A stretch of 64,000 bases of DNA from positions 3,171,181-3,235,180 of the forward strand of contig CP013099.1 of assembly GCA_001447805.1 (NCBI GenBank), in the 5' to 3' direction. Every line of letters begins with the position of its first letter. Position 1 is the first letter of the stretch. The position numbers and the translations under genes were made by a program. This stretch comes from Candidatus Tenderia electrophaga. Its GTDB lineage: Bacteria; Pseudomonadota; Gammaproteobacteria; Tenderiales; Tenderiaceae. Below are positions 1 to 64,000 of the stretch, in pieces. Under the pieces are notes generated by a model. It made no database searches, was not told the DNA's origin, and was given only the letters and a program-made list of their open reading frames with translations.

Positions 1-1431
<1,431 letters not shown>

Positions 1432-1487
1432 TTAAGATCGTCGCCAGCGAACCGGCTGGATACACGGGCTAAATTATACCGTGTTGC

Positions 1488-2579
1488 TCAATCCCCGTCT
1501 TCATTTTCACGTGTGATACTTCCCTGTTCCACGTGGAACACACGCTTGTCACTGAATACATCAAGATCCAGGGAATCTCGGTCCGTGGTGGTCACAAATA
1601 GCTGGCCACCGATTGAATACAGTAACTGCATAAAATTATGGCGGCGATGGCTGTCGAGTTCGGCCGGTAGGTCGTCCACCAAAATGATGCAATTTTTTTG
1701 CGTATGCCGATTAAACACGCTGGCCTGCGCCAGCAAAAGGGCGCAGGCAGCCAATTTTTGCTGCCCGCCTGAGAGCACCTCGGCGGCCGATCGCCCCGCG
1801 ACACGCACATTAAGGTCGGCGCGATGCGGGCCGCGCTGTGTAAACCCAGCGCGTAGATCACTTTCTAGATTGCTTCTCAAACTGTCGACATAGCCTTCGC
1901 CTGGCGGCCAGCCCGATTGATAGCGGAATTCGAAGGTGTCGAGGGCGAGCAGCTGCCGGATAAAATGGTCGGCCTGCCGCGCCAATTTATCCACATAATC
2001 CCGTCGATATTGGTCCAGACGCGCGGCAGCTACGATCAATTGGTCGTCCCAGGGCAACAATAAGTCGCGCCGTTTCTGCCGCAATAAGGCGTTCCTTTGT
2101 TGCAACAAGCGGTTATAACGTTGCCAGACCGACAGAAACTCAGGTTCCACGTGGAACAATCCCCAGTCCACGAAGCGCCTTCGTTGTCGCGGGCTGCCCG
2201 TGATCAACTTATCCCCATCCGGCGAGATCAGGAGCAAAGGTAACAGTGCCGCAAGACGGGAGCTCTTTTGCTCGAAGGTCCCATTCACCTTGGCACTGAA
2301 CTTACCCTCTTTAATTTGGATACCTAAGGCATGGCGCCGACCGTCCGCCGAGGCAATACGCCCGAACACCGTCAATTCGGCATGTTCATGCCGCACGATC
2401 CTGCGGCTATAGGCGGAGCGAAACGATTTTCCCCTGGCGAGCAAATAAATCGCCTCGAGCAGACTGGTTTTGCCGCTGGCATTGGCGCCGAAGACCACAT
2501 TCAACCTAGCGCAAGGTTCTATAGAGGTCGCCTGGATATTGCGAAGATTTTGAATGGACAGCAGGTCCAAGGCCATCAT
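1488..2579 (-). CDS. recF: DNA replication and repair protein RecF
   Basis: SMC-like ATPase that helps load RecA at ssDNA gaps with RecO and RecR. 363 residues, the normal family size. Walker A is GANASGKTS at residues 31-39, the ABC signature is LSGGQQKL, and Walker B is LVDDLPAELD near the C-terminus. Two consecutive ATGs open the frame; either could be used. It follows dnaN by 56 bases. The gene carries two parS palindromes; both encode the tetrapeptide FHVE in the reading frame, one in WGLFHVEPE and one in RVFHVEQG. Confidence 0.97.
   Translation of the reverse strand: MMALDLLSIQNLRNIQATSIEPCARLNVVFGANASGKTSLLEAIYLLARGKSFRSAYSRRIVRHEHAELTVFGRIASADGRRHALGIQIKEGKFSAKVNGTFEQKSSRLAALLPLLLISPDGDKLITGSPRQRRRFVDWGLFHVEPEFLSVWQRYNRLLQQRNALLRQKRRDLLLPWDDQLIVAAARLDQYRRDYVDKLARQADHFIRQLLALDTFEFRYQSGWPPGEGYVDSLRSNLESDLRAGFTQRGPHRADLNVRVAGRSAAEVLSGGQQKLAACALLLAQASVFNRHTQKNCIILVDDLPAELDSHRRHNFMQLLYSIGGQLFVTTTDRDSLDLDVFSDKRVFHVEQGSITRENEDGD
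1525..1540. promoter_or_regulatory. parS: parS centromere site 1 (inside recF)
   Basis: Perfect 16-base palindrome TGTTCCACGTGGAACA, the form used by Pseudomonas-type ParB proteins. It lies in the 3' part of recF, about 2.4 kb from the probable oriC. A chromosomal ParB gene is present at 33.6 kb. A weaker, degenerate copy around a CACGTG lies about 15 bases to its left. Confidence 0.92.
2143..2158. promoter_or_regulatory. parS: parS centromere site 2 (inside recF)
   Basis: GGTTCCACGTGGAACA, differing from site 1 only in the first base and keeping the 14-base perfect palindrome core. It lies in the middle of recF, about 1.8 kb from the probable oriC and 600 bases from site 1. ParB would load here and spread; ParA then moves the origins apart. 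Confidence 0.9.
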
Positions 2580-2635
2580 CCGACCCCGGCGATGGCTGAC
2601 GAGAATACGATTAAGGCGGCTCTATTAGCCAGAAA

Positions 2636-3736
2636 CTACAACCTCATCGGCATAACGACGTAGCGTGATTCCTCGGCCGTGGGTGATTTGATTAGGCAGC
2701 AGCTGTTTTGGTCAGTGAGTTCCAACAATACGTTTTCGTCGCCGATTACATTCAGGGCGTCCAGGATATAACTGGCATTGAAGCCGATTTCCAGGGTGGG
2801 TCCGTCGTAGTCCACGCTGATTTCTTCCTCAGCCTCTTCCTGCTCCGGATTGTTGGCCATTACCTGCAGGCTGCCGGCTGACAAGGTAAAGCGCACACTA
2901 CGGTATTTTTCATTGGAGAGAATGGAGGCCCGGCTCAGGGCCTGGTGTATCAAGTTACGGTCGGCAATGACGATCTTGTCGCCGCCTTGGGGCACCACGC
3001 GCTGATAATCGGGAAAACGACCATCGATCAACTTGGTGATAAAACTCAATTCCCCCGTGACCAAGCGCATATGATTACTGCCCAATTGCACCTTCACCAT
3101 CGCGTCGCTATTTTCCAGCAAGCGCGCCAATTCCATCACCGCCTTGCGCGGTACGATTACCTGCTGTAATTCACTCACGCCGGTCGTCATTTTAACATCG
3201 CTGAGCGCCAAACGGTGGCCGTCGGTGGCCACCACTCGGATCATATCCTCGGAAAACTCGAACAACAGGCCGTTGAGGTAATAGCGCACATCCTGTTGCG
3301 CCATCGCAAATGAGGTCTTGTCGATAAGTTTCTTCAGCTGTTTTTGACTGATCTCGAATTCAACCAGCGGATCGAAACTATCGATATTGGGGAATTCACT
3401 CGCCGGTAGGGTCGACAGTACGAAGCGACTCTTACCGGACCGCAGAATGGCGCGATCACCTTCCAGTTTGATGGTCAATGCAGCATCGTTGGGCAAGGCC
3501 TTGCAGATATCAATGAATTTGCGTGCCGGCAAGGTGGTCTCTCCCAACTCACTGTTTTGTAAGGGCACATGGCTCATCATCTCAATTTCAAGATCGGTGG
3601 CGGTAATGGCTAGCTCATTGTCGGCTGTCTTTAACAACACGTTACCCAAAATAGGCAGTGTCTGGCGGCGCTCTACAACCCCAATTACCTGTTGCAAGGG
3701 TTTTAACAGCAATTCACGTTCGATGTTGAGTTCCAT
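2636..3736 (-). CDS. dnaN: DNA polymerase III beta subunit (sliding clamp)
   Basis: Ring-shaped dimeric processivity clamp for DNA polymerase III, also used by repair polymerases and Hda. 366 residues, identical in length to the E. coli protein. The N-terminus (MELNIERELLLKPLQQVIGVVERRQTLPILGNVLL) and the C-terminal ending VVMPMRL are family hallmarks; the latter forms part of the peptide-binding pocket. It sits directly downstream of the A+T-rich dnaA-dnaN gap and is followed by recF, as in most gammaproteobacteria. Confidence 0.98.
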   Translation of the reverse strand: MELNIERELLLKPLQQVIGVVERRQTLPILGNVLLKTADNELAITATDLEIEMMSHVPLQNSELGETTLPARKFIDICKALPNDAALTIKLEGDRAILRSGKSRFVLSTLPASEFPNIDSFDPLVEFEISQKQLKKLIDKTSFAMAQQDVRYYLNGLLFEFSEDMIRVVATDGHRLALSDVKMTTGVSELQQVIVPRKAVMELARLLENSDAMVKVQLGSNHMRLVTGELSFITKLIDGRFPDYQRVVPQGGDKIVIADRNLIHQALSRASILSNEKYRSVRFTLSAGSLQVMANNPEQEEAEEEISVDYDGPTLEIGFNASYILDALNVIGDENVLLELTDQNSCCLIKSPTAEESRYVVMPMRL

Positions 3737-3959
3737 GCTAATCCTTAAATATTAATTAAATAAATTAAGATCTTTTATTATTGTTATTATTATAGGCCCC
3801 AAAAAATCTTAATAACTTAAAAATTTACTTTTAAATCATGTGCTTAATACCGCTATTTACGCAGTTTAGCCTGGTTATAACCGGCCTGTATCCGGTGGTT
3901 AACTTGTGGATAAATAAGCGGCTTATCCACAGGCAAAACTTATCCACAGATTGATCACA
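3737..3959. other. oriC: Probable chromosomal replication origin (oriC)
   Basis: Gap of 223 bases between dnaA and dnaN. Positions 3737-3840 are extremely A+T rich (about one sixth G+C by eye, against a G+C-rich surrounding), as expected of a DNA unwinding element. Three perfect DnaA boxes (TTATCCACA) follow: 3905-3913 on the minus strand, 3923-3931 and 3940-3948 on the plus strand. A perfect palindrome GGTTATAACC lies at 3873-3882. Genes diverge from this area (dnaN/dnaA leftward, rpmH onward rightward). Many pseudomonads instead use the rpmH-dnaA gap; here that gap shows only one perfect box, so I favour this site. The boxes may also serve dnaN or dnaA autoregulation. Confidence 0.8.
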
Positions 3960-5336
3960 TTATGTAGTAAGTATTCTTAACAGGTTTTGATAGTCCTCAT
4001 TGACACGTACATCCCCATCACGTAACTCATTGATTTTCTTGCAAGCATGCAAGACGGTGGTATGGTCGCGACCGCCGAAGGCATCACCGATCTCCGGCAG
4101 GCTGTGATTGGTCAATTCCTTTGCCAAGGCCATAGCCAGCTGCCTGGGCCGGGCGACGGATCGGGAACGCTTTTTCGATAATAAGTCGGCCACCCGGATT
4201 TTAAAATACTCGGCCACGGTTTTCTGGATATTTTCCACGGTCACCAGCTTGTCCTGGGCCGCGAACAGATCGCGCAGGGCGTCCTTGGCGAAATCCAGGG
4301 TGATGGGCCGGGCCATGAAACGTGAATTGGCGATCACTCGGCGCAGCGCCCCTTCCAGCTCGCGTACGTTGGAGCGTATGCGCTTGGCCATGAAAAACGA
4401 GACCTCATGGGGCAGCTCCACGTTCATCTGCTGCGCCTTGCTCATCAGGATGGCGACCCGGGTCTCCAGTTCCGGCGGCTCGATGGCCACCGTCAAACCC
4501 CAACCGAAGCGGGATTTGAGCCGTTCTTCCAGTCCTTCGATCTCTTTTGGGTAACGGTCACAGCTAATAATGATCTGGCGTTGGCCCTCGATCAGGGTGT
4601 TAAAGGTATGAAACAGCTCCTCCTGGGAGCGCTCCTTTCCGGCGAAAAACTGGATATCGTCGATCAACAGCGCATCGACCGAGCGGTAATAACGCTTGAA
4701 ATCGTCGATGGCGTTGTGTTGCAAGGCCTTGACCATGTCGGCAACGAAACGCTCGGAGTGTACATAGATGATCTGGGAGTCTGGTCTCTTGTCCAGCATC
4801 AGGTTACCCACCGCATGCATAAGGTGGGTCTTACCCAGGCCGACCCCGCCATAGACGAACAAGGGGTTGTAAGCGACCCCCGGGTTCTCGCCGATCTGGG
4901 TGGATGCGGCCTTAGCGATTTGATTGGATTTACCCTCGACGAAACTGTCAAAGGTGAATTCATCCCGTAGATTACTAATGTGGTGGATCGGATTCTGGTC
5001 TTCCCGGCGTCGGAACTGGGTGCGACTATTCTTCGACGCGGCCGTCCTCGGCTCAGCCGTCGCCCGGCCGGTGTTGCATTCCACCGGCACGGCGCGTTCA
5101 CGACTGCCGATCTCCAACACCACTCGCTGTTGTTCACCGTTCTCGAGCTGGGCAACGATGTTTTGGATATTCTCGAAAAAGCGCTCGTTGACCCAATCCA
5201 GCACAAATCGATTGGGGGCCAGCAGCCGCAGCGAATCACCTTCCTCCACGGCCTGCAACGGCCGGATCCAGGTATTGAACTGTTGCGCGTTGAGCTGGCT
5301 TTCCAGCTGCTCAAGACATTGCTGCCAAAGTGACAT
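3960..5336 (-). CDS. dnaA: Chromosomal replication initiator DnaA
   Basis: AAA+ initiator that binds DnaA boxes and opens oriC. From the chosen start, 458 residues (E. coli 467). Domain I begins [23 protein letters not shown]+ Walker A is GGVGLGKT at residues 163-170; Walker B is [12 protein letters not shown]; the domain IV signature around [14 protein letters not shown] is intact. The frame is open further upstream, with an ATG at 5345 and earlier codons, but GAGGG lies about 11 bases before the 5336 ATG and only 2 bases before the 5345 one, and MSLW is the conserved family start. Confidence 0.97.
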
Positions 5337-5414
5337 CGTTGCCATTACCCTCGTGACGGCGGTTGCTGGTATCAGAGATATGGGGACTGGCAAGTCTACC
5401 CCCCTTTGGCACAG

Positions 5415-5423
5415 TTATCCACA
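5415..5423 (+). promoter_or_regulatory. Single DnaA box upstream of dnaA
   Basis: Perfect TTATCCACA in the 226-base gap between dnaA and rpmH. A lone box in front of dnaA fits autorepression of dnaA by its product; it could also be an auxiliary origin element. Confidence 0.7.
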
Positions 5424-5455
5424 CCCCGACGCGCCCTATTTTTTGCCCGCCGCAA

Positions 5456-5485
5456 TTGACAACGGCGCCGTACAACGGCTATCCT
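5456..5485 (+). promoter_or_regulatory. Probable sigma-70 promoter of rpmH-rnpA
   Basis: Perfect -35 TTGACA at 5456-5461 and a -10 like TATCCT at 5480-5485, with an 18-base spacer, about 78 bases before the rpmH start. The operon behind it encodes ribosomal protein L34 and RNase P protein. Confidence 0.55.
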
Positions 5486-5562
5486 TGCGCGCTTTCCGCA
5501 GCACCCGGGCGACGGCCCCAGGCGGCAATTTCTCTGTGATCACAATTGGATGGATGTAGGCG

Positions 5563-5697
5563 ATGAAAAGAACATTTCAACCCAGCGTACTCAAGCGTAA
5601 ACGCGCCCACGGTTTTCGTGCCCGGATGGCTACGGCCAATGGCCGCAAAATCCTGAAGAATCGTCGCGCCAAGGGCCGCAAGCGTCTGGCCGTATAA
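5563..5697 (+). CDS. rpmH: 50S ribosomal protein L34
   Basis: Small, very basic protein of the large ribosomal subunit, 44 residues, the standard length. It opens [20 protein letters not shown] and ends [12 protein letters not shown]-like ([13 protein letters not shown]), both diagnostic. It precedes rnpA by 22 bases in the usual rpmH-rnpA arrangement. Confidence 0.98.
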
Positions 5698-5719
5698 CGC
5701 CGAGACCCGCCAAGTCGTC

Positions 5720-6082
5720 TTGAGTGCCCGCCAGTATGGGTTTCCCGAAACCCTGAGATTAAAAACCGCGGGCGAATTTGACTACGTCTTCGCCGAGCCT
5801 TGCCGAGCGGCGAACGCCTGTTTCACCGCCCTGGCCCGGGCCAACCGGCAGGATCAGCCGCGTCTGGGGCTGGTCATATCCAAGCGCTGCGCCAAATCGG
5901 CGGTACAACGCAACCGCCTCAAGCGACTGATCAGAGAAAGCTTTCGGCATTCCCAGGCGCACTTGGCCGGGCTCGACATCGTCGTCATCGGCAAGCACAG
6001 CGCGGTGACGAAAACAAACCAGGAACTGTTTTCTCTGCTCCATAGGCAATGGCTGGAACTGGAACGATGCAAACACTCTTGA
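5720..6082 (+). CDS. rnpA: Ribonuclease P protein component
   Basis: Protein cofactor of RNase P, which trims the 5' leader of tRNA precursors. 120 residues. The RNR signature [13 protein letters not shown] and the N-terminal [17 protein letters not shown] are visible. No in-frame ATG lies near the conserved N-terminus, so a TTG start is the best choice; ATG at 5736 is out of frame. Its 3' end overlaps the start of yidD by 16 bases, suggesting coupled translation. The RNA subunit gene (rnpB) is not in the window. Confidence 0.95.
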
Positions 6083-6300
6083 TCCTCTTCGTGCGCGCAT
6101 ACCGCTTGTTATTGTCACCGTTTTTGGGGCACCATTGCCGCTTTCATCCGACCTGCTCCTGCTATGCCGAGACCGCGCTTCGTCGTCACGGCGCCATCAA
6201 GGGCACTTGGTTGGCAATTAAACGTATCGCGCGCTGCCACCCTTGGCACCCCGGCGGGGTGGATCCAGTGCCGGAACCCATCAATAAGCAAGTACAATAA
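6067..6300 (+). CDS. yidD: Membrane protein insertion efficiency factor YidD
   Basis: Small membrane-associated protein thought to assist YidC-dependent insertion. 77 residues from the second ATG ([18 protein letters not shown]), the conserved family start; an ATG 18 bases upstream gives a non-conserved extension MAGTGT. Core motif [17 protein letters not shown] and the HPGGVDPVP-type C-terminus are present. Only two bases separate its stop from yidC. Confidence 0.95.
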
Positions 6301-6302
6301 TC

Positions 6303-7976
6303 ATGGATAACCAGCGTCTCATACTATTTTTTGCCCTAGCCTTCATCCTGTTTTTGACGTGGGAGGCATGGCAGGCCGACTACGGTCCGCAACCGGTGGC
6401 CGGCAGCCAGGTAGAGAGCACGGGCGGCGCACCCACCGCCGAGGTCCCGAAAGACGTACCCATCGCGCAGCAGCCGCACAGCGACAGCGCGGCCAAGGCC
6501 GATACCCCGGCGGCGCCCGACACCGGCATGGAGGCCAGCCCCGCCAATCAGCGCATCCATGTGCGCACCGATACCTTTGATATAGAGATCGATACCCGCG
6601 GCGGTGATATTCGTGAGGCCGACCTGTTGGACTACCCGGTCGCCAGCGACAAGCCCGATGAGCCCTTCCGCCTGCTGAAAGACACCCTGCCCAATCTGTT
6701 CGTGGCCCAGACGGGCCTGCTTTCCGACAGCGCGGCACCCGATCATTACGCCAACTTCACTGCCCAGCGCAGCGATTATGAATTAGCGCCCGGTCAGGAC
6801 GAGCTGCGCGTGCCCCTGGTGTGGCAGGACGATAGCGGCATCAAGGTCACCAAGACCCTGGTGTTTTATCGCGGTAGTCATGTCATCGATGTCGAGCAGA
6901 CCATCGAGAACAACTCGGCCGACGCATGGCAGGGCCGCCAATACCGCCAACTGCAGCGCAGCCGCCCCGACGGCAGCGGCGAGTCCGCCTTTATCTATAC
7001 CTACACCGGCGGTGTCATTTACAGCGAGGCGGAGAAATACGAAAAGATCGAGTTTGACGACATGGCCGAGCAAAGTCTGAGCCGTGACATCAACGGCGGT
7101 TGGGCGGCCATGATTCAGCACTACTTCCTCGGCGCCATCATTCCGCCCCCCGATCAGACTAACCATTTCTATACCAAGGCGCCGGGGGACGATCGCTTCG
7201 TGCTGGGGCTGGTCTCGCCCAGTGAGTCCGTGGCGCCGGGCCAGAGCGCCAGTTTCACCACCCGCTTTTTCGTCGGACCCAAGGAGCAGGATGTACTGGA
7301 AGACCTGGCCGAAGGTCTGGACCTGACCGTGGACTACGGCATGCTCACCGTCATCGCCAAGCCGCTGTTCTGGGTGCTGGACTGGTTCCACGGCCTGTTC
7401 GGCAACTGGGGCTGGGCCATCATCATGGTGACGCTGATTATCAAGCTGATCTTCTATCCCTTGTCGGCAGCCAGTTACCGTTCCATGGCCAATATGCGTA
7501 AGTTCGCGCCCAAGATGCAGCAGCTCAAGGAACGCTACGGCGACGACCGTCAGCGCATGAGCCAGGCCATGATGGAGTTGTATAAAAAGGAAAAGATCAA
7601 TCCACTCGGCGGCTGTCTGCCCATGATCGTCCAGATCCCGGTGTTCATCGCCCTGTATTGGGTGCTGCTGGAGAGTGTGGAATTGCGCCAGGCACCGTTC
7701 ATTCTCTGGATCCAAGACCTCTCTATCCGCGACCCCTACTATGTGCTGCCCCTGCTCATGGGTGTCAGCATGTTCGTGCAGCAGAAACTCAATCCGCCGC
7801 CGCCCGACCCGGTCCAGGCCAAGGTGATGATGGCGCTGCCCATCATCTTCACCCTGTTCTTCGCCTTCTTCCCGGCGGGTCTCGTGCTGTACTGGCTGGC
7901 TAACAGCGTCCTCTCGGTGGCGCAACAGTGGTACATTACTGCCAAGATCGAAAAGGCGGCCGAGACCAAAAAATAA
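6303..7976 (+). CDS. yidC: Membrane protein insertase YidC
   Basis: Inner-membrane insertase for Sec-dependent and Sec-independent proteins, including Fo subunit c of the ATP synthase encoded further right. 557 residues. An N-terminal membrane segment (residues 6-22) precedes a low-complexity linker, the periplasmic beta-sandwich domain and the C-terminal insertase core with five membrane segments (from about residue 360, [22 protein letters not shown] onward), including the cytoplasmic loop [33 protein letters not shown]. The tail is short and charged. Confidence 0.98.
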
Positions 7977-7984
7977 TTGAACAA

Positions 7985-8005
7985 GGGCGCCGCCGGCGCC
8001 CTTTT
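7985..8005 (+). terminator. Rho-independent terminator after yidC
   Basis: Perfect 7-base stem GGGCGCC / GGCGCCC with a 3-base loop followed by TTTT. It ends the rpmH-yidC unit 13 bases before mnmE, so mnmE needs read-through or its own promoter inside yidC. Confidence 0.8.
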
Positions 8006-8017
8006 CATTTTGCGACT

Positions 8018-9370
8018 ATGCAAGACAGTAACGACACCATCGCCGCCATCGCCACCCCGCCCGGCCGGGGCGGGGTGGGCATTGTGCGCGTCTCCGGGGC
8101 GCGGGCGCCACAAATCGCCGCCGCCGTGCTGGGCCAATGTCCGGCAGCGCGCCATGCCGCCTATCTACCCTTCCGCGACAGCGACGACAGTGTGTTGGAC
8201 CAAGGCATCGCCCTCTATTTTCCGGGTCCCAACTCCTTCACCGGCGAAGATGTATTGGAACTGCAGGGCCACGGCGGCCCGGTGGTGCTGGACTTACTGT
8301 TGTCGCGGGTGGTGGCCCTGGGTGCACGGCTGGCGCAGCCGGGTGAATTCTCGCGCCGCGCCTTTCTCAACGACAAACTCGACCTGGCTCAGGCCGAGGC
8401 CATCGCCGATCTCATCGAGGCCGCCTCGGTGCAGGCGGCGCGTTCGGCCTTGCGCTCCCTCCAGGGTGAATTCTCGCAGCGCATCCACGCCCTGGTGGAG
8501 GCGATGATCAAACTGCGCATGTATGTGGAGGCGGCCATCGACTTTCCCGAAGAAGAGATCGATTTCCTCTCCGACAGCGCCGTGACCGCACAACTGCAAG
8601 ACCTCATCACCCATCTCAACACCATTCTGGCCGAGGCCCAACAGGGCTGCTTGTTGCGCGAAGGCATGAATGTGGTCATCGCCGGTCAGCCCAATGCCGG
8701 CAAATCCAGCCTGCTCAACCAACTGGCCCAGCGCGAACTGGCCATAGTCACCGAGATCGCCGGCACCACCCGCGATACCCTGCGCCAGGAAATCAGCATC
8801 GACGGCCTGCCGCTGCACATCATCGACACCGCCGGGCTGCGCGACAGTAGCGATACGGTGGAGCGGATCGGCATCGAACGGGCCTGGAGCGAGATCCAAC
8901 AGGCCGACCGGATATTGTTATTAATAGACGACGCCGCCGGAATCACCGCGGCGGATCAGGCCATCATCGACAAGCTGCCCGATGACATCGCCGTCACCGT
9001 GGTGCGCAACAAGATCGATCTGAGCGATTCGCGCGCCGGTGTGGCCGACGGTCCCCTGGGTCAGGAGATCGCCCTTTCCGCCAAGACCGGGGCCGGCCTG
9101 GAACTGCTCAGCCGACATCTGAAACAATGCGTCGGTTATCAAGGCAATGCCGAAGGCAACTTCATGGCGCGCCGCCGTCACGTGGATGCGCTGCGAAGAG
9201 CGCTCGAGTGGGTGCTGCACGGCCAACAAGCCTTACAAAAACACCAAGCCGGCGAACTGTTGGCCGAAGACCTGCGCCTGGCCCAGGAAGCCCTGAACGA
9301 AATCACCGGCGCGTTCGGCAGCGACGATCTATTGGGGCGCATCTTCAGCTCCTTTTGCATCGGCAAGTAA
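8018..9370 (+). CDS. mnmE: tRNA modification GTPase MnmE
   Basis: With MnmG, installs the 5-carboxymethylaminomethyl group on wobble U34 of certain tRNAs. 450 residues from [24 protein letters not shown], the conserved start; the open frame extends upstream over the terminator but without family similarity. N-terminal folate-binding domain, helical domain, then an inserted G domain: GQPNAGKSS (223-231), DTAGLR, NKID. The C-terminus FCIGK holds the conserved catalytic Cys. Its partner mnmG is normally next door in related genomes but here lies 21 kb away. Confidence 0.97.
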
Positions 9371-9375
9371 ACGCC

Positions 9376-9399
9376 GTCGCGCGCCTGGCCACGCGCGAC
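9376..9399. other. Hairpin downstream of mnmE
   Basis: Perfect 8-base inverted repeat GTCGCGCG / CGCGCGAC around an 8-base loop, six bases after the mnmE stop. No T-run follows, so it is not a classical terminator; it could protect the mnmE 3' end. Confidence 0.35.
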
Positions 9400-9445
9400 C
9401 CGTTAGTGTACGTTTTAAAGTTCCGTAATGTGAAAGGAGAACACC

Positions 9446-9733
9446 ATGGCAAACGAAGGCTATCACGAACCCCTCGCCGAACTCTCGGACGAAACCCGTG
9501 ACATGCACCGCGCCATCACGTCACTGATGGAGGAATTGGAAGCGGTGGATTGGTATAACCAACGGGTGGATGCCTGCAAGGACAAAGAACTCAAAGCCAT
9601 CCTGGCCCACAACCGGGATGAAGAAAAAGAACATGCCGCCATGGTGCTGGAATGGATTCGGCGGCGCGACCCATGCTTTGACGAACATCTGAAGGATTTT
9701 CTGTTCAGCGACAAAACCATCGCCCACGATTAA
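9446..9733 (+). CDS. Encapsulated-ferritin-like protein (EncFtn family), no encapsulin partner
   Basis: Ferroxidase-type four-helix-assembling protein; EncFtn subunits form annular decamers that oxidise Fe(II) and usually sit inside an encapsulin shell. 95 residues. The core closely resembles Rhodospirillum rubrum EncFtn from memory: HEPL..L..ET...HRAI.S.MEELEAVDWY and AILAHNRDEEKEHAAM.LEW. Ferroxidase ligands map to E30, E60 and H63, with W36/Y37 next to the site and entry-site acids E29/E32. A clear AGGAG lies before the ATG. The chain stops soon after the second helix region (FLFSDKTIAHD), without the long tail carrying an encapsulin-targeting peptide, and no encapsulin gene is in the window. 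The stop is 3 bases from that of the convergent dioxygenase gene. Confidence 0.88.
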   Translation: MANEGYHEPLAELSDETRDMHRAITSLMEELEAVDWYNQRVDACKDKELKAILAHNRDEEKEHAAMVLEWIRRRDPCFDEHLKDFLFSDKTIAHD

Positions 9734-9736
9734 CGA

Positions 9737-10501
9737 TTATCCAAACTGCACCGAGCGTTTACTAAAGGTAAACAAATCGTAACCGACGGTCGGGAAACTG
9801 GGCGCTTCATCCTCGTCGGCGGCGCCCGCGCTGATCAGCAACGGCCGGAAGTGTTCCGGCGAGGGGTGATTGCGTTGTGCCTCCGGCGCCTCGGTTTCCC
9901 ACGTCAATAAGCGCCGTCTATCCTCGACCAAGGTCTGCGCCACCCAGGCATCGAAGCGGCTGGCCCATTCCGGCGTGGCGGTATAACCGCCGCCCAGGCC
10001 TTCGCGCAGATTGTGGGTCAGCGTGCCGGCGCCGGCAATGATCACCCCCTGCGCACGCAAGGGCGCCAGCCGACGGCCCAGTTCAAACAGGCCTTGATTC
10101 GAAACCCGGGGCAGACTCATTTGCAACACCGGCACATCGGCGTCGGGCCACATGTGCAGCAAGGGCACCCAGACGCCGTGATCCAGGCCGCGCGGGCGTT
10201 GCGGTATCTCTTCATCGAACAGTACACGAATATCTCTCAGCAAGCCCTCGGCACCGGGCGCCGGGTATTGCACCTGAAACAGGGGCGGCGGGAAACCGTG
10301 AAAATCGTAAATCAGTTTGTCATGGCGTCGCGTTTCACCGAAGACCAGCCCCGGTTCTTCCCAGTGGGCTGAGAAGATTAAAATCGCCTTGGGCCTAGGC
10401 AGCGCTTTACCCCAAGCGGCATAGTCCGCGCCGGCGGCCTTATCCAAGGCCAGCATGGGATTGCCGTGGCTGATGAATAGAACGGGCATTTTGTCGGCCA
10501 T
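9737..10501 (-). CDS. ygiD: Class III extradiol dioxygenase, YgiD/DODA type
   Basis: LigB-fold non-haem iron or zinc enzyme; characterised relatives (E. coli YgiD, plant DODA) cleave L-DOPA in vitro, but the natural bacterial substrate is unclear. 254 residues. Metal-binding and catalytic histidines appear in FISHGNP, FSAHWE and LDHGVWVPLLHMWP, plus GAGTLTHNLRE. The C-terminus PTVGYDLFTFSKRSVQFG is typical. It is a single gene facing the ferritin-like gene; nothing nearby suggests a pathway. Confidence 0.9.
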   Translation of the reverse strand: MADKMPVLFISHGNPMLALDKAAGADYAAWGKALPRPKAILIFSAHWEEPGLVFGETRRHDKLIYDFHGFPPPLFQVQYPAPGAEGLLRDIRVLFDEEIPQRPRGLDHGVWVPLLHMWPDADVPVLQMSLPRVSNQGLFELGRRLAPLRAQGVIIAGAGTLTHNLREGLGGGYTATPEWASRFDAWVAQTLVEDRRRLLTWETEAPEAQRNHPSPEHFRPLLISAGAADEDEAPSFPTVGYDLFTFSKRSVQFG

Positions 10502-10618
10502 GGTGCTCTCCTAAGTGAATGGATACCATTCTAACGGAAGGTCTTTACCGGACTCTTCACTGATTTTTGTGGGAGAATAAGGCATAATGCCGCCCACTTA
10601 AGACAGGAACCTTAAACC

Positions 10619-11194
10619 ATGAATAACGAACAAGCCCTGCGGCAGCGTAGCGGCGCCAAGTGTGAACTCTGTGGTTCCGAATCCGATTTGATGGTATATG
10701 CCGTGCCGCCGGCGCAGACGCCGGATGCCGATCACAGCATCATGCTTTGCCAGGTCTGTCACGGACAGATTACGCAACCCGACAGCATCGATGTGAAGCA
10801 CTGGCACTGCCTTAACGACAGCATGTGGAGCCAGGTGCCGGCGGTGCAGGTGATGGCCTGGCGCATGCTCAAGCGCTTGTCCACCGAGGTGTGGGCGCGG
10901 GACCTTTTCGATATGCTCTATCTGGATGAAGAGACCCGGCATTGGGCCGAGGCCGGTGCAACGGATGCCGATGAGGCCGCCACAGCCACCTTGGATAGCA
11001 ACGGTAACGTGCTCGAAAACGGTGACACGGTCACATTGATCAAAGACCTGGATGTCAAGGGCGCCAACTTCACCGCCAAACGCGGGACCGCCGTGCGCAA
11101 TATCGCCCTCACCGACAATCCCGAACAGATCGAAGGCCGCGTCAATGGCGTGCGCATCGTGCTGTTGACCCAGTATCTGAAAAAGTCGAATTGA
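10619..11194 (+). CDS. phnA: PhnA/YjdM family zinc-ribbon protein
   Basis: Conserved protein of unknown function; despite the old name PhnA it is not needed for phosphonate use. 191 residues, longer than the E. coli protein (about 110). An N-terminal zinc ribbon uses C15-x2-C18 and C44-x2-C47; the C-terminal YjdM domain begins at about residue 127 (LDSNGNVLENGDTVTLIKDL) and includes the conserved KRGTAVRNIALTDN and end QYLKKSN. A stand-alone gene; no C-P lyase genes accompany it. Confidence 0.9.
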   Translation: MNNEQALRQRSGAKCELCGSESDLMVYAVPPAQTPDADHSIMLCQVCHGQITQPDSIDVKHWHCLNDSMWSQVPAVQVMAWRMLKRLSTEVWARDLFDMLYLDEETRHWAEAGATDADEAATATLDSNGNVLENGDTVTLIKDLDVKGANFTAKRGTAVRNIALTDNPEQIEGRVNGVRIVLLTQYLKKSN

Positions 11195-11353
11195 TCACCT
11201 TACTCAGGGCTTCGCATTACAGCTGCTAAAGGTAGAGGCAATTGAAAATTGATGCAGCGTGACTGCGCCCACTCTCCTCAAACGTAAACATGACTGGCGT
11301 GAGGTCTTACCAGCACGCCGAGCCACGCTATGCATTTCTAAAAGGCTTCCCGG

Positions 11354-11665
11354 CTAAAAATCCGTATCCTCCTCCAAATCATCATCCTCCATATATTTGC
11401 GCACCGCGCGGAATTCTTCTTCGCTGAGGTGTTTGCGCTGCACTTCTTCCAGCGCTTTCGGATCGGTGATGATTTTACCGACGGTGTGCATCCAGCTGTC
11501 CAGTTCCGGATCGCTGAAGCGGTATTCATGAAAGGTGAACTCCAGCCAGCCGACGCCATCCTTGGCGGCAAACTCTTCCGGGTCGGTGCCGATGGGGAAT
11601 ACCTCGCGCACATTATTTTCCATCTCGGCGCTGGCGGGCGGCAGGTGGCTTCTTTGTTCAGTCAT
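11354..11665 (-). CDS. Conserved-looking acidic protein of unknown function
   Basis: 103 residues, soluble, no signal peptide or membrane segment, ending in an acidic run (MEDDDLEEDTDF). Contains WLEFTFHEYRF and a charged helical stretch ALEEVQRKHLSEEEFRAVRKYM. I do not recognise the family. It begins 12 bases after the stop of the gamma-glutamylcyclotransferase-like gene and is probably the last gene of the moxR operon. About 160 bases without a gene follow before the convergent phnA. Confidence 0.65.
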   Translation of the reverse strand: MTEQRSHLPPASAEMENNVREVFPIGTDPEEFAAKDGVGWLEFTFHEYRFSDPELDSWMHTVGKIITDPKALEEVQRKHLSEEEFRAVRKYMEDDDLEEDTDF

Positions 11666-11677
11666 AACAACCTCGCG

Positions 11678-12169
11678 TTATTCAATACCTAGAATTTGAA
11701 AGTGTTGCCGTTGGCGTTCGATGTGGGGATCATCGATGTGCGCCTGGGCTTCGATGCGCCGACAGTAATGGGGGTCCAACCCGTGCTGCCGGGCACCGAG
11801 CAACACATAGAGCTTGTACCAGTGGTACGGCAGCAGCCCCGGTATGATCATCTCGGCGCGGGCGATGTACACGAATGCCGGCATGGCACCTGCAAACGTG
11901 TTAACGACGCGCTCGCAACACTCATAACCGCTTTCCAAGATGTCCAGCTCGGGGCGTTCGCTTGCCTCCATTTCATACACCACACCCTGTACCTCGGCGG
12001 CGCCCGGCATGATGGTGCATTTGCCGGAGTCATCGCCGCCGTGTTTGTCGAATACCAGCTGATGGCCCGGCAACACGGCGTTGGCGACGACACGGGCGGA
12101 AGGCACCCGCTGGCGAAAGCGCAGGGGGTGCAGATTGGAACCGTAGGCAAAATAATATAAAGACGACAT
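11678..12169 (-). CDS. Gamma-glutamylcyclotransferase-like protein (AIG2/GGCT fold)
   Basis: Members release 5-oxoproline from gamma-glutamyl amines or amino acids; the substrate of this one is unknown. 163 residues. The signature YFAYGSNLHPLRFRQRVP at the N-terminus is the substrate-binding loop. An acidic residue equivalent to the catalytic Glu probably lies in MEASERPELDILES. The start ATG overlaps the TGA of the upstream tgpA-like gene (ATGA), so translation is likely coupled. Linkage of a GGCT-like gene to a transglutaminase is noteworthy, since both act on glutamyl bonds. Confidence 0.82.
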   Translation of the reverse strand: MSSLYYFAYGSNLHPLRFRQRVPSARVVANAVLPGHQLVFDKHGGDDSGKCTIMPGAAEVQGVVYEMEASERPELDILESGYECCERVVNTFAGAMPAFVYIARAEMIIPGLLPYHWYKLYVLLGARQHGLDPHYCRRIEAQAHIDDPHIERQRQHFQILGIE

Positions 12170-14142
12170 CAGGGACTGAATTCCACTACGCTTTGTTTCA
12201 AGAGGCGCAACTGTGTGTCGCTGCCTGTACCAGCATAACGCAGATGGCCGTAGAGTGCGGTAATGCGGTCCACCTGCGCCGCCAGTTCCGGGCGTTGCCG
12301 TTTCACCCGGCGGGCGAAATCCCCCGCCGTTTCATGATCGGCCTTTTTCAGACCCCGGCGCGCCAACTTGCGGCAAAAGCGGCGATACGTCTTGACCACC
12401 GGATCGCGGTGATGTTGGCGCGGCAGCAGCACCCAGGTGGCGATGCCGGCCAGCAGGCCGCCCATGACCACTACAAATACCCCGCCGAGTTGGCGCCAGT
12501 CCTTGATGTCCAGGCCCAAGTTGCGCAAAAATTCCGCCTGGCGCTCGGGCCCGTAACCCAGCACCCATTGGTTCCAACGGTTGTTGACGGCATCCAGGTT
12601 GAGCTGCATGCGGCGCCAGGCCCGGGCCAGCAGGTCGCTTTGCGGCACATTAAACCGCACCGCCCCGGCGCTCACCGCCGAGGTGTCGATGCTGCGCTCG
12701 ATGCGTTCCGGCGCCACCGCCGCGGTGGGATCAATGCGCACCCAGCCGCGCCCCGCCAGCCACACCTCGGACCAGGCGTGGGCGTCGCGCTGGCGCACGA
12801 TGTAGTAGTCGTCCACCGGGTTCAGCTCGCCGCCCTGGTAGCCGGTCACCACCCGCGCCGGGATGCCTGCCGCGCGCATCATCAGGGTGAAGCTGGCGGC
12901 GAAGTGTTCGCAAAAGCCGGTGCGGGTGTCGAACAGAAACGCGTCCGACGGATCGTCGCTGCCGAGCAACGGTGGTGTCAGCGAATACGTGAAGGGCTGC
13001 TGTCGGAACAGGGCCAGGGCACGGCGTACCACCTCTTCGTCGGATGCGGCTTCACGGCGCAACTCCTGTCCCAGCGCCACGGTGCGCGGATTGCGCTCGC
13101 GCGGCAGCAGCAGCCCCAGGCGGCGCTCGATCTCGGACAGGGCGCCGGTGTTGTAGTCGGTGTAGGAGAGCATGTGGTATTTGAGCCGCTGCCGCACCGG
13201 TTTCGGCGCGACCAGCTGGTAGTCGCGCGTGATGCGCCCCTGCTCGCTGGCGCTGGCCGGCAGGTCGAGGGCGAACAACCACGCCCGATTGTGTGGCTCC
13301 AGGGTTACGGTGTAGCTGACCGCCGCCCCACGGGACTCGAGTGCGGGCATGCGCCAGCCGGCGCGGTTCAGTTGTGGACCAGGGGTCCAGGTACGCCCGT
13401 CGGTGGTCCAGAACACCGGGCCGCGCCAATAGCGCTTTTCCGGCGGCGGCGCGGCGCCGTCGAATTCGACCCGGAAGGCCACCGCATCCGACTGGCTCAA
13501 CTGGCTGATGGCGCCGGGACTCATGCTGTCGCTGAGTCCGGTCATGCCGGCGTAGGCGTCCTTGGGCAGACCCCAGATAGGCCCCTCGATACGCGGAAAC
13601 AGCACGAACAGCGCCAGCATCAGCGGTAGCCCCAGCAGCATCAGCTCCGCGGCGCCACGTAGGTTGTGGCGCAAGGGACGCAGCTCACGGCTGGCCAGAT
13701 ACATGTGCAGGCCCAGCAGCAACCAGGCCACGGTGAAGACATAAATCGCCAAGGGGATGGTCTGGCTGTAGAGAAAGTGGGTCACTAGGATGAAATAGGC
13801 CAGGAACATCAGCACCAGCACATCGCGGCGCTGGCGCAGCTCCATCAGCTTCAGCCCCATCATGATTACCAGCAGGGCGGTGCCCGATTCGCGCCCCACC
13901 AGGGTGCCGTAATGGACGAAGATGACCACGATCAGGCCCAGGGTCAGGATCAGCTTGAGTTTGGTGTCGGGCAGGGGCCAGTTGCGCCGCGCCGCCAGCC
14001 AGCGCCACAGCCCCAGCGCCGCGATCAGCAGTCCGGCCCAGAGTGGCAAGTGCAGCAGGTGGGGCAGGATGGTCAGCCCCAGGCCGATCAGCAGCCAGCC
14101 CATGGCGCGCTGATCGAGCACGGTGATCTGCGCCCCGCTCAT
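12169..14142 (-). CDS. tgpA: TgpA-type membrane transglutaminase-like protein (DUF3488-transglutaminase-DUF4129)
   Basis: Inner-membrane protein with a periplasmic transglutaminase-like domain; Pseudomonas TgpA is essential, with the substrate not established. 657 residues from the ATG overlapping the upstream DUF58 stop; a longer open frame exists but lacks family character. Several N-terminal membrane helices (about residues 12-180), then a transglutaminase core with Cys411 in GFCEHFA, His in RDAHAWSEVW and Asp in RIDPTA, then a last helix (GVFVVVMGGLLAGIATWVLL) and a cytoplasmic DUF4129-like tail. Overlaps both neighbours by ATGA. Confidence 0.93.
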   Translation of the reverse strand: MSGAQITVLDQRAMGWLLIGLGLTILPHLLHLPLWAGLLIAALGLWRWLAARRNWPLPDTKLKLILTLGLIVVIFVHYGTLVGRESGTALLVIMMGLKLMELRQRRDVLVLMFLAYFILVTHFLYSQTIPLAIYVFTVAWLLLGLHMYLASRELRPLRHNLRGAAELMLLGLPLMLALFVLFPRIEGPIWGLPKDAYAGMTGLSDSMSPGAISQLSQSDAVAFRVEFDGAAPPPEKRYWRGPVFWTTDGRTWTPGPQLNRAGWRMPALESRGAAVSYTVTLEPHNRAWLFALDLPASASEQGRITRDYQLVAPKPVRQRLKYHMLSYTDYNTGALSEIERRLGLLLPRERNPRTVALGQELRREAASDEEVVRRALALFRQQPFTYSLTPPLLGSDDPSDAFLFDTRTGFCEHFAASFTLMMRAAGIPARVVTGYQGGELNPVDDYYIVRQRDAHAWSEVWLAGRGWVRIDPTAAVAPERIERSIDTSAVSAGAVRFNVPQSDLLARAWRRMQLNLDAVNNRWNQWVLGYGPERQAEFLRNLGLDIKDWRQLGGVFVVVMGGLLAGIATWVLLPRQHHRDPVVKTYRRFCRKLARRGLKKADHETAGDFARRVKRQRPELAAQVDRITALYGHLRYAGTGSDTQLRLLKQSVVEFSP

Positions 14143-15122
14143 GCCTCTTCCCCGAACAGGGCCAGGCGCGCCAGGCACTGATCCAGGTGGTGGCGGCCCT
14201 GCCCCGGCGCAAGCGTCACGCCGGGCAGGCGCAGGCCGTAGCGTTGCTGTTGACTGTCGGCATCCAGCAGCCAGCGGCACAGCTGGGACAGGCGCGTCTC
14301 GCCATCGGCGCCGTGGCTGTCGGCCCAGTCGAACCACAGCTCCGGCGATTGATGGCGCTGAAACTGCTTGGTCACCAGACCCTGCTCGCGCGCCAGCGCC
14401 TTCCAGTCGATATGGCGCGGCGAGTCGCCGGGCTGATAGCCGCGCAGGCCGTGGAAGTCGTCGCTGCCGGCTTCATCACGACTCTGGCGCCGCTCGCCGC
14501 CGCCCTGCCCGCTGTGCGGCGGCGGGGCATGGTGCGCCGGGCGCGGGTAGACCAGGGTCTCGGCCTCCACGTCGATATAGGCCCAGGCGCGGAACAGACC
14601 CAGGGGATAGCGCGACGCGAGGGTGATCCGCCCCAGTCCCACACGTCCGCGCCGCGGGGCGGGCAGGGCCAGTGTGGCGCGGCTTTGCGCCTGCGCATCG
14701 ACGGAGGTGAGCGCCTCGGTGCCGTCGCCGCTGCGTAGTTCGATATCAAAACGCGGTCGGGCGCTGGGATTGTGCAGCAGCAGGTGAAAGGCGGCATGGC
14801 CGCCGGCGAAACAAGGCTCGGCGCCGGCCAGGCGTAGCTCCAGCTGCGCCAGATTGCGGTAGCTGTGGAACAGCGACACCAGGGTGATGCTGCCCAGCCA
14901 AAAGGTCAGCACAAAGGCCATGTTGTTGCTGTAGTTCATCGCCCCCAGCAGCATCAATAATAGAATGCCGAGGAACACCAGCCCCTGCTTGGTGGGTAGC
15001 ACGAAGATGCGGTGGCCGTAGAGCACGGCGGCCGCGCGGGCCGAGGCGGCTTGGTAGCGCAGGCCGCGCGGGCGCAGTCTTAGCGGCAGGGCCTCGAGCC
15101 AGCGCTGCAGGGTTTCCACCAT
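14139..15122 (-). CDS. DUF58 domain protein
   Basis: Partner usually encoded between MoxR ATPases and transglutaminase genes; role unknown, with a vWA-like C-terminal region. 327 residues. Two close hydrophobic segments (about 47-62 and 70-87) place it in the inner membrane. The DUF58 signature DFHGLRGYQPGDSPRHIDWKALAR is complete. It begins 3 bases after the moxR stop and its stop overlaps the next start. Confidence 0.93.
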   Translation of the reverse strand: MVETLQRWLEALPLRLRPRGLRYQAASARAAAVLYGHRIFVLPTKQGLVFLGILLLMLLGAMNYSNNMAFVLTFWLGSITLVSLFHSYRNLAQLELRLAGAEPCFAGGHAAFHLLLHNPSARPRFDIELRSGDGTEALTSVDAQAQSRATLALPAPRRGRVGLGRITLASRYPLGLFRAWAYIDVEAETLVYPRPAHHAPPPHSGQGGGERRQSRDEAGSDDFHGLRGYQPGDSPRHIDWKALAREQGLVTKQFQRHQSPELWFDWADSHGADGETRLSQLCRWLLDADSQQQRYGLRLPGVTLAPGQGRHHLDQCLARLALFGEEA

Positions 15123-15125
15123 GCC

Positions 15126-16109
15126 TCAGGGAATGGGGACGTCCAATAGCCGTGCCGCCAGGGTTTCCGGGCCCAGACCGCTGGCCTCCCCACAGCCCTG
15201 CAGGCGGTGACCGGCCACCGTCGGCAACACCATTTGCACGTCTTCGGGCAGCACGTGATTGCGGCCGTGCAACAGGGCCCAGGCCTGGGCGGCGCGCAGC
15301 AGGGCCAGGCCGCCGCGCGGCGACAGGCCCACCATGAACGCGCCGGACTGGCGGCTGAAATCCAGTAGTGCCTGAAGATAATCCAGCAGCGCATCGGCCA
15401 CATGCACCCGCCCCACCTGTTCTTGGATGGCCTGCAGTTCGGCAGGGACCAGGGCCGGCAGCAGATCGGCCACCAAGGTGCGCCGGTCGCGCCCGGCCAG
15501 CAGGCCGCGTTCGGCGAGACGGTCGGGATACCCCATGGTCAGGCGCATCAGAAAACGATCAAGCTGGGATTCGGGCAGTGGAAAGGTACCGATCTGATGC
15601 ATGGGATTCTGGGTGGCGATGACGAAAAACGGCTGTGGCAAAGGGTAGGTCCGGCCCTCCACCGTCACCTGCTGCTCCTCCATCGCCTCCAACAGCGCAC
15701 TCTGGCACTTGGGGGTGGCGCGGTTGACCTCGTCGGCCAGCACCAGTTGGGCGAACACCGGGCCGGGATGGAAGGTGAAGCTGCCCGTGTCGCGCTCGTA
15801 AATGGACGCGCCCAGGATATCGGCCGGCAGCAGGTCCGAGGTGAATTGGATGCGCTGAAATTCCAGCCCCATCACGCGTGCCAGCACGTGGGCCAGGGTG
15901 GTCTTGCCCATGCCGGGTTGGTCCTCGATGAGCAGATGGCCCTTGGCCATGAGGCAGGCCAGGGCCAGGCGCAGTTGCGCATTCTTGCCCAGTATCACCT
16001 GCTCGGCGGCGGCCAGGACCTTGCCCATGGCCTCGGCCACGGCTTGCGGCGTCTGTGCATGACCACTCTGCGTGGTCAGCTTCGTGGCATTGGAGGCGTC
16101 TGGTTTCAT
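15126..16109 (-). CDS. MoxR-family AAA+ ATPase
   Basis: Chaperone-like ATPase of the MoxR family, thought to assist folding or assembly of partner proteins, here probably those of the DUF58/TgpA operon. 327 residues. Walker A is GMGKT at 66-70 within EDQPGMGKTTLAH; Walker B is LVLADEVNRATPK; sensor 1 is ATQNP. First gene of a tightly packed operon: moxR, DUF58, tgpA, GGCT-like gene, 103-residue protein. Confidence 0.95.
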   Translation of the reverse strand: MKPDASNATKLTTQSGHAQTPQAVAEAMGKVLAAAEQVILGKNAQLRLALACLMAKGHLLIEDQPGMGKTTLAHVLARVMGLEFQRIQFTSDLLPADILGASIYERDTGSFTFHPGPVFAQLVLADEVNRATPKCQSALLEAMEEQQVTVEGRTYPLPQPFFVIATQNPMHQIGTFPLPESQLDRFLMRLTMGYPDRLAERGLLAGRDRRTLVADLLPALVPAELQAIQEQVGRVHVADALLDYLQALLDFSRQSGAFMVGLSPRGGLALLRAAQAWALLHGRNHVLPEDVQMVLPTVAGHRLQGCGEASGLGPETLAARLLDVPIP

Positions 16110-16139
16110 GCGGGTCTTAATGGCTCGATTGATGGCTTA

Positions 16140-16167
16140 AGCATAATTATCGGGCATGGGACGGCAA
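16140..16167 (-). promoter_or_regulatory. Probable sigma-70 promoter of the moxR operon
   Basis: On the minus strand, TTGCCG (16167-16162), a 16-base spacer, then TATGCT (16145-16140), about 30 bases before the moxR start. It lies in the 88-base gap after the aldehyde dehydrogenase gene, which supports a separate transcript for moxR. Confidence 0.5.
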
Positions 16168-16197
16168 AATTTACATGCGCTGCCGCCAGCCACGGCC

Positions 16198-17712
16198 TCA
16201 GAGATCGAATTCGATCCCCTGCGCCAGCGGCAGTTCATCGCTCCAATTGATGGTATTGGTCTGGCGGCGCATATAGGCCTTCCAGCAATCCGAGCCCGCC
16301 TCGCGCCCGCCGCCGGTTTCCTTTTCGCCGCCGAAGGCACCGCCGATCTCGGCGCCCGAGGTGCCGATGTTGACATTGGCGATACCGCAATCGGAGCCGC
16401 GATGGGACAGGAACAACTCCGCGTTCTTCACCGAATTGGTGAAGATGGCCGAGGACAGGCCCTGGGGCACGTCGTTCTGCAAATGAATAGCGCCTTCCAT
16501 GTTGCGGTAGCGCATCACATACAGGATGGGCGCGAAGGTCTCTTGACGCACAATGGCATATTGACGCTTCACTTCCACCAGGGTGGGTTCGACGAAATAA
16601 CCGTCCTCCTTAATCACCCGTCCGCCGTGCAGGATGTTGCCGCCGCGCGCCTGCACATGGCCGATGGCAGCCCTGAAATCATTGACGGCGTGTTTATCGA
16701 TGAGGGGACCCATCAAGACATCTTTGTCCAAGGGATTGCCGATACGAATCTGTTTGTAGGCATTCACCAGTTGCGCCACCAGTGTCTTGTAGATCGACTC
16801 ATGCACAATCAAGCGCCGCGTGCTGGTGCAGCGCTGCCCGGCGGTGCCCACGGCGCCGAAGACAATCGCGGGCACGGCCAGTTTCAAGTCGGCGGTCTCG
16901 TCGACGATGATGGCGTTGTTGCCGCTGCATTCCAACAAATAACGCCCCAGCCGTTTGGAGACACTGCGCGCCACTGTATGCCCCACCTTGCTGGAACCGG
17001 TAAATGAGATCAGGCCGATACGCTTGTCATCGACAAAGCGCTGGGCGATGTTGTTGTCCTCCGGCAGGAACATGGAGAAGATACCCGGATGGCCCATCTC
17101 CTCCATCACGTGATTGCAGATGTGTTGGATGGCGATGGCGCACAAGGGCGTCTTGGATGACGGCTTCCATATCACCGTGTTGCCGGCGACGGCGGCGATG
17201 AAGGCGTTCCACGACCACACCGCGACGGGAAAATTGAAGGCGCTGATTATCCCCACCACCCCGAGCGGATGCCATTGTTCGTACATCCTATGTTCCGGCC
17301 GTTCGCTGTGCATGGTGCGGCCATAGAGCATGCGCGACTGACCCACGGCGAAGTCGGCGATGTCGATCATCTCCTGCACCTCGCCGTCGCCCTCCTGTTT
17401 GATCTTGCCCATTTCCATGGCCACCAGGCTGCCCAGGGCGTCTTTGTGTTTGCGCAGCTCCTCGCCGATGCGGCGGATGGCTTCGCCGCGCTTCGGTGCA
17501 GGTACATTGGCCCATGCCTTTTGCGCCGCGACACTTTGTTTAACGACACTGTCGTGGTCGTCGCGTGAGCAGGTAAAGACCTTGGCGATGGTTTTTGCGG
17601 TGGCGGGATTGATGGATTCGATCAGCCTGGCACCGGCGGTGTCCAGCCATCCCTGGGCGCTGCAAGTCGAGGCGTTTTCTTGTTCGAGTTTTAGCGACTT
17701 GAGAACATCCAT
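16198..17712 (-). CDS. amaB: Aminoadipate-semialdehyde / piperideine-6-carboxylate dehydrogenase (ALDH7 family)
   Basis: Oxidises alpha-aminoadipate semialdehyde (in equilibrium with piperideine-6-carboxylate) to 2-aminoadipate with NAD(P)+. 504 residues. The catalytic Cys is C295 in [13 protein letters not shown]; the general-base Glu is in LLECSGNNA; the NAD-binding FTGSSKVG is visible. The C-terminal [24 protein letters not shown] is characteristic of the ALDH7 branch. Good ribosome site GGAGAG. It follows a saccharopine/lysine dehydrogenase gene by 13 bases, and that enzyme would make its substrate. Confidence 0.9.
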
Positions 17713-17725
17713 ATCCGACTCTCTC

Positions 17726-18817
17726 CTATGCGTAGTATTTTCCGAAGCGGTTGTTGATCACGTCGTCTAAGGCAATGCGCTCTTGGGTGACGAAGCCGTG
17801 AAATCTGTCACGATCATCCAGCACGATATCCATGGCGCTGCAGATGCCCGCCGCGGTGGTGACCTGAATCGATGACCAGCGTTTGCCGGCGATATCCTGA
17901 GGGTAAACCTTTTTGACATAGTTTTCTTCCATCAGTTCGCCCTTGATGCGACCGGCCACGGCCACATAGATGAGCACCACATCCTGCTGGGTCTTGGGGA
18001 TGGCATTCTCCAAAATCCGCTTCAGGGTATCGCGGTCGTCATTGAGGCGCAGATCATTCATCAATAATTTGATCTGATCGCAGTGGCCAGGATAACGCAT
18101 GGTCTTGTAGTTCATGTGACGGATCTTGCCGTCATAGCTTTCCGCCAGAGTACCCAGGCCGCCGGAGGTATTGAAGGCCTCGTACAACACGCCGTCGAGG
18201 GTGATGGTCTCGTAACCCTCCAAGGGTTGCAGCGCCGCCAGTTCACCCTCTTCGATGCCATAGCAGGTATTGCCGTATTCATTGATCAGGCCGTCGGTGG
18301 ACCAGGTAAGCGAATACTTCAACACATTGCTGGGATTGACCGGCAGGGCACCGACACGCATCTTGACCACTTCCAGCTCATCAAAGTGCTGCATCAGCTC
18401 ATTGGCGGCGATGCTAATGAAGCCGGGCGCCAGGCCGCATTGGGGCATGAAGATCGTTTGTCTGCCGGCGCTGACTTTTTGCACGTGGCGTGTAACTTCC
18501 ACGTCCTCGGTAAGGTCAAAGTAGTTAAGGTCATAGCGGGCCGCCAGGTCGGCGACCAACGGATTGCAGTAATAAGGCAGGCCGGAGATGACGGCGTCGT
18601 ATTTGTGTTGCTGCATGGCTGCGGCCAGGGCGCTTTCGTCACGGGCGTCGAGCAGGAAGGCCTTGACGTCGCACAGGCCGGTCTCCTGACACAGCTGCTT
18701 TGCCGCATCGGTGTTGAGGCTGCCCACATGGACGTCGTAGTCACCGGACTCGGCCAGTATGCAGGTAATCAGTGAACCGATCTTGCCGGCGCCCAACAGT
18801 AGTACTTGGCGTTTCAT
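17726..18817 (-). CDS. Saccharopine dehydrogenase-family protein, probably lysine 6-dehydrogenase or saccharopine reductase
   Basis: NAD(P)-dependent enzyme expected to yield alpha-aminoadipate semialdehyde, either directly from L-lysine or from saccharopine. 363 residues, the size of single-domain lysine 6-dehydrogenases. Rossmann motif GAGKIGS at 9-15; conserved [18 protein letters not shown] and [13 protein letters not shown]. No lysine-ketoglutarate reductase gene is nearby, which favours direct lysine oxidation. GGAGG precedes the ATG. It heads an operon with the ALDH7 gene and diverges from the DUF1338 gene across an 82-base shared promoter region. Confidence 0.8.
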
Positions 18818-18899
18818 AACGTTTTACCTCCGTTTGGCCGATATATAAGTTAGAGCCTGGTCTCTGTCCAACATTGCAGCAGCCGCGCAGGAGGCCGCT

Positions 18900-20078
18900 A
18901 TGTCCTCAGATCGTTATTACCGCTTCGCCGTGTCAGTCGCCAAGCATTTGCTTGGCCAAGAGTCTGCCTTTATGCGCGACTCTGAGCAGTCGGAAGTTGT
19001 CCATATGCACGGCAGTGACGATACGCTCTTCTCTCTCGACATGACGCCGTTCGCGGCCGAAGCGGCCGAGGTCAGTGCGCTGCCCTTTTTTGACGACGTG
19101 AGCGGTGTCTCTAAGTTGTTATCGGCCTATCAGAGCGCAAAGCAAAGTCTGACGTTCGAAAACGATCTGCCCGACGCCAAGCGACATCTGTCGGATTACG
19201 CCGATGATTTTCTCACCGCCCTGCTGGCCCGCGCCAATGCGGCCTTGACCGATCAACAGGCGCGCACCATCGCCGACTGGGTCAAACATTTGGATATCTA
19301 CTGTGCGGTGAAGTGCGTCGAATCATTTTTGTATAGTCAGGCCGATTTAAAACTTTTGGAAATCGCCCCGCGCTACGGCTGGGACGTAATCTTCGATCAT
19401 ATGGCCATTCGTTGCGGCAGCCAGGAACACGACGACGCCGAACGGGTGGCGAATCTGCTGAAGAAAAAACACGGCTACGTCTCGACCCAGTTCAGCGGCG
19501 AGGCCTATTACCAGTTTCCCGACGGCTGGAATGCCTATCCGGTCTACAAAATTCTGAATAACGGCCAGGTGCTGAGGATATTCGTCGATCAGTCCGATGC
19601 CGATGCGCCCAGCCAGATTATCCAACACTGGAATCGGGTATACGGCTACACCGCCCACCACGTCGGTATTCGCGCCACTCAATTAAAAGCCGGCATACGC
19701 ACGGCAGTGCCGCTGGAGGATGTGATGCGCGCCCTGGTACAGGAAGGCATCGATGTGCTCACGCCCACCGGTCATTACACGCGGGGTTTACTGCTGCAGG
19801 TGTTCACCCGGCCGGAAAGGAATTCCGCCATCCCCGCCGCCCTCAAGGCCGAGATTATCGCCCATGGCGCGCAGCTGGAGAAGACCATCGAAAACGCCAA
19901 ACTACTGGAATTGGTTTCGCGGCGCGAGTTGATGCCGCCACAGGCCGAAGCCTATTTCGCCCTTTACGGTCTGACATACGACCCCAGCAATCCCCACCAT
20001 TCGGCGCCGGTGTATCAATACTTTCTGCCGGCCCAGGCGGCCCACGTCATCAAGACCTCGCAACACATCGCCGGCTAG
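18900..20078 (+). CDS. DUF1338 protein, candidate 2-oxoadipate dioxygenase/decarboxylase
   Basis: DUF1338 enzymes such as Pseudomonas putida HglS convert 2-oxoadipate to D-2-hydroxyglutarate using Fe(II) and O2. 392 residues, somewhat shorter than HglS. Candidate metal ligand H167 and substrate Arg171 lie in FDHMAIR (same four-residue spacing as in HglS); a second His lies in AHHVGIR (253/254). I did not assign the third ligand. Strong AGGAGG before the ATG. Divergent from the lysine/aminoadipate genes, which fits a lysine-catabolic role; an aminotransferase for 2-aminoadipate is not in the window. Confidence 0.8.
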   Translation: MSSDRYYRFAVSVAKHLLGQESAFMRDSEQSEVVHMHGSDDTLFSLDMTPFAAEAAEVSALPFFDDVSGVSKLLSAYQSAKQSLTFENDLPDAKRHLSDYADDFLTALLARANAALTDQQARTIADWVKHLDIYCAVKCVESFLYSQADLKLLEIAPRYGWDVIFDHMAIRCGSQEHDDAERVANLLKKKHGYVSTQFSGEAYYQFPDGWNAYPVYKILNNGQVLRIFVDQSDADAPSQIIQHWNRVYGYTAHHVGIRATQLKAGIRTAVPLEDVMRALVQEGIDVLTPTGHYTRGLLLQVFTRPERNSAIPAALKAEIIAHGAQLEKTIENAKLLELVSRRELMPPQAEAYFALYGLTYDPSNPHHSAPVYQYFLPAQAAHVIKTSQHIAG

Positions 20079-20365
20079 CCCGTCGGCGCCATTGCAGGCG
20101 ATAAGCGGCATGGGCGATTCTGATCACAATCAGAGTGGGCTGCAAGCCGGGCATACGCTGCAAAACAAGACGTATCCAGTTAGTTAACTCCCTAGCGATT
20201 ACATGGCGCCCAATGTTTAAGCGCAAGCGGACGTTTTTTAAGGGAAAAAATCAAAACCGGCCGAGTCGAGGATTGCGCCGTGCGATTTTCATTGCCGATT
20301 CGACACAGAAGGATTAATTTGCACGGACTTTCCGGCGGCTTCTAAAACGTGCAAGCTTCAAGACC
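20079..20365. other. Intergenic region with no supported gene
   Basis: Between DUF1338 and argE. A 60-codon open frame (20135-20317) lacks a good start and ribosome site and looks random. A small inverted repeat CTGAT/ATCAG surrounds 20120. No promoter, terminator or RNA gene could be recognised with confidence. Confidence 0.4.
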
Positions 20366-21526
20366 ATGACCACACAGCGGCTCACCCTGAACACCATGCT
20401 GCGTCAGCTCATCGCCACCCCGTCCATGAGCAGCGTCAGCCCCGAATTCGACACCAGCAATCGTGCAGTGATCGAGCTGCTGGCCACTTGGCTGGAGGAC
20501 GCCGGTTTTCAAGTGGAGGTATACCCCCTGCCGCAACAGCCTGGCAAGGCCAATCTGCTGGCCAGCTACGGCCGGGTGGAGGAGCACAGCCAGGGCTTGA
20601 TGCTGGCCGGCCACACTGACACCGTGCCCTATGATCAACACAGCTGGCATCACGACCCCTTCCAGCTCACCGAGCGCGACAATCGACTCTATGGGTTGGG
20701 CACCTCGGATATGAAGAGTTTTTTCGCTCTGGCCATTGAGGCGGCGCGCCGGTTTCGGCCGCAAGCGCTAACGCAACCCCTGTTCATCCTCGCCACCGCC
20801 GATGAGGAAAGCTCGATGGAAGGGGCGCTGGCCCTGGTGCAGCGCGGCTGCCCCCACGTGCGCTACGCCGTGATCGGCGAGCCCACCGGACTGACACCAG
20901 TGAATGCCCACAAGGGCATTATGATGGAGGCGATCCGGCTTACCGGTCGCAGTGGTCACTCCAGCAACCCCGCCATGGGGGTCAATGCCCTGGAGGCGAT
21001 GCACATGGTCATCGCCGATCTGTTGCAATGGCGCGCAGAACTGCAGGCCAGATTCCAGGACAAACGCTTCAGCGTACCGGTGCCCACCCTCAACCTGGGC
21101 CACATCCATGGCGGCGACAATCCCAACCGTATCTGCGAGCAATGCGAACTGCACTTCGATCTGCGCGCCCTGCCGGGCATGGATCTCGATGAGCTGCGGC
21201 AACAGCTGCGTGCGCGCCTGCACAGCCTGTTCCGTCACAGCGCCGTGCGCTGGCAGCTGTTGTCACTGAGCCAGGGGACGCCGCCGCTGCATACCGACTC
21301 CGCCTCGCCCATTGTCCAGGCGGCGGAACACCTCTGCCATCATGCCAGCCGGGCCGTGGCCTTCTGCACCGAGGGACCCTACCTGACCGAGCTGGGGATC
21401 GACACCATCATTCTCGGGCCGGGTGACATCGAGCAGGCCCACCAGCCCGACGAATATCTGGCCCTGGATCGCATCGACCCGACGGTGGAGCTGCTCAGTC
21501 GGCTGATTCGCAACTTCTGTACCTGA
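20366..21526 (+). CDS. argE: Acetylornithine deacetylase ArgE
   Basis: Zinc peptidase-family M20 enzyme that removes the acetyl group from N-acetylornithine in arginine synthesis. 386 residues (E. coli 383) with strong collinear similarity: metal ligands H83 and D85 in AGHTDTVP, D115 in YGLGTSDMK, catalytic E147/E148 in ATADEES, the dimerisation-domain GRSGHSSNPAMGVNALE and LNLGHIHGGDNPNRIC, and the C-terminal INQAHQPDEY-like IEQAHQPDEYL. The ribosome site is weak. Usually neighbours argA; not so here. Confidence 0.93.
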   Translation: MTTQRLTLNTMLRQLIATPSMSSVSPEFDTSNRAVIELLATWLEDAGFQVEVYPLPQQPGKANLLASYGRVEEHSQGLMLAGHTDTVPYDQHSWHHDPFQLTERDNRLYGLGTSDMKSFFALAIEAARRFRPQALTQPLFILATADEESSMEGALALVQRGCPHVRYAVIGEPTGLTPVNAHKGIMMEAIRLTGRSGHSSNPAMGVNALEAMHMVIADLLQWRAELQARFQDKRFSVPVPTLNLGHIHGGDNPNRICEQCELHFDLRALPGMDLDELRQQLRARLHSLFRHSAVRWQLLSLSQGTPPLHTDSASPIVQAAEHLCHHASRAVAFCTEGPYLTELGIDTIILGPGDIEQAHQPDEYLALDRIDPTVELLSRLIRNFCT

Positions 21527-21796
21527 CGCCACCCGGCCAAATTACATATTTATATTATGTTTTTTAACGGATTGACTTATGCTAAATCTATACTCGACTG
21601 TTTTGGTCATGTAATACCGTAAACTGATTGGTGTTCCCGCGCGCCGCGGTCTGGACAGCATGTCCAGCGGCATCGCCCGACAGGATCACAACACAGCCCC
21701 AACGGCGGCGTCTTCGCCCGGGGAATACGGGGAATCGGACGGCTGGCGCCTTTGCCCGCCGCCGAACATCAGCAACTATATCAGGGGAGATAACTT

Positions 21797-21877
21797 ATGA
21801 AATCAGTCGCACTCATCGCCATTATTCCGGTCGCTTTCGTGGGCCTGATTGCCTTCGCTACGGCCAACGGAATGTAG
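21797..21877 (+). CDS. 26-residue single-span membrane peptide
   Basis: Tiny frame starting MKSVALIAIIPVAF and ending ATANGM. One basic residue at position 2 precedes about 20 hydrophobic residues, enough for a membrane span. A purine-rich GGGGAG lies 8 bases before the ATG, and a very strong hairpin starts 19 bases after the stop, as expected for a stand-alone small gene. I do not recognise the family. Upstream (21527-21796) is gene-free and A+T rich near 21545-21600. Confidence 0.5.
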   Translation: MKSVALIAIIPVAFVGLIAFATANGM

Positions 21878-21895
21878 AATTTTAGCTTGGCTTTG

Positions 21896-21928
21896 CCGGC
21901 CCGCAGCGCTACCCGCGCTGCGGGCCGG
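21896..21928. terminator. 14-base perfect-stem hairpin after the small membrane peptide gene
   Basis: The arms CCGGCCCGCAGCGC and GCGCTGCGGGCCGG are fully complementary around the loop TACCC. No T-run of four follows on the plus strand, so termination would depend on stem strength; it could equally be a processing or stabilising structure. The remaining 22-22.06 kb stretch shows nothing else. Confidence 0.55.
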
Positions 21929-22058
21929 TGCCATTTACAGGCGCCCTTCATTTTCCGCCCGCGCCCCGATCCAAGCCCCGTAAGTCCCTAGCCCCCTTCG
22001 ACATGCCCTGCCCCGCCCCAGCGGCGTCTTGCCGTGAAAGGTGGTGGGATCACGCGGC

Positions 22059-23081
22059 CTATTGATAGACAGCGAAGCCGAGCACAGTGGCGCGTAAGTC
22101 GTTTTTCAGAATCCAGTCAATATCGTTGAGCAGCCGGTCTTCCGCCTTTTCGACGGTGGTGGAGGCGACCTTGAGCGACCAGCGTCGTACGCCGACATCG
22201 CGTTGCTCGGCGTCGCGCAGGGTGAGTTCCAGGCTGCCGCGCAGCCAGATCCAGCCGCTTTCCCGTAACGGTGGTTCAAGCCGGGTACTGGCCAGCAGGG
22301 CGTAATCCGCCCGTTCGCCGTTGCCGAGTTGAAAGCCGGCATTGGCGATGTTGCCGCTCAAAATGGGTTGGATCAGAAACGCCAGCGGGCCTTCGGTTTG
22401 GGGCAGCAGTTTGATGCGTTTGATCAGACTGTCGCGGGTGCGTAGCAGCTCGGCCAGGGACACCGCCGGCGGCAGCCCGCGACCGCTGGGATCGACGACT
22501 TGTAATGCGCTTTGAACGCTGCTGCGTTGCCGGTGGGTATCGATGGCCTGCTGCAACAGCCCGGTTTTGCGCAGCGCGTCGTCTTCGCTTTCGGCCTGTA
22601 TCAGGCGCAGGTTGATCTGCTGGTCCAAGGCGGTGATCTGTTGTTCGAATTGTTGTCGCGCCTTGTTGCGCGACAGCAGCGCCAGGGTGTGGTAGGTGTG
22701 TGTGGTTTCATCGTGCCAGGTGGCGGCGATTTCGATACCTTGCACGGTACGTGTGGTCTGAGTGATGAGCTGGCGCGTCACCCGTTGGTCCAGTGATTCG
22801 ACGCTTTCCTCCCCCTGTTGCTGTTTGCGGTACGCCTGTTGTTGTTGGCTGCGTTCCTGTACCGCCACTTCGAATTGTTTGGCCAGATCGGCGCGGGCGC
22901 GGTCCTTGGCATCGTCGAGGCTGTCACCGCTGCCCTGGCCAGTGAGGTAGAGCTGATGCGCGTAGCGTTCGCTCTGGCCGTCAATCCAGGCGGGCCGCTC
23001 GGCGCGCTCGGGCGTGCCGGCACAGGCGCTAATCAAGGCGACGCTGATAATGAATAGTGGTCGAGAAATTCGTTTGTACAT
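22059..23081 (-). CDS. Outer-membrane-type lipoprotein, LPP20-like
   Basis: 340 residues from MYKRISRPLFIISVALISACAG, a lipoprotein signal with lipobox ISAC; the longer upstream frame overlaps the previous gene and lacks signal character. LPP20-like features: RPAWIDG near the N-terminus, YLTGQGSGDSLDDAKDRARADLAKQFEVAV, then a Gln-rich coiled region and a C-terminal beta-rich domain. Function unknown. Its start lies 53 bases inside the preceding gene, so translation is probably coupled. Last gene of a four-lipoprotein operon. Confidence 0.8.
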   Translation of the reverse strand: MYKRISRPLFIISVALISACAGTPERAERPAWIDGQSERYAHQLYLTGQGSGDSLDDAKDRARADLAKQFEVAVQERSQQQQAYRKQQQGEESVESLDQRVTRQLITQTTRTVQGIEIAATWHDETTHTYHTLALLSRNKARQQFEQQITALDQQINLRLIQAESEDDALRKTGLLQQAIDTHRQRSSVQSALQVVDPSGRGLPPAVSLAELLRTRDSLIKRIKLLPQTEGPLAFLIQPILSGNIANAGFQLGNGERADYALLASTRLEPPLRESGWIWLRGSLELTLRDAEQRDVGVRRWSLKVASTTVEKAEDRLLNDIDWILKNDLRATVLGFAVYQ

Positions 23082-24372
23082 CGCTGCGTTTCCTGCTGCT
23101 GACATGGGAGGCCGGCCAGTGCCGACTGTAGAATCGTTTTTCACCCGCTTCCAGTGATAGCGGTGACAGTGTTTCGCTGGCAAGCGTTGTGCCGGCGCCG
23201 TTGCCCAGTTCGACTTCGATCGCGTAGTTGCCGGGCGCCCGCGCCAGGCGGCTGAGCAGAATCTGCTGCGGCAAGGTATTCCAGCCGCGCGTGTCGGCCC
23301 GTTCCGAAATAAAGCCGGCGATATTGGTGATCGCCCCGAGTAACTGGTTTTGCTCCGCCACATTGTCGGACAGCTTGTTTTTCACCGCCACCCGCGCTAC
23401 GGCACGGGTGATGATGCCGGGCATGGCGTGGTCCAGACTGGCATAGGCCTGTTGATCGAGACGGGCGAAGCTTTCACCGCGACTGCTATTATTCAAGCTG
23501 AGCAGGCGCACATTTTCAACTTGGGCTTGGCGCACTTCGTAAAAGGGAATAGAGATGCGGTGCAGTTGGCCGCTGCGCGGGTCCTGCGCCATGACGGAGG
23601 TTTCGTGTTTGCGCGGCACCAGGCCGCTGAAGACCACGGCAATGAATTCTCCCTGACGCGCGAGTTCGGCCTGCGTCGGCCATTGTGTGAGCGGGAACTG
23701 CTCGGCATAGTTGCGGTGCTCCTCGCCCAGGCCCTGGGCCTGGCTCAGGCGCAGCAGGTCGGCCTGCAATTGTCGCGGAATCGGCCGCTGTGCGGCCCGG
23801 TAGGCTTCATAGGCTTTTCGATACGCGATCATGGCATCGCTGAGTTCGCCATTGGCCTCGAAGACCAGGCCGCTGAGATAACGCGGAAAGGCGGGCTCTT
23901 GTTTTTCGTAGTGTTGATTCAGAAACACATCCAATTGCAGCGCCTCGACCCGGGCACCGTCCATATCCTGCATCTCAAGATAGTTAAGCATCTTGAGGCA
24001 GTAGATCATGGCGCGCTCGAAGGGCGGCGGCAGGTAACTGCGCATGGCGTCGTTGACCGAGACGGCGGCGGCCTGTTCGCGCAGGCTGACGGCCTCCAGT
24101 TTCTGGCTGATCTGTTTGGCCGCCTCCAGTTCGGTATTGCTGGCGCTGAATGCATCGCTCATGCGCAGCAGTACGGCCTTGTTGAGATGATAGAGTGCGG
24201 CGTCGCGCGCCTTGTGGTTTTGTTGTTCCAGGATGGCCAGGGCTTGGGCCGGCTGCTGATTAATGAGGGATTGTTCCAACGGGTCCTGTTGGTATTGCAT
24301 GGCGACGCAGCCGCCCACGGCCAGGCTGGCCGTTAGCAGCCAAAGCCGCGCGAATCGGGATACCGGAAGCAT
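23029..24372 (-). CDS. Lipoprotein of the COG3014 type, helical-repeat N-terminal half
   Basis: 447 residues, with signal peptide and lipobox VGGC (MLPVSRFARLWLLTASLAVGGC). The N-terminal half is rich in paired helices of TPR-like character (PAQALAILEQQNHKARDAALYHLNKAVLLRM and following); the C-terminal half is beta-rich. Usually found beside LpoB- and LPP20-like genes. Role not established; envelope-associated by its signal. It starts 30 bases after the LpoB-like gene and overlaps the next lipoprotein by 53 bases. Confidence 0.8.
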   Translation of the reverse strand: MLPVSRFARLWLLTASLAVGGCVAMQYQQDPLEQSLINQQPAQALAILEQQNHKARDAALYHLNKAVLLRMSDAFSASNTELEAAKQISQKLEAVSLREQAAAVSVNDAMRSYLPPPFERAMIYCLKMLNYLEMQDMDGARVEALQLDVFLNQHYEKQEPAFPRYLSGLVFEANGELSDAMIAYRKAYEAYRAAQRPIPRQLQADLLRLSQAQGLGEEHRNYAEQFPLTQWPTQAELARQGEFIAVVFSGLVPRKHETSVMAQDPRSGQLHRISIPFYEVRQAQVENVRLLSLNNSSRGESFARLDQQAYASLDHAMPGIITRAVARVAVKNKLSDNVAEQNQLLGAITNIAGFISERADTRGWNTLPQQILLSRLARAPGNYAIEVELGNGAGTTLASETLSPLSLEAGEKRFYSRHWPASHVSSRKRSDVQTNFSTTIHYQRRLD

Positions 24373-24402
24373 CGACCGGTCGAGCGGGTCTCGGTGCCGG
24401 GC

Positions 24403-25011
24403 TTACCAGCGCAGGCCGGGTTGCTTGACCAGTTTCTTGATTTTCTTCTGTCCTACCCACACCTTGCGGTTATCGGCCAGGCTGATCAGGGTCAGGTCGA
24501 CCTGGTAGTAGCGCACCTCTTTTTTGCCTTCGGTGTCGAGGATGCTGTTGATGCTGCCCTTGAGCATGAAGTCGGCACCGAGCTCGCGCCCCATGGGATT
24601 GCGGGTGTCGTCGCGGGCGTGTAGCTCCTGATCCTTGCGTTCGGCGCGGATCTCGCCGCGTTCGCCACTGGCGGCGACGAAGTCCACCTTGCCGGAGTTG
24701 ATCAGCTCGCGCTCCATGTCATTGACGAAGGTGTTGACGTTGATGTGTTCGTGACTGAGGTTGCGGATCTCACCGACGATCACCGCCGGTTGATGGCCCT
24801 CGCGGGCGACGAACTCACTCAGCCACGGGCGCGCCGTGACATCGCTGATCATCTCTTCCGAGACCAGCCGCGAGTCGGTGTCGTTCCAGGTGCCGCTGAG
24901 GTCTACGACCTCGTCAGTGGACATACGCTCGACGCTGGTGGAGCAGCCTTGCAACGCGCCGACGAGCAAAACACTGGCGAGAGTTAGGGCACCGGTCAAT
25001 CGGTAATTCAT
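24403..25011 (-). CDS. lpoB: LpoB-like penicillin-binding-protein activator lipoprotein
   Basis: 202 residues, lipobox LQGC after an N-terminal hydrophobic stretch. Conserved LpoB features: VDLSGTWNDTDSRLVSEEMI, PAVIVGEIRNLSHEHINVNTFVNDMERELINSGKVDFVA, GADFMLKGSINS, YYQVDLTLISLADNRKVWVGQKKIKK. E. coli LpoB activates PBP1b from the outer membrane. Here the family member sits with LPP20-like and COG3014 lipoproteins rather than with wall genes, so an activator role is only inferred. The start overlaps the upstream stop by ATGA. Confidence 0.85.
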   Translation of the reverse strand: MNYRLTGALTLASVLLVGALQGCSTSVERMSTDEVVDLSGTWNDTDSRLVSEEMISDVTARPWLSEFVAREGHQPAVIVGEIRNLSHEHINVNTFVNDMERELINSGKVDFVAASGERGEIRAERKDQELHARDDTRNPMGRELGADFMLKGSINSILDTEGKKEVRYYQVDLTLISLADNRKVWVGQKKIKKLVKQPGLRW

Positions 25012-25574
25012 GAGTCGTCTCCTGCGATACGGTCGAAGAGGGTGTCGCTTTCGCGCGTAATAAAGTCACGCAGGCCGGGGCTCATTTGTTCGGCCTTTTC
25101 CAACGTTTCTTTCATACGCTTCATGTCCAGCTCGGCAATGGAGTAGAGAGTGCCGGTGCGCGTGTCGCGCCAACGACCGATGATGCGCGCGCCGGTGAGG
25201 TTGATCTGGGTCAGGTTGTCGATCTGGCGCGATACGCTTTGTTCACTCACCGACTCATCGCCACTGCTGGCGGCGGCGCTGTAATCCTTGGAGGCGACGC
25301 TGAGATAGGAGTTCAACACGCGCGCCAGTTCGGCGCGGGCGCGTTCGTCGGCGGTGGATTTCTGCAGTGACTCGTTCCCCATGGGGGCGGCGGAGCCGAC
25401 GCCGTGGAACAGCCGCCCGTCCTTGTCGTTGAGCATCTGCGTCCCTTCGTTGACCCAGTCGGGGGCGCCTTTGATGTGCAGGTCGCTCTCCACCATGGTC
25501 TTGCTGGAACAGCCCGCCAGCGCCAGCAGCGTCAAGCTCGTCAGTATTAAACCGGACCTTGTGTAGATATGCAT
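25008..25574 (-). CDS. LPP20-family lipoprotein
   Basis: 188 residues with lipobox LAGC (LTSLTLLALAGCSS). LPP20 features: GAPDWVNEG, GRLFHGVGSAAPMGNESLQKSTADERARAELARVL, and a Ser-rich middle. First gene of a run of four lipoprotein genes on the minus strand; its TGA overlaps the ATG of the LpoB-like gene. The 132-base gap to the divergent CBS-domain gene must hold the operon promoter, though no clear sigma-70 match was seen. Confidence 0.85.
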   Translation of the reverse strand: MHIYTRSGLILTSLTLLALAGCSSKTMVESDLHIKGAPDWVNEGTQMLNDKDGRLFHGVGSAAPMGNESLQKSTADERARAELARVLNSYLSVASKDYSAAASSGDESVSEQSVSRQIDNLTQINLTGARIIGRWRDTRTGTLYSIAELDMKRMKETLEKAEQMSPGLRDFITRESDTLFDRIAGDDS

Positions 25575-25706
25575 GTGGCAATTCTCCAGAAATTATGTTC
25601 ATTATGACGCCTGGCCGGCGTCGGCGCCAAGCGCTTGATATGTTCCGGTGATGGTCTAGAGTCAAATTACGCCCATGTTATTCCATTTTTATGGAAGGAG
25701 CTTGCA

Positions 25707-26300
25707 ATGCCTGATTCCTACCGACCCCTGGCCCATCATCGCTTGAATCAACCCGTGATTGTCATGACTCCGCCGGCCGGCCGCAGTGCGGCGGTCTCGG
25801 AACAAAGCCCGGCGATCGCCGCCATGACCGATCTGTCCCAGATCCGACCGTTGATGATCGACCCCTTCGCCACCATGAACGATGCCAATGAGAGGATGAT
25901 CGCCTACGCCGTGCGCATGTTGTTCGTTGCGTCCTCGGGTCAGGCGATGATCGGCATTATTACCGTTGTGGACATTCTCGGCGAAAAGCCGGTGCAATAC
26001 ATGCGCGCAGTCGATTGCACCCCGGAAGAGGTATTGGTGCGCGATATTATGACACCGGTGGCGGACTTGGAGGTATTGCGCCTGGACGATGTGGAACGGT
26101 CCCGCCTCGGTGACGTGATCGAGACCTTGCGCCATAGCGGCCGGCAGCATGCCCTGGTAACGGAAACCGATGCCAGCAGCGGTCGGGAGACAGTCTGCGG
26201 CATCTTCTCCACCTCCCAGATCAGCCGTTTAATGAACGCCCGGGTGGAGGTGTCGGAAGTGGCGACCGATTTCGCCGCCATTCAGACTGCGCTGAGTTAG
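25707..26300 (+). CDS. CBS-domain protein
   Basis: 197 residues from MPDSYRPLAHHRL, preceded by GGAAGGAG. A CBS pair covers about residues 40-190: the first around QIRPLMIDPFATMNDANERM...GIITVVDILG, the second around VRDIMTPVADLEVLRLDDVERSRLGDVIETLRHSGRQHALV...GIFSTSQISRLM. CBS pairs bind adenine nucleotides and sense energy state; no effector domain is attached. It faces the globin-coupled diguanylate cyclase gene with six bases between stops. Confidence 0.85.
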   Translation: MPDSYRPLAHHRLNQPVIVMTPPAGRSAAVSEQSPAIAAMTDLSQIRPLMIDPFATMNDANERMIAYAVRMLFVASSGQAMIGIITVVDILGEKPVQYMRAVDCTPEEVLVRDIMTPVADLEVLRLDDVERSRLGDVIETLRHSGRQHALVTETDASSGRETVCGIFSTSQISRLMNARVEVSEVATDFAAIQTALS

Positions 26301-26316
26301 GCCGGTCTAGCCGGCC
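26300..26316. terminator. Short hairpin shared by two convergent genes
   Basis: GGCCGG / CCGGCC stem with loop TCTAG overlapping the stop codons of the CBS gene and the globin-coupled GGDEF-EAL gene. No T-run on either side, so it is at best a weak bidirectional stop. Confidence 0.35.
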
Positions 26317-28496
26317 TGACTGAGCCAGCTGGTCGTGGCCACAGTGGGCATGGGGCGGCTGATATGATAGCCTTGGGCGATGTCGCAGCCAAGGTTTTTC
26401 AGCATCTGCATGGGTTGCGGCCGCTCCACCCCTTCCGCCACCACCTTGAAACCGAGGTTGTGCCCCAGGTCGATCACTGACCTGACGATGGCGGCGTCGT
26501 TGTCGTCCCGGTCCATGTTCTTGACGAAGGACTTGTCGATCTTGAGCTGATCAATGGGCAGGCGCTTGAGATAGGCGAGCGAGGAGTAACCGGTGCCGAA
26601 GTCGTCGATGGCCACCTTGACGCCAATATCGCTGAGGGAACGGATGATATCGGCGGCGAAGTCGATGTTGGACATCAGGGTGTTTTCGGTAATCTCCAGT
26701 TCCAGGCAGTCGGCTGACACGTCGGCCATTTCCAGCGCGTTTTTGACCGAGCGCACGAAGTGATGATCCTGGAATGAGCGCGCCGAGACATTCACCGCCA
26801 CCGTGGTATTGATACCACTGACGAGCCAGGCCTTGTTCTGTCTCAGGGCGGTGGCGATGACCCATTCGGTGAGTTCTTTCATCAGCCCCATTTGCTCCGC
26901 CACCGGAATGAACTCGTTGGGCAGCAGCCGGCCCTGCTCCGGGTGATGCCAGCGAATCAGGGCCTCCAGGCCGTTGGTTTGGCCGTTGCTCAAGATCACC
27001 TTGGGTTGATAGTGGAGTTCAAATTCGTTCTGCCGCAAGGCCTTTTTGATATTGCTGACCAAGTGGATCTGCTTGCGATAGGGTTCGTCCAGACCGGTCT
27101 GATAAAATTGGTAGGCGGCGTTGGCGCGCTTGCAGGTGTACATGGCCATGTCGGCGCAGCGCACCAGGGTGTCGGCGTCCTGGCCGTTGTCGGGATAGCG
27201 GGTGATGCCGATGGCCACGCCCAGATAGAGTTCATTGCCGCCGAACATATAGGGTTCGCGGAAACAGGCCTGGATCTTTTGCGCCACCTTGATGGCCGCT
27301 GCGCGGGCGTCGTTGACCATGGGCAATAGCAGGGCGAATTCATCGCCCCCCAATCTTGCCAGGGTATCGCCGTCGCGCAGCACCCCCTGTAAACGATTAC
27401 TGACCTGGCGCAACACCAGGTCGCCGGCCGGGTGGCCCAGGGTGTCGTTGATGTATTTGAAATGATTCAGGTCGAGCAGCATGACGACCACCTGTTTGCC
27501 CGCCTCACGCCGCGCCACGGCGATGCTTTGCTTGATGTGATCGAACCACAGCGCGCGATTGGCTAAGCCGGTGAGCGAGTCGGTGGTGGCCATGCGTTCC
27601 AGACGGTTGCGCGCCAGCTTGGTCTCGGTGATTTCCTCCATGATGCCGTCGATGCGCACGACGTTGCCGCTGGCGTCGATAAAGGGATGAAAGGTACGTT
27701 TGAACCAGCGCAATTTACCCTCGGGTGCATGCACCCGGCTTTCCACTTCGGCCTTTTCCCCCTTCAGGGCGCGCGTCCAGGCGGCCTCGACCTTGGGGCG
27801 ATCGCATTTCACGGTCCAGGCCAGGCAGGGGATGGGCAGTTTCATGCTCAGCGGGGAAATCTCTTCCACCGTGGGGCTGATGTAAATCGGTTTGTTGTTG
27901 ATCACGTCGATGGACCAGATCAGCTGCGGGATATTGGTGAGCAGATCGGAGATCTGACGCTGCAGGTCGTCGACCTTGTTCTTTTCATCCTGGAGCGAAT
28001 GGGTCGCCGCATACCAATAGCCTTCCAGCATCAGGCCCATGTCGCGGAACAGCAGCTTATTGAGACAGTCGGCGAGGGGGCCGCGATCAAGCGGCTGGAC
28101 CTCGGCCGAGTCATGGATGATGGCGTGGATGTGATTCTGGTACAGGCGGTAGGCGCCCAGGATCCATACCGGGTCGATGTTGCGCTCATAGTGCACCTCG
28201 CCGATGTGCTTGAGGCGCTCCAAGTAGGCCGGATCGTTCTGGTGCGTCATGAGGGAAAACAGGTGGCTGACCTGTTTCTGGTTAAGTCGGTCCAGGTCGC
28301 CGCCCTTGCGGGAATATTCCGCCAGCATTTTGGAAGTGGCGGGAAACTTAAACAGATATTGGTAAAAGACGTCGGCGAAGCTTTGAGCGCCCTGGGTCAG
28401 CACGCCCTGGTAGCGCTCGACCAGTTTCAACTGCTGACAATCGATTTCAAGGAATGCATTGACTTCCTGATTCAGAAACCTGTTATCCCAGTTCAT
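26307..28496 (-). CDS. Globin-coupled sensor with PAS, GGDEF and EAL domains
   Basis: Cyclic-di-GMP enzyme controlled by a haem sensor. 729 residues. Residues 1-165 resemble the sensor globin of globin-coupled sensors, with probable proximal His102 in LKHIGEVHYERN. A PAS-like domain follows (about 185-295: PQLIWSIDVINNKPIYISPTVEEI). GGDEF is intact at about 383 and preceded by an RxxD inhibitory site (RDGD, five residues before). The EAL domain (about 495-720) keeps LEALIRW, TENTLM, DDFGTGYSS and VVAEGVE, so both catalytic halves may be active. Oxygen or NO would be the expected ligand. Ribosome site AAGGAT. Confidence 0.92.
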   Translation of the reverse strand: MNWDNRFLNQEVNAFLEIDCQQLKLVERYQGVLTQGAQSFADVFYQYLFKFPATSKMLAEYSRKGGDLDRLNQKQVSHLFSLMTHQNDPAYLERLKHIGEVHYERNIDPVWILGAYRLYQNHIHAIIHDSAEVQPLDRGPLADCLNKLLFRDMGLMLEGYWYAATHSLQDEKNKVDDLQRQISDLLTNIPQLIWSIDVINNKPIYISPTVEEISPLSMKLPIPCLAWTVKCDRPKVEAAWTRALKGEKAEVESRVHAPEGKLRWFKRTFHPFIDASGNVVRIDGIMEEITETKLARNRLERMATTDSLTGLANRALWFDHIKQSIAVARREAGKQVVVMLLDLNHFKYINDTLGHPAGDLVLRQVSNRLQGVLRDGDTLARLGGDEFALLLPMVNDARAAAIKVAQKIQACFREPYMFGGNELYLGVAIGITRYPDNGQDADTLVRCADMAMYTCKRANAAYQFYQTGLDEPYRKQIHLVSNIKKALRQNEFELHYQPKVILSNGQTNGLEALIRWHHPEQGRLLPNEFIPVAEQMGLMKELTEWVIATALRQNKAWLVSGINTTVAVNVSARSFQDHHFVRSVKNALEMADVSADCLELEITENTLMSNIDFAADIIRSLSDIGVKVAIDDFGTGYSSLAYLKRLPIDQLKIDKSFVKNMDRDDNDAAIVRSVIDLGHNLGFKVVAEGVERPQPMQMLKNLGCDIAQGYHISRPMPTVATTSWLSQAG

Positions 28497-28585
28497 AGCA
28501 ATATCCTTATTGTTATTCCTTTTTAGATTTACGGGATATCGACGCCATGATGCGATACTTGAATGGGATCATCAAGAAATTCAGC

Positions 28586-28603
28586 GCCGGCCCCTTGGCC
28601 GGC
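28586..28603 (-). terminator. Hairpin after the PP-loop protein gene
   Basis: Perfect 7-base stem GCCGGCC / GGCCGGC with a 4-base loop, 26 bases beyond the stop of the leftward PP-loop gene and followed on that strand by a T-rich stretch (AATTTCTT). A plausible but weak terminator. Confidence 0.4.
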
Positions 28604-28628
28604 AAAGAGGCCGCCTAGGCGAGGAGGA

Positions 28629-29363
28629 TCAGCAGCCGCAGCCGAACATGGCGCTGCAGCCGAAGCGGTAATCCGGGCGCCTTGGGTCGGTGTCGGCGGC
28701 CCAGTCGACCACGGCGCGGATGCCGCGCGCGCCGTCGCAGTCGGCGGCGGGAAACAGGGGGGTCTGCAGCTCGTCTTCCAGTTCGGCGGTCTTGTCGATG
28801 TCGGCCTCGGCCAGGCGCCGCAGGGTAGCCGCCGAGCTGTTGATGCAGGGGGCGCATTCCTGGCTGGGGTGCGGCAAAGGTGTCCGGCCGGCGCGCTGCA
28901 ACAGGGCGTCCCGTTGCCTCCGATCATGCTTGAACAGGGGGTGCCAGACGCGGCGTTCACCGTTATATTCACAGCTTTCTATAAATTCAGGGATAGATTC
29001 AAAAGTAGAGTCTACTCTTGTTTTTGGCAATATGACGGTGGCGGCGCTGTCGGGATCGACCTCCTCCACCCATTTGAGAAAGGGAATGCCCTTCAGGTGG
29101 AGGGCGCACCATTGGTGCTGACGGGAGGGGAAGCCGCCTTTCATTTCCATCACTTCGTCAAAGCCGCTGACGGGATCGATGCGGACCACGGCGAAGCCGA
29201 GCGCGCGCACCCAGTCCTCGCAGCGGGCCACATGATCGAGCCAGCCGGCGCCGGCCCAACCGGTATCGACGTAGACCACGGTCAGGTCCGCCAGTCCCGC
29301 TTCGCGGGCCCATTGGATCAAGGCCATGGAATTGTTGCCGTAGTTGCTGCGCACTATGAACAT
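28629..29363 (-). CDS. PP-loop (PAPS-reductase/adenine nucleotide alpha-hydrolase superfamily) protein with Cys-rich tail
   Basis: 244 residues. A modified PP-loop, SNYGNNSMALI, at 6-16; then VVYVDTGW, and QWCALHLKGIPF (C86), which resembles the WC-x3-LK motif of PAPS-reductase-like enzymes. C170-x2-C173 (ECAPC) and the final FGCSAMFGCGC (C236, C242, C244) could hold zinc or an Fe-S cluster. No sulfate-assimilation genes are near, so PAPS reduction is unlikely; RNA or DNA thiolation-type chemistry is a possibility only. The ATG is the only nearby start and lacks a clear ribosome site. Confidence 0.75.
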   Translation of the reverse strand: MFIVRSNYGNNSMALIQWAREAGLADLTVVYVDTGWAGAGWLDHVARCEDWVRALGFAVVRIDPVSGFDEVMEMKGGFPSRQHQWCALHLKGIPFLKWVEEVDPDSAATVILPKTRVDSTFESIPEFIESCEYNGERRVWHPLFKHDRRQRDALLQRAGRTPLPHPSQECAPCINSSAATLRRLAEADIDKTAELEDELQTPLFPAADCDGARGIRAVVDWAADTDPRRPDYRFGCSAMFGCGC

Positions 29364-29612
29364 GCAGGTAAAGACCGTTGCACCCCAGGGAGGTTCAAGA
29401 TAGCAAAAACACCCGCCCCCGTCGCGGTTGGCCGATGGCAGGGCGGGGATGAGATGTTGCGGGTGTAAAGCGCGCCGGGCAGGATGAGATTCACTTCCAT
29501 GTCCACCGCGTGGCGCGTGCTGAGTCTATCGTTAAGAATCATGGCTGTCCCGGGACGGTTGCAGAGCGCCATTCATAGCAACCGAACGTGATTATGTAAA
29601 AATGATGACCCT

Positions 29613-30197
29613 ATGCTGAATGTGTTGCAACAAAGCGGCCGCGCGAAGTGGCGGAGTGCCTGTCGGATAGGGCTGTTATGGATGCTTTTGCCCCTGGCGG
29701 CGGGGGCCCAGGTGGAGCGAGCATTCGAAGATGTCTTGATGCAGCAGCTGGCCCAGCTGCAGGACGAACCCGATAATCTGGCGCCCTTCACCACGGATGG
29801 CTGCAGTGGCGGACTCTCCGCCGCTTGGCGTTCCCTGGCCCGGGCCTTGCCCGGCTTCCGGGAAAAATACGGCATGCAACCGCCCTGGCAAGCCTGTTGC
29901 GTCGACCACGATCGAGTCTATTGGCGCGGCCCGACCGAAAACGGCTTCGAGCGGCGCAAGGCCGCCGACCTGAAATTAAAACAATGCGTTATGGATACCG
30001 GACGCAGACTGACGCCGCGCTGGATGGCGCAACACGAGTTATCGCCGGCGCACGTCACCGAGGCCTTCGCGGCCGCCGCCGAACTGATGTATAGCGCGGT
30101 GCGCGTGGGCGGCCTGCCCTGTACCCCATTTCCCTGGCGCTGGGGCTACGGCTGGCCGCCCTGTCCGATATTGGAACAATCATTGGCCGTGCCTTAG
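29613..30197 (+). CDS. Secreted phospholipase A2-like protein
   Basis: 194 residues with a probable signal peptide (hydrophobic IGLLWMLLPLAAGA at 19-32). The central CCVDHDRVYW (C95-Y103) matches the phospholipase A2 active-site pattern CCxxHDxxY with catalytic His99 and Asp100; DGCSGG (62-67) could be the calcium loop. The rest is not familiar. Enzyme activity and substrate are inferred from motifs only. It is a single gene just before mnmG; 249 gene-free bases precede it. Confidence 0.6.
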   Translation: MLNVLQQSGRAKWRSACRIGLLWMLLPLAAGAQVERAFEDVLMQQLAQLQDEPDNLAPFTTDGCSGGLSAAWRSLARALPGFREKYGMQPPWQACCVDHDRVYWRGPTENGFERRKAADLKLKQCVMDTGRRLTPRWMAQHELSPAHVTEAFAAAAELMYSAVRVGGLPCTPFPWRWGYGWPPCPILEQSLAVP

Positions 30198-30252
30198 ATC
30201 TGAAGTAAAATAGCCGGTTCCTTTGCAAGCTCAGCGGGCAATCATCTACGCC

Positions 30253-32148
30253 ATGTCTTCTTACCCGGATCAATTTGATGTCATTGTCGTCGGCGGCGGC
30301 CATGCCGGCACCGAAGCCGCCCTGGCGGCGGCGCGCATGGGCGTGCGTACCCTGCTGTTGACCCATAACATCGAGACCCTGGGCCAGATGAGCTGCAACC
30401 CGGCCATCGGCGGCATCGGCAAGGGTCATCTGGTGAAAGAGGTGGATGCCCTGGGTGGCCACATGGCCCGCGCCGCCGACAAGGGCGGCATCCAGTTTCG
30501 CATCCTCAACGCCCGCAAGGGGCCGGCGGTACGGGCCACCCGTGCCCAGGCCGATCGTGTGCTGTACAAACAGGCGGTGCGCGAAGCGCTGGAGAGCCAG
30601 CCCAACCTACAGCTGTTCCAGCAAGCGGTGGAGGACCTGATGGTCGAAAACGGCCGCGCCGTGGGCGTGATGACTCAGATGGGCCTGTGTTTTCGCGCCC
30701 GCGCCGTGGTGCTGACCGTGGGCACCTTTCTTGGCGGCCGCATCCACATCGGGCTGGAGAATTACGCGGGTGGTCGCGCCGGCGATCCCCCCGCCAACGG
30801 CCTGGCGCGGCGCCTGCGCGACCTGCCCTTTTGTGTCGACCGGCTCAAAACCGGCACGCCGCCGCGCATCGACGGCCGCAGTATCGACTTCGCCCAGCTG
30901 GAGGCGCAGCCCGGCGATGCGCCGGTGCCGAGCTTCTCCTTCCTCGGCAAGGCCGCAGATCATCCGCGCCAGATCAGCTGTTTCATCACCTATACCAATG
31001 AGAAAACCCATGAGATCATCCGTGGCGGCATGGACCGTTCGCCTATGTACTCCGGGGTTATCGAAGGGGTCGGTCCACGCTATTGTCCCTCAATTGAGGA
31101 CAAGATCGTGCGTTTTGCCGACAAATCGGCCCATCAGCTCTTCATCGAGCCTGAGGGGCTGAGCACCCACGAGGTCTACCCCAACGGCATCTCCACTTCT
31201 CTGCCCTTCGATGTGCAGTTCGAGTTGGTGCGTTCCATCAAGGGGTTTGCCAACGCCCACATCACTCGGCCAGGCTACGCCATCGAGTACGACTACTTCG
31301 ATCCGCGCGAGCTCAAGCCCAGCCTCGAGACCAAGCCCATGGACGGTCTGTTCTTCGCCGGTCAGATCAACGGCACCACCGGTTATGAGGAGGCCGCGGC
31401 CCAGGGTCTTATCGCCGGCATGAATGCCGCCCTGCAGGTGCAGGAAAAAGCGCCCTGGTGCCCGCGCCGCGACGAGGCCTATGTGGGCGTGCTCATCGAT
31501 GACCTGATCACGCGCGGCACCCAGGAGCCCTACCGCATGTTCACCAGTCGGGCCGAATACCGCCTGCTGCTGCGCGAGGACAATGCAGACCTGCGGCTGA
31601 CCGAGAAGGGGCGCGAATTGGGATTGGTGGATGATGAACGCTGGAGTGCATTCTGCGCCAAACGCGAGGCGATCGAGCAGGAACAGCAGCGATTACGTAA
31701 TAATTGGTTGCGCCCCGGCAAGTTGGACGCGGCTCATGTCGAGCGTGTCCTGGGCGCCAAATTGAACAAGGAGGTGCGCGCCGCCGAGGCCCTGCGCCGG
31801 CCCGAGGTGAGCTATCGGGCGCTGATGGGCCTGGCGGGCATCGGCCCCGGTGTGAGCGATGCCAAGGTGGCCGAGCAAGTGGAGATCCAGGCCAAGTACG
31901 CCGGCTACATCGAGCGCCAGCGTGACGAGATCGCGCGCCAGCGCCAGTATGACGAAACGCGCCTGCCCGAGACATTGGATTACGGCGCCGTGACGGGGCT
32001 GTCCCACGAGGTGCGCCAAAAGCTGGCCGAACAGCGTCCCGCCACCCTGGGACAGGCCGGCCGCATCCCGGGCGTGACCCCGGCAGCCCTGTCGCTGTTG
32101 CTGGTACATTTGAAAAAGACCGGCAGCAAGTTGTCGCGCTCGGCCTGA
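30253..32148 (+). CDS. mnmG: tRNA uridine 5-carboxymethylaminomethyl modification enzyme MnmG
   Basis: FAD-dependent partner of MnmE in wobble-uridine modification. 631 residues from ATG at [21 protein letters not shown] (E. coli 629); the frame could open earlier at a TTG, without conservation. FAD-binding [10 protein letters not shown] at 14-23, the MnmG signature [16 protein letters not shown], catalytic-region Cys residues, [11 protein letters not shown] and C-terminal helical domain ([26 protein letters not shown]). Followed by rsmG after 4 bases. Confidence 0.98.
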
Positions 32149-32152
32149 TTGA

Positions 32153-32785
32153 ATGAAGACGGATGAGCGCCAGCGCCTGTGCGACGGGGCGACGCAACTG
32201 GGGATTGAGCTGAGCCCGGGGCAGCAGGACGCCCTGCTTCATTATCTCGCCCTGCTGGTGAAATGGAACCGGGTCTACGCCCTGATCTCGCGCCGCGACG
32301 GCGATGACTGGCTGACGCGCCACCTGCTCGACAGCCTCGCCGTGTTGCCGTACATTAACGGGTCCCGCGTCATCGACATCGGCAGTGGCGCCGGCCTGCC
32401 GGGCATCCCGCTGGCCATTATGCGCCCGGATGTGGAATTTACCCTGCTCGACAGTAATCGCAAAAAGGCCCGCTTTATGACCCAGGCGGTGATCGAGCTG
32501 GGACTGAACAATGTCACTGTGGTGGACCAGCGGGTCGAGGAATTCCGGCCGGAAACAGGTTTTGATTGCATTACCTCGCGCGCCTTCGCCAGCCTTGCCG
32601 ATATGCTCGTGGGGGCCGGACATCTGGCCGCCCAAGGGGGACGCTTCCTGGCCATGAAGGGCACCTTTCCTGAGGCCGAGCTGGCGCACTTGGCACCGGG
32701 GTTCCACGCCGAGGCCGTGCATCTCCTGGCGGTTCCGTTCCAGTCGGGCGAGCGCCACCTGGCGGTGGTGGTTCAGGATAAATAA
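32153..32785 (+). CDS. rsmG: 16S rRNA (guanine-N7)-methyltransferase RsmG
   Basis: Methylates G527 (E. coli numbering) of 16S rRNA using S-adenosylmethionine. 210 residues. NWNRVYALI-like motif KWNRVYALISRRD, SAM-binding VIDIGSGAGLPGIPLAI, LLDSNRKKARFM, and the catalytic-face ITSRAFASL. Tightly packed with mnmG upstream and parA 18 bases downstream, the ancestral order. Confidence 0.97.
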   Translation: MKTDERQRLCDGATQLGIELSPGQQDALLHYLALLVKWNRVYALISRRDGDDWLTRHLLDSLAVLPYINGSRVIDIGSGAGLPGIPLAIMRPDVEFTLLDSNRKKARFMTQAVIELGLNNVTVVDQRVEEFRPETGFDCITSRAFASLADMLVGAGHLAAQGGRFLAMKGTFPEAELAHLAPGFHAEAVHLLAVPFQSGERHLAVVVQDK

Positions 32786-32803
32786 ACGAGGTAACCCAGG
32801 CCC

Positions 32804-33595
32804 ATGGTAAAGATTATCGCGATAACCAATCAAAAAGGCGGGGTCGGCAAGACCACCACCAGCATCAACCTGGCGGCCTCGCTGGCGGCCACCAAACGCA
32901 AGGTTCTGCTCATCGATCTGGACCCGCAGGGCAATGCCACCATGGGCAGCGGTATTGACAAAAGCGCGCTGGCGACCAGCAGCTGCGAGGTGTTGCTGGG
33001 TGAGGCGCCGCTGCAGGAGGCGGTAGTGCGGGCCGAACAGGCCGGTTACGACCTGATCCCCGCCAATGCCGATGTCACCGCCGCCGAAGTCCGGCTGATG
33101 GAGATGGCCAATCGCGACGCGCAGCTGCGCCGCGCCCTGGCAGAGGTTCGCGACGACTACGATTACATCCTCATCGATTGCCCGCCCTCGCTCAACATGC
33201 TGACGGTCAACGCCCTGGTGGCGGCCCAGTCGGTACTTATTCCCATGCAATGCGAATACTACGCCCTCGAGGGCCTGACCGCCCTGCTCGAAACCATCGA
33301 GCAAATCCGCGAGGCCAGCAACCCGGCATTGCAGATCGAGGGCCTGCTGCGCACCATGTTCGACGCGCGCAATAATCTCGCCAACGATGTCTCGGAGCAG
33401 CTTACCTATCACTTCGGGGACAAGGTGTATCGCACCGTGATCCCGCGTAATATCCGTCTGGCCGAGGCGCCCAGTCACGGCCTGCCGGTGATGACCTACG
33501 ATAAAGGCTGTGCCGGCAGCCTGGCCTACCTGGCCCTGGCCGGTGAAATGATTCGTAAGGAGCAGCGCGGCGAGCTGGCCCAGGCTGCGGGTTAA
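32804..33595 (+). CDS. parA: Chromosome partitioning ATPase ParA (Soj)
   Basis: Deviant Walker ATPase that binds nucleoid DNA and moves ParB-parS complexes. 263 residues, no N-terminal DNA-binding extension, as in chromosomal ParA. Walker A KGGVGKTTTSINLAA at 11-25, LIDLDPQGNAT, Walker B ILIDCPPSLNMLTVNAL. Upstream of parB by 26 bases. Its cargo sites, two parS palindromes, lie in recF near the origin. Confidence 0.97.
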   Translation: MVKIIAITNQKGGVGKTTTSINLAASLAATKRKVLLIDLDPQGNATMGSGIDKSALATSSCEVLLGEAPLQEAVVRAEQAGYDLIPANADVTAAEVRLMEMANRDAQLRRALAEVRDDYDYILIDCPPSLNMLTVNALVAAQSVLIPMQCEYYALEGLTALLETIEQIREASNPALQIEGLLRTMFDARNNLANDVSEQLTYHFGDKVYRTVIPRNIRLAEAPSHGLPVMTYDKGCAGSLAYLALAGEMIRKEQRGELAQAAG

Positions 33596-33621
33596 CTAAA
33601 CACAGAGAATTGTAAATCACG

Positions 33622-34521
33622 ATGGCGGCAAAAAAACGAGGCTTGGGGCGCGGGTTGAATGAGTTGCTGGCCGGCTCCAAACCGGTACAGTCAGCGGCGG
33701 ATGCAGACGCGGCCGCGCCGCACACGGAGCGCGATAGTCTGCGCCATTTGCCGGTGGATTTGATGCAGCGCGGCAAGTATCAGCCGCGCCTCGATATGCA
33801 TCCGGAGACCCTGCAGGAACTGGCCGACTCCATCAAGGCCCAGGGCGTGGTGCAGCCGATCGTGGTGCGCCCCGTCGGCGCCAAGCGTTACGAGATCATC
33901 GCCGGTGAGCGACGTTGGCGCGCCGCTCAGATGGCCGGTCTACAGGACGTGCCCTGCGTGGTGCGCGATGTCCCCGACCAGGCCGCCATGGCCATGGCCC
34001 TGATCGAGAACATCCAGCGCGAAAACCTCAATCCCATGGAAGAGGCCCGCGCCCTGCAGCGCCTGATCCAGGAATTCGAGCTGACCCATCAACAAACCGC
34101 CGAGGCGGTGGGCCGTTCACGCGCCGCCGTTTCCAATTTATTGCGGCTGTTGGACTTGGACGCGGATGTGCGCACCCTGGTCGAGCACGGCGACCTGGAG
34201 ATGGGCCACGCCCGCGCCCTGCTCGCCCTGCAGGGCGAAGCGCAGCGTGAGGCGGCACGCCAAGTGGCGGCGCAGGGCCTGTCGGTGCGCGAGACCGAGC
34301 GTTTGGTGAAGCGCCAGCAGGCGCATCCCCAGGACAGGCCAAGCGCCAAACCCGCGCCCGATCCCAATGTCCGCCGTCTCGAAAATCAGCTGTCGGAAAA
34401 ACTGGCCGCCAAGGTCAACATTCAGCACGGCAATAACGGGAAGGGTAAGCTCGTCATCCATTACAACAGTCTCGATGAACTGGATGGCATCCTGGCGCAA
34501 ATGGGCAGGTCCGAATACTAA
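33622..34521 (+). CDS. parB: Chromosome partitioning protein ParB (Spo0J)
   Basis: CTP-dependent DNA clamp that loads at parS and spreads. 299 residues. N-terminus KKRGLGRGLNELL (ParA-stimulating region), CTP-binding box GERRWRAAQMAG, ENIQRENLNPMEEA, helix-turn-helix around LTHQQTAEAVGRSRAAVSNLLRLL, and a C-terminal dimerisation domain. The perfect palindromes in recF are its expected targets. Confidence 0.97.
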   Translation: MAAKKRGLGRGLNELLAGSKPVQSAADADAAAPHTERDSLRHLPVDLMQRGKYQPRLDMHPETLQELADSIKAQGVVQPIVVRPVGAKRYEIIAGERRWRAAQMAGLQDVPCVVRDVPDQAAMAMALIENIQRENLNPMEEARALQRLIQEFELTHQQTAEAVGRSRAAVSNLLRLLDLDADVRTLVEHGDLEMGHARALLALQGEAQREAARQVAAQGLSVRETERLVKRQQAHPQDRPSAKPAPDPNVRRLENQLSEKLAAKVNIQHGNNGKGKLVIHYNSLDELDGILAQMGRSEY

Positions 34522-34552
34522 GATTTCCTTGGGATTTCCTTGGCGTTTTCGT

Positions 34553-34581
34553 TTGACCCAGGTGGCGCGATTTTTTATACT
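34553..34581 (+). promoter_or_regulatory. Sigma-70 promoter of the ATP synthase operon
   Basis: TTGACC, a 17-base spacer, then TATACT, 87 bases before atpZ. The hexamers and spacing are close to consensus. A second -10-like TATACT at 34633-34638, with TTGCGG 18 bases before it, may be a minor start point. Confidence 0.7.
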
Positions 34582-34668
34582 GCGCGGCGTTTTGGTTGCG
34601 TCTAAGGGTTGCGGCCGCGTGGCGACGCGGGCTATACTCACGCGCCGTTAAGGGGCAGGGGCCCGGCT

Positions 34669-34869
34669 ATGCAAAACAACAAAGGCGCCGGATTGCTCTT
34701 AATAGGTGTGGGGACACATCTGACCGCGATGATTGCCGCCGGTTTTATATTGGGTTACGGCTTGGATTACTTAATCGATACCACGCCCCTGTTTATGGTC
34801 TTGTTCGGCATACTGGGTTTTGTCGGTGGAATCCTCAAGGCCTACCAGATGCTGATTAGGTTTTATTAA
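34669..34869 (+). CDS. atpZ: AtpZ/AtpI-family small membrane protein
   Basis: 66 residues from MQNNKGAGLLLIG; an open frame begins earlier but the preceding residues are unlike the family. Two membrane segments joined by GLDYLIDTTPLFM, matching the AtpZ pattern (short hairpin protein at the head of ATP synthase operons, linked to Mg2+ or Ca2+ supply or ring assembly). Ends one base before the GTG start of atpI. Confidence 0.8.
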   Translation: MQNNKGAGLLLIGVGTHLTAMIAAGFILGYGLDYLIDTTPLFMVLFGILGFVGGILKAYQMLIRFY

Positions 34870-34870
34870 A

Positions 34871-35266
34871 GTGGATATCGCCATACGCCAGGTGCAATCC
34901 AAGGCCAAAAAGGTGGTTGTGCTGCAGTTGATCATCGCGGCGCTGACCGCGGCGATATTCGCGCTAACGCAAGGCGGCTGGTCGGCACTCTCCGCCCTGT
35001 ATGGCGGCTTCACCAGCCTGGCTGTCTCCTGGATGTTGCGGCGCGGCGTGCTGAAAGCGAACGAGATCGCGCGCGACGATCCCCAAAGGGGAATGACAGC
35101 GCTTTACGTCGGCGCAGTGCAGCGTTTCGTGTTGGTGTTGGCGTTGCTGGGTGTGGGGCTCGGCCTGTTGGCCATGGCGCCCCTGGCCACGGTGATCGGA
35201 TTCGGTGGCGCGCAGCTGGCCTACGCTGTGGTGATGCGCAACGGCGCGCACCCCGCCAGCCGCTGA
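34871..35266 (+). CDS. atpI: ATP synthase protein I
   Basis: Assembly factor that helps build the c-ring and is not part of the finished enzyme. 131 residues, four hydrophobic segments, starting at GTG (MDIAIRQVQSKAKKVVVLQLII). Conserved SALYGGFTSLAVSWMLRRG. Follows atpZ with almost no gap and precedes atpB by 31 bases. Confidence 0.88.
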   Translation: MDIAIRQVQSKAKKVVVLQLIIAALTAAIFALTQGGWSALSALYGGFTSLAVSWMLRRGVLKANEIARDDPQRGMTALYVGAVQRFVLVLALLGVGLGLLAMAPLATVIGFGGAQLAYAVVMRNGAHPASR

Positions 35267-35279
35267 AAGAATTTAATAA

Positions 35280-36140
<861 letters not shown>

Positions 36141-36163
36141 TCCCGGCAGCGGCCGGTAGGAAT

Positions 36164-36500
<337 letters not shown>

Positions 36501-36553
36501 GAAAAAGAACACCACGTCTCTTAACCAACTAATAGAAACCAGGGGATAGACTA

Positions 36554-37024
36554 GTGAATATTACAGCGACCCTACTTGCGCAGATTGTGGCCTTTGTGCT
36601 GCTGATCTGGTTTGTAAACAAGTTCCTATGGGGTCCTTTGAGCGGCATGCTGGAAGCCCGTCAGAAGCGAATCGCTGACGGTCTGGCTGCCGCGGAAAAG
36701 GGCAAGCATGAACTGGAGCTGGCGGAAAAACGAGCGACTGATGCACTGAAAGACGCCAAGGCCCAAGCTGCCGAGATCCTGACCCAAGCCGAAAGGCGTG
36801 GCAACGAGATCGTCGAGGAAGCGAAGACCAAAGCGCGTGAAGAAGGTGACCGCATCGTGGCCGCGGCAAACGCAGAAATCGAACAAGAAGTTAATCGTGC
36901 CAAGGAAGAGATTCGTGGCAAGGTTGCCGAGGTTTCTGTCGCTGCCGCCGCCAAGATCATCGGCCGTGAAATAGACGCCAAGGCACATGAGAAATTAATC
37001 AAAGATTTGGCTACCCAGATTTAA
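36554..37024 (+). CDS. atpF: ATP synthase Fo subunit b
   Basis: Peripheral stalk subunit. 156 residues (E. coli 156), starting at GTG in MNITATLLAQIVAFVLLIWFVNKFLWGPL, the single membrane anchor, followed by a long charged coiled coil. GGGGAT lies upstream. Eight bases precede atpH. Confidence 0.96.
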   Translation: MNITATLLAQIVAFVLLIWFVNKFLWGPLSGMLEARQKRIADGLAAAEKGKHELELAEKRATDALKDAKAQAAEILTQAERRGNEIVEEAKTKAREEGDRIVAAANAEIEQEVNRAKEEIRGKVAEVSVAAAAKIIGREIDAKAHEKLIKDLATQI

Positions 37025-37032
37025 TCCTGACT

Positions 37033-37569
37033 ATGGCAGAAAAAACCACAATTGCACGTCCCTATGCGCAAGCGATGTTCGAAAGCGCAAAAGAAAAGGG
37101 AAACATGGACCAGGTCGCGGAAGCGCTGCAAATCGCTGCCGCCGCGGTCTCCGACCCTGCGCTTGCCGCCATGATCGGAAATCCCGATGTGGCGGATGAC
37201 AAGATCATCGCATTGTTGATTGATCTTTGCGGCGACCGCGCCAGCACGGAAGTCGGAAATTTCTTCAAGCTGTTGGCCGAGTACGATCGGCTGGCGGTCT
37301 TGCCGGAAATCTCCGCGCTTTTTGAACGCTATCGCGCCGAGGAAGAACGCACGATTGAGGCCGAAGTCATTTCGGCCAGCGAACTCAACGATGCGCAGAA
37401 GACCGATATCGCAAGCGGCCTGAAGAAACGCCTGGGCCGCGATGTCACCCTCGCATGCAGGGTCGACGAGAGTCTGATCGGGGGTGCGATTATACGGGCA
37501 GGAGATCTGGTGATAGACGGGTCGATAACGAGCCAGCTGACCAAGCTCGGCCACGCGTTGTCCCGCTAA
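37033..37569 (+). CDS. atpH: ATP synthase F1 subunit delta
   Basis: Joins the top of F1 to subunit b. 178 residues. Opens TTIARPYAQAMFESAKEKG, ends LVIDGSITSQLTKLGHAL, with the conserved LIGGAIIRAGD near the C-terminus. Normal operon position between atpF and atpA. Confidence 0.96.
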   Translation: MAEKTTIARPYAQAMFESAKEKGNMDQVAEALQIAAAAVSDPALAAMIGNPDVADDKIIALLIDLCGDRASTEVGNFFKLLAEYDRLAVLPEISALFERYRAEEERTIEAEVISASELNDAQKTDIASGLKKRLGRDVTLACRVDESLIGGAIIRAGDLVIDGSITSQLTKLGHALSR

Positions 37570-37590
37570 CGTCTTATAGAGGATAGGCAT

Positions 37591-39132
37591 ATGCAACTTA
37601 ATGCAGCTGAAATTAGTGAACTGATAAAAAAGCGTATCGACAAATTTGAAGTCGTAACCGAAGCGCGCACAGAAGGTACCGTGGTCAGTCTGACCGACGG
37701 CATCGCTCGCGTCCACGGCCTGGCCGATGTCATGTACGGTGAGATGATCGAGTTTCCCGGCAATACCTACGGTATGGCGCTGAACCTTGAGCGTGACTCT
37801 GTCGGTGCGGTTGTCCTGGGTTCTTACCAGCACATCTCCGAAGGTGACAAGGTCAAGTGTACCGGCCGCATCTTGGAAGTGCCGGTCGGTGAAGGCCTGC
37901 TCGGCCGCGTCGTCGACGCGCTGGGCAGTCCCATCGACGGCAAGGGCCCGGCCGAGACCTCGGCCACCCTGCCCATCGAACGCATCGCCCCCGGCGTCAT
38001 CCAGCGCCAATCGGTGGATCAGCCGGTGCAGACCGGTCTCAAGTCAATTGATGCCATGGTGCCCATCGGCCGCGGTCAGCGTGAGCTGATCATCGGTGAC
38101 CGCCAGACCGGTAAGACTGCGGTCGCCGTCGACGCCATCATCAATCAGAAGGGTACCGGCGTTAAATGTATCTACGTCGCCATCGGTCAGAAAGCCTCCT
38201 CTATCGCCAATGTGGTGCGCAAGCTGGAAGAGCACGGCGCGCTGGAACACACCATCGTGGTTGCCGCCACCGCCTCCGACTCAGCCGCGTTGCAGTTCAT
38301 CGCGCCCTATGCCGGTTGCGCCATGGGCGAATACTTCCGTGATCGCGGCGAAGACGCACTGATCGTTTACGATGACTTGACCAAGCAGGCCTGGGCCTAT
38401 CGCCAGGTATCCCTGTTGCTGCGTCGTCCGCCCGGTCGTGAGGCGTATCCCGGTGACGTGTTCTACCTCCACTCCCGTCTGCTGGAGCGTGCCGCGCGTG
38501 TCAATGCCGATTACGTCGAGAAGTTCACCAACGGTGAAGTCAAGGGTCAGACCGGTTCCTTGACCGCCCTGCCCATCATTGAAACCCAGGCGGGTGACGT
38601 GTCGGCCTTCGTGCCCACCAACGTCATCTCCATCACCGACGGACAGATCTTTCTCGAAACCGACCTGTTCAACTCCGGTATCCGCCCAGCCATTAACGCC
38701 GGCCTGTCGGTATCGCGAGTCGGTGGCGCGGCCCAGACCAAGATCATCAAGAAGCTGGGCGGCGGTGTACGTCTCGACCTGGCCCAGTATCGTGAGCTGG
38801 CGGCCTTCGCCCAGTTCGCATCTGATCTGGACGAATCCACCCGTAAACAGATCGAACGCGGTCAGCGCGTTACCGAACTGATGAAGCAGAAGCAATACAG
38901 TCCGCTGTCCATCGCTGAAATGGCCTTTTCACTGTTCGCTGCCAACGAAGGTTTCCTGGACGATGTGGAAGTCAGTAAGGTTGTGTCTTTTGAGCAGGCC
39001 TTGCACTCTTACATCAAGTCCAATGCCGCAGATCTGGCCAAGCGCATTAACGATACGGCTGATTACAACGACGAAGTCGCAGGCGAAATGCGCAGTACGC
39101 TGGAAAAATTCAAATCAAGCAGCACTTGGTAA
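37591..39132 (+). CDS. atpA: ATP synthase F1 subunit alpha
   Basis: Non-catalytic nucleotide-binding subunit of F1. 513 residues (E. coli 513). N-terminus [17 protein letters not shown]; Walker A GDRQTGKT at 169-176; arginine finger region in the [25 protein letters not shown] vicinity; C-terminal ETVSKF-like KFKSSSTW. 21 bases after atpH. Confidence 0.98.
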
Positions 39133-39144
39133 GGGGGCTGACGA

Positions 39145-40008
39145 ATGGCAGTCGGAAAAGAGATCCGCACCAAGATCAAGAGTATCCAGAATACTCAGAA
39201 GATCACTCGAGCCATGGAAATGGTGGCGGCGAGCAAAATGCGTAAGGCGCAACAGCGTATGCAGGCTTCGCGTCCCTACGCCAAGAAAATTCGCTCGGTT
39301 ATCGGCCATCTTTCGCAGGCGCATCCGGAGTACCGCCATCCTTATTTGCAGGAGCGGGAATCGGTCAAGCGGGTCGGTCTGATCGTAATCACCAGTGATC
39401 GGGGCCTGTGCGGTGGTTTGAACACAAACCTGTTAAAGACCACCGTAAACGCAATCAGGCAGTGGCGTGAAAAAGGTGTTGAAGTCGAGCTTTGTCTGAT
39501 CGGACAAAAAGGCATCAACTTTCTGAAGCGCCTCGGCAGTATCCGCGCCCAGGCTGCGCAACTTGGCGATGCACCGGGGATCAATGATTTGATCGGCAGC
39601 GTCAAGGTGATGCTGGATGCCTTCGACGACGGTGAGATCGACCGCATTGATGTGGTCTTCAATGAGTTCGTCAATACCATGACACAGCAGCCGCGCGTAG
39701 ATCAGCTGCTGCCGATTCAGGCAGACGACACAGACGAGGAACTGGAGCACCACTGGGATTACCTCTACGAGCCTGAAGCCAAGGATGTGTTGACTGACTT
39801 GCTGGTTCGCTATGTCGAATCGCAGGTCTACCAGGGCGTGGTCGAGAATATTGCCTGTGAGCAGGCGGCGCGCATGGTGGCTATGAAGGCCGCCTCGGAT
39901 AATGCCGGCGAGCTGATCGGCGACTTGCAGCTGGTTTACAACAAGGCGCGCCAAGCGGCGATTACGCAGGAAATCTCCGAAATTGTCGGCGGCGCTGCGG
40001 CTGTATAG
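39145..40008 (+). CDS. atpG: ATP synthase F1 subunit gamma
   Basis: Central rotor shaft. 287 residues. N-terminal helix [36 protein letters not shown] and C-terminal [20 protein letters not shown] are the family hallmarks; [10 protein letters not shown] marks the Rossmann-like domain. Confidence 0.97.
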
Positions 40009-40069
40009 GCGATCTGGATCACAGGTCTTAGCGGAATACATAAGATTTAAAATTGCAAAGAGGAACTGA

Positions 40070-41458
<1,389 letters not shown>

Positions 41459-41478
41459 TCCCCGGCTAGGAGAGTATT

Positions 41479-41904
41479 ATGTCTATGACAGTACATGTTG
41501 ATATCGTCAGCGCCGAAGCCGAGATCTTCTCTGGCGCCGCCAAGATGGTGCACGCGTCGGGTGAGATGGGCGATCTGGGTATACTACCCCGTCACGCCCC
41601 CTTGCTGACCAAGCTCAAGCCCGGAGAAGTCCGCGTCGAGCGCCCAGACGGTGAGGAGGAGTTCTACTACGTCTCCGGTGGGATGTTAGAAGTCCTCCCC
41701 CACTGCATCACCGTGCTGGCGGATACCGCAACGCGTGCCAAGGATCTGGATGAAGCGGCCGCCAAGCAGGCCAAGGAGCGTGCCGAGCAGTCGTTGCGTG
41801 ACAAGCAGGGCGAGATTGAATTGGCCCAAGCCGAGCGCGAGCTGGCCGAGGCCATGGCCCAATTGCAAGCGATCCAGAAGCTGCGTAAAAAGGCGGGGCG
41901 TTAG
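41479..41904 (+). CDS. atpC: ATP synthase F1 subunit epsilon
   Basis: Rotor subunit that can inhibit ATP hydrolysis. 141 residues: N-terminal beta-sandwich (HVDIVSAEAEIFSGAAKMVHASGEMGDLGILPRHAPLLTKLKPGEVRV) and a C-terminal pair of helices rich in Ala, Glu and Gln. Last gene of the operon, closed by a terminator. Confidence 0.97.
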   Translation: MSMTVHVDIVSAEAEIFSGAAKMVHASGEMGDLGILPRHAPLLTKLKPGEVRVERPDGEEEFYYVSGGMLEVLPHCITVLADTATRAKDLDEAAAKQAKERAEQSLRDKQGEIELAQAERELAEAMAQLQAIQKLRKKAGR

Positions 41905-41934
41905 CGCCCAGGTAATGTCAAAGTGATAAAATGA

Positions 41935-41963
41935 GGGGAAAGGCTGAGAGGCCTTTCCCCTTT
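41935..41963 (+). terminator. Rho-independent terminator of the atp operon
   Basis: Stem GGGGAAAGG / CCTTTCCCC (extendable by one more C-G pair) around a short loop, followed by TTTATT. Only 33 bases separate it from glmU, so glmU probably relies on read-through or on a promoter overlapping this region. Confidence 0.88.
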
Positions 41964-41999
41964 ATTCGTTTTAAGCTCTAGAGATTCATAGGTGGGCCA

Positions 42000-43367
42000 A
42001 TGGGATTAAGTGTAATCATTCTTGCCGCCGGGCAGGGCACCCGAATGCGTTCGGCCTTGCCCAAGGTATTGCACAAACTAGCGCACAAGCCGCTGGTGGA
42101 GCACGTGATTGATCGGGCCAAGCAGCTCGGCGCCGAAGACATTCATGTAGTCTACGGCCACGGCGGCGACGCTGTACCGACGACCCTCGCCCATTGTGAA
42201 GTGGATTGGGTCAAACAGGCGCAGCAGCTGGGCACCGGCCATGCGGTGGCCCAGGCCATCCCCCACATCCCCGCGGAGCGCGACGTGTTAGTGCTCTACG
42301 GTGACGTGCCCTTGACCTCGGCTGAAACGCTAAAGAATCTGATTCAACTGGCGCGCCAAAGCGGCTTCGGTCTGCTGACCATCAGTCTCGATGACGCCGC
42401 CGGTTATGGCAGAATCCTGCGCGGTGACGATGGCAGGGTGCTGCGTATCATCGAACACAAAGATGCCAGCGAGGCGGAACGCGCCATTACCGAGGTCAAT
42501 ACCGGCATCCTGGCCACGTCGCGCAAGAACCTGGCGCGTTGGTTGGAGCGGCTCGATAACGACAATGCCCAAGGCGAATACTATCTTACCGATATTGTTG
42601 CCATGGCCGTGGCCGACGCCATCGATATCAGTACTACCTCCCCCAGTGACGAGTTTGAAGTGTTGGGCGTAAATAATAAGCGCCAGCTGGCGGCCTTGGA
42701 GCGGGCCTATCAACAACAACAGGCCGAACGTTTACTGGATGGCGGGGTTACCCTGCGTGACCCGGCTCGCATCGACATTCGGGGCAATGTCCGCTGCGGC
42801 ACGGATGTAATCATGGACGTCAACCTTGTCCTCGAAGGCGAGATTGACATCGGTGACAAGGTCGAGATCGGCCCCAATTGTCTGATCAGCAATAGCCGCA
42901 TCGAGTCCGGCGCGCGAATCCTGGCGAATTGTGTCATTGAAAACGCGGTGGTCGGCAAGGACAGTCAGGTGGGTCCCTTCTCCCGCTTGCGCCCCGAGAC
43001 GGTACTGGCCGAAGCGACCCATATCGGTAATTTTGTCGAAATCAAAAAGGCGCAGATCGGACAAGGATCTAAGGTAAACCATTTGAGTTATGTCGGTGAT
43101 GCGGTGATCGGGCGCAACGTGAACATCGGCGCCGGTACCATCACCTGTAACTACGACGGTGCCAATAAGCACCTAACCGAGATCGGCGACGAGGTCTTTG
43201 TCGGTTCTGATACCCAGTTGGTGGCGCCGGTTAAAGTCGGTGCCGGCGCGACCATCGGTGCCGGTTCCACCATTACCAAAGCAGTGGCAGCGGGTGCGTT
43301 GGCGCTGAGTCGGGCCAAGCAGATCTCAAAGAGTGGCTGGCAACGGCCGATGAAGAAAAAGAGTTAA
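42000..43367 (+). CDS. glmU: Bifunctional N-acetylglucosamine-1-phosphate uridyltransferase / glucosamine-1-phosphate acetyltransferase
   Basis: Makes UDP-GlcNAc for peptidoglycan and lipopolysaccharide. 455 residues (E. coli 456). N-terminal pyrophosphorylase: [22 protein letters not shown], with YGDVPL. C-terminal left-handed beta-helix acetyltransferase: hexapeptide repeats, [25 protein letters not shown] and [16 protein letters not shown] with the catalytic His region. Followed by glmS after 16 bases. Confidence 0.98.
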
Positions 43368-43383
43368 ACGGAAGGATCGCTAT

Positions 43384-45216
<1,833 letters not shown>

Positions 45217-45265
45217 TTCAACTTGATGAAACTTGCCGAAACTGATAAACTTTGACGCTACTCTT

Positions 45266-45281
45266 GGGCATCAAGATGCCC
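45266..45281. promoter_or_regulatory. Palindrome GGGCATC-AA-GATGCCC
   Basis: Perfect 7-base inverted repeat in the 264-base gap after glmS. Its 12-base core GCATCAAGATGC recurs at 45996-46007, on the other side of the small Cys-protein gene. As RNA it could be a hairpin ending glmS, though no T-run follows; as DNA it could be an operator. The rest of this gap shows only an A+T-rich stretch (TTTTTTTATCT) just before the next gene. Confidence 0.4.
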
Positions 45282-45480
45282 GGCAGAGCGTAAAGTGAAT
45301 ATCACCTCTCATTGCATAAGCAATTTCGCGAACTATCTTCCCTTGGATCCCTGCCATCCAAGACTCCGCTATTTATTTCATCAATCGCAGTCATGGCGCA
45401 GGCGCGATCTGGACCTGGTAGTTCCCGTGCGCCAGATGAATTGTGGACGATAACCGTTTTTTTATCTAAGGACCCCTGTT

Positions 45481-45711
45481 ATGGATAAGAGCCGAATCTT
45501 TTATTGTCAGCCGCAAAAGGCGTTTATGAGCATCAGCAATTGTCATGAATTGCGTGAACGTCCCACCGGCAAGGCGGCGGCGGGCGCCCAGCCCAAGTTG
45601 ATCGCGTGCGAACGTTGTAACATGTATCCCATGGTCGACAAGAACAAGGTTGAAACGGTGACTATCACCGAATACCTGGGCGGTGTACGCCCGCAAACCC
45701 TATCGGCTTGA
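45481..45711 (+). CDS. Small Cys-containing protein of unknown function
   Basis: 76 residues. Four cysteines: C9, C21 and the pair C43-x2-C46 (IACERCNMYP), arranged like a small zinc site; no signal peptide. AAGGA precedes the ATG by 9 bases. I do not recognise the family. It is followed by a G+C-rich hairpin and is flanked by two copies of a palindrome, and sits between glmS and sucrose synthase. Confidence 0.6.
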   Translation: MDKSRIFYCQPQKAFMSISNCHELRERPTGKAAAGAQPKLIACERCNMYPMVDKNKVETVTITEYLGGVRPQTLSA

Positions 45712-46083
45712 TCCCTCCTCGTCTCCCGGCCGGCGTGGGCCATCGGCGCACCGGCCGGGATTGTTACTGCACGCGTGCCTTGATCCCACCCTTGGCCTAT
45801 TCTTAACGCTTCAATGTCTATGCTTACCCGCGCTATCTCCAAGGAGAAGGTGTACGCAGCGCTGAATACCGGCATGCGCTGACGGCCGCGGTGTTGTATG
45901 CCAAACTTTCAGTCTGGAGATCGCAGTAATGCGGTCGACAAGGACTATATGCGATATGCTTTTCTAAGATGTGGGCATCTGTAATTATTCTGAGCGCATC
46001 AAGATGCGTGCTCAGGAATAGCGAGAGCTGGCCATGAGTGGGTAGGGGCGCGCAAGCCGCCAGGACAAGCGGGAGAACAGGCA
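45712..46083. other. Intergenic region before sucrose synthase, with a hairpin
   Basis: No gene is visible in these 372 bases. CCCGGCCGG (45725-45733) pairs with CCGGCCGGG (45751-45759) and is followed by ATTGTT, a likely stop for the small Cys-protein transcript. The stretch 45905-46015 is richer in A+T and must include the sucrose synthase promoter; no clear hexamer pair was found. Confidence 0.5.
45995..46008. promoter_or_regulatory. Palindrome CGCATC-AA-GATGCG upstream of sucrose synthase
   Basis: Perfect 6-base inverted repeat sharing the core GCATCAAGATGC with the site after glmS. Flanking TGAG/CTCA extends the dyad imperfectly. It lies 76 bases before the sucrose synthase start, a suitable distance for an operator. 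Confidence 0.4.
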
Positions 46084-48477
46084 ATGACAGAAACGCTTGA
46101 GCAGGTGTTGGGGCACAACAAGGAATCCAGCTACCTGTTGTTCAGATATTATCTGGCATTGGACAAGCCATTTTTGTTGCGTTCGGAATTGTGGGATCAC
46201 TGGGTCGAATTCTGCGCCGAACGCCAGCAGCCCTGCGACCTGGAATCAAATTCGTTGGCACGGCTGATCCACAATGCCCAAGAAGCTGTGCTCTGCGCCC
46301 CCTGGTTGTATCTGCAATTGCGGCCCTTTGTCGCACGCACTAAGTATCTGCGCATCCACGTCGACGAACTGCAGGTTGAAGAGCTTTCGGTGAGCCAGTA
46401 TCTGCAATTCAAGGAGTCTGTGGCCAAAGGCCAGGACGGTGCCAATCAATGGACCCTGGAGTTCGACATCGGCCCCTTCAACCGAGAGTTTCCCAAACTG
46501 CGCGAATCGCGTTCCATCGGTCGCGGTGTGGAGTTCCTCAATCGTCGGCTTTCGAGTCAGCTGTTTCAAGAATTGGGACGCGGCGATCAAGGCCTGTTGC
46601 AGTTTCTGCGCGTTCATCAATACGAAGGCCAGCAGTTGATGATCAACAATCGCATCAACGATGTCGCCGAGCTGCGTAAGAATATCCGTAATGCAGAAGA
46701 TTACTTGGACGAACAGCCGGACCATGCCACCTGGGATGCAATTGGCCACGATCTGCAAAACATGGGTTTCGAGCCCGGTTGGGGGCGTGACGTGGCGCGC
46801 ATGCGCGAAACCCTGCGCATTCTGCTGGATTTGCTGGAGGCGCCCGAGCCCGGCACGCTGGAGCAGTTTCTCAGTCGCATCCCCATGATCTTCAGTATTG
46901 CAATACTCTCGCCGCACGGCTACTTCGGTCAATCCAATGTGCTCGGTCTGCCCGACACCGGCGGTCAGGTGGTCTATATCCTGGACCAGGTGCACGCCTT
47001 GGAAAAGGAGATGCGTAAACGGCTGCATGAACAGGGCCTGGAGATCGAACCGCAGATCATGGTGGTCACCCGCCTGATCCCGGACGCGCCCCAAGGCACC
47101 CGCTGTGATCAGCGCCTGGAGGCGATCGTCGGCACCAAGAACGCGCGCATCCTGCGGGTCCCGTTTCGTCATGAAAACGGCGAGGTCGTGCCGCAGTGGA
47201 TTTCGCGTTTCGAGCTCTGGCCCTACTTGGAACGCTATTCCGACGACGTGGCGCGCGAGCTAAGGGCGGAACTGGGCGGTCGCCCGGATCTGATCGTCGG
47301 CAATTATTCCGACGGCAATCTGGTCGCCTCCATGCTGGCCCACAATCTGGGCGTGACCCAGTGCAACATTGCCCACGCCCTGGAGAAGACCAAGTATCTC
47401 TATTCCGATCTCTATTGGAAGGAAAACGACGCCCAGTATCACTTCTCCAGCCAGTTCACCGCCGACCTGATCGCCATGAATGCGGCCGACTTCATCATCA
47501 CCAGCACCTATCAGGAGATCGCCGGCACCAGCGAGAGCCTGGGGCAGTACGAAAGCTACGGCGCCTTCACCATGCCTGATCTGTATCGGGTGGTGAACGG
47601 CATCGACATCTACGACCCTAAGTTCAACATCGTCTCCCCCGGGGCTGACAGTGAGATCTACTTTCCTTATTCCGATACCGAGCGCCGCCTCACCGGCCTG
47701 CACGAGGAGATCGAGACCATGATCTACGGCCGGCCCGACGAAAACAGTCGCGGCCAGCTGGCCGATCCGGATAAACCCATCCTGTTCACCATGGCGCGCC
47801 TGGACCGCATCAAGAACATCACCGGCGTGGTGGAGTGGTACGGCGGCAGCGAGCGCCTGCGCCGGGCCGTCAATCTGGTGGTGGTGGCCGGCTATACCGA
47901 CGCCGACAAGTCGGATGACGAAGAGGAGCGCGCCCAGGTCGCCCGCATGCACCAGCTGTTCGACGAGCACGGCCTGGACGGTCAGGTGCGCTGGCTGGGT
48001 GTGCGCCTGGATAAAAAGATGTCGGGTGAATTCTACCGCTGCGTCGCCGACCGCCAGGGCGCCTTCGTCCAGCCCGCCTTGTTCGAGGCCTTTGGCCTTA
48101 CCGTGATCGAGGCCATGATCTCGGGCCTGCCCACCTTCGCCACCTGCTACGGCGGACCGCTGGAGATCATCAAGAGCGGCATCTCGGGTTTCCATATCGA
48201 CCCCAATCACGGCAGCCGGGCCGCCGACATAATTGCCGATTTTTTTGAAAAATGCCGGCAGGATAGCGACTATTGGCGGCAGATCTCGACAGGTGCCGTC
48301 GAACGGGTGCGGGCCAAATATACCTGGGAGCGGTACGCCGAACGCATGATGACCCTGTCGCGCATTTACGGATTCTGGAAATATGTCACCAACCTGGAAC
48401 GCGACGAAAGCCGGCGTTACCTGGAGATGTTTTATGGATTACAATTCCGGCCATTGGCGCAAGCCATCGGCAGGTAA
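46084..48477 (+). CDS. sus: Sucrose synthase
   Basis: GT4 glycosyltransferase that reversibly makes sucrose from UDP- or ADP-glucose and fructose, or cleaves it. 797 residues, the full length seen in plants, cyanobacteria and a few proteobacteria such as Nitrosomonas and Acidithiobacillus. N-terminal regulatory region (1-265), then GT-B domains: [24 protein letters not shown] at about 280, [21 protein letters not shown], and the E-x7-E motif EAFGLTVIE at about 667. No sucrose-phosphate synthase, phosphatase or fructokinase gene is in the window. Ribosome site GGGAG. Confidence 0.95.
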
Positions 48478-48504
48478 ATTCAAACCAAGGTAGCCCTTCT
48501 TCCC

Positions 48505-50523
48505 ATGGCGACACTCAATCCCCGCCAACATCAGGCGGTACGGCATCTCGACGGCCCCTGTCTGGTACTGGCCGGCGCCGGTTCCGGCAAGACCCGTGTC
48601 ATCACCAACAAGATCGCCTATCTGATCGAGGTGTGCGGCATTGCCCCGCACAACATCGCCGCCGTCACCTTCACCAACAAGGCGGCGCGCGAGATGAAGC
48701 AGCGCGTCGGCGAGCTGCTCACGGGCAAGAACGCCAAGGGCCTGCAGGTCTCCACCTTTCATACCCTGGGGTTGAACATCATCCGCCAGGAACTGACCGC
48801 CCTGGGCTTCAAGCCCAACTTCTCCATCTTCGACGCCCAGGACAGTGCCGCCCTGATCAAAGAGTTGCTGCGGCGCGACTTCGGCGACGACGGCGGCATC
48901 ATCCAGCAGATGCAATGGCAGATCTCGCGTTGGAAGTCCGCCCTGATCACCCCCGCCGAGGCCCCGACCGAGGCCGGCGACGACGCTACCTTGGTGGCCG
49001 CCGCGGCCCTGTATGAGCGCTACCAGCGCGCGCTCAAGGCCTACAACGCGGTGGATTTCGACGACCTGATCATGCTCCCGGCGCGACTGTTCATGGATCA
49101 CGCCGAGGTGCAGGAGAGGTGGCAGAACAAGATCCGCTACCTGCTGGTGGATGAATACCAGGATACCAACGCCAGCCAGTACCAGCTCATCCGCTGCCTC
49201 ACCGGCGTGCGCGGCGCACTCACCGTGGTGGGCGATGACGACCAGTCCATCTATGCCTGGCGCGGCGCCGAGCCGGAGAATATGTTGTTGCTGCAGCGCG
49301 ACTACCCCACGCTCAGCGTGATCAAGCTAGAGCAGAACTACCGTTCCAGCGGCCGCATCCTCAAGGCCGCCAACGCCCTGATCAAGAACAACTCCCACGT
49401 GTTCGAGGACAAGCGCCTGTGGAGCGAGCTGGGCTACGGCGATCCCATCAAGGTGATCACCCTGCGCAACGACGAACACGAGGCCGAGCAGGTGATCTCT
49501 GAACTGGTCAGCCATAAATTCAAGCATCGCACCAAATTTAGAGACTACGCCATTCTTTATCGCAGCAACCACCAGTCGCGCCTGTTTGAGCGCAGTCTGC
49601 GTGAGCAGCGCGTGCCCTACTACCTCAGCGGCGGCACCTCGTTCTTCAGTCACAGCGAGGTGAAGGACATGATGGCCTACCTGCGCCTGCTGGTGAATCC
49701 GGATGACGATGCCGCCTTCCTGCGCGTGGTCAACACGCCGCGGCGCGAGATCGGCCCCACCACCCTGGAAAAGTTGGGCAACTACGCCGGCGAGCGCCAG
49801 CTCAGCCTGTTCGCCGCCAGTTTCGAGCTGGGGCTGGAGCAGTGCCTCAACGAAAAAGGGGTGCAGCGGGTGCGCCGCTTCACCCGGTGGCTGGTGGAGA
49901 CGGGCGACCGCGCCCAGCGCGGCGATCCGCTCGCGGCGGTCAAGGACGTCATTCGCGAGGTCAACTACGAGGCCTGGCTCAATGACAGCAGCAAGGATCT
50001 CAAGCAGGCCGAGAAGCGTATGGCCAACGTCTGGGAGCTGGTCACCTGGATGCAACGCCTGTACGAGAACAGCCAAGAGGACAAGACCCTCGCCGAGTTG
50101 GTCAACCACATGAGCCTGATGGACATGCTGGATCGCAACGACGCTGACGAGGCCGGCGACTGCGTTACCCTCATGACCCTACACGCCGCCAAGGGGCTGG
50201 AATTCCCCCATGTCTTTCTGGTGGGCGTGGAGGAGGAGATCCTGCCCCACCGCGTCAGCGTCGAAGAGGGCAACATAGAAGAGGAACGCCGCCTCGCCTA
50301 CGTGGGCATCACCCGGGCGCAAAAGACCCTCACCATCAGTCTCTGCGCGCGGCGCAAGCGTGCCGGCGAGCTGCTGGAGGTAGAGGCCAGCCGCTTTCTC
50401 GAAGAACTGCCGGAAGAAGACCTGGAATGGCGCGGCATCGGCCAGCAGATCGATCCGGAGGAGCGCCAGGAACGCGGCCAGGCCCATTTGGCCAATCTCA
50501 GAGGGTTGTTAGGAACCTCCTAA
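48505..50523 (+). CDS. rep: ATP-dependent DNA helicase Rep
   Basis: Superfamily 1A 3'-5' helicase that clears proteins ahead of replication forks. 672 residues (E. coli Rep 673). MATLNPRQHQAVRHLDGPCLVLAGAGSGKT with Walker A at 24-30; LVDEYQDTN; GDDDQSIYAWRGAEPENM; TLMTLHAAKGLEF; VGITRAQK. Similarity along the length is to Rep rather than UvrD. Starts 28 bases after sucrose synthase. Confidence 0.95.
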   Translation: MATLNPRQHQAVRHLDGPCLVLAGAGSGKTRVITNKIAYLIEVCGIAPHNIAAVTFTNKAAREMKQRVGELLTGKNAKGLQVSTFHTLGLNIIRQELTALGFKPNFSIFDAQDSAALIKELLRRDFGDDGGIIQQMQWQISRWKSALITPAEAPTEAGDDATLVAAAALYERYQRALKAYNAVDFDDLIMLPARLFMDHAEVQERWQNKIRYLLVDEYQDTNASQYQLIRCLTGVRGALTVVGDDDQSIYAWRGAEPENMLLLQRDYPTLSVIKLEQNYRSSGRILKAANALIKNNSHVFEDKRLWSELGYGDPIKVITLRNDEHEAEQVISELVSHKFKHRTKFRDYAILYRSNHQSRLFERSLREQRVPYYLSGGTSFFSHSEVKDMMAYLRLLVNPDDDAAFLRVVNTPRREIGPTTLEKLGNYAGERQLSLFAASFELGLEQCLNEKGVQRVRRFTRWLVETGDRAQRGDPLAAVKDVIREVNYEAWLNDSSKDLKQAEKRMANVWELVTWMQRLYENSQEDKTLAELVNHMSLMDMLDRNDADEAGDCVTLMTLHAAKGLEFPHVFLVGVEEEILPHRVSVEEGNIEEERRLAYVGITRAQKTLTISLCARRKRAGELLEVEASRFLEELPEEDLEWRGIGQQIDPEERQERGQAHLANLRGLLGTS

Positions 50524-50571
50524 TCCGTCAGTCTAGACGACTCGCCCGACCGGTCTGAGTGAGGCAAGCGC

Positions 50572-52986
50572 ATGGCTGAACCACAACAAACCCCTCCCAC
50601 CGCCTTATATCGGCGGCGCTGGTTTCGTCGCAGCCTGGTTGCGTTTGCCGTTCTGGTCATTGTCCTCAGCCTCTTGCCCGTGGCCATTCGCTACGCTGCC
50701 ATCCATGTGCTCCAGGACCAGGGCATCCAACACGTGGAAATCGCAGATGTGGATCTCAATCTGTTCACCGGTGAAGTCGGGTTGACCGACGTCGGCATCA
50801 GCGGTGACGGCCTAGGGCGGGCCACTTTGTCGCGACTTTATGTAAACCTCGCCATTAGCGCTTTATTCAGCAAGCGACTGGCCTTGCAACAGCTTGAACT
50901 CCAAGGTCTGGAGCTGGATGTGCAACAGACCGAGACCGGCGTGTGGCAAGTCGCCGGTATTTCACCCCCGACGCCGGCACAAACGACGGCCTCCGAGGTG
51001 GAACAAACACCCGCTGAACCCTGGGGTATTGCCGTCGACCAGCTAAAGCTGGTCGGCATTAGCGTGCATCTGTCCATGCCCCAGCTGCAAAGCGATGTAC
51101 GCATTGACGAACTTCGACTCAGTCAGCTCGCCAGTTGGCAGCCTCAACAAGCAGCTCACTATGAGGCCCAATTACGCATCGATCAGGCGCCGCTGATGCT
51201 CTCCGGCACCATGCAGCCGTTCGCCGACACGCCCCAATTTGCCGGCAAACTCGAGCTGACCCAATTGCCACTGGCGCTCGCCGCTGAGTTCGCCCGTGAT
51301 GCTGGTATCGAAAACCTGAGCGGCGAACTTGCCATCAGCACTGAATTCAGGGCGCGTATCCTTGCCGGCATGCCTGCCGTCGAAACGACTAGCGCGTTGG
51401 CTTTGACAGCACTGACCTTGCAGCAAGGCCAATACCGGATGCAAGCGCAGCGCCTCGCTTGGCGGGGCCAAGTCAACTACCTGCCGCCCGCCGACGAACA
51501 GGATCTGGGGCTGCGCGCCGATGGCACGCTGATGCTGCAGCGCTTCGTGCTTGGCGATGAGCAAGCCGGCTTGCAGCTGGTGCAACTGCAGCAGCTGGAT
51601 GTCGACACTATGGTCCTGGGTGAGGCACAGCAGCTGAGCATAAAACACATCGCCTTCGATCAGCTTGAGTTGTTGCAAAAGGGTGAACAACGGCTGCTCA
51701 AGACGGCGGCGATCAGCGTGACCGATGTGAGCTTCGACGGCCAACAACACCTGGCCATTAAGGACGTGGTGTTGAACGGCTTGGCGGTGCATGCCGTGCT
51801 GAGCGCTGACGGTGAGGTTGAGCTGGTCTCGCAGTTACAGGCGAGCGGCGCGACACAGGCGCAAGACCCCGGGTCGGAGACGGTTGCCGCCACGGCACAA
51901 GACGAGGTACCGCCTTTTCGCTTCGAACTGGCGCGGCTGCATGTCGCCGACGACAGTCGCCTCCATTTCAAGGACAACAGTATCGATCCGGCCTTCGAGG
52001 CCGACATCAAGCCCTTCAGTCTGACTATCGCCCATGTGGATACGGCGGCGCTCGATCAGGCCATGGAGGTCGATCTGCGGGGCGTCATCAACGGCCAAGA
52101 CCAAATCACCCTGGATGCCAGCCTCAGACCTTTCGGCGACACGCTTGACCTGCAGGCCGAGGGCAAGATCACGGCGCTGGATCTGCCGCCCCTGTCGCCC
52201 TATGCCAACCAGGCCATGGGCTATTACCTGAAGCGCGGCCAGTTGAATTCAAGCCTGACGGCGAGCATCGAGGCTGATCAGCTCGATGCCAATATCCATG
52301 TCGTGTTGCAGAAATTTGCCATCGAGGAGGGTGACCCGAGCAAGCACAAGGGCTTTTCGGACAGGCTCTCCATGCCCTTGGATGCGGCGCTCAGTCTGTT
52401 GCGCGACAAACACGGGACCATTGAGCTCGATATCCCCGTCCAAGGTGATATCAGCGATCCCCAGTTTGATGTCAGTCAAGTCATCAACAAGGCTTTGGCC
52501 AAGGCCACCAAGACCGCCGTCACCGGTTATTTGGCCCTCATGTTGCAGCCCTGGGGGGCGATGCTGATCGCCGCCGATATGCTGAGTGACGCCGGCTCCG
52601 TCAGTCTGCAACCGCTGGCGTTTCCGCCGGGCGAAACAGGTCTGGGCCGCGAACAACAGGATTACCTGGTTAAGATCGCCGCGTTGATGCAGCAACGTCC
52701 CGAGATCTCGCTTAATATCTGCGGTGTGGCATCGCAGCAGGATCGCCAAGCACTGCTGGCCCTGCGGCAACAAAGCGAACAAGGTCAGGCAAGCTCTTCC
52801 GACAACACGCCCCCCGCGGACGAGGCGATCGACAACCAGCAATTGCTGGATCTTGCCATGCAGCGCGCCAGGCAGGTAAAGGCACAGCTTATCGAGCGCG
52901 GTATTGAGGCCGGCCGCCTCTTCACCTGCCAACCGGATATGCAGAATGCGGCAAGCAACGCGCCGCTGGTGAAGCTGTTTCTATAG
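50572..52986 (+). CDS. DUF748 / AsmA-like envelope protein
   Basis: 804 residues, with an N-terminal membrane anchor (about 20-42, RSLVAFAVLVIVLSLLPVAI) followed by a large periplasmic, beta-rich domain. The DUF748 portion includes PPLSPYANQAMGYYLKRGQLNSS and FALQ-like PLDAALSLLRDKHGTIELDIPVQGDISDPQFDVS near the C-terminus. AsmA-like proteins are thought to carry phospholipids between membranes; this assignment is by family only. Forty-eight bases after rep; probably its own unit, closed by a hairpin. Confidence 0.82.
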   Translation: MAEPQQTPPTALYRRRWFRRSLVAFAVLVIVLSLLPVAIRYAAIHVLQDQGIQHVEIADVDLNLFTGEVGLTDVGISGDGLGRATLSRLYVNLAISALFSKRLALQQLELQGLELDVQQTETGVWQVAGISPPTPAQTTASEVEQTPAEPWGIAVDQLKLVGISVHLSMPQLQSDVRIDELRLSQLASWQPQQAAHYEAQLRIDQAPLMLSGTMQPFADTPQFAGKLELTQLPLALAAEFARDAGIENLSGELAISTEFRARILAGMPAVETTSALALTALTLQQGQYRMQAQRLAWRGQVNYLPPADEQDLGLRADGTLMLQRFVLGDEQAGLQLVQLQQLDVDTMVLGEAQQLSIKHIAFDQLELLQKGEQRLLKTAAISVTDVSFDGQQHLAIKDVVLNGLAVHAVLSADGEVELVSQLQASGATQAQDPGSETVAATAQDEVPPFRFELARLHVADDSRLHFKDNSIDPAFEADIKPFSLTIAHVDTAALDQAMEVDLRGVINGQDQITLDASLRPFGDTLDLQAEGKITALDLPPLSPYANQAMGYYLKRGQLNSSLTASIEADQLDANIHVVLQKFAIEEGDPSKHKGFSDRLSMPLDAALSLLRDKHGTIELDIPVQGDISDPQFDVSQVINKALAKATKTAVTGYLALMLQPWGAMLIAADMLSDAGSVSLQPLAFPPGETGLGREQQDYLVKIAALMQQRPEISLNICGVASQQDRQALLALRQQSEQGQASSSDNTPPADEAIDNQQLLDLAMQRARQVKAQLIERGIEAGRLFTCQPDMQNAASNAPLVKLFL

Positions 52987-53025
52987 CGCATCATTGCGCG
53001 GTAATTCCATAGCGCAGTGATGCGC
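52986..53025. other. Long hairpin after the DUF748 gene
   Basis: GCGCATCATTGCGC (52986-52999) pairs with GCGCAGTGATGCGC (53012-53025), with a single G-U-type exception in 14 pairs, around a 12-base loop. It overlaps the last base of the DUF748 stop codon. No T-run follows. Confidence 0.5.
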
Positions 53026-53157
53026 AAAGTTGTGACCGGTTTGACGCACCCCGTCTCAAGGCGCCGGCGTGGAACGCCGATAATTCCGTTATAAATACAC
53101 CGCGCCGCTTACACAGGCGCAGCGCGGTCATCGTTTATCGGATACCGGAATCGGCCC

Positions 53158-54105
53158 ATGCTCACCATAATCAACACCCTCTTTTTTGCCGTCGGCCTTA
53201 TCGCCCTGGTGGCCTTCGTGCTGCTGATGATCGCCGGCTTCAAGCGCAGCCTGTGGTGGGGATTGGCCCTCCTGTTTCTGCCCTTTACCACGCTCATCTA
53301 CGCCATCAAATATTGGCAGGAAGTGAAGAAGCCATTCCTCGTCTATGTCGGCAGCAATACACTCAGCATTGCCATCGTTGGCTTTGTATTCACGCAGCTG
53401 GGCGGGATGCAGGCCGTGCAAATGGCGCAGGACCTGAATGCGGGCAGCTTGACCGATGCGCAAGCCGCCCAGTTTATGCTGGCCAATATGGAAGGTATGG
53501 AACGCCTGGGTGTCGGCGGCAAGGACGAGATGCTGGCCGAAGTGCGCGCCGATCCCCATCTGACTGATGATGATGTTAAGCAGGTCGAGCAGATGCTGGG
53601 CCAGATCGATGCGCTTGCCCAGGGTGACAAGGCGTCATTCCAGGACGGGGGGCAGGAACAAGGCAGCGCTATCCCGCTGCAGCCGGCCATGGCCGCGGAG
53701 ATACCTGAGGCAGTGGATGACATCGAGGATAAGATCGCCAGCATGGAGGCCCAGATGGCCGAGCTGGACACCACGGAAAACACATCGGCCGATAACACCA
53801 CCATCGACCAAGACACCTCCGCACACGTCAGCGCCCTGGGCGTGCCGTTGCCCGAGTATGTGGAGTCGCCTGTCGCAGAAACCCCGCAAGCTGTTGAGCG
53901 AAAGCAATCAGGCCCCGTGAGCTTGGCCGAGGCCGATCGCTACTTGGGCGACATATTCATTGTCACGACCCAAGAAGGGGTCACGCGCCGCGCCACCTTA
54001 AAAGACGTGCACGGCACCAACCTGGAATTTCAGCGCCGTGCCTTCGGCGGTTCCATCACGTATACCATCGCCAAGGCCGAGATAAAGTCGCTGGTGCTGG
54101 ACTAA
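53158..54105 (+). CDS. Membrane protein with acidic coiled domain, unknown function
   Basis: 315 residues. Three N-terminal hydrophobic segments (about 2-28, 31-50, 60-78), then a long acidic, Met- and Gln-rich helical region with the stretch VDDIEDKIASMEAQMAELD, a Thr-rich linker, and a conserved-looking C-terminal domain (YLGDIFIVTTQEGVTRRATLKDVHGTNLEFQRRAFGGSITYTI) that looks beta-rich. I do not recognise the family. Convergent with the Tim44-like gene, 33 bases apart. Confidence 0.7.
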   Translation: MLTIINTLFFAVGLIALVAFVLLMIAGFKRSLWWGLALLFLPFTTLIYAIKYWQEVKKPFLVYVGSNTLSIAIVGFVFTQLGGMQAVQMAQDLNAGSLTDAQAAQFMLANMEGMERLGVGGKDEMLAEVRADPHLTDDDVKQVEQMLGQIDALAQGDKASFQDGGQEQGSAIPLQPAMAAEIPEAVDDIEDKIASMEAQMAELDTTENTSADNTTIDQDTSAHVSALGVPLPEYVESPVAETPQAVERKQSGPVSLAEADRYLGDIFIVTTQEGVTRRATLKDVHGTNLEFQRRAFGGSITYTIAKAEIKSLVLD

Positions 54106-54138
54106 AAGCGGTGTTGATTCCCCATCCCCGCTAGAATA

Positions 54139-54999
54139 CTACCCCTCGACTTGCTGAATACCGTCCAGCAACCAGCTTGTTTGACGCGTATTGGCTTTGA
54201 CGAAGTGCCATACCTCGTCCACCGCTTGGCGTTTGTCACCCTCTTTCAGCTCGGCGTGGAACAGCACAATGACTTCCTGCTTGGACCCCGAGTCAGTCGC
54301 GCTCAGCAATTCCGCCTCCAAAGAGACGATCTCGGTACGTTCCTGGCTGCCGCTGGCGCGGTATTGTTCCTGGATCTCGCCAAACACATGATCAGTGGTG
54401 AACTGGCGGATATCGCTCAAGTCACCTTCATCCCAGGCCTGCTGCAGGCGGGCGAAACAGCTGCGTGCCCCGGCGACGAAAGCCGATCGGTCAAAGTCGC
54501 GCGGGGCACCGTTGCGCAACATGTCCAGCGAGTCGCTGCCGCCGTTGTCATTCAGCGCCGCTTCGTAATGCTGATAGCCGTCATCCCGCCCGAAGGGGGT
54601 ATTCCCGTAAGCGGTGGCTGTTTGCTCACGGCGCGTCATAAGTTTGAACAATAGAAAAATAATCATCCCGAATATGACTGCGTCCATGAAGTTGACGCCC
54701 TCGAAGGCGCCGCCGAAAAACAGCGCGCCCAACAGGCCGCCCACGGCCAGGGCCCCCAGCACGCCCATGAAGCCGCCACGCTGGGCCAGCTGCTGCTTGC
54801 GTTCGGCATTGCGTTGCTGCGCCGGCGAGGCCTTTTGAGCCGGTGCGGCATTACCTTTCTTTAAAGACTGGTTGTGGCTAAACTTGCCGCCGAAGGACTG
54901 ACCCCCGCCGAAGCGTTTCGCCTCGGCAACGCCCATGTCGGTGACCAGCAGCGCGCCGCCGGCCAATAGGATTGCGAATAAATTGAATACGATCTTCAT
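54139..54999 (-). CDS. Tim44-like domain protein
   Basis: 286 residues from MKIVFNLFAILLAGGALL, preceded by GGGGAGC; a longer frame upstream lacks signal character. Signal or anchor at the N-terminus, KRFGGGQSFG Gly-rich stretch, a membrane segment GGFMGVLGALAVGGLLGALFFGGAF with a second one (NFMDAVIFGMIIFLLFKLM), then a Tim44-like NTF2-fold domain (FDRSAFVAGARSCFARLQQAWDEGDLSDIRQFTTDHVF). Bacterial members are inner-membrane proteins of uncertain role. Confidence 0.88.
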   Translation of the reverse strand: MKIVFNLFAILLAGGALLVTDMGVAEAKRFGGGQSFGGKFSHNQSLKKGNAAPAQKASPAQQRNAERKQQLAQRGGFMGVLGALAVGGLLGALFFGGAFEGVNFMDAVIFGMIIFLLFKLMTRREQTATAYGNTPFGRDDGYQHYEAALNDNGGSDSLDMLRNGAPRDFDRSAFVAGARSCFARLQQAWDEGDLSDIRQFTTDHVFGEIQEQYRASGSQERTEIVSLEAELLSATDSGSKQEVIVLFHAELKEGDKRQAVDEVWHFVKANTRQTSWLLDGIQQVEG

Positions 55000-55175
55000 G
55001 ATGCTCCCCAACGAATAAATCAATTGCGCCGCGTATTCTACCCAAAAGCACCCGACAATGCCCAATTGAAAAGCGGATATTCATAGTGGCTAATCTGATA
55101 AAGGTGGGAATTGACCCCGCAACAAAGGGTTGCGATAGTAAATAAACCGTTTCCAGGAAAAGGGCACGATTCGAT

Positions 55176-55634
55176 ATGACAACAATGCAAACCGTGATGT
55201 TGGCAATCGGGCTGTTGCTGCTGAGCCTGATGGTGGCGTTGTTGACATTTGTCTGGGTCAGACAGCGCAGCCGCCGTCTGCAACGGCGCATGCTGGAAAA
55301 TTGCCGCGCCGCGGATGAGCGTATCGTCCTCGGGCCGCAGGCCGCCCTCTACCGCGGCGCGGATCGAGGCGTGAGCAATAATAAAGGCAACGGCGTGATG
55401 TGTTTGACCGAAAAGCGGCTCATCTTCGAAAAGCTGACCGGGCCGCGCATCGTCGTCGACCGCGCCGAACTCAAGGATGCGTCCTTGGAGCGCGGCTTTA
55501 AGGGCGAGACCGTGCTGGGCACGGGCATTCAGCAGCATCTGCTAGTACATACCAAAGACGGCAACCGCATCGGGTTTTTGATAAACCAGCCGCAACGCTG
55601 GCACGATGCCATCAAGCGCGTTGTTGCGAAATAA
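55176..55634 (+). CDS. Membrane-anchored protein, possibly PH/GRAM-like
   Basis: 152 residues. One N-terminal membrane helix (about 6-29), a basic stretch RQRSRRLQRRM, then a small beta-rich domain (NGVMCLTEKRLIFEKLTGPRIVVDRAELKDASLERGFKGETVLGTGIQQHLLVHT) whose pattern, a strand with CLTEKRLIFE followed by short strands, recalls GRAM/PH-like domains. That resemblance is tentative. Diverges from the Tim44-like gene across 176 bases. Confidence 0.7.
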   Translation: MTTMQTVMLAIGLLLLSLMVALLTFVWVRQRSRRLQRRMLENCRAADERIVLGPQAALYRGADRGVSNNKGNGVMCLTEKRLIFEKLTGPRIVVDRAELKDASLERGFKGETVLGTGIQQHLLVHTKDGNRIGFLINQPQRWHDAIKRVVAK

Positions 55635-55704
55635 TCTTCCGCGCGTCTTTGACAAGGAATATTTGATTCTTTCATGCCTGAATCCTAGTCACTGAATTAT
55701 TATC

Positions 55705-56208
55705 ATGGCCCGCTATCACCCACCCCAACCGAAGTCATCGCCTTATATCACCGTAGACGGTTACCAGGCGCTGCAGGATGAACTGGAGGCTTTATGGAGG
55801 CGCCGCCACCACGTCACCCAGGCGCTGGCCGCGGCGGCGGCCGAGGGCGATCGCTCGGAAAACGCCGAATACATTTATCGTAAGAAGGAACTGCGCGAAA
55901 TTGATCGGCGTCTGCGTTATTTACAAAAGCGCTTACCGGACCTGAACGTGGTCCGTCAGTTGCCCGGCGATCAGGCGGCGGTGTTTTTCGGCGCCTGGGT
56001 GCGGCTCGAGGACGCGGCGGGTAAGGAATCCGTGTATCGCATTGTCGGTCCCGATGAGTTTGATGTCGGCAAAGGCTATATCAGTATGGATGCGCCCATG
56101 GCCCGGGCGCTGATGAAAAGGCGTGTCGATGACGCGGTGACGGTGCACACGCCCAAGGGCGACAAAGTCTATTGCATTGTGGAAATCGCCTATTCAAAGA
56201 TCGAGTGA
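55705..56208 (+). CDS. greB: Transcription elongation factor GreB
   Basis: Rescues backtracked RNA polymerase by stimulating transcript cleavage. 167 residues. N-terminal coiled coil with the tip acidic pair in EGDRSENAEYIYRKKELREIDRR, and a C-terminal FKBP-like domain (FFGAWVRLEDAAGKESVYRIVGPDEFD). The YIYRKKELREIDRR form marks GreB rather than GreA. The last 15 bases overlap the 3' end of tmcA on the other strand. Confidence 0.95.
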   Translation: MARYHPPQPKSSPYITVDGYQALQDELEALWRRRHHVTQALAAAAAEGDRSENAEYIYRKKELREIDRRLRYLQKRLPDLNVVRQLPGDQAAVFFGAWVRLEDAAGKESVYRIVGPDEFDVGKGYISMDAPMARALMKRRVDDAVTVHTPKGDKVYCIVEIAYSKIE

Positions 56209-58374
56209 CTGACGTATCGACTCACGCAAGGCTTGGGGACAGTCGCGCGCCACAAAAAGCTGTGCGATGTGCCGTAAGGCTTGCAACGCCGCCGCGCGCC
56301 CTGACACACCGCTTTGCTTGACCGCCTCGGGCCAAGACCGTTTCTGCATTACCTTACCGATCAACAAGGCGCGTTGTTGCGCGTCCAGCTGGGCCATAAA
56401 GGCCGGATCGGTGGCCGCCGGAACGAGCGCCTTGAACAAGGCGGTCATGCACGATTCATAGCCACGGTTGCCGTAGGCAAAGCTGAAAATGTCCTGCCAG
56501 TCTGAGGCGTCGAGTTCCGCGTCGACGGGCTTGCACGCTTGCATCAAGCGCCGCGCCAGCTCGGCATCGAAATCGCGCAACGGATCGGACAGCAGATCGG
56601 GCAGTTGCGCCTGCATGCGCCCATGGGCCTGCGCGCTGATGCGTGTCCCCTTCGGCGAGAGCGGTCGCAGCATGATCAATGAATGGCAGCCGCTGCTGTG
56701 CTCCCGGGTCAACCCCAGGCGCGCCGGAACAAAGCCCAGGCGCTGCCAAAAGCCTAACAACTCGGTGCTCAAGCCGAAGCTGGTCCCTACGCAGTCATAG
56801 TCTTGATGCGCCAGCCCGGTGATGATTTCGTTCACCAAGTGTGTGCCCAGGCCGCGCCCCTGCAACGCGGGATGCACGGCGATGCGCATCAGGCGCAGAT
56901 AGCGCAATTGCGGCGCATCAAGCAGGCCGGCGTGAAACGCCAGCGATTGCGGCAGCAAATGGCCTGACGGACGCCGCCGGCCGAGATAGATCTGTTTGGC
57001 GAGCGCCGCATCCAAGTCGCCCTCTTGCAGCAGCAATGCCACGGCGACTACGTGTTGGGCATGGCGCAGCACATACACCTGCAGGCCGGGGCTGTCGAGC
57101 AATTGACGCAGATCGTTGGGCCGGGTGCGATAGTGGGCCAGTACCAGTAGCCCGAATGTCTGCGACAGGAGCTGTTCGTCGCGTAACAATTGGTCGCGAT
57201 GAATGCGTTCGACGCGGCAATCCTCGGGCGCAAGCGCGCCAAGTTGCGTTTCGTCGGCAATAACTGCATCGAGCAACAAGGCATCGAAGACAAAGCTTTC
57301 CAGCGGATCATTGTCGGCCCAGCGAATCGCCTGGTGCAGGCGCACCTGTTGCCAGCCTGGTGTGCGCCTATCCAACACCTTGTTAAAGCGTAAGGAAAAA
57401 CCGCGCCCGGTGCCCTCGTAGCCATGCACCGTAGTGGCAAAGGCGATACGGGCGTATCGGCTCAGCAGTTCACTCAACATGGGGGTGGGGATGGCGGCGG
57501 CCTCGTCCACCAGCAGCAGCTCGGTCTCGGGACCGTGCGCGATCAATTCATCCGGCGGCATGAAAACCAGTCTGCCGGTGTCCGTTTCGAACAGGCCGCG
57601 CGTCGCTTTGCCCTCGGGCAGCAGGCGATGGGCGTGCTCAAATACCGGCGCCACCGCATCCAAGCGGGGCCCGGTTACGGTGATGTGCTTGATGCCTTGT
57701 TGCAGTAACTGTGCGGCGGCGATGCCGAGGGCGGAGGATTTGCCGCGGCCGCGATCGGCGATCAGCACCGCCGGACGGCGGCGGTGGCCGCGCGCGACCT
57801 TAATAATCGCGGCGACCGCCTCAGCCTGATCCGCGCTGCCGAAGGAATCGGTGCTCGCGGCGGCTGAGACAGGCGGCACGGTCTCCACTGTCGCCGGCGC
57901 AACGTCATCGCCCTCATTCACAATCACCACGCCGTGCGCCTGTTGGGCGATCGCTATAAAGCGGCGGATAAATCGACTGGCACCGCCGTCGCCGGAAAAA
58001 AAACGCTCCGCCGCCGGGTCGCGCAGCTCGGGCCACTGCGTTAAGGGGGGGGTCAGTAACACCATTAACCCCCCTCCTCGCACAACTCCGCTGACGGCGC
58101 CGAAGGCGTCTGCGTCGAAGCCGTCATGGGCATCGTAAATCAGCAGGTCTTTCTCGCCGCCGAGATATTTACGCGCATGGGTTTCAGCGTTCAGCCAGAG
58201 ACTTTGTGCTTGGGCGAGCTGCGCCGTGATGCCGACGGCTCGCGCCCGGCACCATGACGCGCTGCCGCTCAACAGCAAGGCGCGGCGCTGGCGACTCGCC
58301 AAGGCCGACTGGCGCAGTGACATGGCCAAGGCCGAAATGCAATCGGATTGTGCGGCGCGTGTGGGCATAACCAT
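56194..58374 (-). CDS. tmcA: tRNA(Met) cytidine acetyltransferase TmcA
   Basis: ATP- and acetyl-CoA-dependent enzyme making N4-acetylcytidine at the wobble position of elongator tRNA-Met. 726 residues, longer than E. coli TmcA (671). N-terminal DUF1726 region, RecA-like ATPase with ADRGRGKSS at about 207-215 and VDEAAAIP, GNAT acetyltransferase with HPALQGRGLGTHLV, then a C-terminal tRNA-binding region. The start could also be at internal Met codons. Diverges from the radical SAM gene over 48 bases. Confidence 0.95.
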   Translation of the reverse strand: MVMPTRAAQSDCISALAMSLRQSALASRQRRALLLSGSASWCRARAVGITAQLAQAQSLWLNAETHARKYLGGEKDLLIYDAHDGFDADAFGAVSGVVRGGGLMVLLTPPLTQWPELRDPAAERFFSGDGGASRFIRRFIAIAQQAHGVVIVNEGDDVAPATVETVPPVSAAASTDSFGSADQAEAVAAIIKVARGHRRRPAVLIADRGRGKSSALGIAAAQLLQQGIKHITVTGPRLDAVAPVFEHAHRLLPEGKATRGLFETDTGRLVFMPPDELIAHGPETELLLVDEAAAIPTPMLSELLSRYARIAFATTVHGYEGTGRGFSLRFNKVLDRRTPGWQQVRLHQAIRWADNDPLESFVFDALLLDAVIADETQLGALAPEDCRVERIHRDQLLRDEQLLSQTFGLLVLAHYRTRPNDLRQLLDSPGLQVYVLRHAQHVVAVALLLQEGDLDAALAKQIYLGRRRPSGHLLPQSLAFHAGLLDAPQLRYLRLMRIAVHPALQGRGLGTHLVNEIITGLAHQDYDCVGTSFGLSTELLGFWQRLGFVPARLGLTREHSSGCHSLIMLRPLSPKGTRISAQAHGRMQAQLPDLLSDPLRDFDAELARRLMQACKPVDAELDASDWQDIFSFAYGNRGYESCMTALFKALVPAATDPAFMAQLDAQQRALLIGKVMQKRSWPEAVKQSGVSGRAAALQALRHIAQLFVARDCPQALRESIRQSLDL

Positions 58375-58422
58375 AGTTTATTGGATTGCGGCCATGCTGG
58401 ACAGGCGCCAATGCAGTAGAAT

Positions 58423-59928
58423 ATGGCCATGGCTGCCATCGTTCTCACCACCCTGAATGCCCGCTATATCCACGCCGCGTTCGGCCTGCGCTACCTCAAG
58501 GCCAATCTGGATGAGCTGGAACGTGATTGCACGATTATCGAGTTCACCATTCACGAACGGCCCATCGATATCGCCGAGCGTTTGCTGCACGGCAAGCCGA
58601 GGATTATCGGCTTTGGTGTTTACATCTGGAACGTGGAGGAAATCACTAAAACCATCGCCCTGATCAAGCAGGTCAGTCCGGCGACAACTATCGTGGTCGG
58701 TGGCCCGGAGGTCAGCTACGAGCAGGAACAGCAGGCCGTGTGCAGGCTTAGTGACTATGTCATCGCCGGTCCGGCCGACCTCGCATTTCGCGACCTGTGC
58801 CGGCAATTATTCGCCGGGCCGACACCACCGGGTAAATTTCTCCCGCAGCACATACCCCAGCCCGAGGAGCTGAAATTTCCGTATAGCCTATATAGTGACG
58901 AGGACGTGGCCCATCGCGTGATCTATGTGGAGGCATCGCGCGGCTGCCCCTTTAAATGTGAATTCTGTCTGTCGGCCTTGGATAGAAGCGCGTCGCCCTT
59001 CGAGCTTGATCGATTTCTTGCGGAACTGGATCGGCTCTATCGTCGCGGCGTGCGTCATTTCAAATTCGTCGATCGCACCTTCAATCTTAAAATCGATAAT
59101 AGCATTCGCATTCTCGAGTTTTTTCTGGCGCGCATGGATGACGGCCTGTTCCTTCATTTTGAATTGATCCCGGACCACCTGCCCGAACGTCTAAAGCAAG
59201 TCATCAAGCGTTTTCCAGCCAAGAGCCTGCAATTTGAAATCGGTATCCAAACGTTCAATCCGGACACGCAGCGATTGATCAGTCGCAGACAGGACGCGCA
59301 AAAAACGGAAGCCAACCTGGTGTGGATAAGAAACGAAACGCATGCCCATATCCACGCCGATCTGATCATCGGGCTGCCGGGCGAAAGCGTGGCAAGTTTC
59401 GCCGCGGGCTTAAACCGCCTCGTGCAGCTGGATCCTCACGAGATCCAGGTGGGTATTCTCAAACGCTTACGCGGCGCGCCATTGGTGCGCCATGTGGATG
59501 AACACGAAATGCGTTTTAATCCCCTACCGCCTTACAACATTCTCAGCAATAACTTGATCGACTTTGGCGTCATGCAGCGCCTGAATCGTTTCGCCCGTTA
59601 TTGGGATATGATTATCAATTCCGGACGTTTCAAACACAGCAAGTCGATCATCCTGGCGGACGACCCGTTTCATCGTTTTATGCGCTTGAGTGATTGGTTG
59701 TATGAGGTGACGGGTCAAACACATCGAATTGCGCTGAAGCGTTTGTTTGAACTGGTGCATCAAGGTCTGGTGCGGCAATTGGATGGCGATCTAAATGAAA
59801 CGTCCAGGCATGTGGCGCTCGATTACCGCGCCTCCGGCCTCAAGGGAATACCCTCGTTTGATCAGGGTAATTGTACGCCGCCGGCGTCTGTCAAGCACGC
59901 CTCCAAGCGGCGGCAGCTACGCCACTGA
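58423..59928 (+). CDS. B12-binding-type radical SAM protein (DUF4080 group)
   Basis: 501 residues. N-terminal cobalamin-binding-like Rossmann domain (IVLTTLNARYIHAAFGLRYL; IIGFGVYIWNVEE; TIVVGGPEVSYE), radical SAM core with the 4Fe-4S cysteines C175-x3-C179-x2-C182 in SRGCPFKCEFC, then a C-terminal DUF4080-like region. No DxHxxG cobalamin motif is evident, as usual in this branch. Substrate unknown. Either of two ATGs six bases apart can start it; the ribosome site is weak. Confidence 0.88.
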   Translation: MAMAAIVLTTLNARYIHAAFGLRYLKANLDELERDCTIIEFTIHERPIDIAERLLHGKPRIIGFGVYIWNVEEITKTIALIKQVSPATTIVVGGPEVSYEQEQQAVCRLSDYVIAGPADLAFRDLCRQLFAGPTPPGKFLPQHIPQPEELKFPYSLYSDEDVAHRVIYVEASRGCPFKCEFCLSALDRSASPFELDRFLAELDRLYRRGVRHFKFVDRTFNLKIDNSIRILEFFLARMDDGLFLHFELIPDHLPERLKQVIKRFPAKSLQFEIGIQTFNPDTQRLISRRQDAQKTEANLVWIRNETHAHIHADLIIGLPGESVASFAAGLNRLVQLDPHEIQVGILKRLRGAPLVRHVDEHEMRFNPLPPYNILSNNLIDFGVMQRLNRFARYWDMIINSGRFKHSKSIILADDPFHRFMRLSDWLYEVTGQTHRIALKRLFELVHQGLVRQLDGDLNETSRHVALDYRASGLKGIPSFDQGNCTPPASVKHASKRRQLRH

Positions 59929-60134
59929 ATATTTATTTTGGGTCAATATTTCGCGCTAACTTATTGAAGGTTCAGGAGCGCTGAGCGCGTCTCAAGACCA
60001 TCGATTAAATCATATTCTGTAATTTGGGTTTGCTGCTATAGTTAACAAGCTTGATATATCCGCAACAATGCTCTTGTCGGCCGTTGAGCATGCACGAGGA
60101 TGGCAACCGCTTGATAGCTCTGGAGAGAACCGCT

Positions 60135-60326
60135 ATGAAAGATTCGTTTAACTACGCCGGCTTTGCGAATACCCTGGTTGTCCGCAAGGGGGGGCGTAAA
60201 CTGAAGCAGAAGCGCAGTGTAATTATCGAAGCTGACGAGTTAAGTTTGTCTCAGGAATATCAGATCAGACATTATCCGCCTTATCTATGGCAGGACATGG
60301 TTGGTAAAAGCCATTGTAAGAAATAA
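60135..60326 (+). CDS. Small basic protein of unknown function
   Basis: 63 residues starting MKDSFNYAGFANTLVVRKGG; the middle GGRKLKQKRSVIIEADEL is strongly basic and the end is SHCKK. GGAGAG lies 8 bases before the ATG. A perfect terminator follows 24 bases after the stop, so it is very probably a real monocistronic gene. The 206 bases before it hold no other gene. No family recognised. Confidence 0.6.
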   Translation: MKDSFNYAGFANTLVVRKGGRKLKQKRSVIIEADELSLSQEYQIRHYPPYLWQDMVGKSHCKK

Positions 60327-60350
60327 CCTGTTCTATATTCATGTTAATGC

Positions 60351-60374
60351 GCCGCGTTCTCGCGGCTTTTTTTT
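60351..60374 (+). terminator. Rho-independent terminator after the 63-residue protein gene
   Basis: GCCGCG / CGCGGC stem with loop TTCT followed by eight T residues, the strongest terminator in the window. Confidence 0.92.
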
Positions 60375-60458
60375 GCTTGTTATCCGAGCGCGGCGCGCGG
60401 CTGCACGGAGCCGCGAAGCACTTTATAATGACCATTGGCCCATCATCAATAAGTAGTT

Positions 60459-60998
60459 ATGAATCAAACACGTCACCCCCATGTCATTATCAGCCAATCG
60501 GTCGCTATTCTGGTAGACGGCAACAACATAGAGCGGAGTATCCATAGCGAAACCGGCGATACCCAAACCATGCTCAACTTCGATACGCTGGTGCCGCGCC
60601 TGCTGGATAATCGCGGCCTGAACCGCTTGGTTTATTTTCGCGAAGGTCACACCATTTCCGCCAAGCTGCAGGAGCGGCTGCATACAAATTTTCACGGTTC
60701 GGTGCGCCCCTGTCACAAGTCGGCCGATATTCCCATTACCATCAAGGCCACCCAGCTGGCCAGCAAGGTCGACACCATCATCATTATTTCGGGTGATTCG
60801 GATTATGTCGAGTTGGTGCGTTATCTCAGATCGGAAGGTGTGCGCGTCGAGATTGCCGCGGTACCCGCGACTACTTCCCAGCTGTTGCGTGAAGAGGCCG
60901 ACTACTATCACGAGATCACCGCAGTGGACTGGTTTACATTGCAGCCTAAAAAACCGTTAAGTCGTAGTGTCAACAACCACGACAGGCCGCTTGTTTGA
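60459..60998 (+). CDS. NYN-domain (LabA-like) putative nuclease
   Basis: 179 residues, a PIN-like metal-dependent nuclease fold of the NYN/DUF88 group. Catalytic acidic residues appear at D20 (AILVDGNNIE) and D113/D115 (IISGDSDYVELV); the C-terminal VRVEIAAVP...LREEADYYHEI is typical. Related proteins process or degrade RNA, and cyanobacterial LabA affects circadian output; the target here is unknown. Stands alone between two gene-free stretches. Confidence 0.85.
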   Translation: MNQTRHPHVIISQSVAILVDGNNIERSIHSETGDTQTMLNFDTLVPRLLDNRGLNRLVYFREGHTISAKLQERLHTNFHGSVRPCHKSADIPITIKATQLASKVDTIIIISGDSDYVELVRYLRSEGVRVEIAAVPATTSQLLREEADYYHEITAVDWFTLQPKKPLSRSVNNHDRPLV

Positions 60999-61306
60999 AG
61001 CGGGGACGGGCAGTAACTGGCTTATGCTGTATACGACAACGTTCTGTTTTAGTGTCCTGGCCGCCGCGTGTCCATTGCTGCAAACGGCACAAGCGTCTAG
61101 ATCTCGATGTTGATCCAGGCAGTAGTGTTATCTCGGCCTTGTGACGGGATCGGCAGGCACGCCCATGGGTGATACACTGGCAAGCTAAGTCTGCCTGTTT
61201 GTGGGTGCCCGAAAACCGAGAGCCAGGCTGCAACAGTGGCACAGCCGTCTGATAAGAGATGGGCATCGCCAAAGGCAAGAATACGACATGCTTAGCAACA
61301 TATTCC
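60999..61306. other. Gene-free stretch before the histidine kinase
   Basis: 308 bases. Only tiny frames without ribosome sites (for example 21 codons from 61109) occur. No clear terminator, promoter pair or RNA fold was recognised. Confidence 0.4.
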
Positions 61307-64000
61307 ATGAAACATTCAGACTATCCTGCCGGTAAGCTCCGCCCCCTGGTTTCTTCCTCGGCGGTAGAGACGATCGCCGACCAACAGTATTTTCAACGCA
61401 TCGTGCGCATTGCCGCACAGCATTTCGATGTGCCGTTTGCCTGGATCGGGCTGCTGGACACGGACGGTTTTTCGCTCGCGGCCGCGCAAGGTGTGGCCCT
61501 GCGGCGTGTCGACACAGACCAATCCCTGTGTCGCCGAATCATCGAGTCAAGCGAAGACATTGATATCGCCGATACCCACAAAGATCCGCGTTGGGCGCAG
61601 CATCCGATGGTGATCGGTGCCCCCTATGTGCGTAGCTTCGCCGCTGCGCGGTTGCGTTCACCCGAGGGCATTGTGATCGGCGCCTTGATCGTGGCCGACA
61701 AGCGGCCGCACGGATTTTCGCCGCGGCGTTTGGACATGCTGCGCGACTTGGCCGATTGTGTTGAGCCGCAGTTTGTCAACCTGGGTCGGGCGCGGATGAC
61801 GCCGGCTATTGATGAGGCCACCCAGGCCGAACTGCGCAAGCTGGCCTTGGTTGCCAGTCGTACCGAGGATGCGGTTATTATTACCGACGCCGACGGCGTG
61901 ATTGAATGGGTCAACAAGGGCTTTACGCGTATCAGTGGGTTCCAGCTGGGTGAAGTCGTCGGTAAAAAACCGGGCGAAATACTGCAAGGTCCGGAGACGG
62001 ATCCTGCCACGGTGCAGTTCATGCGCGAACGGCTACGTGCCGGCGAGGGCTTCCGCACCGAGATCATCAACTACGGCAAACAGGGCGAGAAATACTGGCT
62101 CGCCTTGGAAGTGCAGCCGGTGCGCGACAACAGCGGGCGGATCATCAACTTTATCGCCATCGAACGGGATATCACCCAGCGCAAACGCGCCACTGAGGAA
62201 TTGCGCCGCGTCAACTACACCCTCGATAACACCCACGATATGATCTTCATGTTCGAGGCCGAAAGCCTGCGTTTTGTCTATCTCAACAAGGGCGCCGTGG
62301 CGTCCATGGGCTACAGTCGGGAAGAGCTTTTGCAGATGACGCCCTATCAGATCAAGCCGCACATTCCCGAATCGCGCTTTCGCGAGATGATCGAGCCGCT
62401 ATTAAATGGTGAAAAGGACGCGCTTCATTTTGAAACAGTTCATCGCCATAAAAACGGTCACGACTTTGCGGTCGAGGTCTTTTTGCAGTTGGTGCGCGAT
62501 GAAGAAAGCGGCGAGGCCCGCTTCGTCGCCATTGTTCGCAATATCAGCGAGCGCAAGCGCGCCGAGCAGGAGATGCGGCAGTACACGGCGTCGTTGGAAA
62601 AACTGCATGCCATTACCACCGATCCCAAGCTCGATCTGGATGGCAAGATTCAGGCGCTGTTGGCGCTGGGACGTGAGGTATTTGGTCTACCACTGGCCAT
62701 CGTCAGTCATATAGTGGAAGACCGCTATTGTGTCGAATATAGCGCCGGTCCTCCGCAAGCGCCGCCACCCGGCGCCCAGTTTCCGCTGGATGAGACGTAT
62801 TGTAGTCATACACTGCATGCCAATCATCCCATCGGCTTTCATCATGTCGGCAATAGTAAAATCAGAAACCATCCCTGTTATCGCCAGTTTGGGTTGGAGT
62901 CCTACATCGGTACCCCCCTGTTGGTGGGGCACGAGCGTTACGGCACGCTCAATTTTTCAGGCCCCGAGCGGCGGCCCACGCCCTTTAGCCATTTTCATTA
63001 TTCATTGATACGCCTGTTTGCCCAGTGGGTGGGCAGTCAATTGGAACAACACATCACCACTCAAGCCCTGTATCGGGAGACGGCCCTGCGCCAGGCCATC
63101 CTCGATAGTGCCAATCTGTCCATCATCTCCACCGAGGTGGATGGCACCATTACCAGCTTCAATAAAGGCGCCGAGCGCCTGCTCGGTTATGCCGCCGATG
63201 AAGTCATTGGCAAGATGACCCCGGGGGTCATTCATGACAAGGACGAGATAAGCAGACGGGCCGACGTATTGACGCACGAACTGGGCAGGTCCGTCGCTCC
63301 CGGTTTCGAGGTCTTCGTCGCCAAGGCGAAGCAGGGACAGATCGATGAGCGGGAGTGGACCTATATCCGCAAGGATGGCAGCCGGTTTCCAGTGCTGTTG
63401 TCTATCACCGCCGTGTATGACAGCGACGGCAAAGTCAACGGCTTTCTCGGCATTGCCAGCGACATTACCGAACGCAAGAAGATCGAGCAAATGAAGCGCG
63501 AATTCGTCTCCACTGTGAGTCACGAACTGCGCACGCCGTTGACGTCTATTCGCGGCGCGCTGGGCTTGCTGCTCGGCGGTGCCGCCGGTCCGATGCGCGA
63601 TGAAGGCCGCGCCATGCTTGATGTGGCGCAGCGCAACTCTAAGCGTCTGACGTTATTGATCAATGATCTGCTGGATTTGGAAAAGATTGAATCCGGACGC
63701 CTGGAATTCAATGTTAAGCCGTTGGACCTGGTCGCGTTGGCGCACAGTGCGCTTGAGGCCAACGAGGCTTATGCCCGCCAGCATAACGTCTCACTGCGAC
63801 TGACGTGCGCGCCTGAGCAGGCCATGGTGCAGGGCGATGAAAACCGCCTGTTGCAGGTCTTCGCCAATCTCATCTCCAATGCGGTGAAATATTCGCCTGA
63901 AAGGGAAACGGTGCGATTGACCATCGAGCGCAAGGCGGAGTTCTACCGGGTCGCGGTGATCGACCAGGGCCCGGGCATTCCCGAGGAATTTCGTGCCCGC
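61307..64000 (+). CDS. Multi-sensor hybrid-type histidine kinase (GAF-PAS-PAS-GAF-PAS-HisKA-HATPase), C-terminus outside window
   Basis: 898 codons visible, frame open at the edge. Domains in order: GAF (about 1-165, AFAWIGLLDTDGFSLAAAQG-like), PAS (about 180-300), PAS (about 300-425), GAF (about 430-575), PAS (about 590-725, with SIISTEVDGTITSFNKGAERLLGY), HisKA with phosphoacceptor His739 in STVSHELRTPLTSIRGAL, and HATPase N box NLISNAVKYSP and G1 box DQGPGIPEE. No membrane segments, so probably cytoplasmic. Ligands unknown; whether a receiver domain follows cannot be seen. Confidence 0.93.
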   Translation, partial: MKHSDYPAGKLRPLVSSSAVETIADQQYFQRIVRIAAQHFDVPFAWIGLLDTDGFSLAAAQGVALRRVDTDQSLCRRIIESSEDIDIADTHKDPRWAQHPMVIGAPYVRSFAAARLRSPEGIVIGALIVADKRPHGFSPRRLDMLRDLADCVEPQFVNLGRARMTPAIDEATQAELRKLALVASRTEDAVIITDADGVIEWVNKGFTRISGFQLGEVVGKKPGEILQGPETDPATVQFMRERLRAGEGFRTEIINYGKQGEKYWLALEVQPVRDNSGRIINFIAIERDITQRKRATEELRRVNYTLDNTHDMIFMFEAESLRFVYLNKGAVASMGYSREELLQMTPYQIKPHIPESRFREMIEPLLNGEKDALHFETVHRHKNGHDFAVEVFLQLVRDEESGEARFVAIVRNISERKRAEQEMRQYTASLEKLHAITTDPKLDLDGKIQALLALGREVFGLPLAIVSHIVEDRYCVEYSAGPPQAPPPGAQFPLDETYCSHTLHANHPIGFHHVGNSKIRNHPCYRQFGLESYIGTPLLVGHERYGTLNFSGPERRPTPFSHFHYSLIRLFAQWVGSQLEQHITTQALYRETALRQAILDSANLSIISTEVDGTITSFNKGAERLLGYAADEVIGKMTPGVIHDKDEISRRADVLTHELGRSVAPGFEVFVAKAKQGQIDEREWTYIRKDGSRFPVLLSITAVYDSDGKVNGFLGIASDITERKKIEQMKREFVSTVSHELRTPLTSIRGALGLLLGGAAGPMRDEGRAMLDVAQRNSKRLTLLINDLLDLEKIESGRLEFNVKPLDLVALAHSALEANEAYARQHNVSLRLTCAPEQAMVQGDENRLLQVFANLISNAVKYSPERETVRLTIERKAEFYRVAVIDQGPGIPEEFRAR

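Follow-up and report, generated by a model that had tools for sequence, protein, structure and literature searches.

What does an EncFtn-family protein do in a cell that has no encapsulin shell? The question is raised by a gene in a 64,000-nucleotide stretch (the window) of the genome of Candidatus Tenderia electrophaga, the product of which ends after the ferritin-like core. The initial annotation left the choice between a free ferroxidase ring, a protein served by a shell encoded elsewhere, and a different metal-related job. The locus consists of the following features.

7928-9370, plus strand: mnmE (tRNA modification GTPase), the upstream neighbour, its product named from sequence
9435-9440, plus strand: probable ribosome-binding site, AAGGAG, as read from the sequence
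9446-9733, plus strand: s-FLP gene, encoding a short, tailless EncFtn-family protein of 95 amino acids (PF22277, alignment to NE0167 3K6C, Foldseek)
9737-10501, minus strand: LigB/DODA-type extradiol dioxygenase, the convergent neighbour (PF02900, E 1.1e-29)

The ORF at 9446-9733 starts with an ATG, immediately 5' of which stands the AAGGAG. The true start of mnmE is probably the ATG at 8019, and the GTPase has no functional link to the s-FLP; the order mnmE, s-FLP, LigB is also kept in a close relative, Candidatus Tenderia sp. BWSM_60 (locus L038). The 95-residue product belongs to the Pfam EncFtn-like family PF22277 (E 2.5e-44, 149.4 bits, curated cut-off 27) and scores 136.6 bits against NCBIfam TIGR04535, above the cut-off of 125. 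The latter model is named “encapsulin-associated ferritin-like protein” by NCBI, and it accepts this shell-free protein. Alignment to the EncFtn of R. rubrum, whose ferroxidase and entry-site residues are identified in PMC5012862, places E29, E30, E32, W36, Y37, E60 and H63 of the window protein, all of them present, opposite E31, E32, E34, W38, Y39, E62 and H65. The di-iron ligands (E30, E60, H63 and Y37, corresponding to R. rubrum E32, E62, H65 and Y39) are conserved and both entry-site glutamates, E29 and E32, are intact. The earlier claim that the ferroxidase residues E30, E60, H63, W36 and Y37 are preserved is confirmed by this alignment, as is the absence of a C-terminal encapsulin tail: the chain stops at residue 95 (...LFSDKTIAHD) with no GSL-type targeting peptide, the mark of the FLP-TP class.

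The s-FLP or Non-EncFtn proteins are defined by an EncFtn core that carries neither a long disordered tail nor a recognisable targeting peptide, and the 95-residue window protein is a typical representative of this already described class. The “Non-EncFtn” group, without encapsulin sequence, was named in eLife in 2016 (PMC5012862), and a 2024 review gives the s-FLP name, 3K6C as the structure, and decamers (PMC11202242). The type member, NE0167 from Nitrosomonas europaea (PDB code: 3K6C), aligns with the window protein over 95 of 95 residues (E 7.2e-48), is of equal length and has the same short C-terminus, differing by a Leu in place of W36; it is the best match of known structure, followed by R. 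rubrum EncFtn. The latter (Rru_A0973, an FLP-TP; PDB code: 5DA5) shares the core, the ferroxidase ligands and the metal-entry glutamates, but has a targeting tail and an encapsulin interior, while the window protein has neither; in addition, Asn38 and Cys44 of the window protein are Asp and Ser, respectively, in R. rubrum. The predicted structure, a monomer model with a pLDDT of 83.9, retrieved 3k6c_A as the best structural match in Foldseek (82% identity across 90 columns) and gave little that 3K6C had not.

A tail lost by frameshift or truncation was considered and rejected, since the convergent gene on the opposite strand starts directly after the window gene and more than 100 homologues have the same length and C-terminus. 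A degenerate gene was likewise rejected, since the homologues keep the metal ligands invariant (91 of 91 short homologues in the bacterial-class sample, W36 being kept in 90 of the 91).

The genome of the window organism (3.76 Mb, two contigs, rated 100% complete) contains a single EncFtn-family gene according to the family search. The full-genome encapsulin search that had been suggested was negative: in the complete genome no match to the encapsulin family PF04454 was found at E≤10 (two candidates were scored, and control genomes gave signal), nor any to PF19307 at the same threshold, with a weak control for the latter (one genome, below its cut-off). The encapsulin shell gene, normally adjacent, that characterises FLP-TP systems is thus absent, and the remark that no encapsulin gene lies nearby extends to the whole genome for family 1 and PF19307-type encapsulins. 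A shell overlooked elsewhere in the genome was rejected on the same grounds, neither PF04454 nor PF19307 having matched.

The suggested survey of short EncFtn genes covered 377 genomes of the window organism's bacterial class, from which the genes were retrieved and read. PF22277 scored above its cut-off in 112 genomes, and all 20 genomes with an encapsulin are among these 112. Short genes only, with no encapsulin, are found in 86 of the 112 genomes; targeting-tail genes only, with an encapsulin, in 14; and a short gene, a tailed gene and an encapsulin together in five (in one of these, G021, the tail SLGVGSL was assigned by eye, outside the scripted tail pattern). None of the short-only genomes among the 112 has a shell, and every targeting-tail gene is accompanied by an encapsulin, which adjoins it. 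Wherever a short form and an encapsulin coexist, a separate partner stands beside the encapsulin, tailed in five genomes and a fusion in the sixth. The correlation of tail and shell is thus class-wide. Fifty further genomes were reached through s-FLP loci, and 49 of them have no encapsulin; the sole exception carries an encapsulin fragment. Because the 86 short-only genomes are without encapsulin and tailed genes always adjoin one, the window protein most probably acts in the cytosol without a shell, and the idea of a shell encoded elsewhere fails both in its own genome and in 86 of 86 short-only genomes, as far as family 1 and PF19307-type encapsulins are concerned.

The fusion, found together with a short gene in one of the 112 genomes, is an EncFtn core in frame with a C-terminal part of encapsulin (L223/L133, G166:C227) and is possibly a deletion product; this genome also carries a normal s-FLP. 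Four survey genomes have broken or partial s-FLP genes (L224, L225, L226 and L202). Two others, without encapsulin, encode EncFtn-family proteins of 118-122 amino acids (L143 in G313 and L175 in G067) with longer Lys/Ala/Pro-rich tails and no targeting motif. The encapsulin fragment among the 50 further genomes (L244, in the genome of L077) adjoins a second, partial EncFtn-like ORF of its own.

We propose, with a probability of about 0.62, that the window protein is a free-standing EncFtn-family ring that oxidises cytosolic Fe(II) under O2 or peroxide stress without a shell, the iron being passed on or released. Of the options offered by the initial annotation, the free ferroxidase ring is the best supported, a shell being absent from its own and from the short-only genomes, and neither an encapsulin with evidence of loading nor a loss of metal ligands in homologues was found. 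Two subunits would build one di-iron ferroxidase centre, and five such dimers would form an open ring, judging from the decamers of NE0167 and R. rubrum EncFtn. In a cell that lacks a shell the ring would not feed a mineral compartment; by homology, Fe(II) would be bound and oxidised in the cytosol, and gene neighbours in other genomes suggest that Fenton-active iron may thereby be removed under O2 or peroxide stress. The oxidised iron might be released or go to another store. The genome encodes one Dps-like and two bacterioferritin-like proteins, their genes in a row in that order (L240 555-2422; C1 about 2424241-2425961), although a hand-over to them is speculative. On its own, R. rubrum EncFtn acts as a ferroxidase but cannot mineralise iron, for the storage of which it needs the shell (PMC5012862); for a shell-free homologue the best reading is therefore a cytosolic ferroxidase or iron buffer, the product of which goes elsewhere. 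The free R. rubrum ring, however, aggregated once iron was added (PMC5012862), so that the true task of such a ring may be something other than shell-free oxidation.

The proposed connection to peroxide stress comes from other genomes. Neighbours, identified by Pfam, were read for 147 s-FLP genes. About 20 of these stand directly between a CCG-domain Fe-S protein on the upstream side and DUF3501 on the downstream side, and rubrerythrin often precedes the group. This neighbourhood is the aerobic-type rubrerythrin cluster RBR-RFO-DUF3501, described as three genes (PMC5114695), into which s-FLP genes are inserted in many related genomes; many loci follow the order RBR-RFO-sFLP-DUF3501, the genes being separated by -8 to about 110 bp. 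By coordinates, an s-FLP lies within 2.5 kb of DUF3501 in 25 of the 75 survey genomes that have both gene families; these 25 genomes come from 16 taxonomic families, and the s-FLP is in most cases part of the rubrerythrin cluster. A catalase stands directly upstream of the s-FLP in four other loci (L057, L172, L176 and L238), one of them in the window's own genus. A search of PMC5114695 found no mention of an EncFtn-type gene or encapsulin, and the literature search found no paper joining s-FLP with the rubrerythrin cluster; the link is new as far as the literature searched shows. Taken together, the neighbours in other species suggest a role in peroxide protection. Against this role count the roughly four fifths of s-FLP genes without such a stress neighbour and the window gene itself, which no stress gene adjoins, its flanks being mnmE and the LigB-type dioxygenase. 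Upstream of 167 s-FLP genes, boxes for Fur, OxyR, LexA, FNR, RpoH, IscR, NsrR, SoxR and MntR showed no excess over shuffles, a few single loci excepted. Since the genome of the window organism is without the rubrerythrin cluster, for this organism we infer the peroxide role.

The same clusters could be read differently, with the s-FLP as a fourth part dedicated to the aerobic RBR-RFO-DUF3501 peroxide-reduction system, for example by supplying or recovering iron for RBR or passing electrons, and not as a bulk ferroxidase. The tightness of the clusters across 16 families argues for this, and so does the co-occurrence of DUF3501 with EncFtn-family genes (75 of 112 genomes with such a gene versus 89 of 265 without; odds ratio 4.0, kinship uncorrected). 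However, 37 of the 112 genomes, the window organism's among them, lack DUF3501 (the family search of its genome found none, and a search without positive control gave no RBR match), and most s-FLP genes, including that of the window, lie outside the cluster, which makes a dedicated component unlikely.

Another metal or redox job, such as metal trafficking, would be marked by two features of the short forms. Cys44 is nearly invariant in these (86 of 91 in the class sample, 161 of 166 overall) versus six of 19 tailed forms, and a His occurs among the last six residues in 83 of 91 (158 of 166 overall) versus three of 19 in the comparable region of tailed forms. Nonetheless, neither the ferroxidase centre nor the entry site shows any change, and since the short and the tailed proteins share ancestry, some of the contrast between them may reflect descent and not function; we regard a job of this kind as quite improbable. 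In a tree of 191 sequences, weakly resolved because it has only 90 columns, 155 short forms make up one branch (SH-aLRT 84). The tree requires four to five switches between the short and the tailed state, at least three of them forced by starred branches, and encapsulin adjacency shifts the same way in three of three independent supported pairs, a number too small for that test to reach significance. Two short forms within a mostly tailed branch (L186 and L217) are likewise without a shell.

Loading into an encapsulin by way of an undefined signal in the short C-terminus, a matter left undecided by the 2024 review, in which the short C-terminus might hold an undefined binding sequence and the short linker would permit encapsulation (PMC11202242), would fit the conserved C-terminus with its His, but is strongly contradicted for the window organism by the missing shell in its own and all 86 short-only genomes and by the separate partner present wherever both occur, and is very improbable.

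The s-FLP class had been named from few sequences; what is added here is a survey answer to the question of s-FLP shells, together with the link to the rubrerythrin cluster. A wider and tentative possibility, which we consider doubtful as a whole, is that shell-free EncFtn rings are a widespread, functionally separate branch recruited to the rubrerythrin peroxide-reduction system as an iron-handling component, with Cys44 and the C-terminal His as functional sites of their own, and with tail and shell gained or lost jointly several times. The naming of shell-free proteins by TIGR04535 would mislead encapsulin surveys. In the bacterial class of the window organism there are about five short forms for every tailed one, and no short form occurs alone with a shell; the EncFtn ring must therefore be useful without a shell, even though the EncFtn that has been studied depends on one to store iron. 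Through the link to the rubrerythrin cluster, this shell-free function becomes testable.
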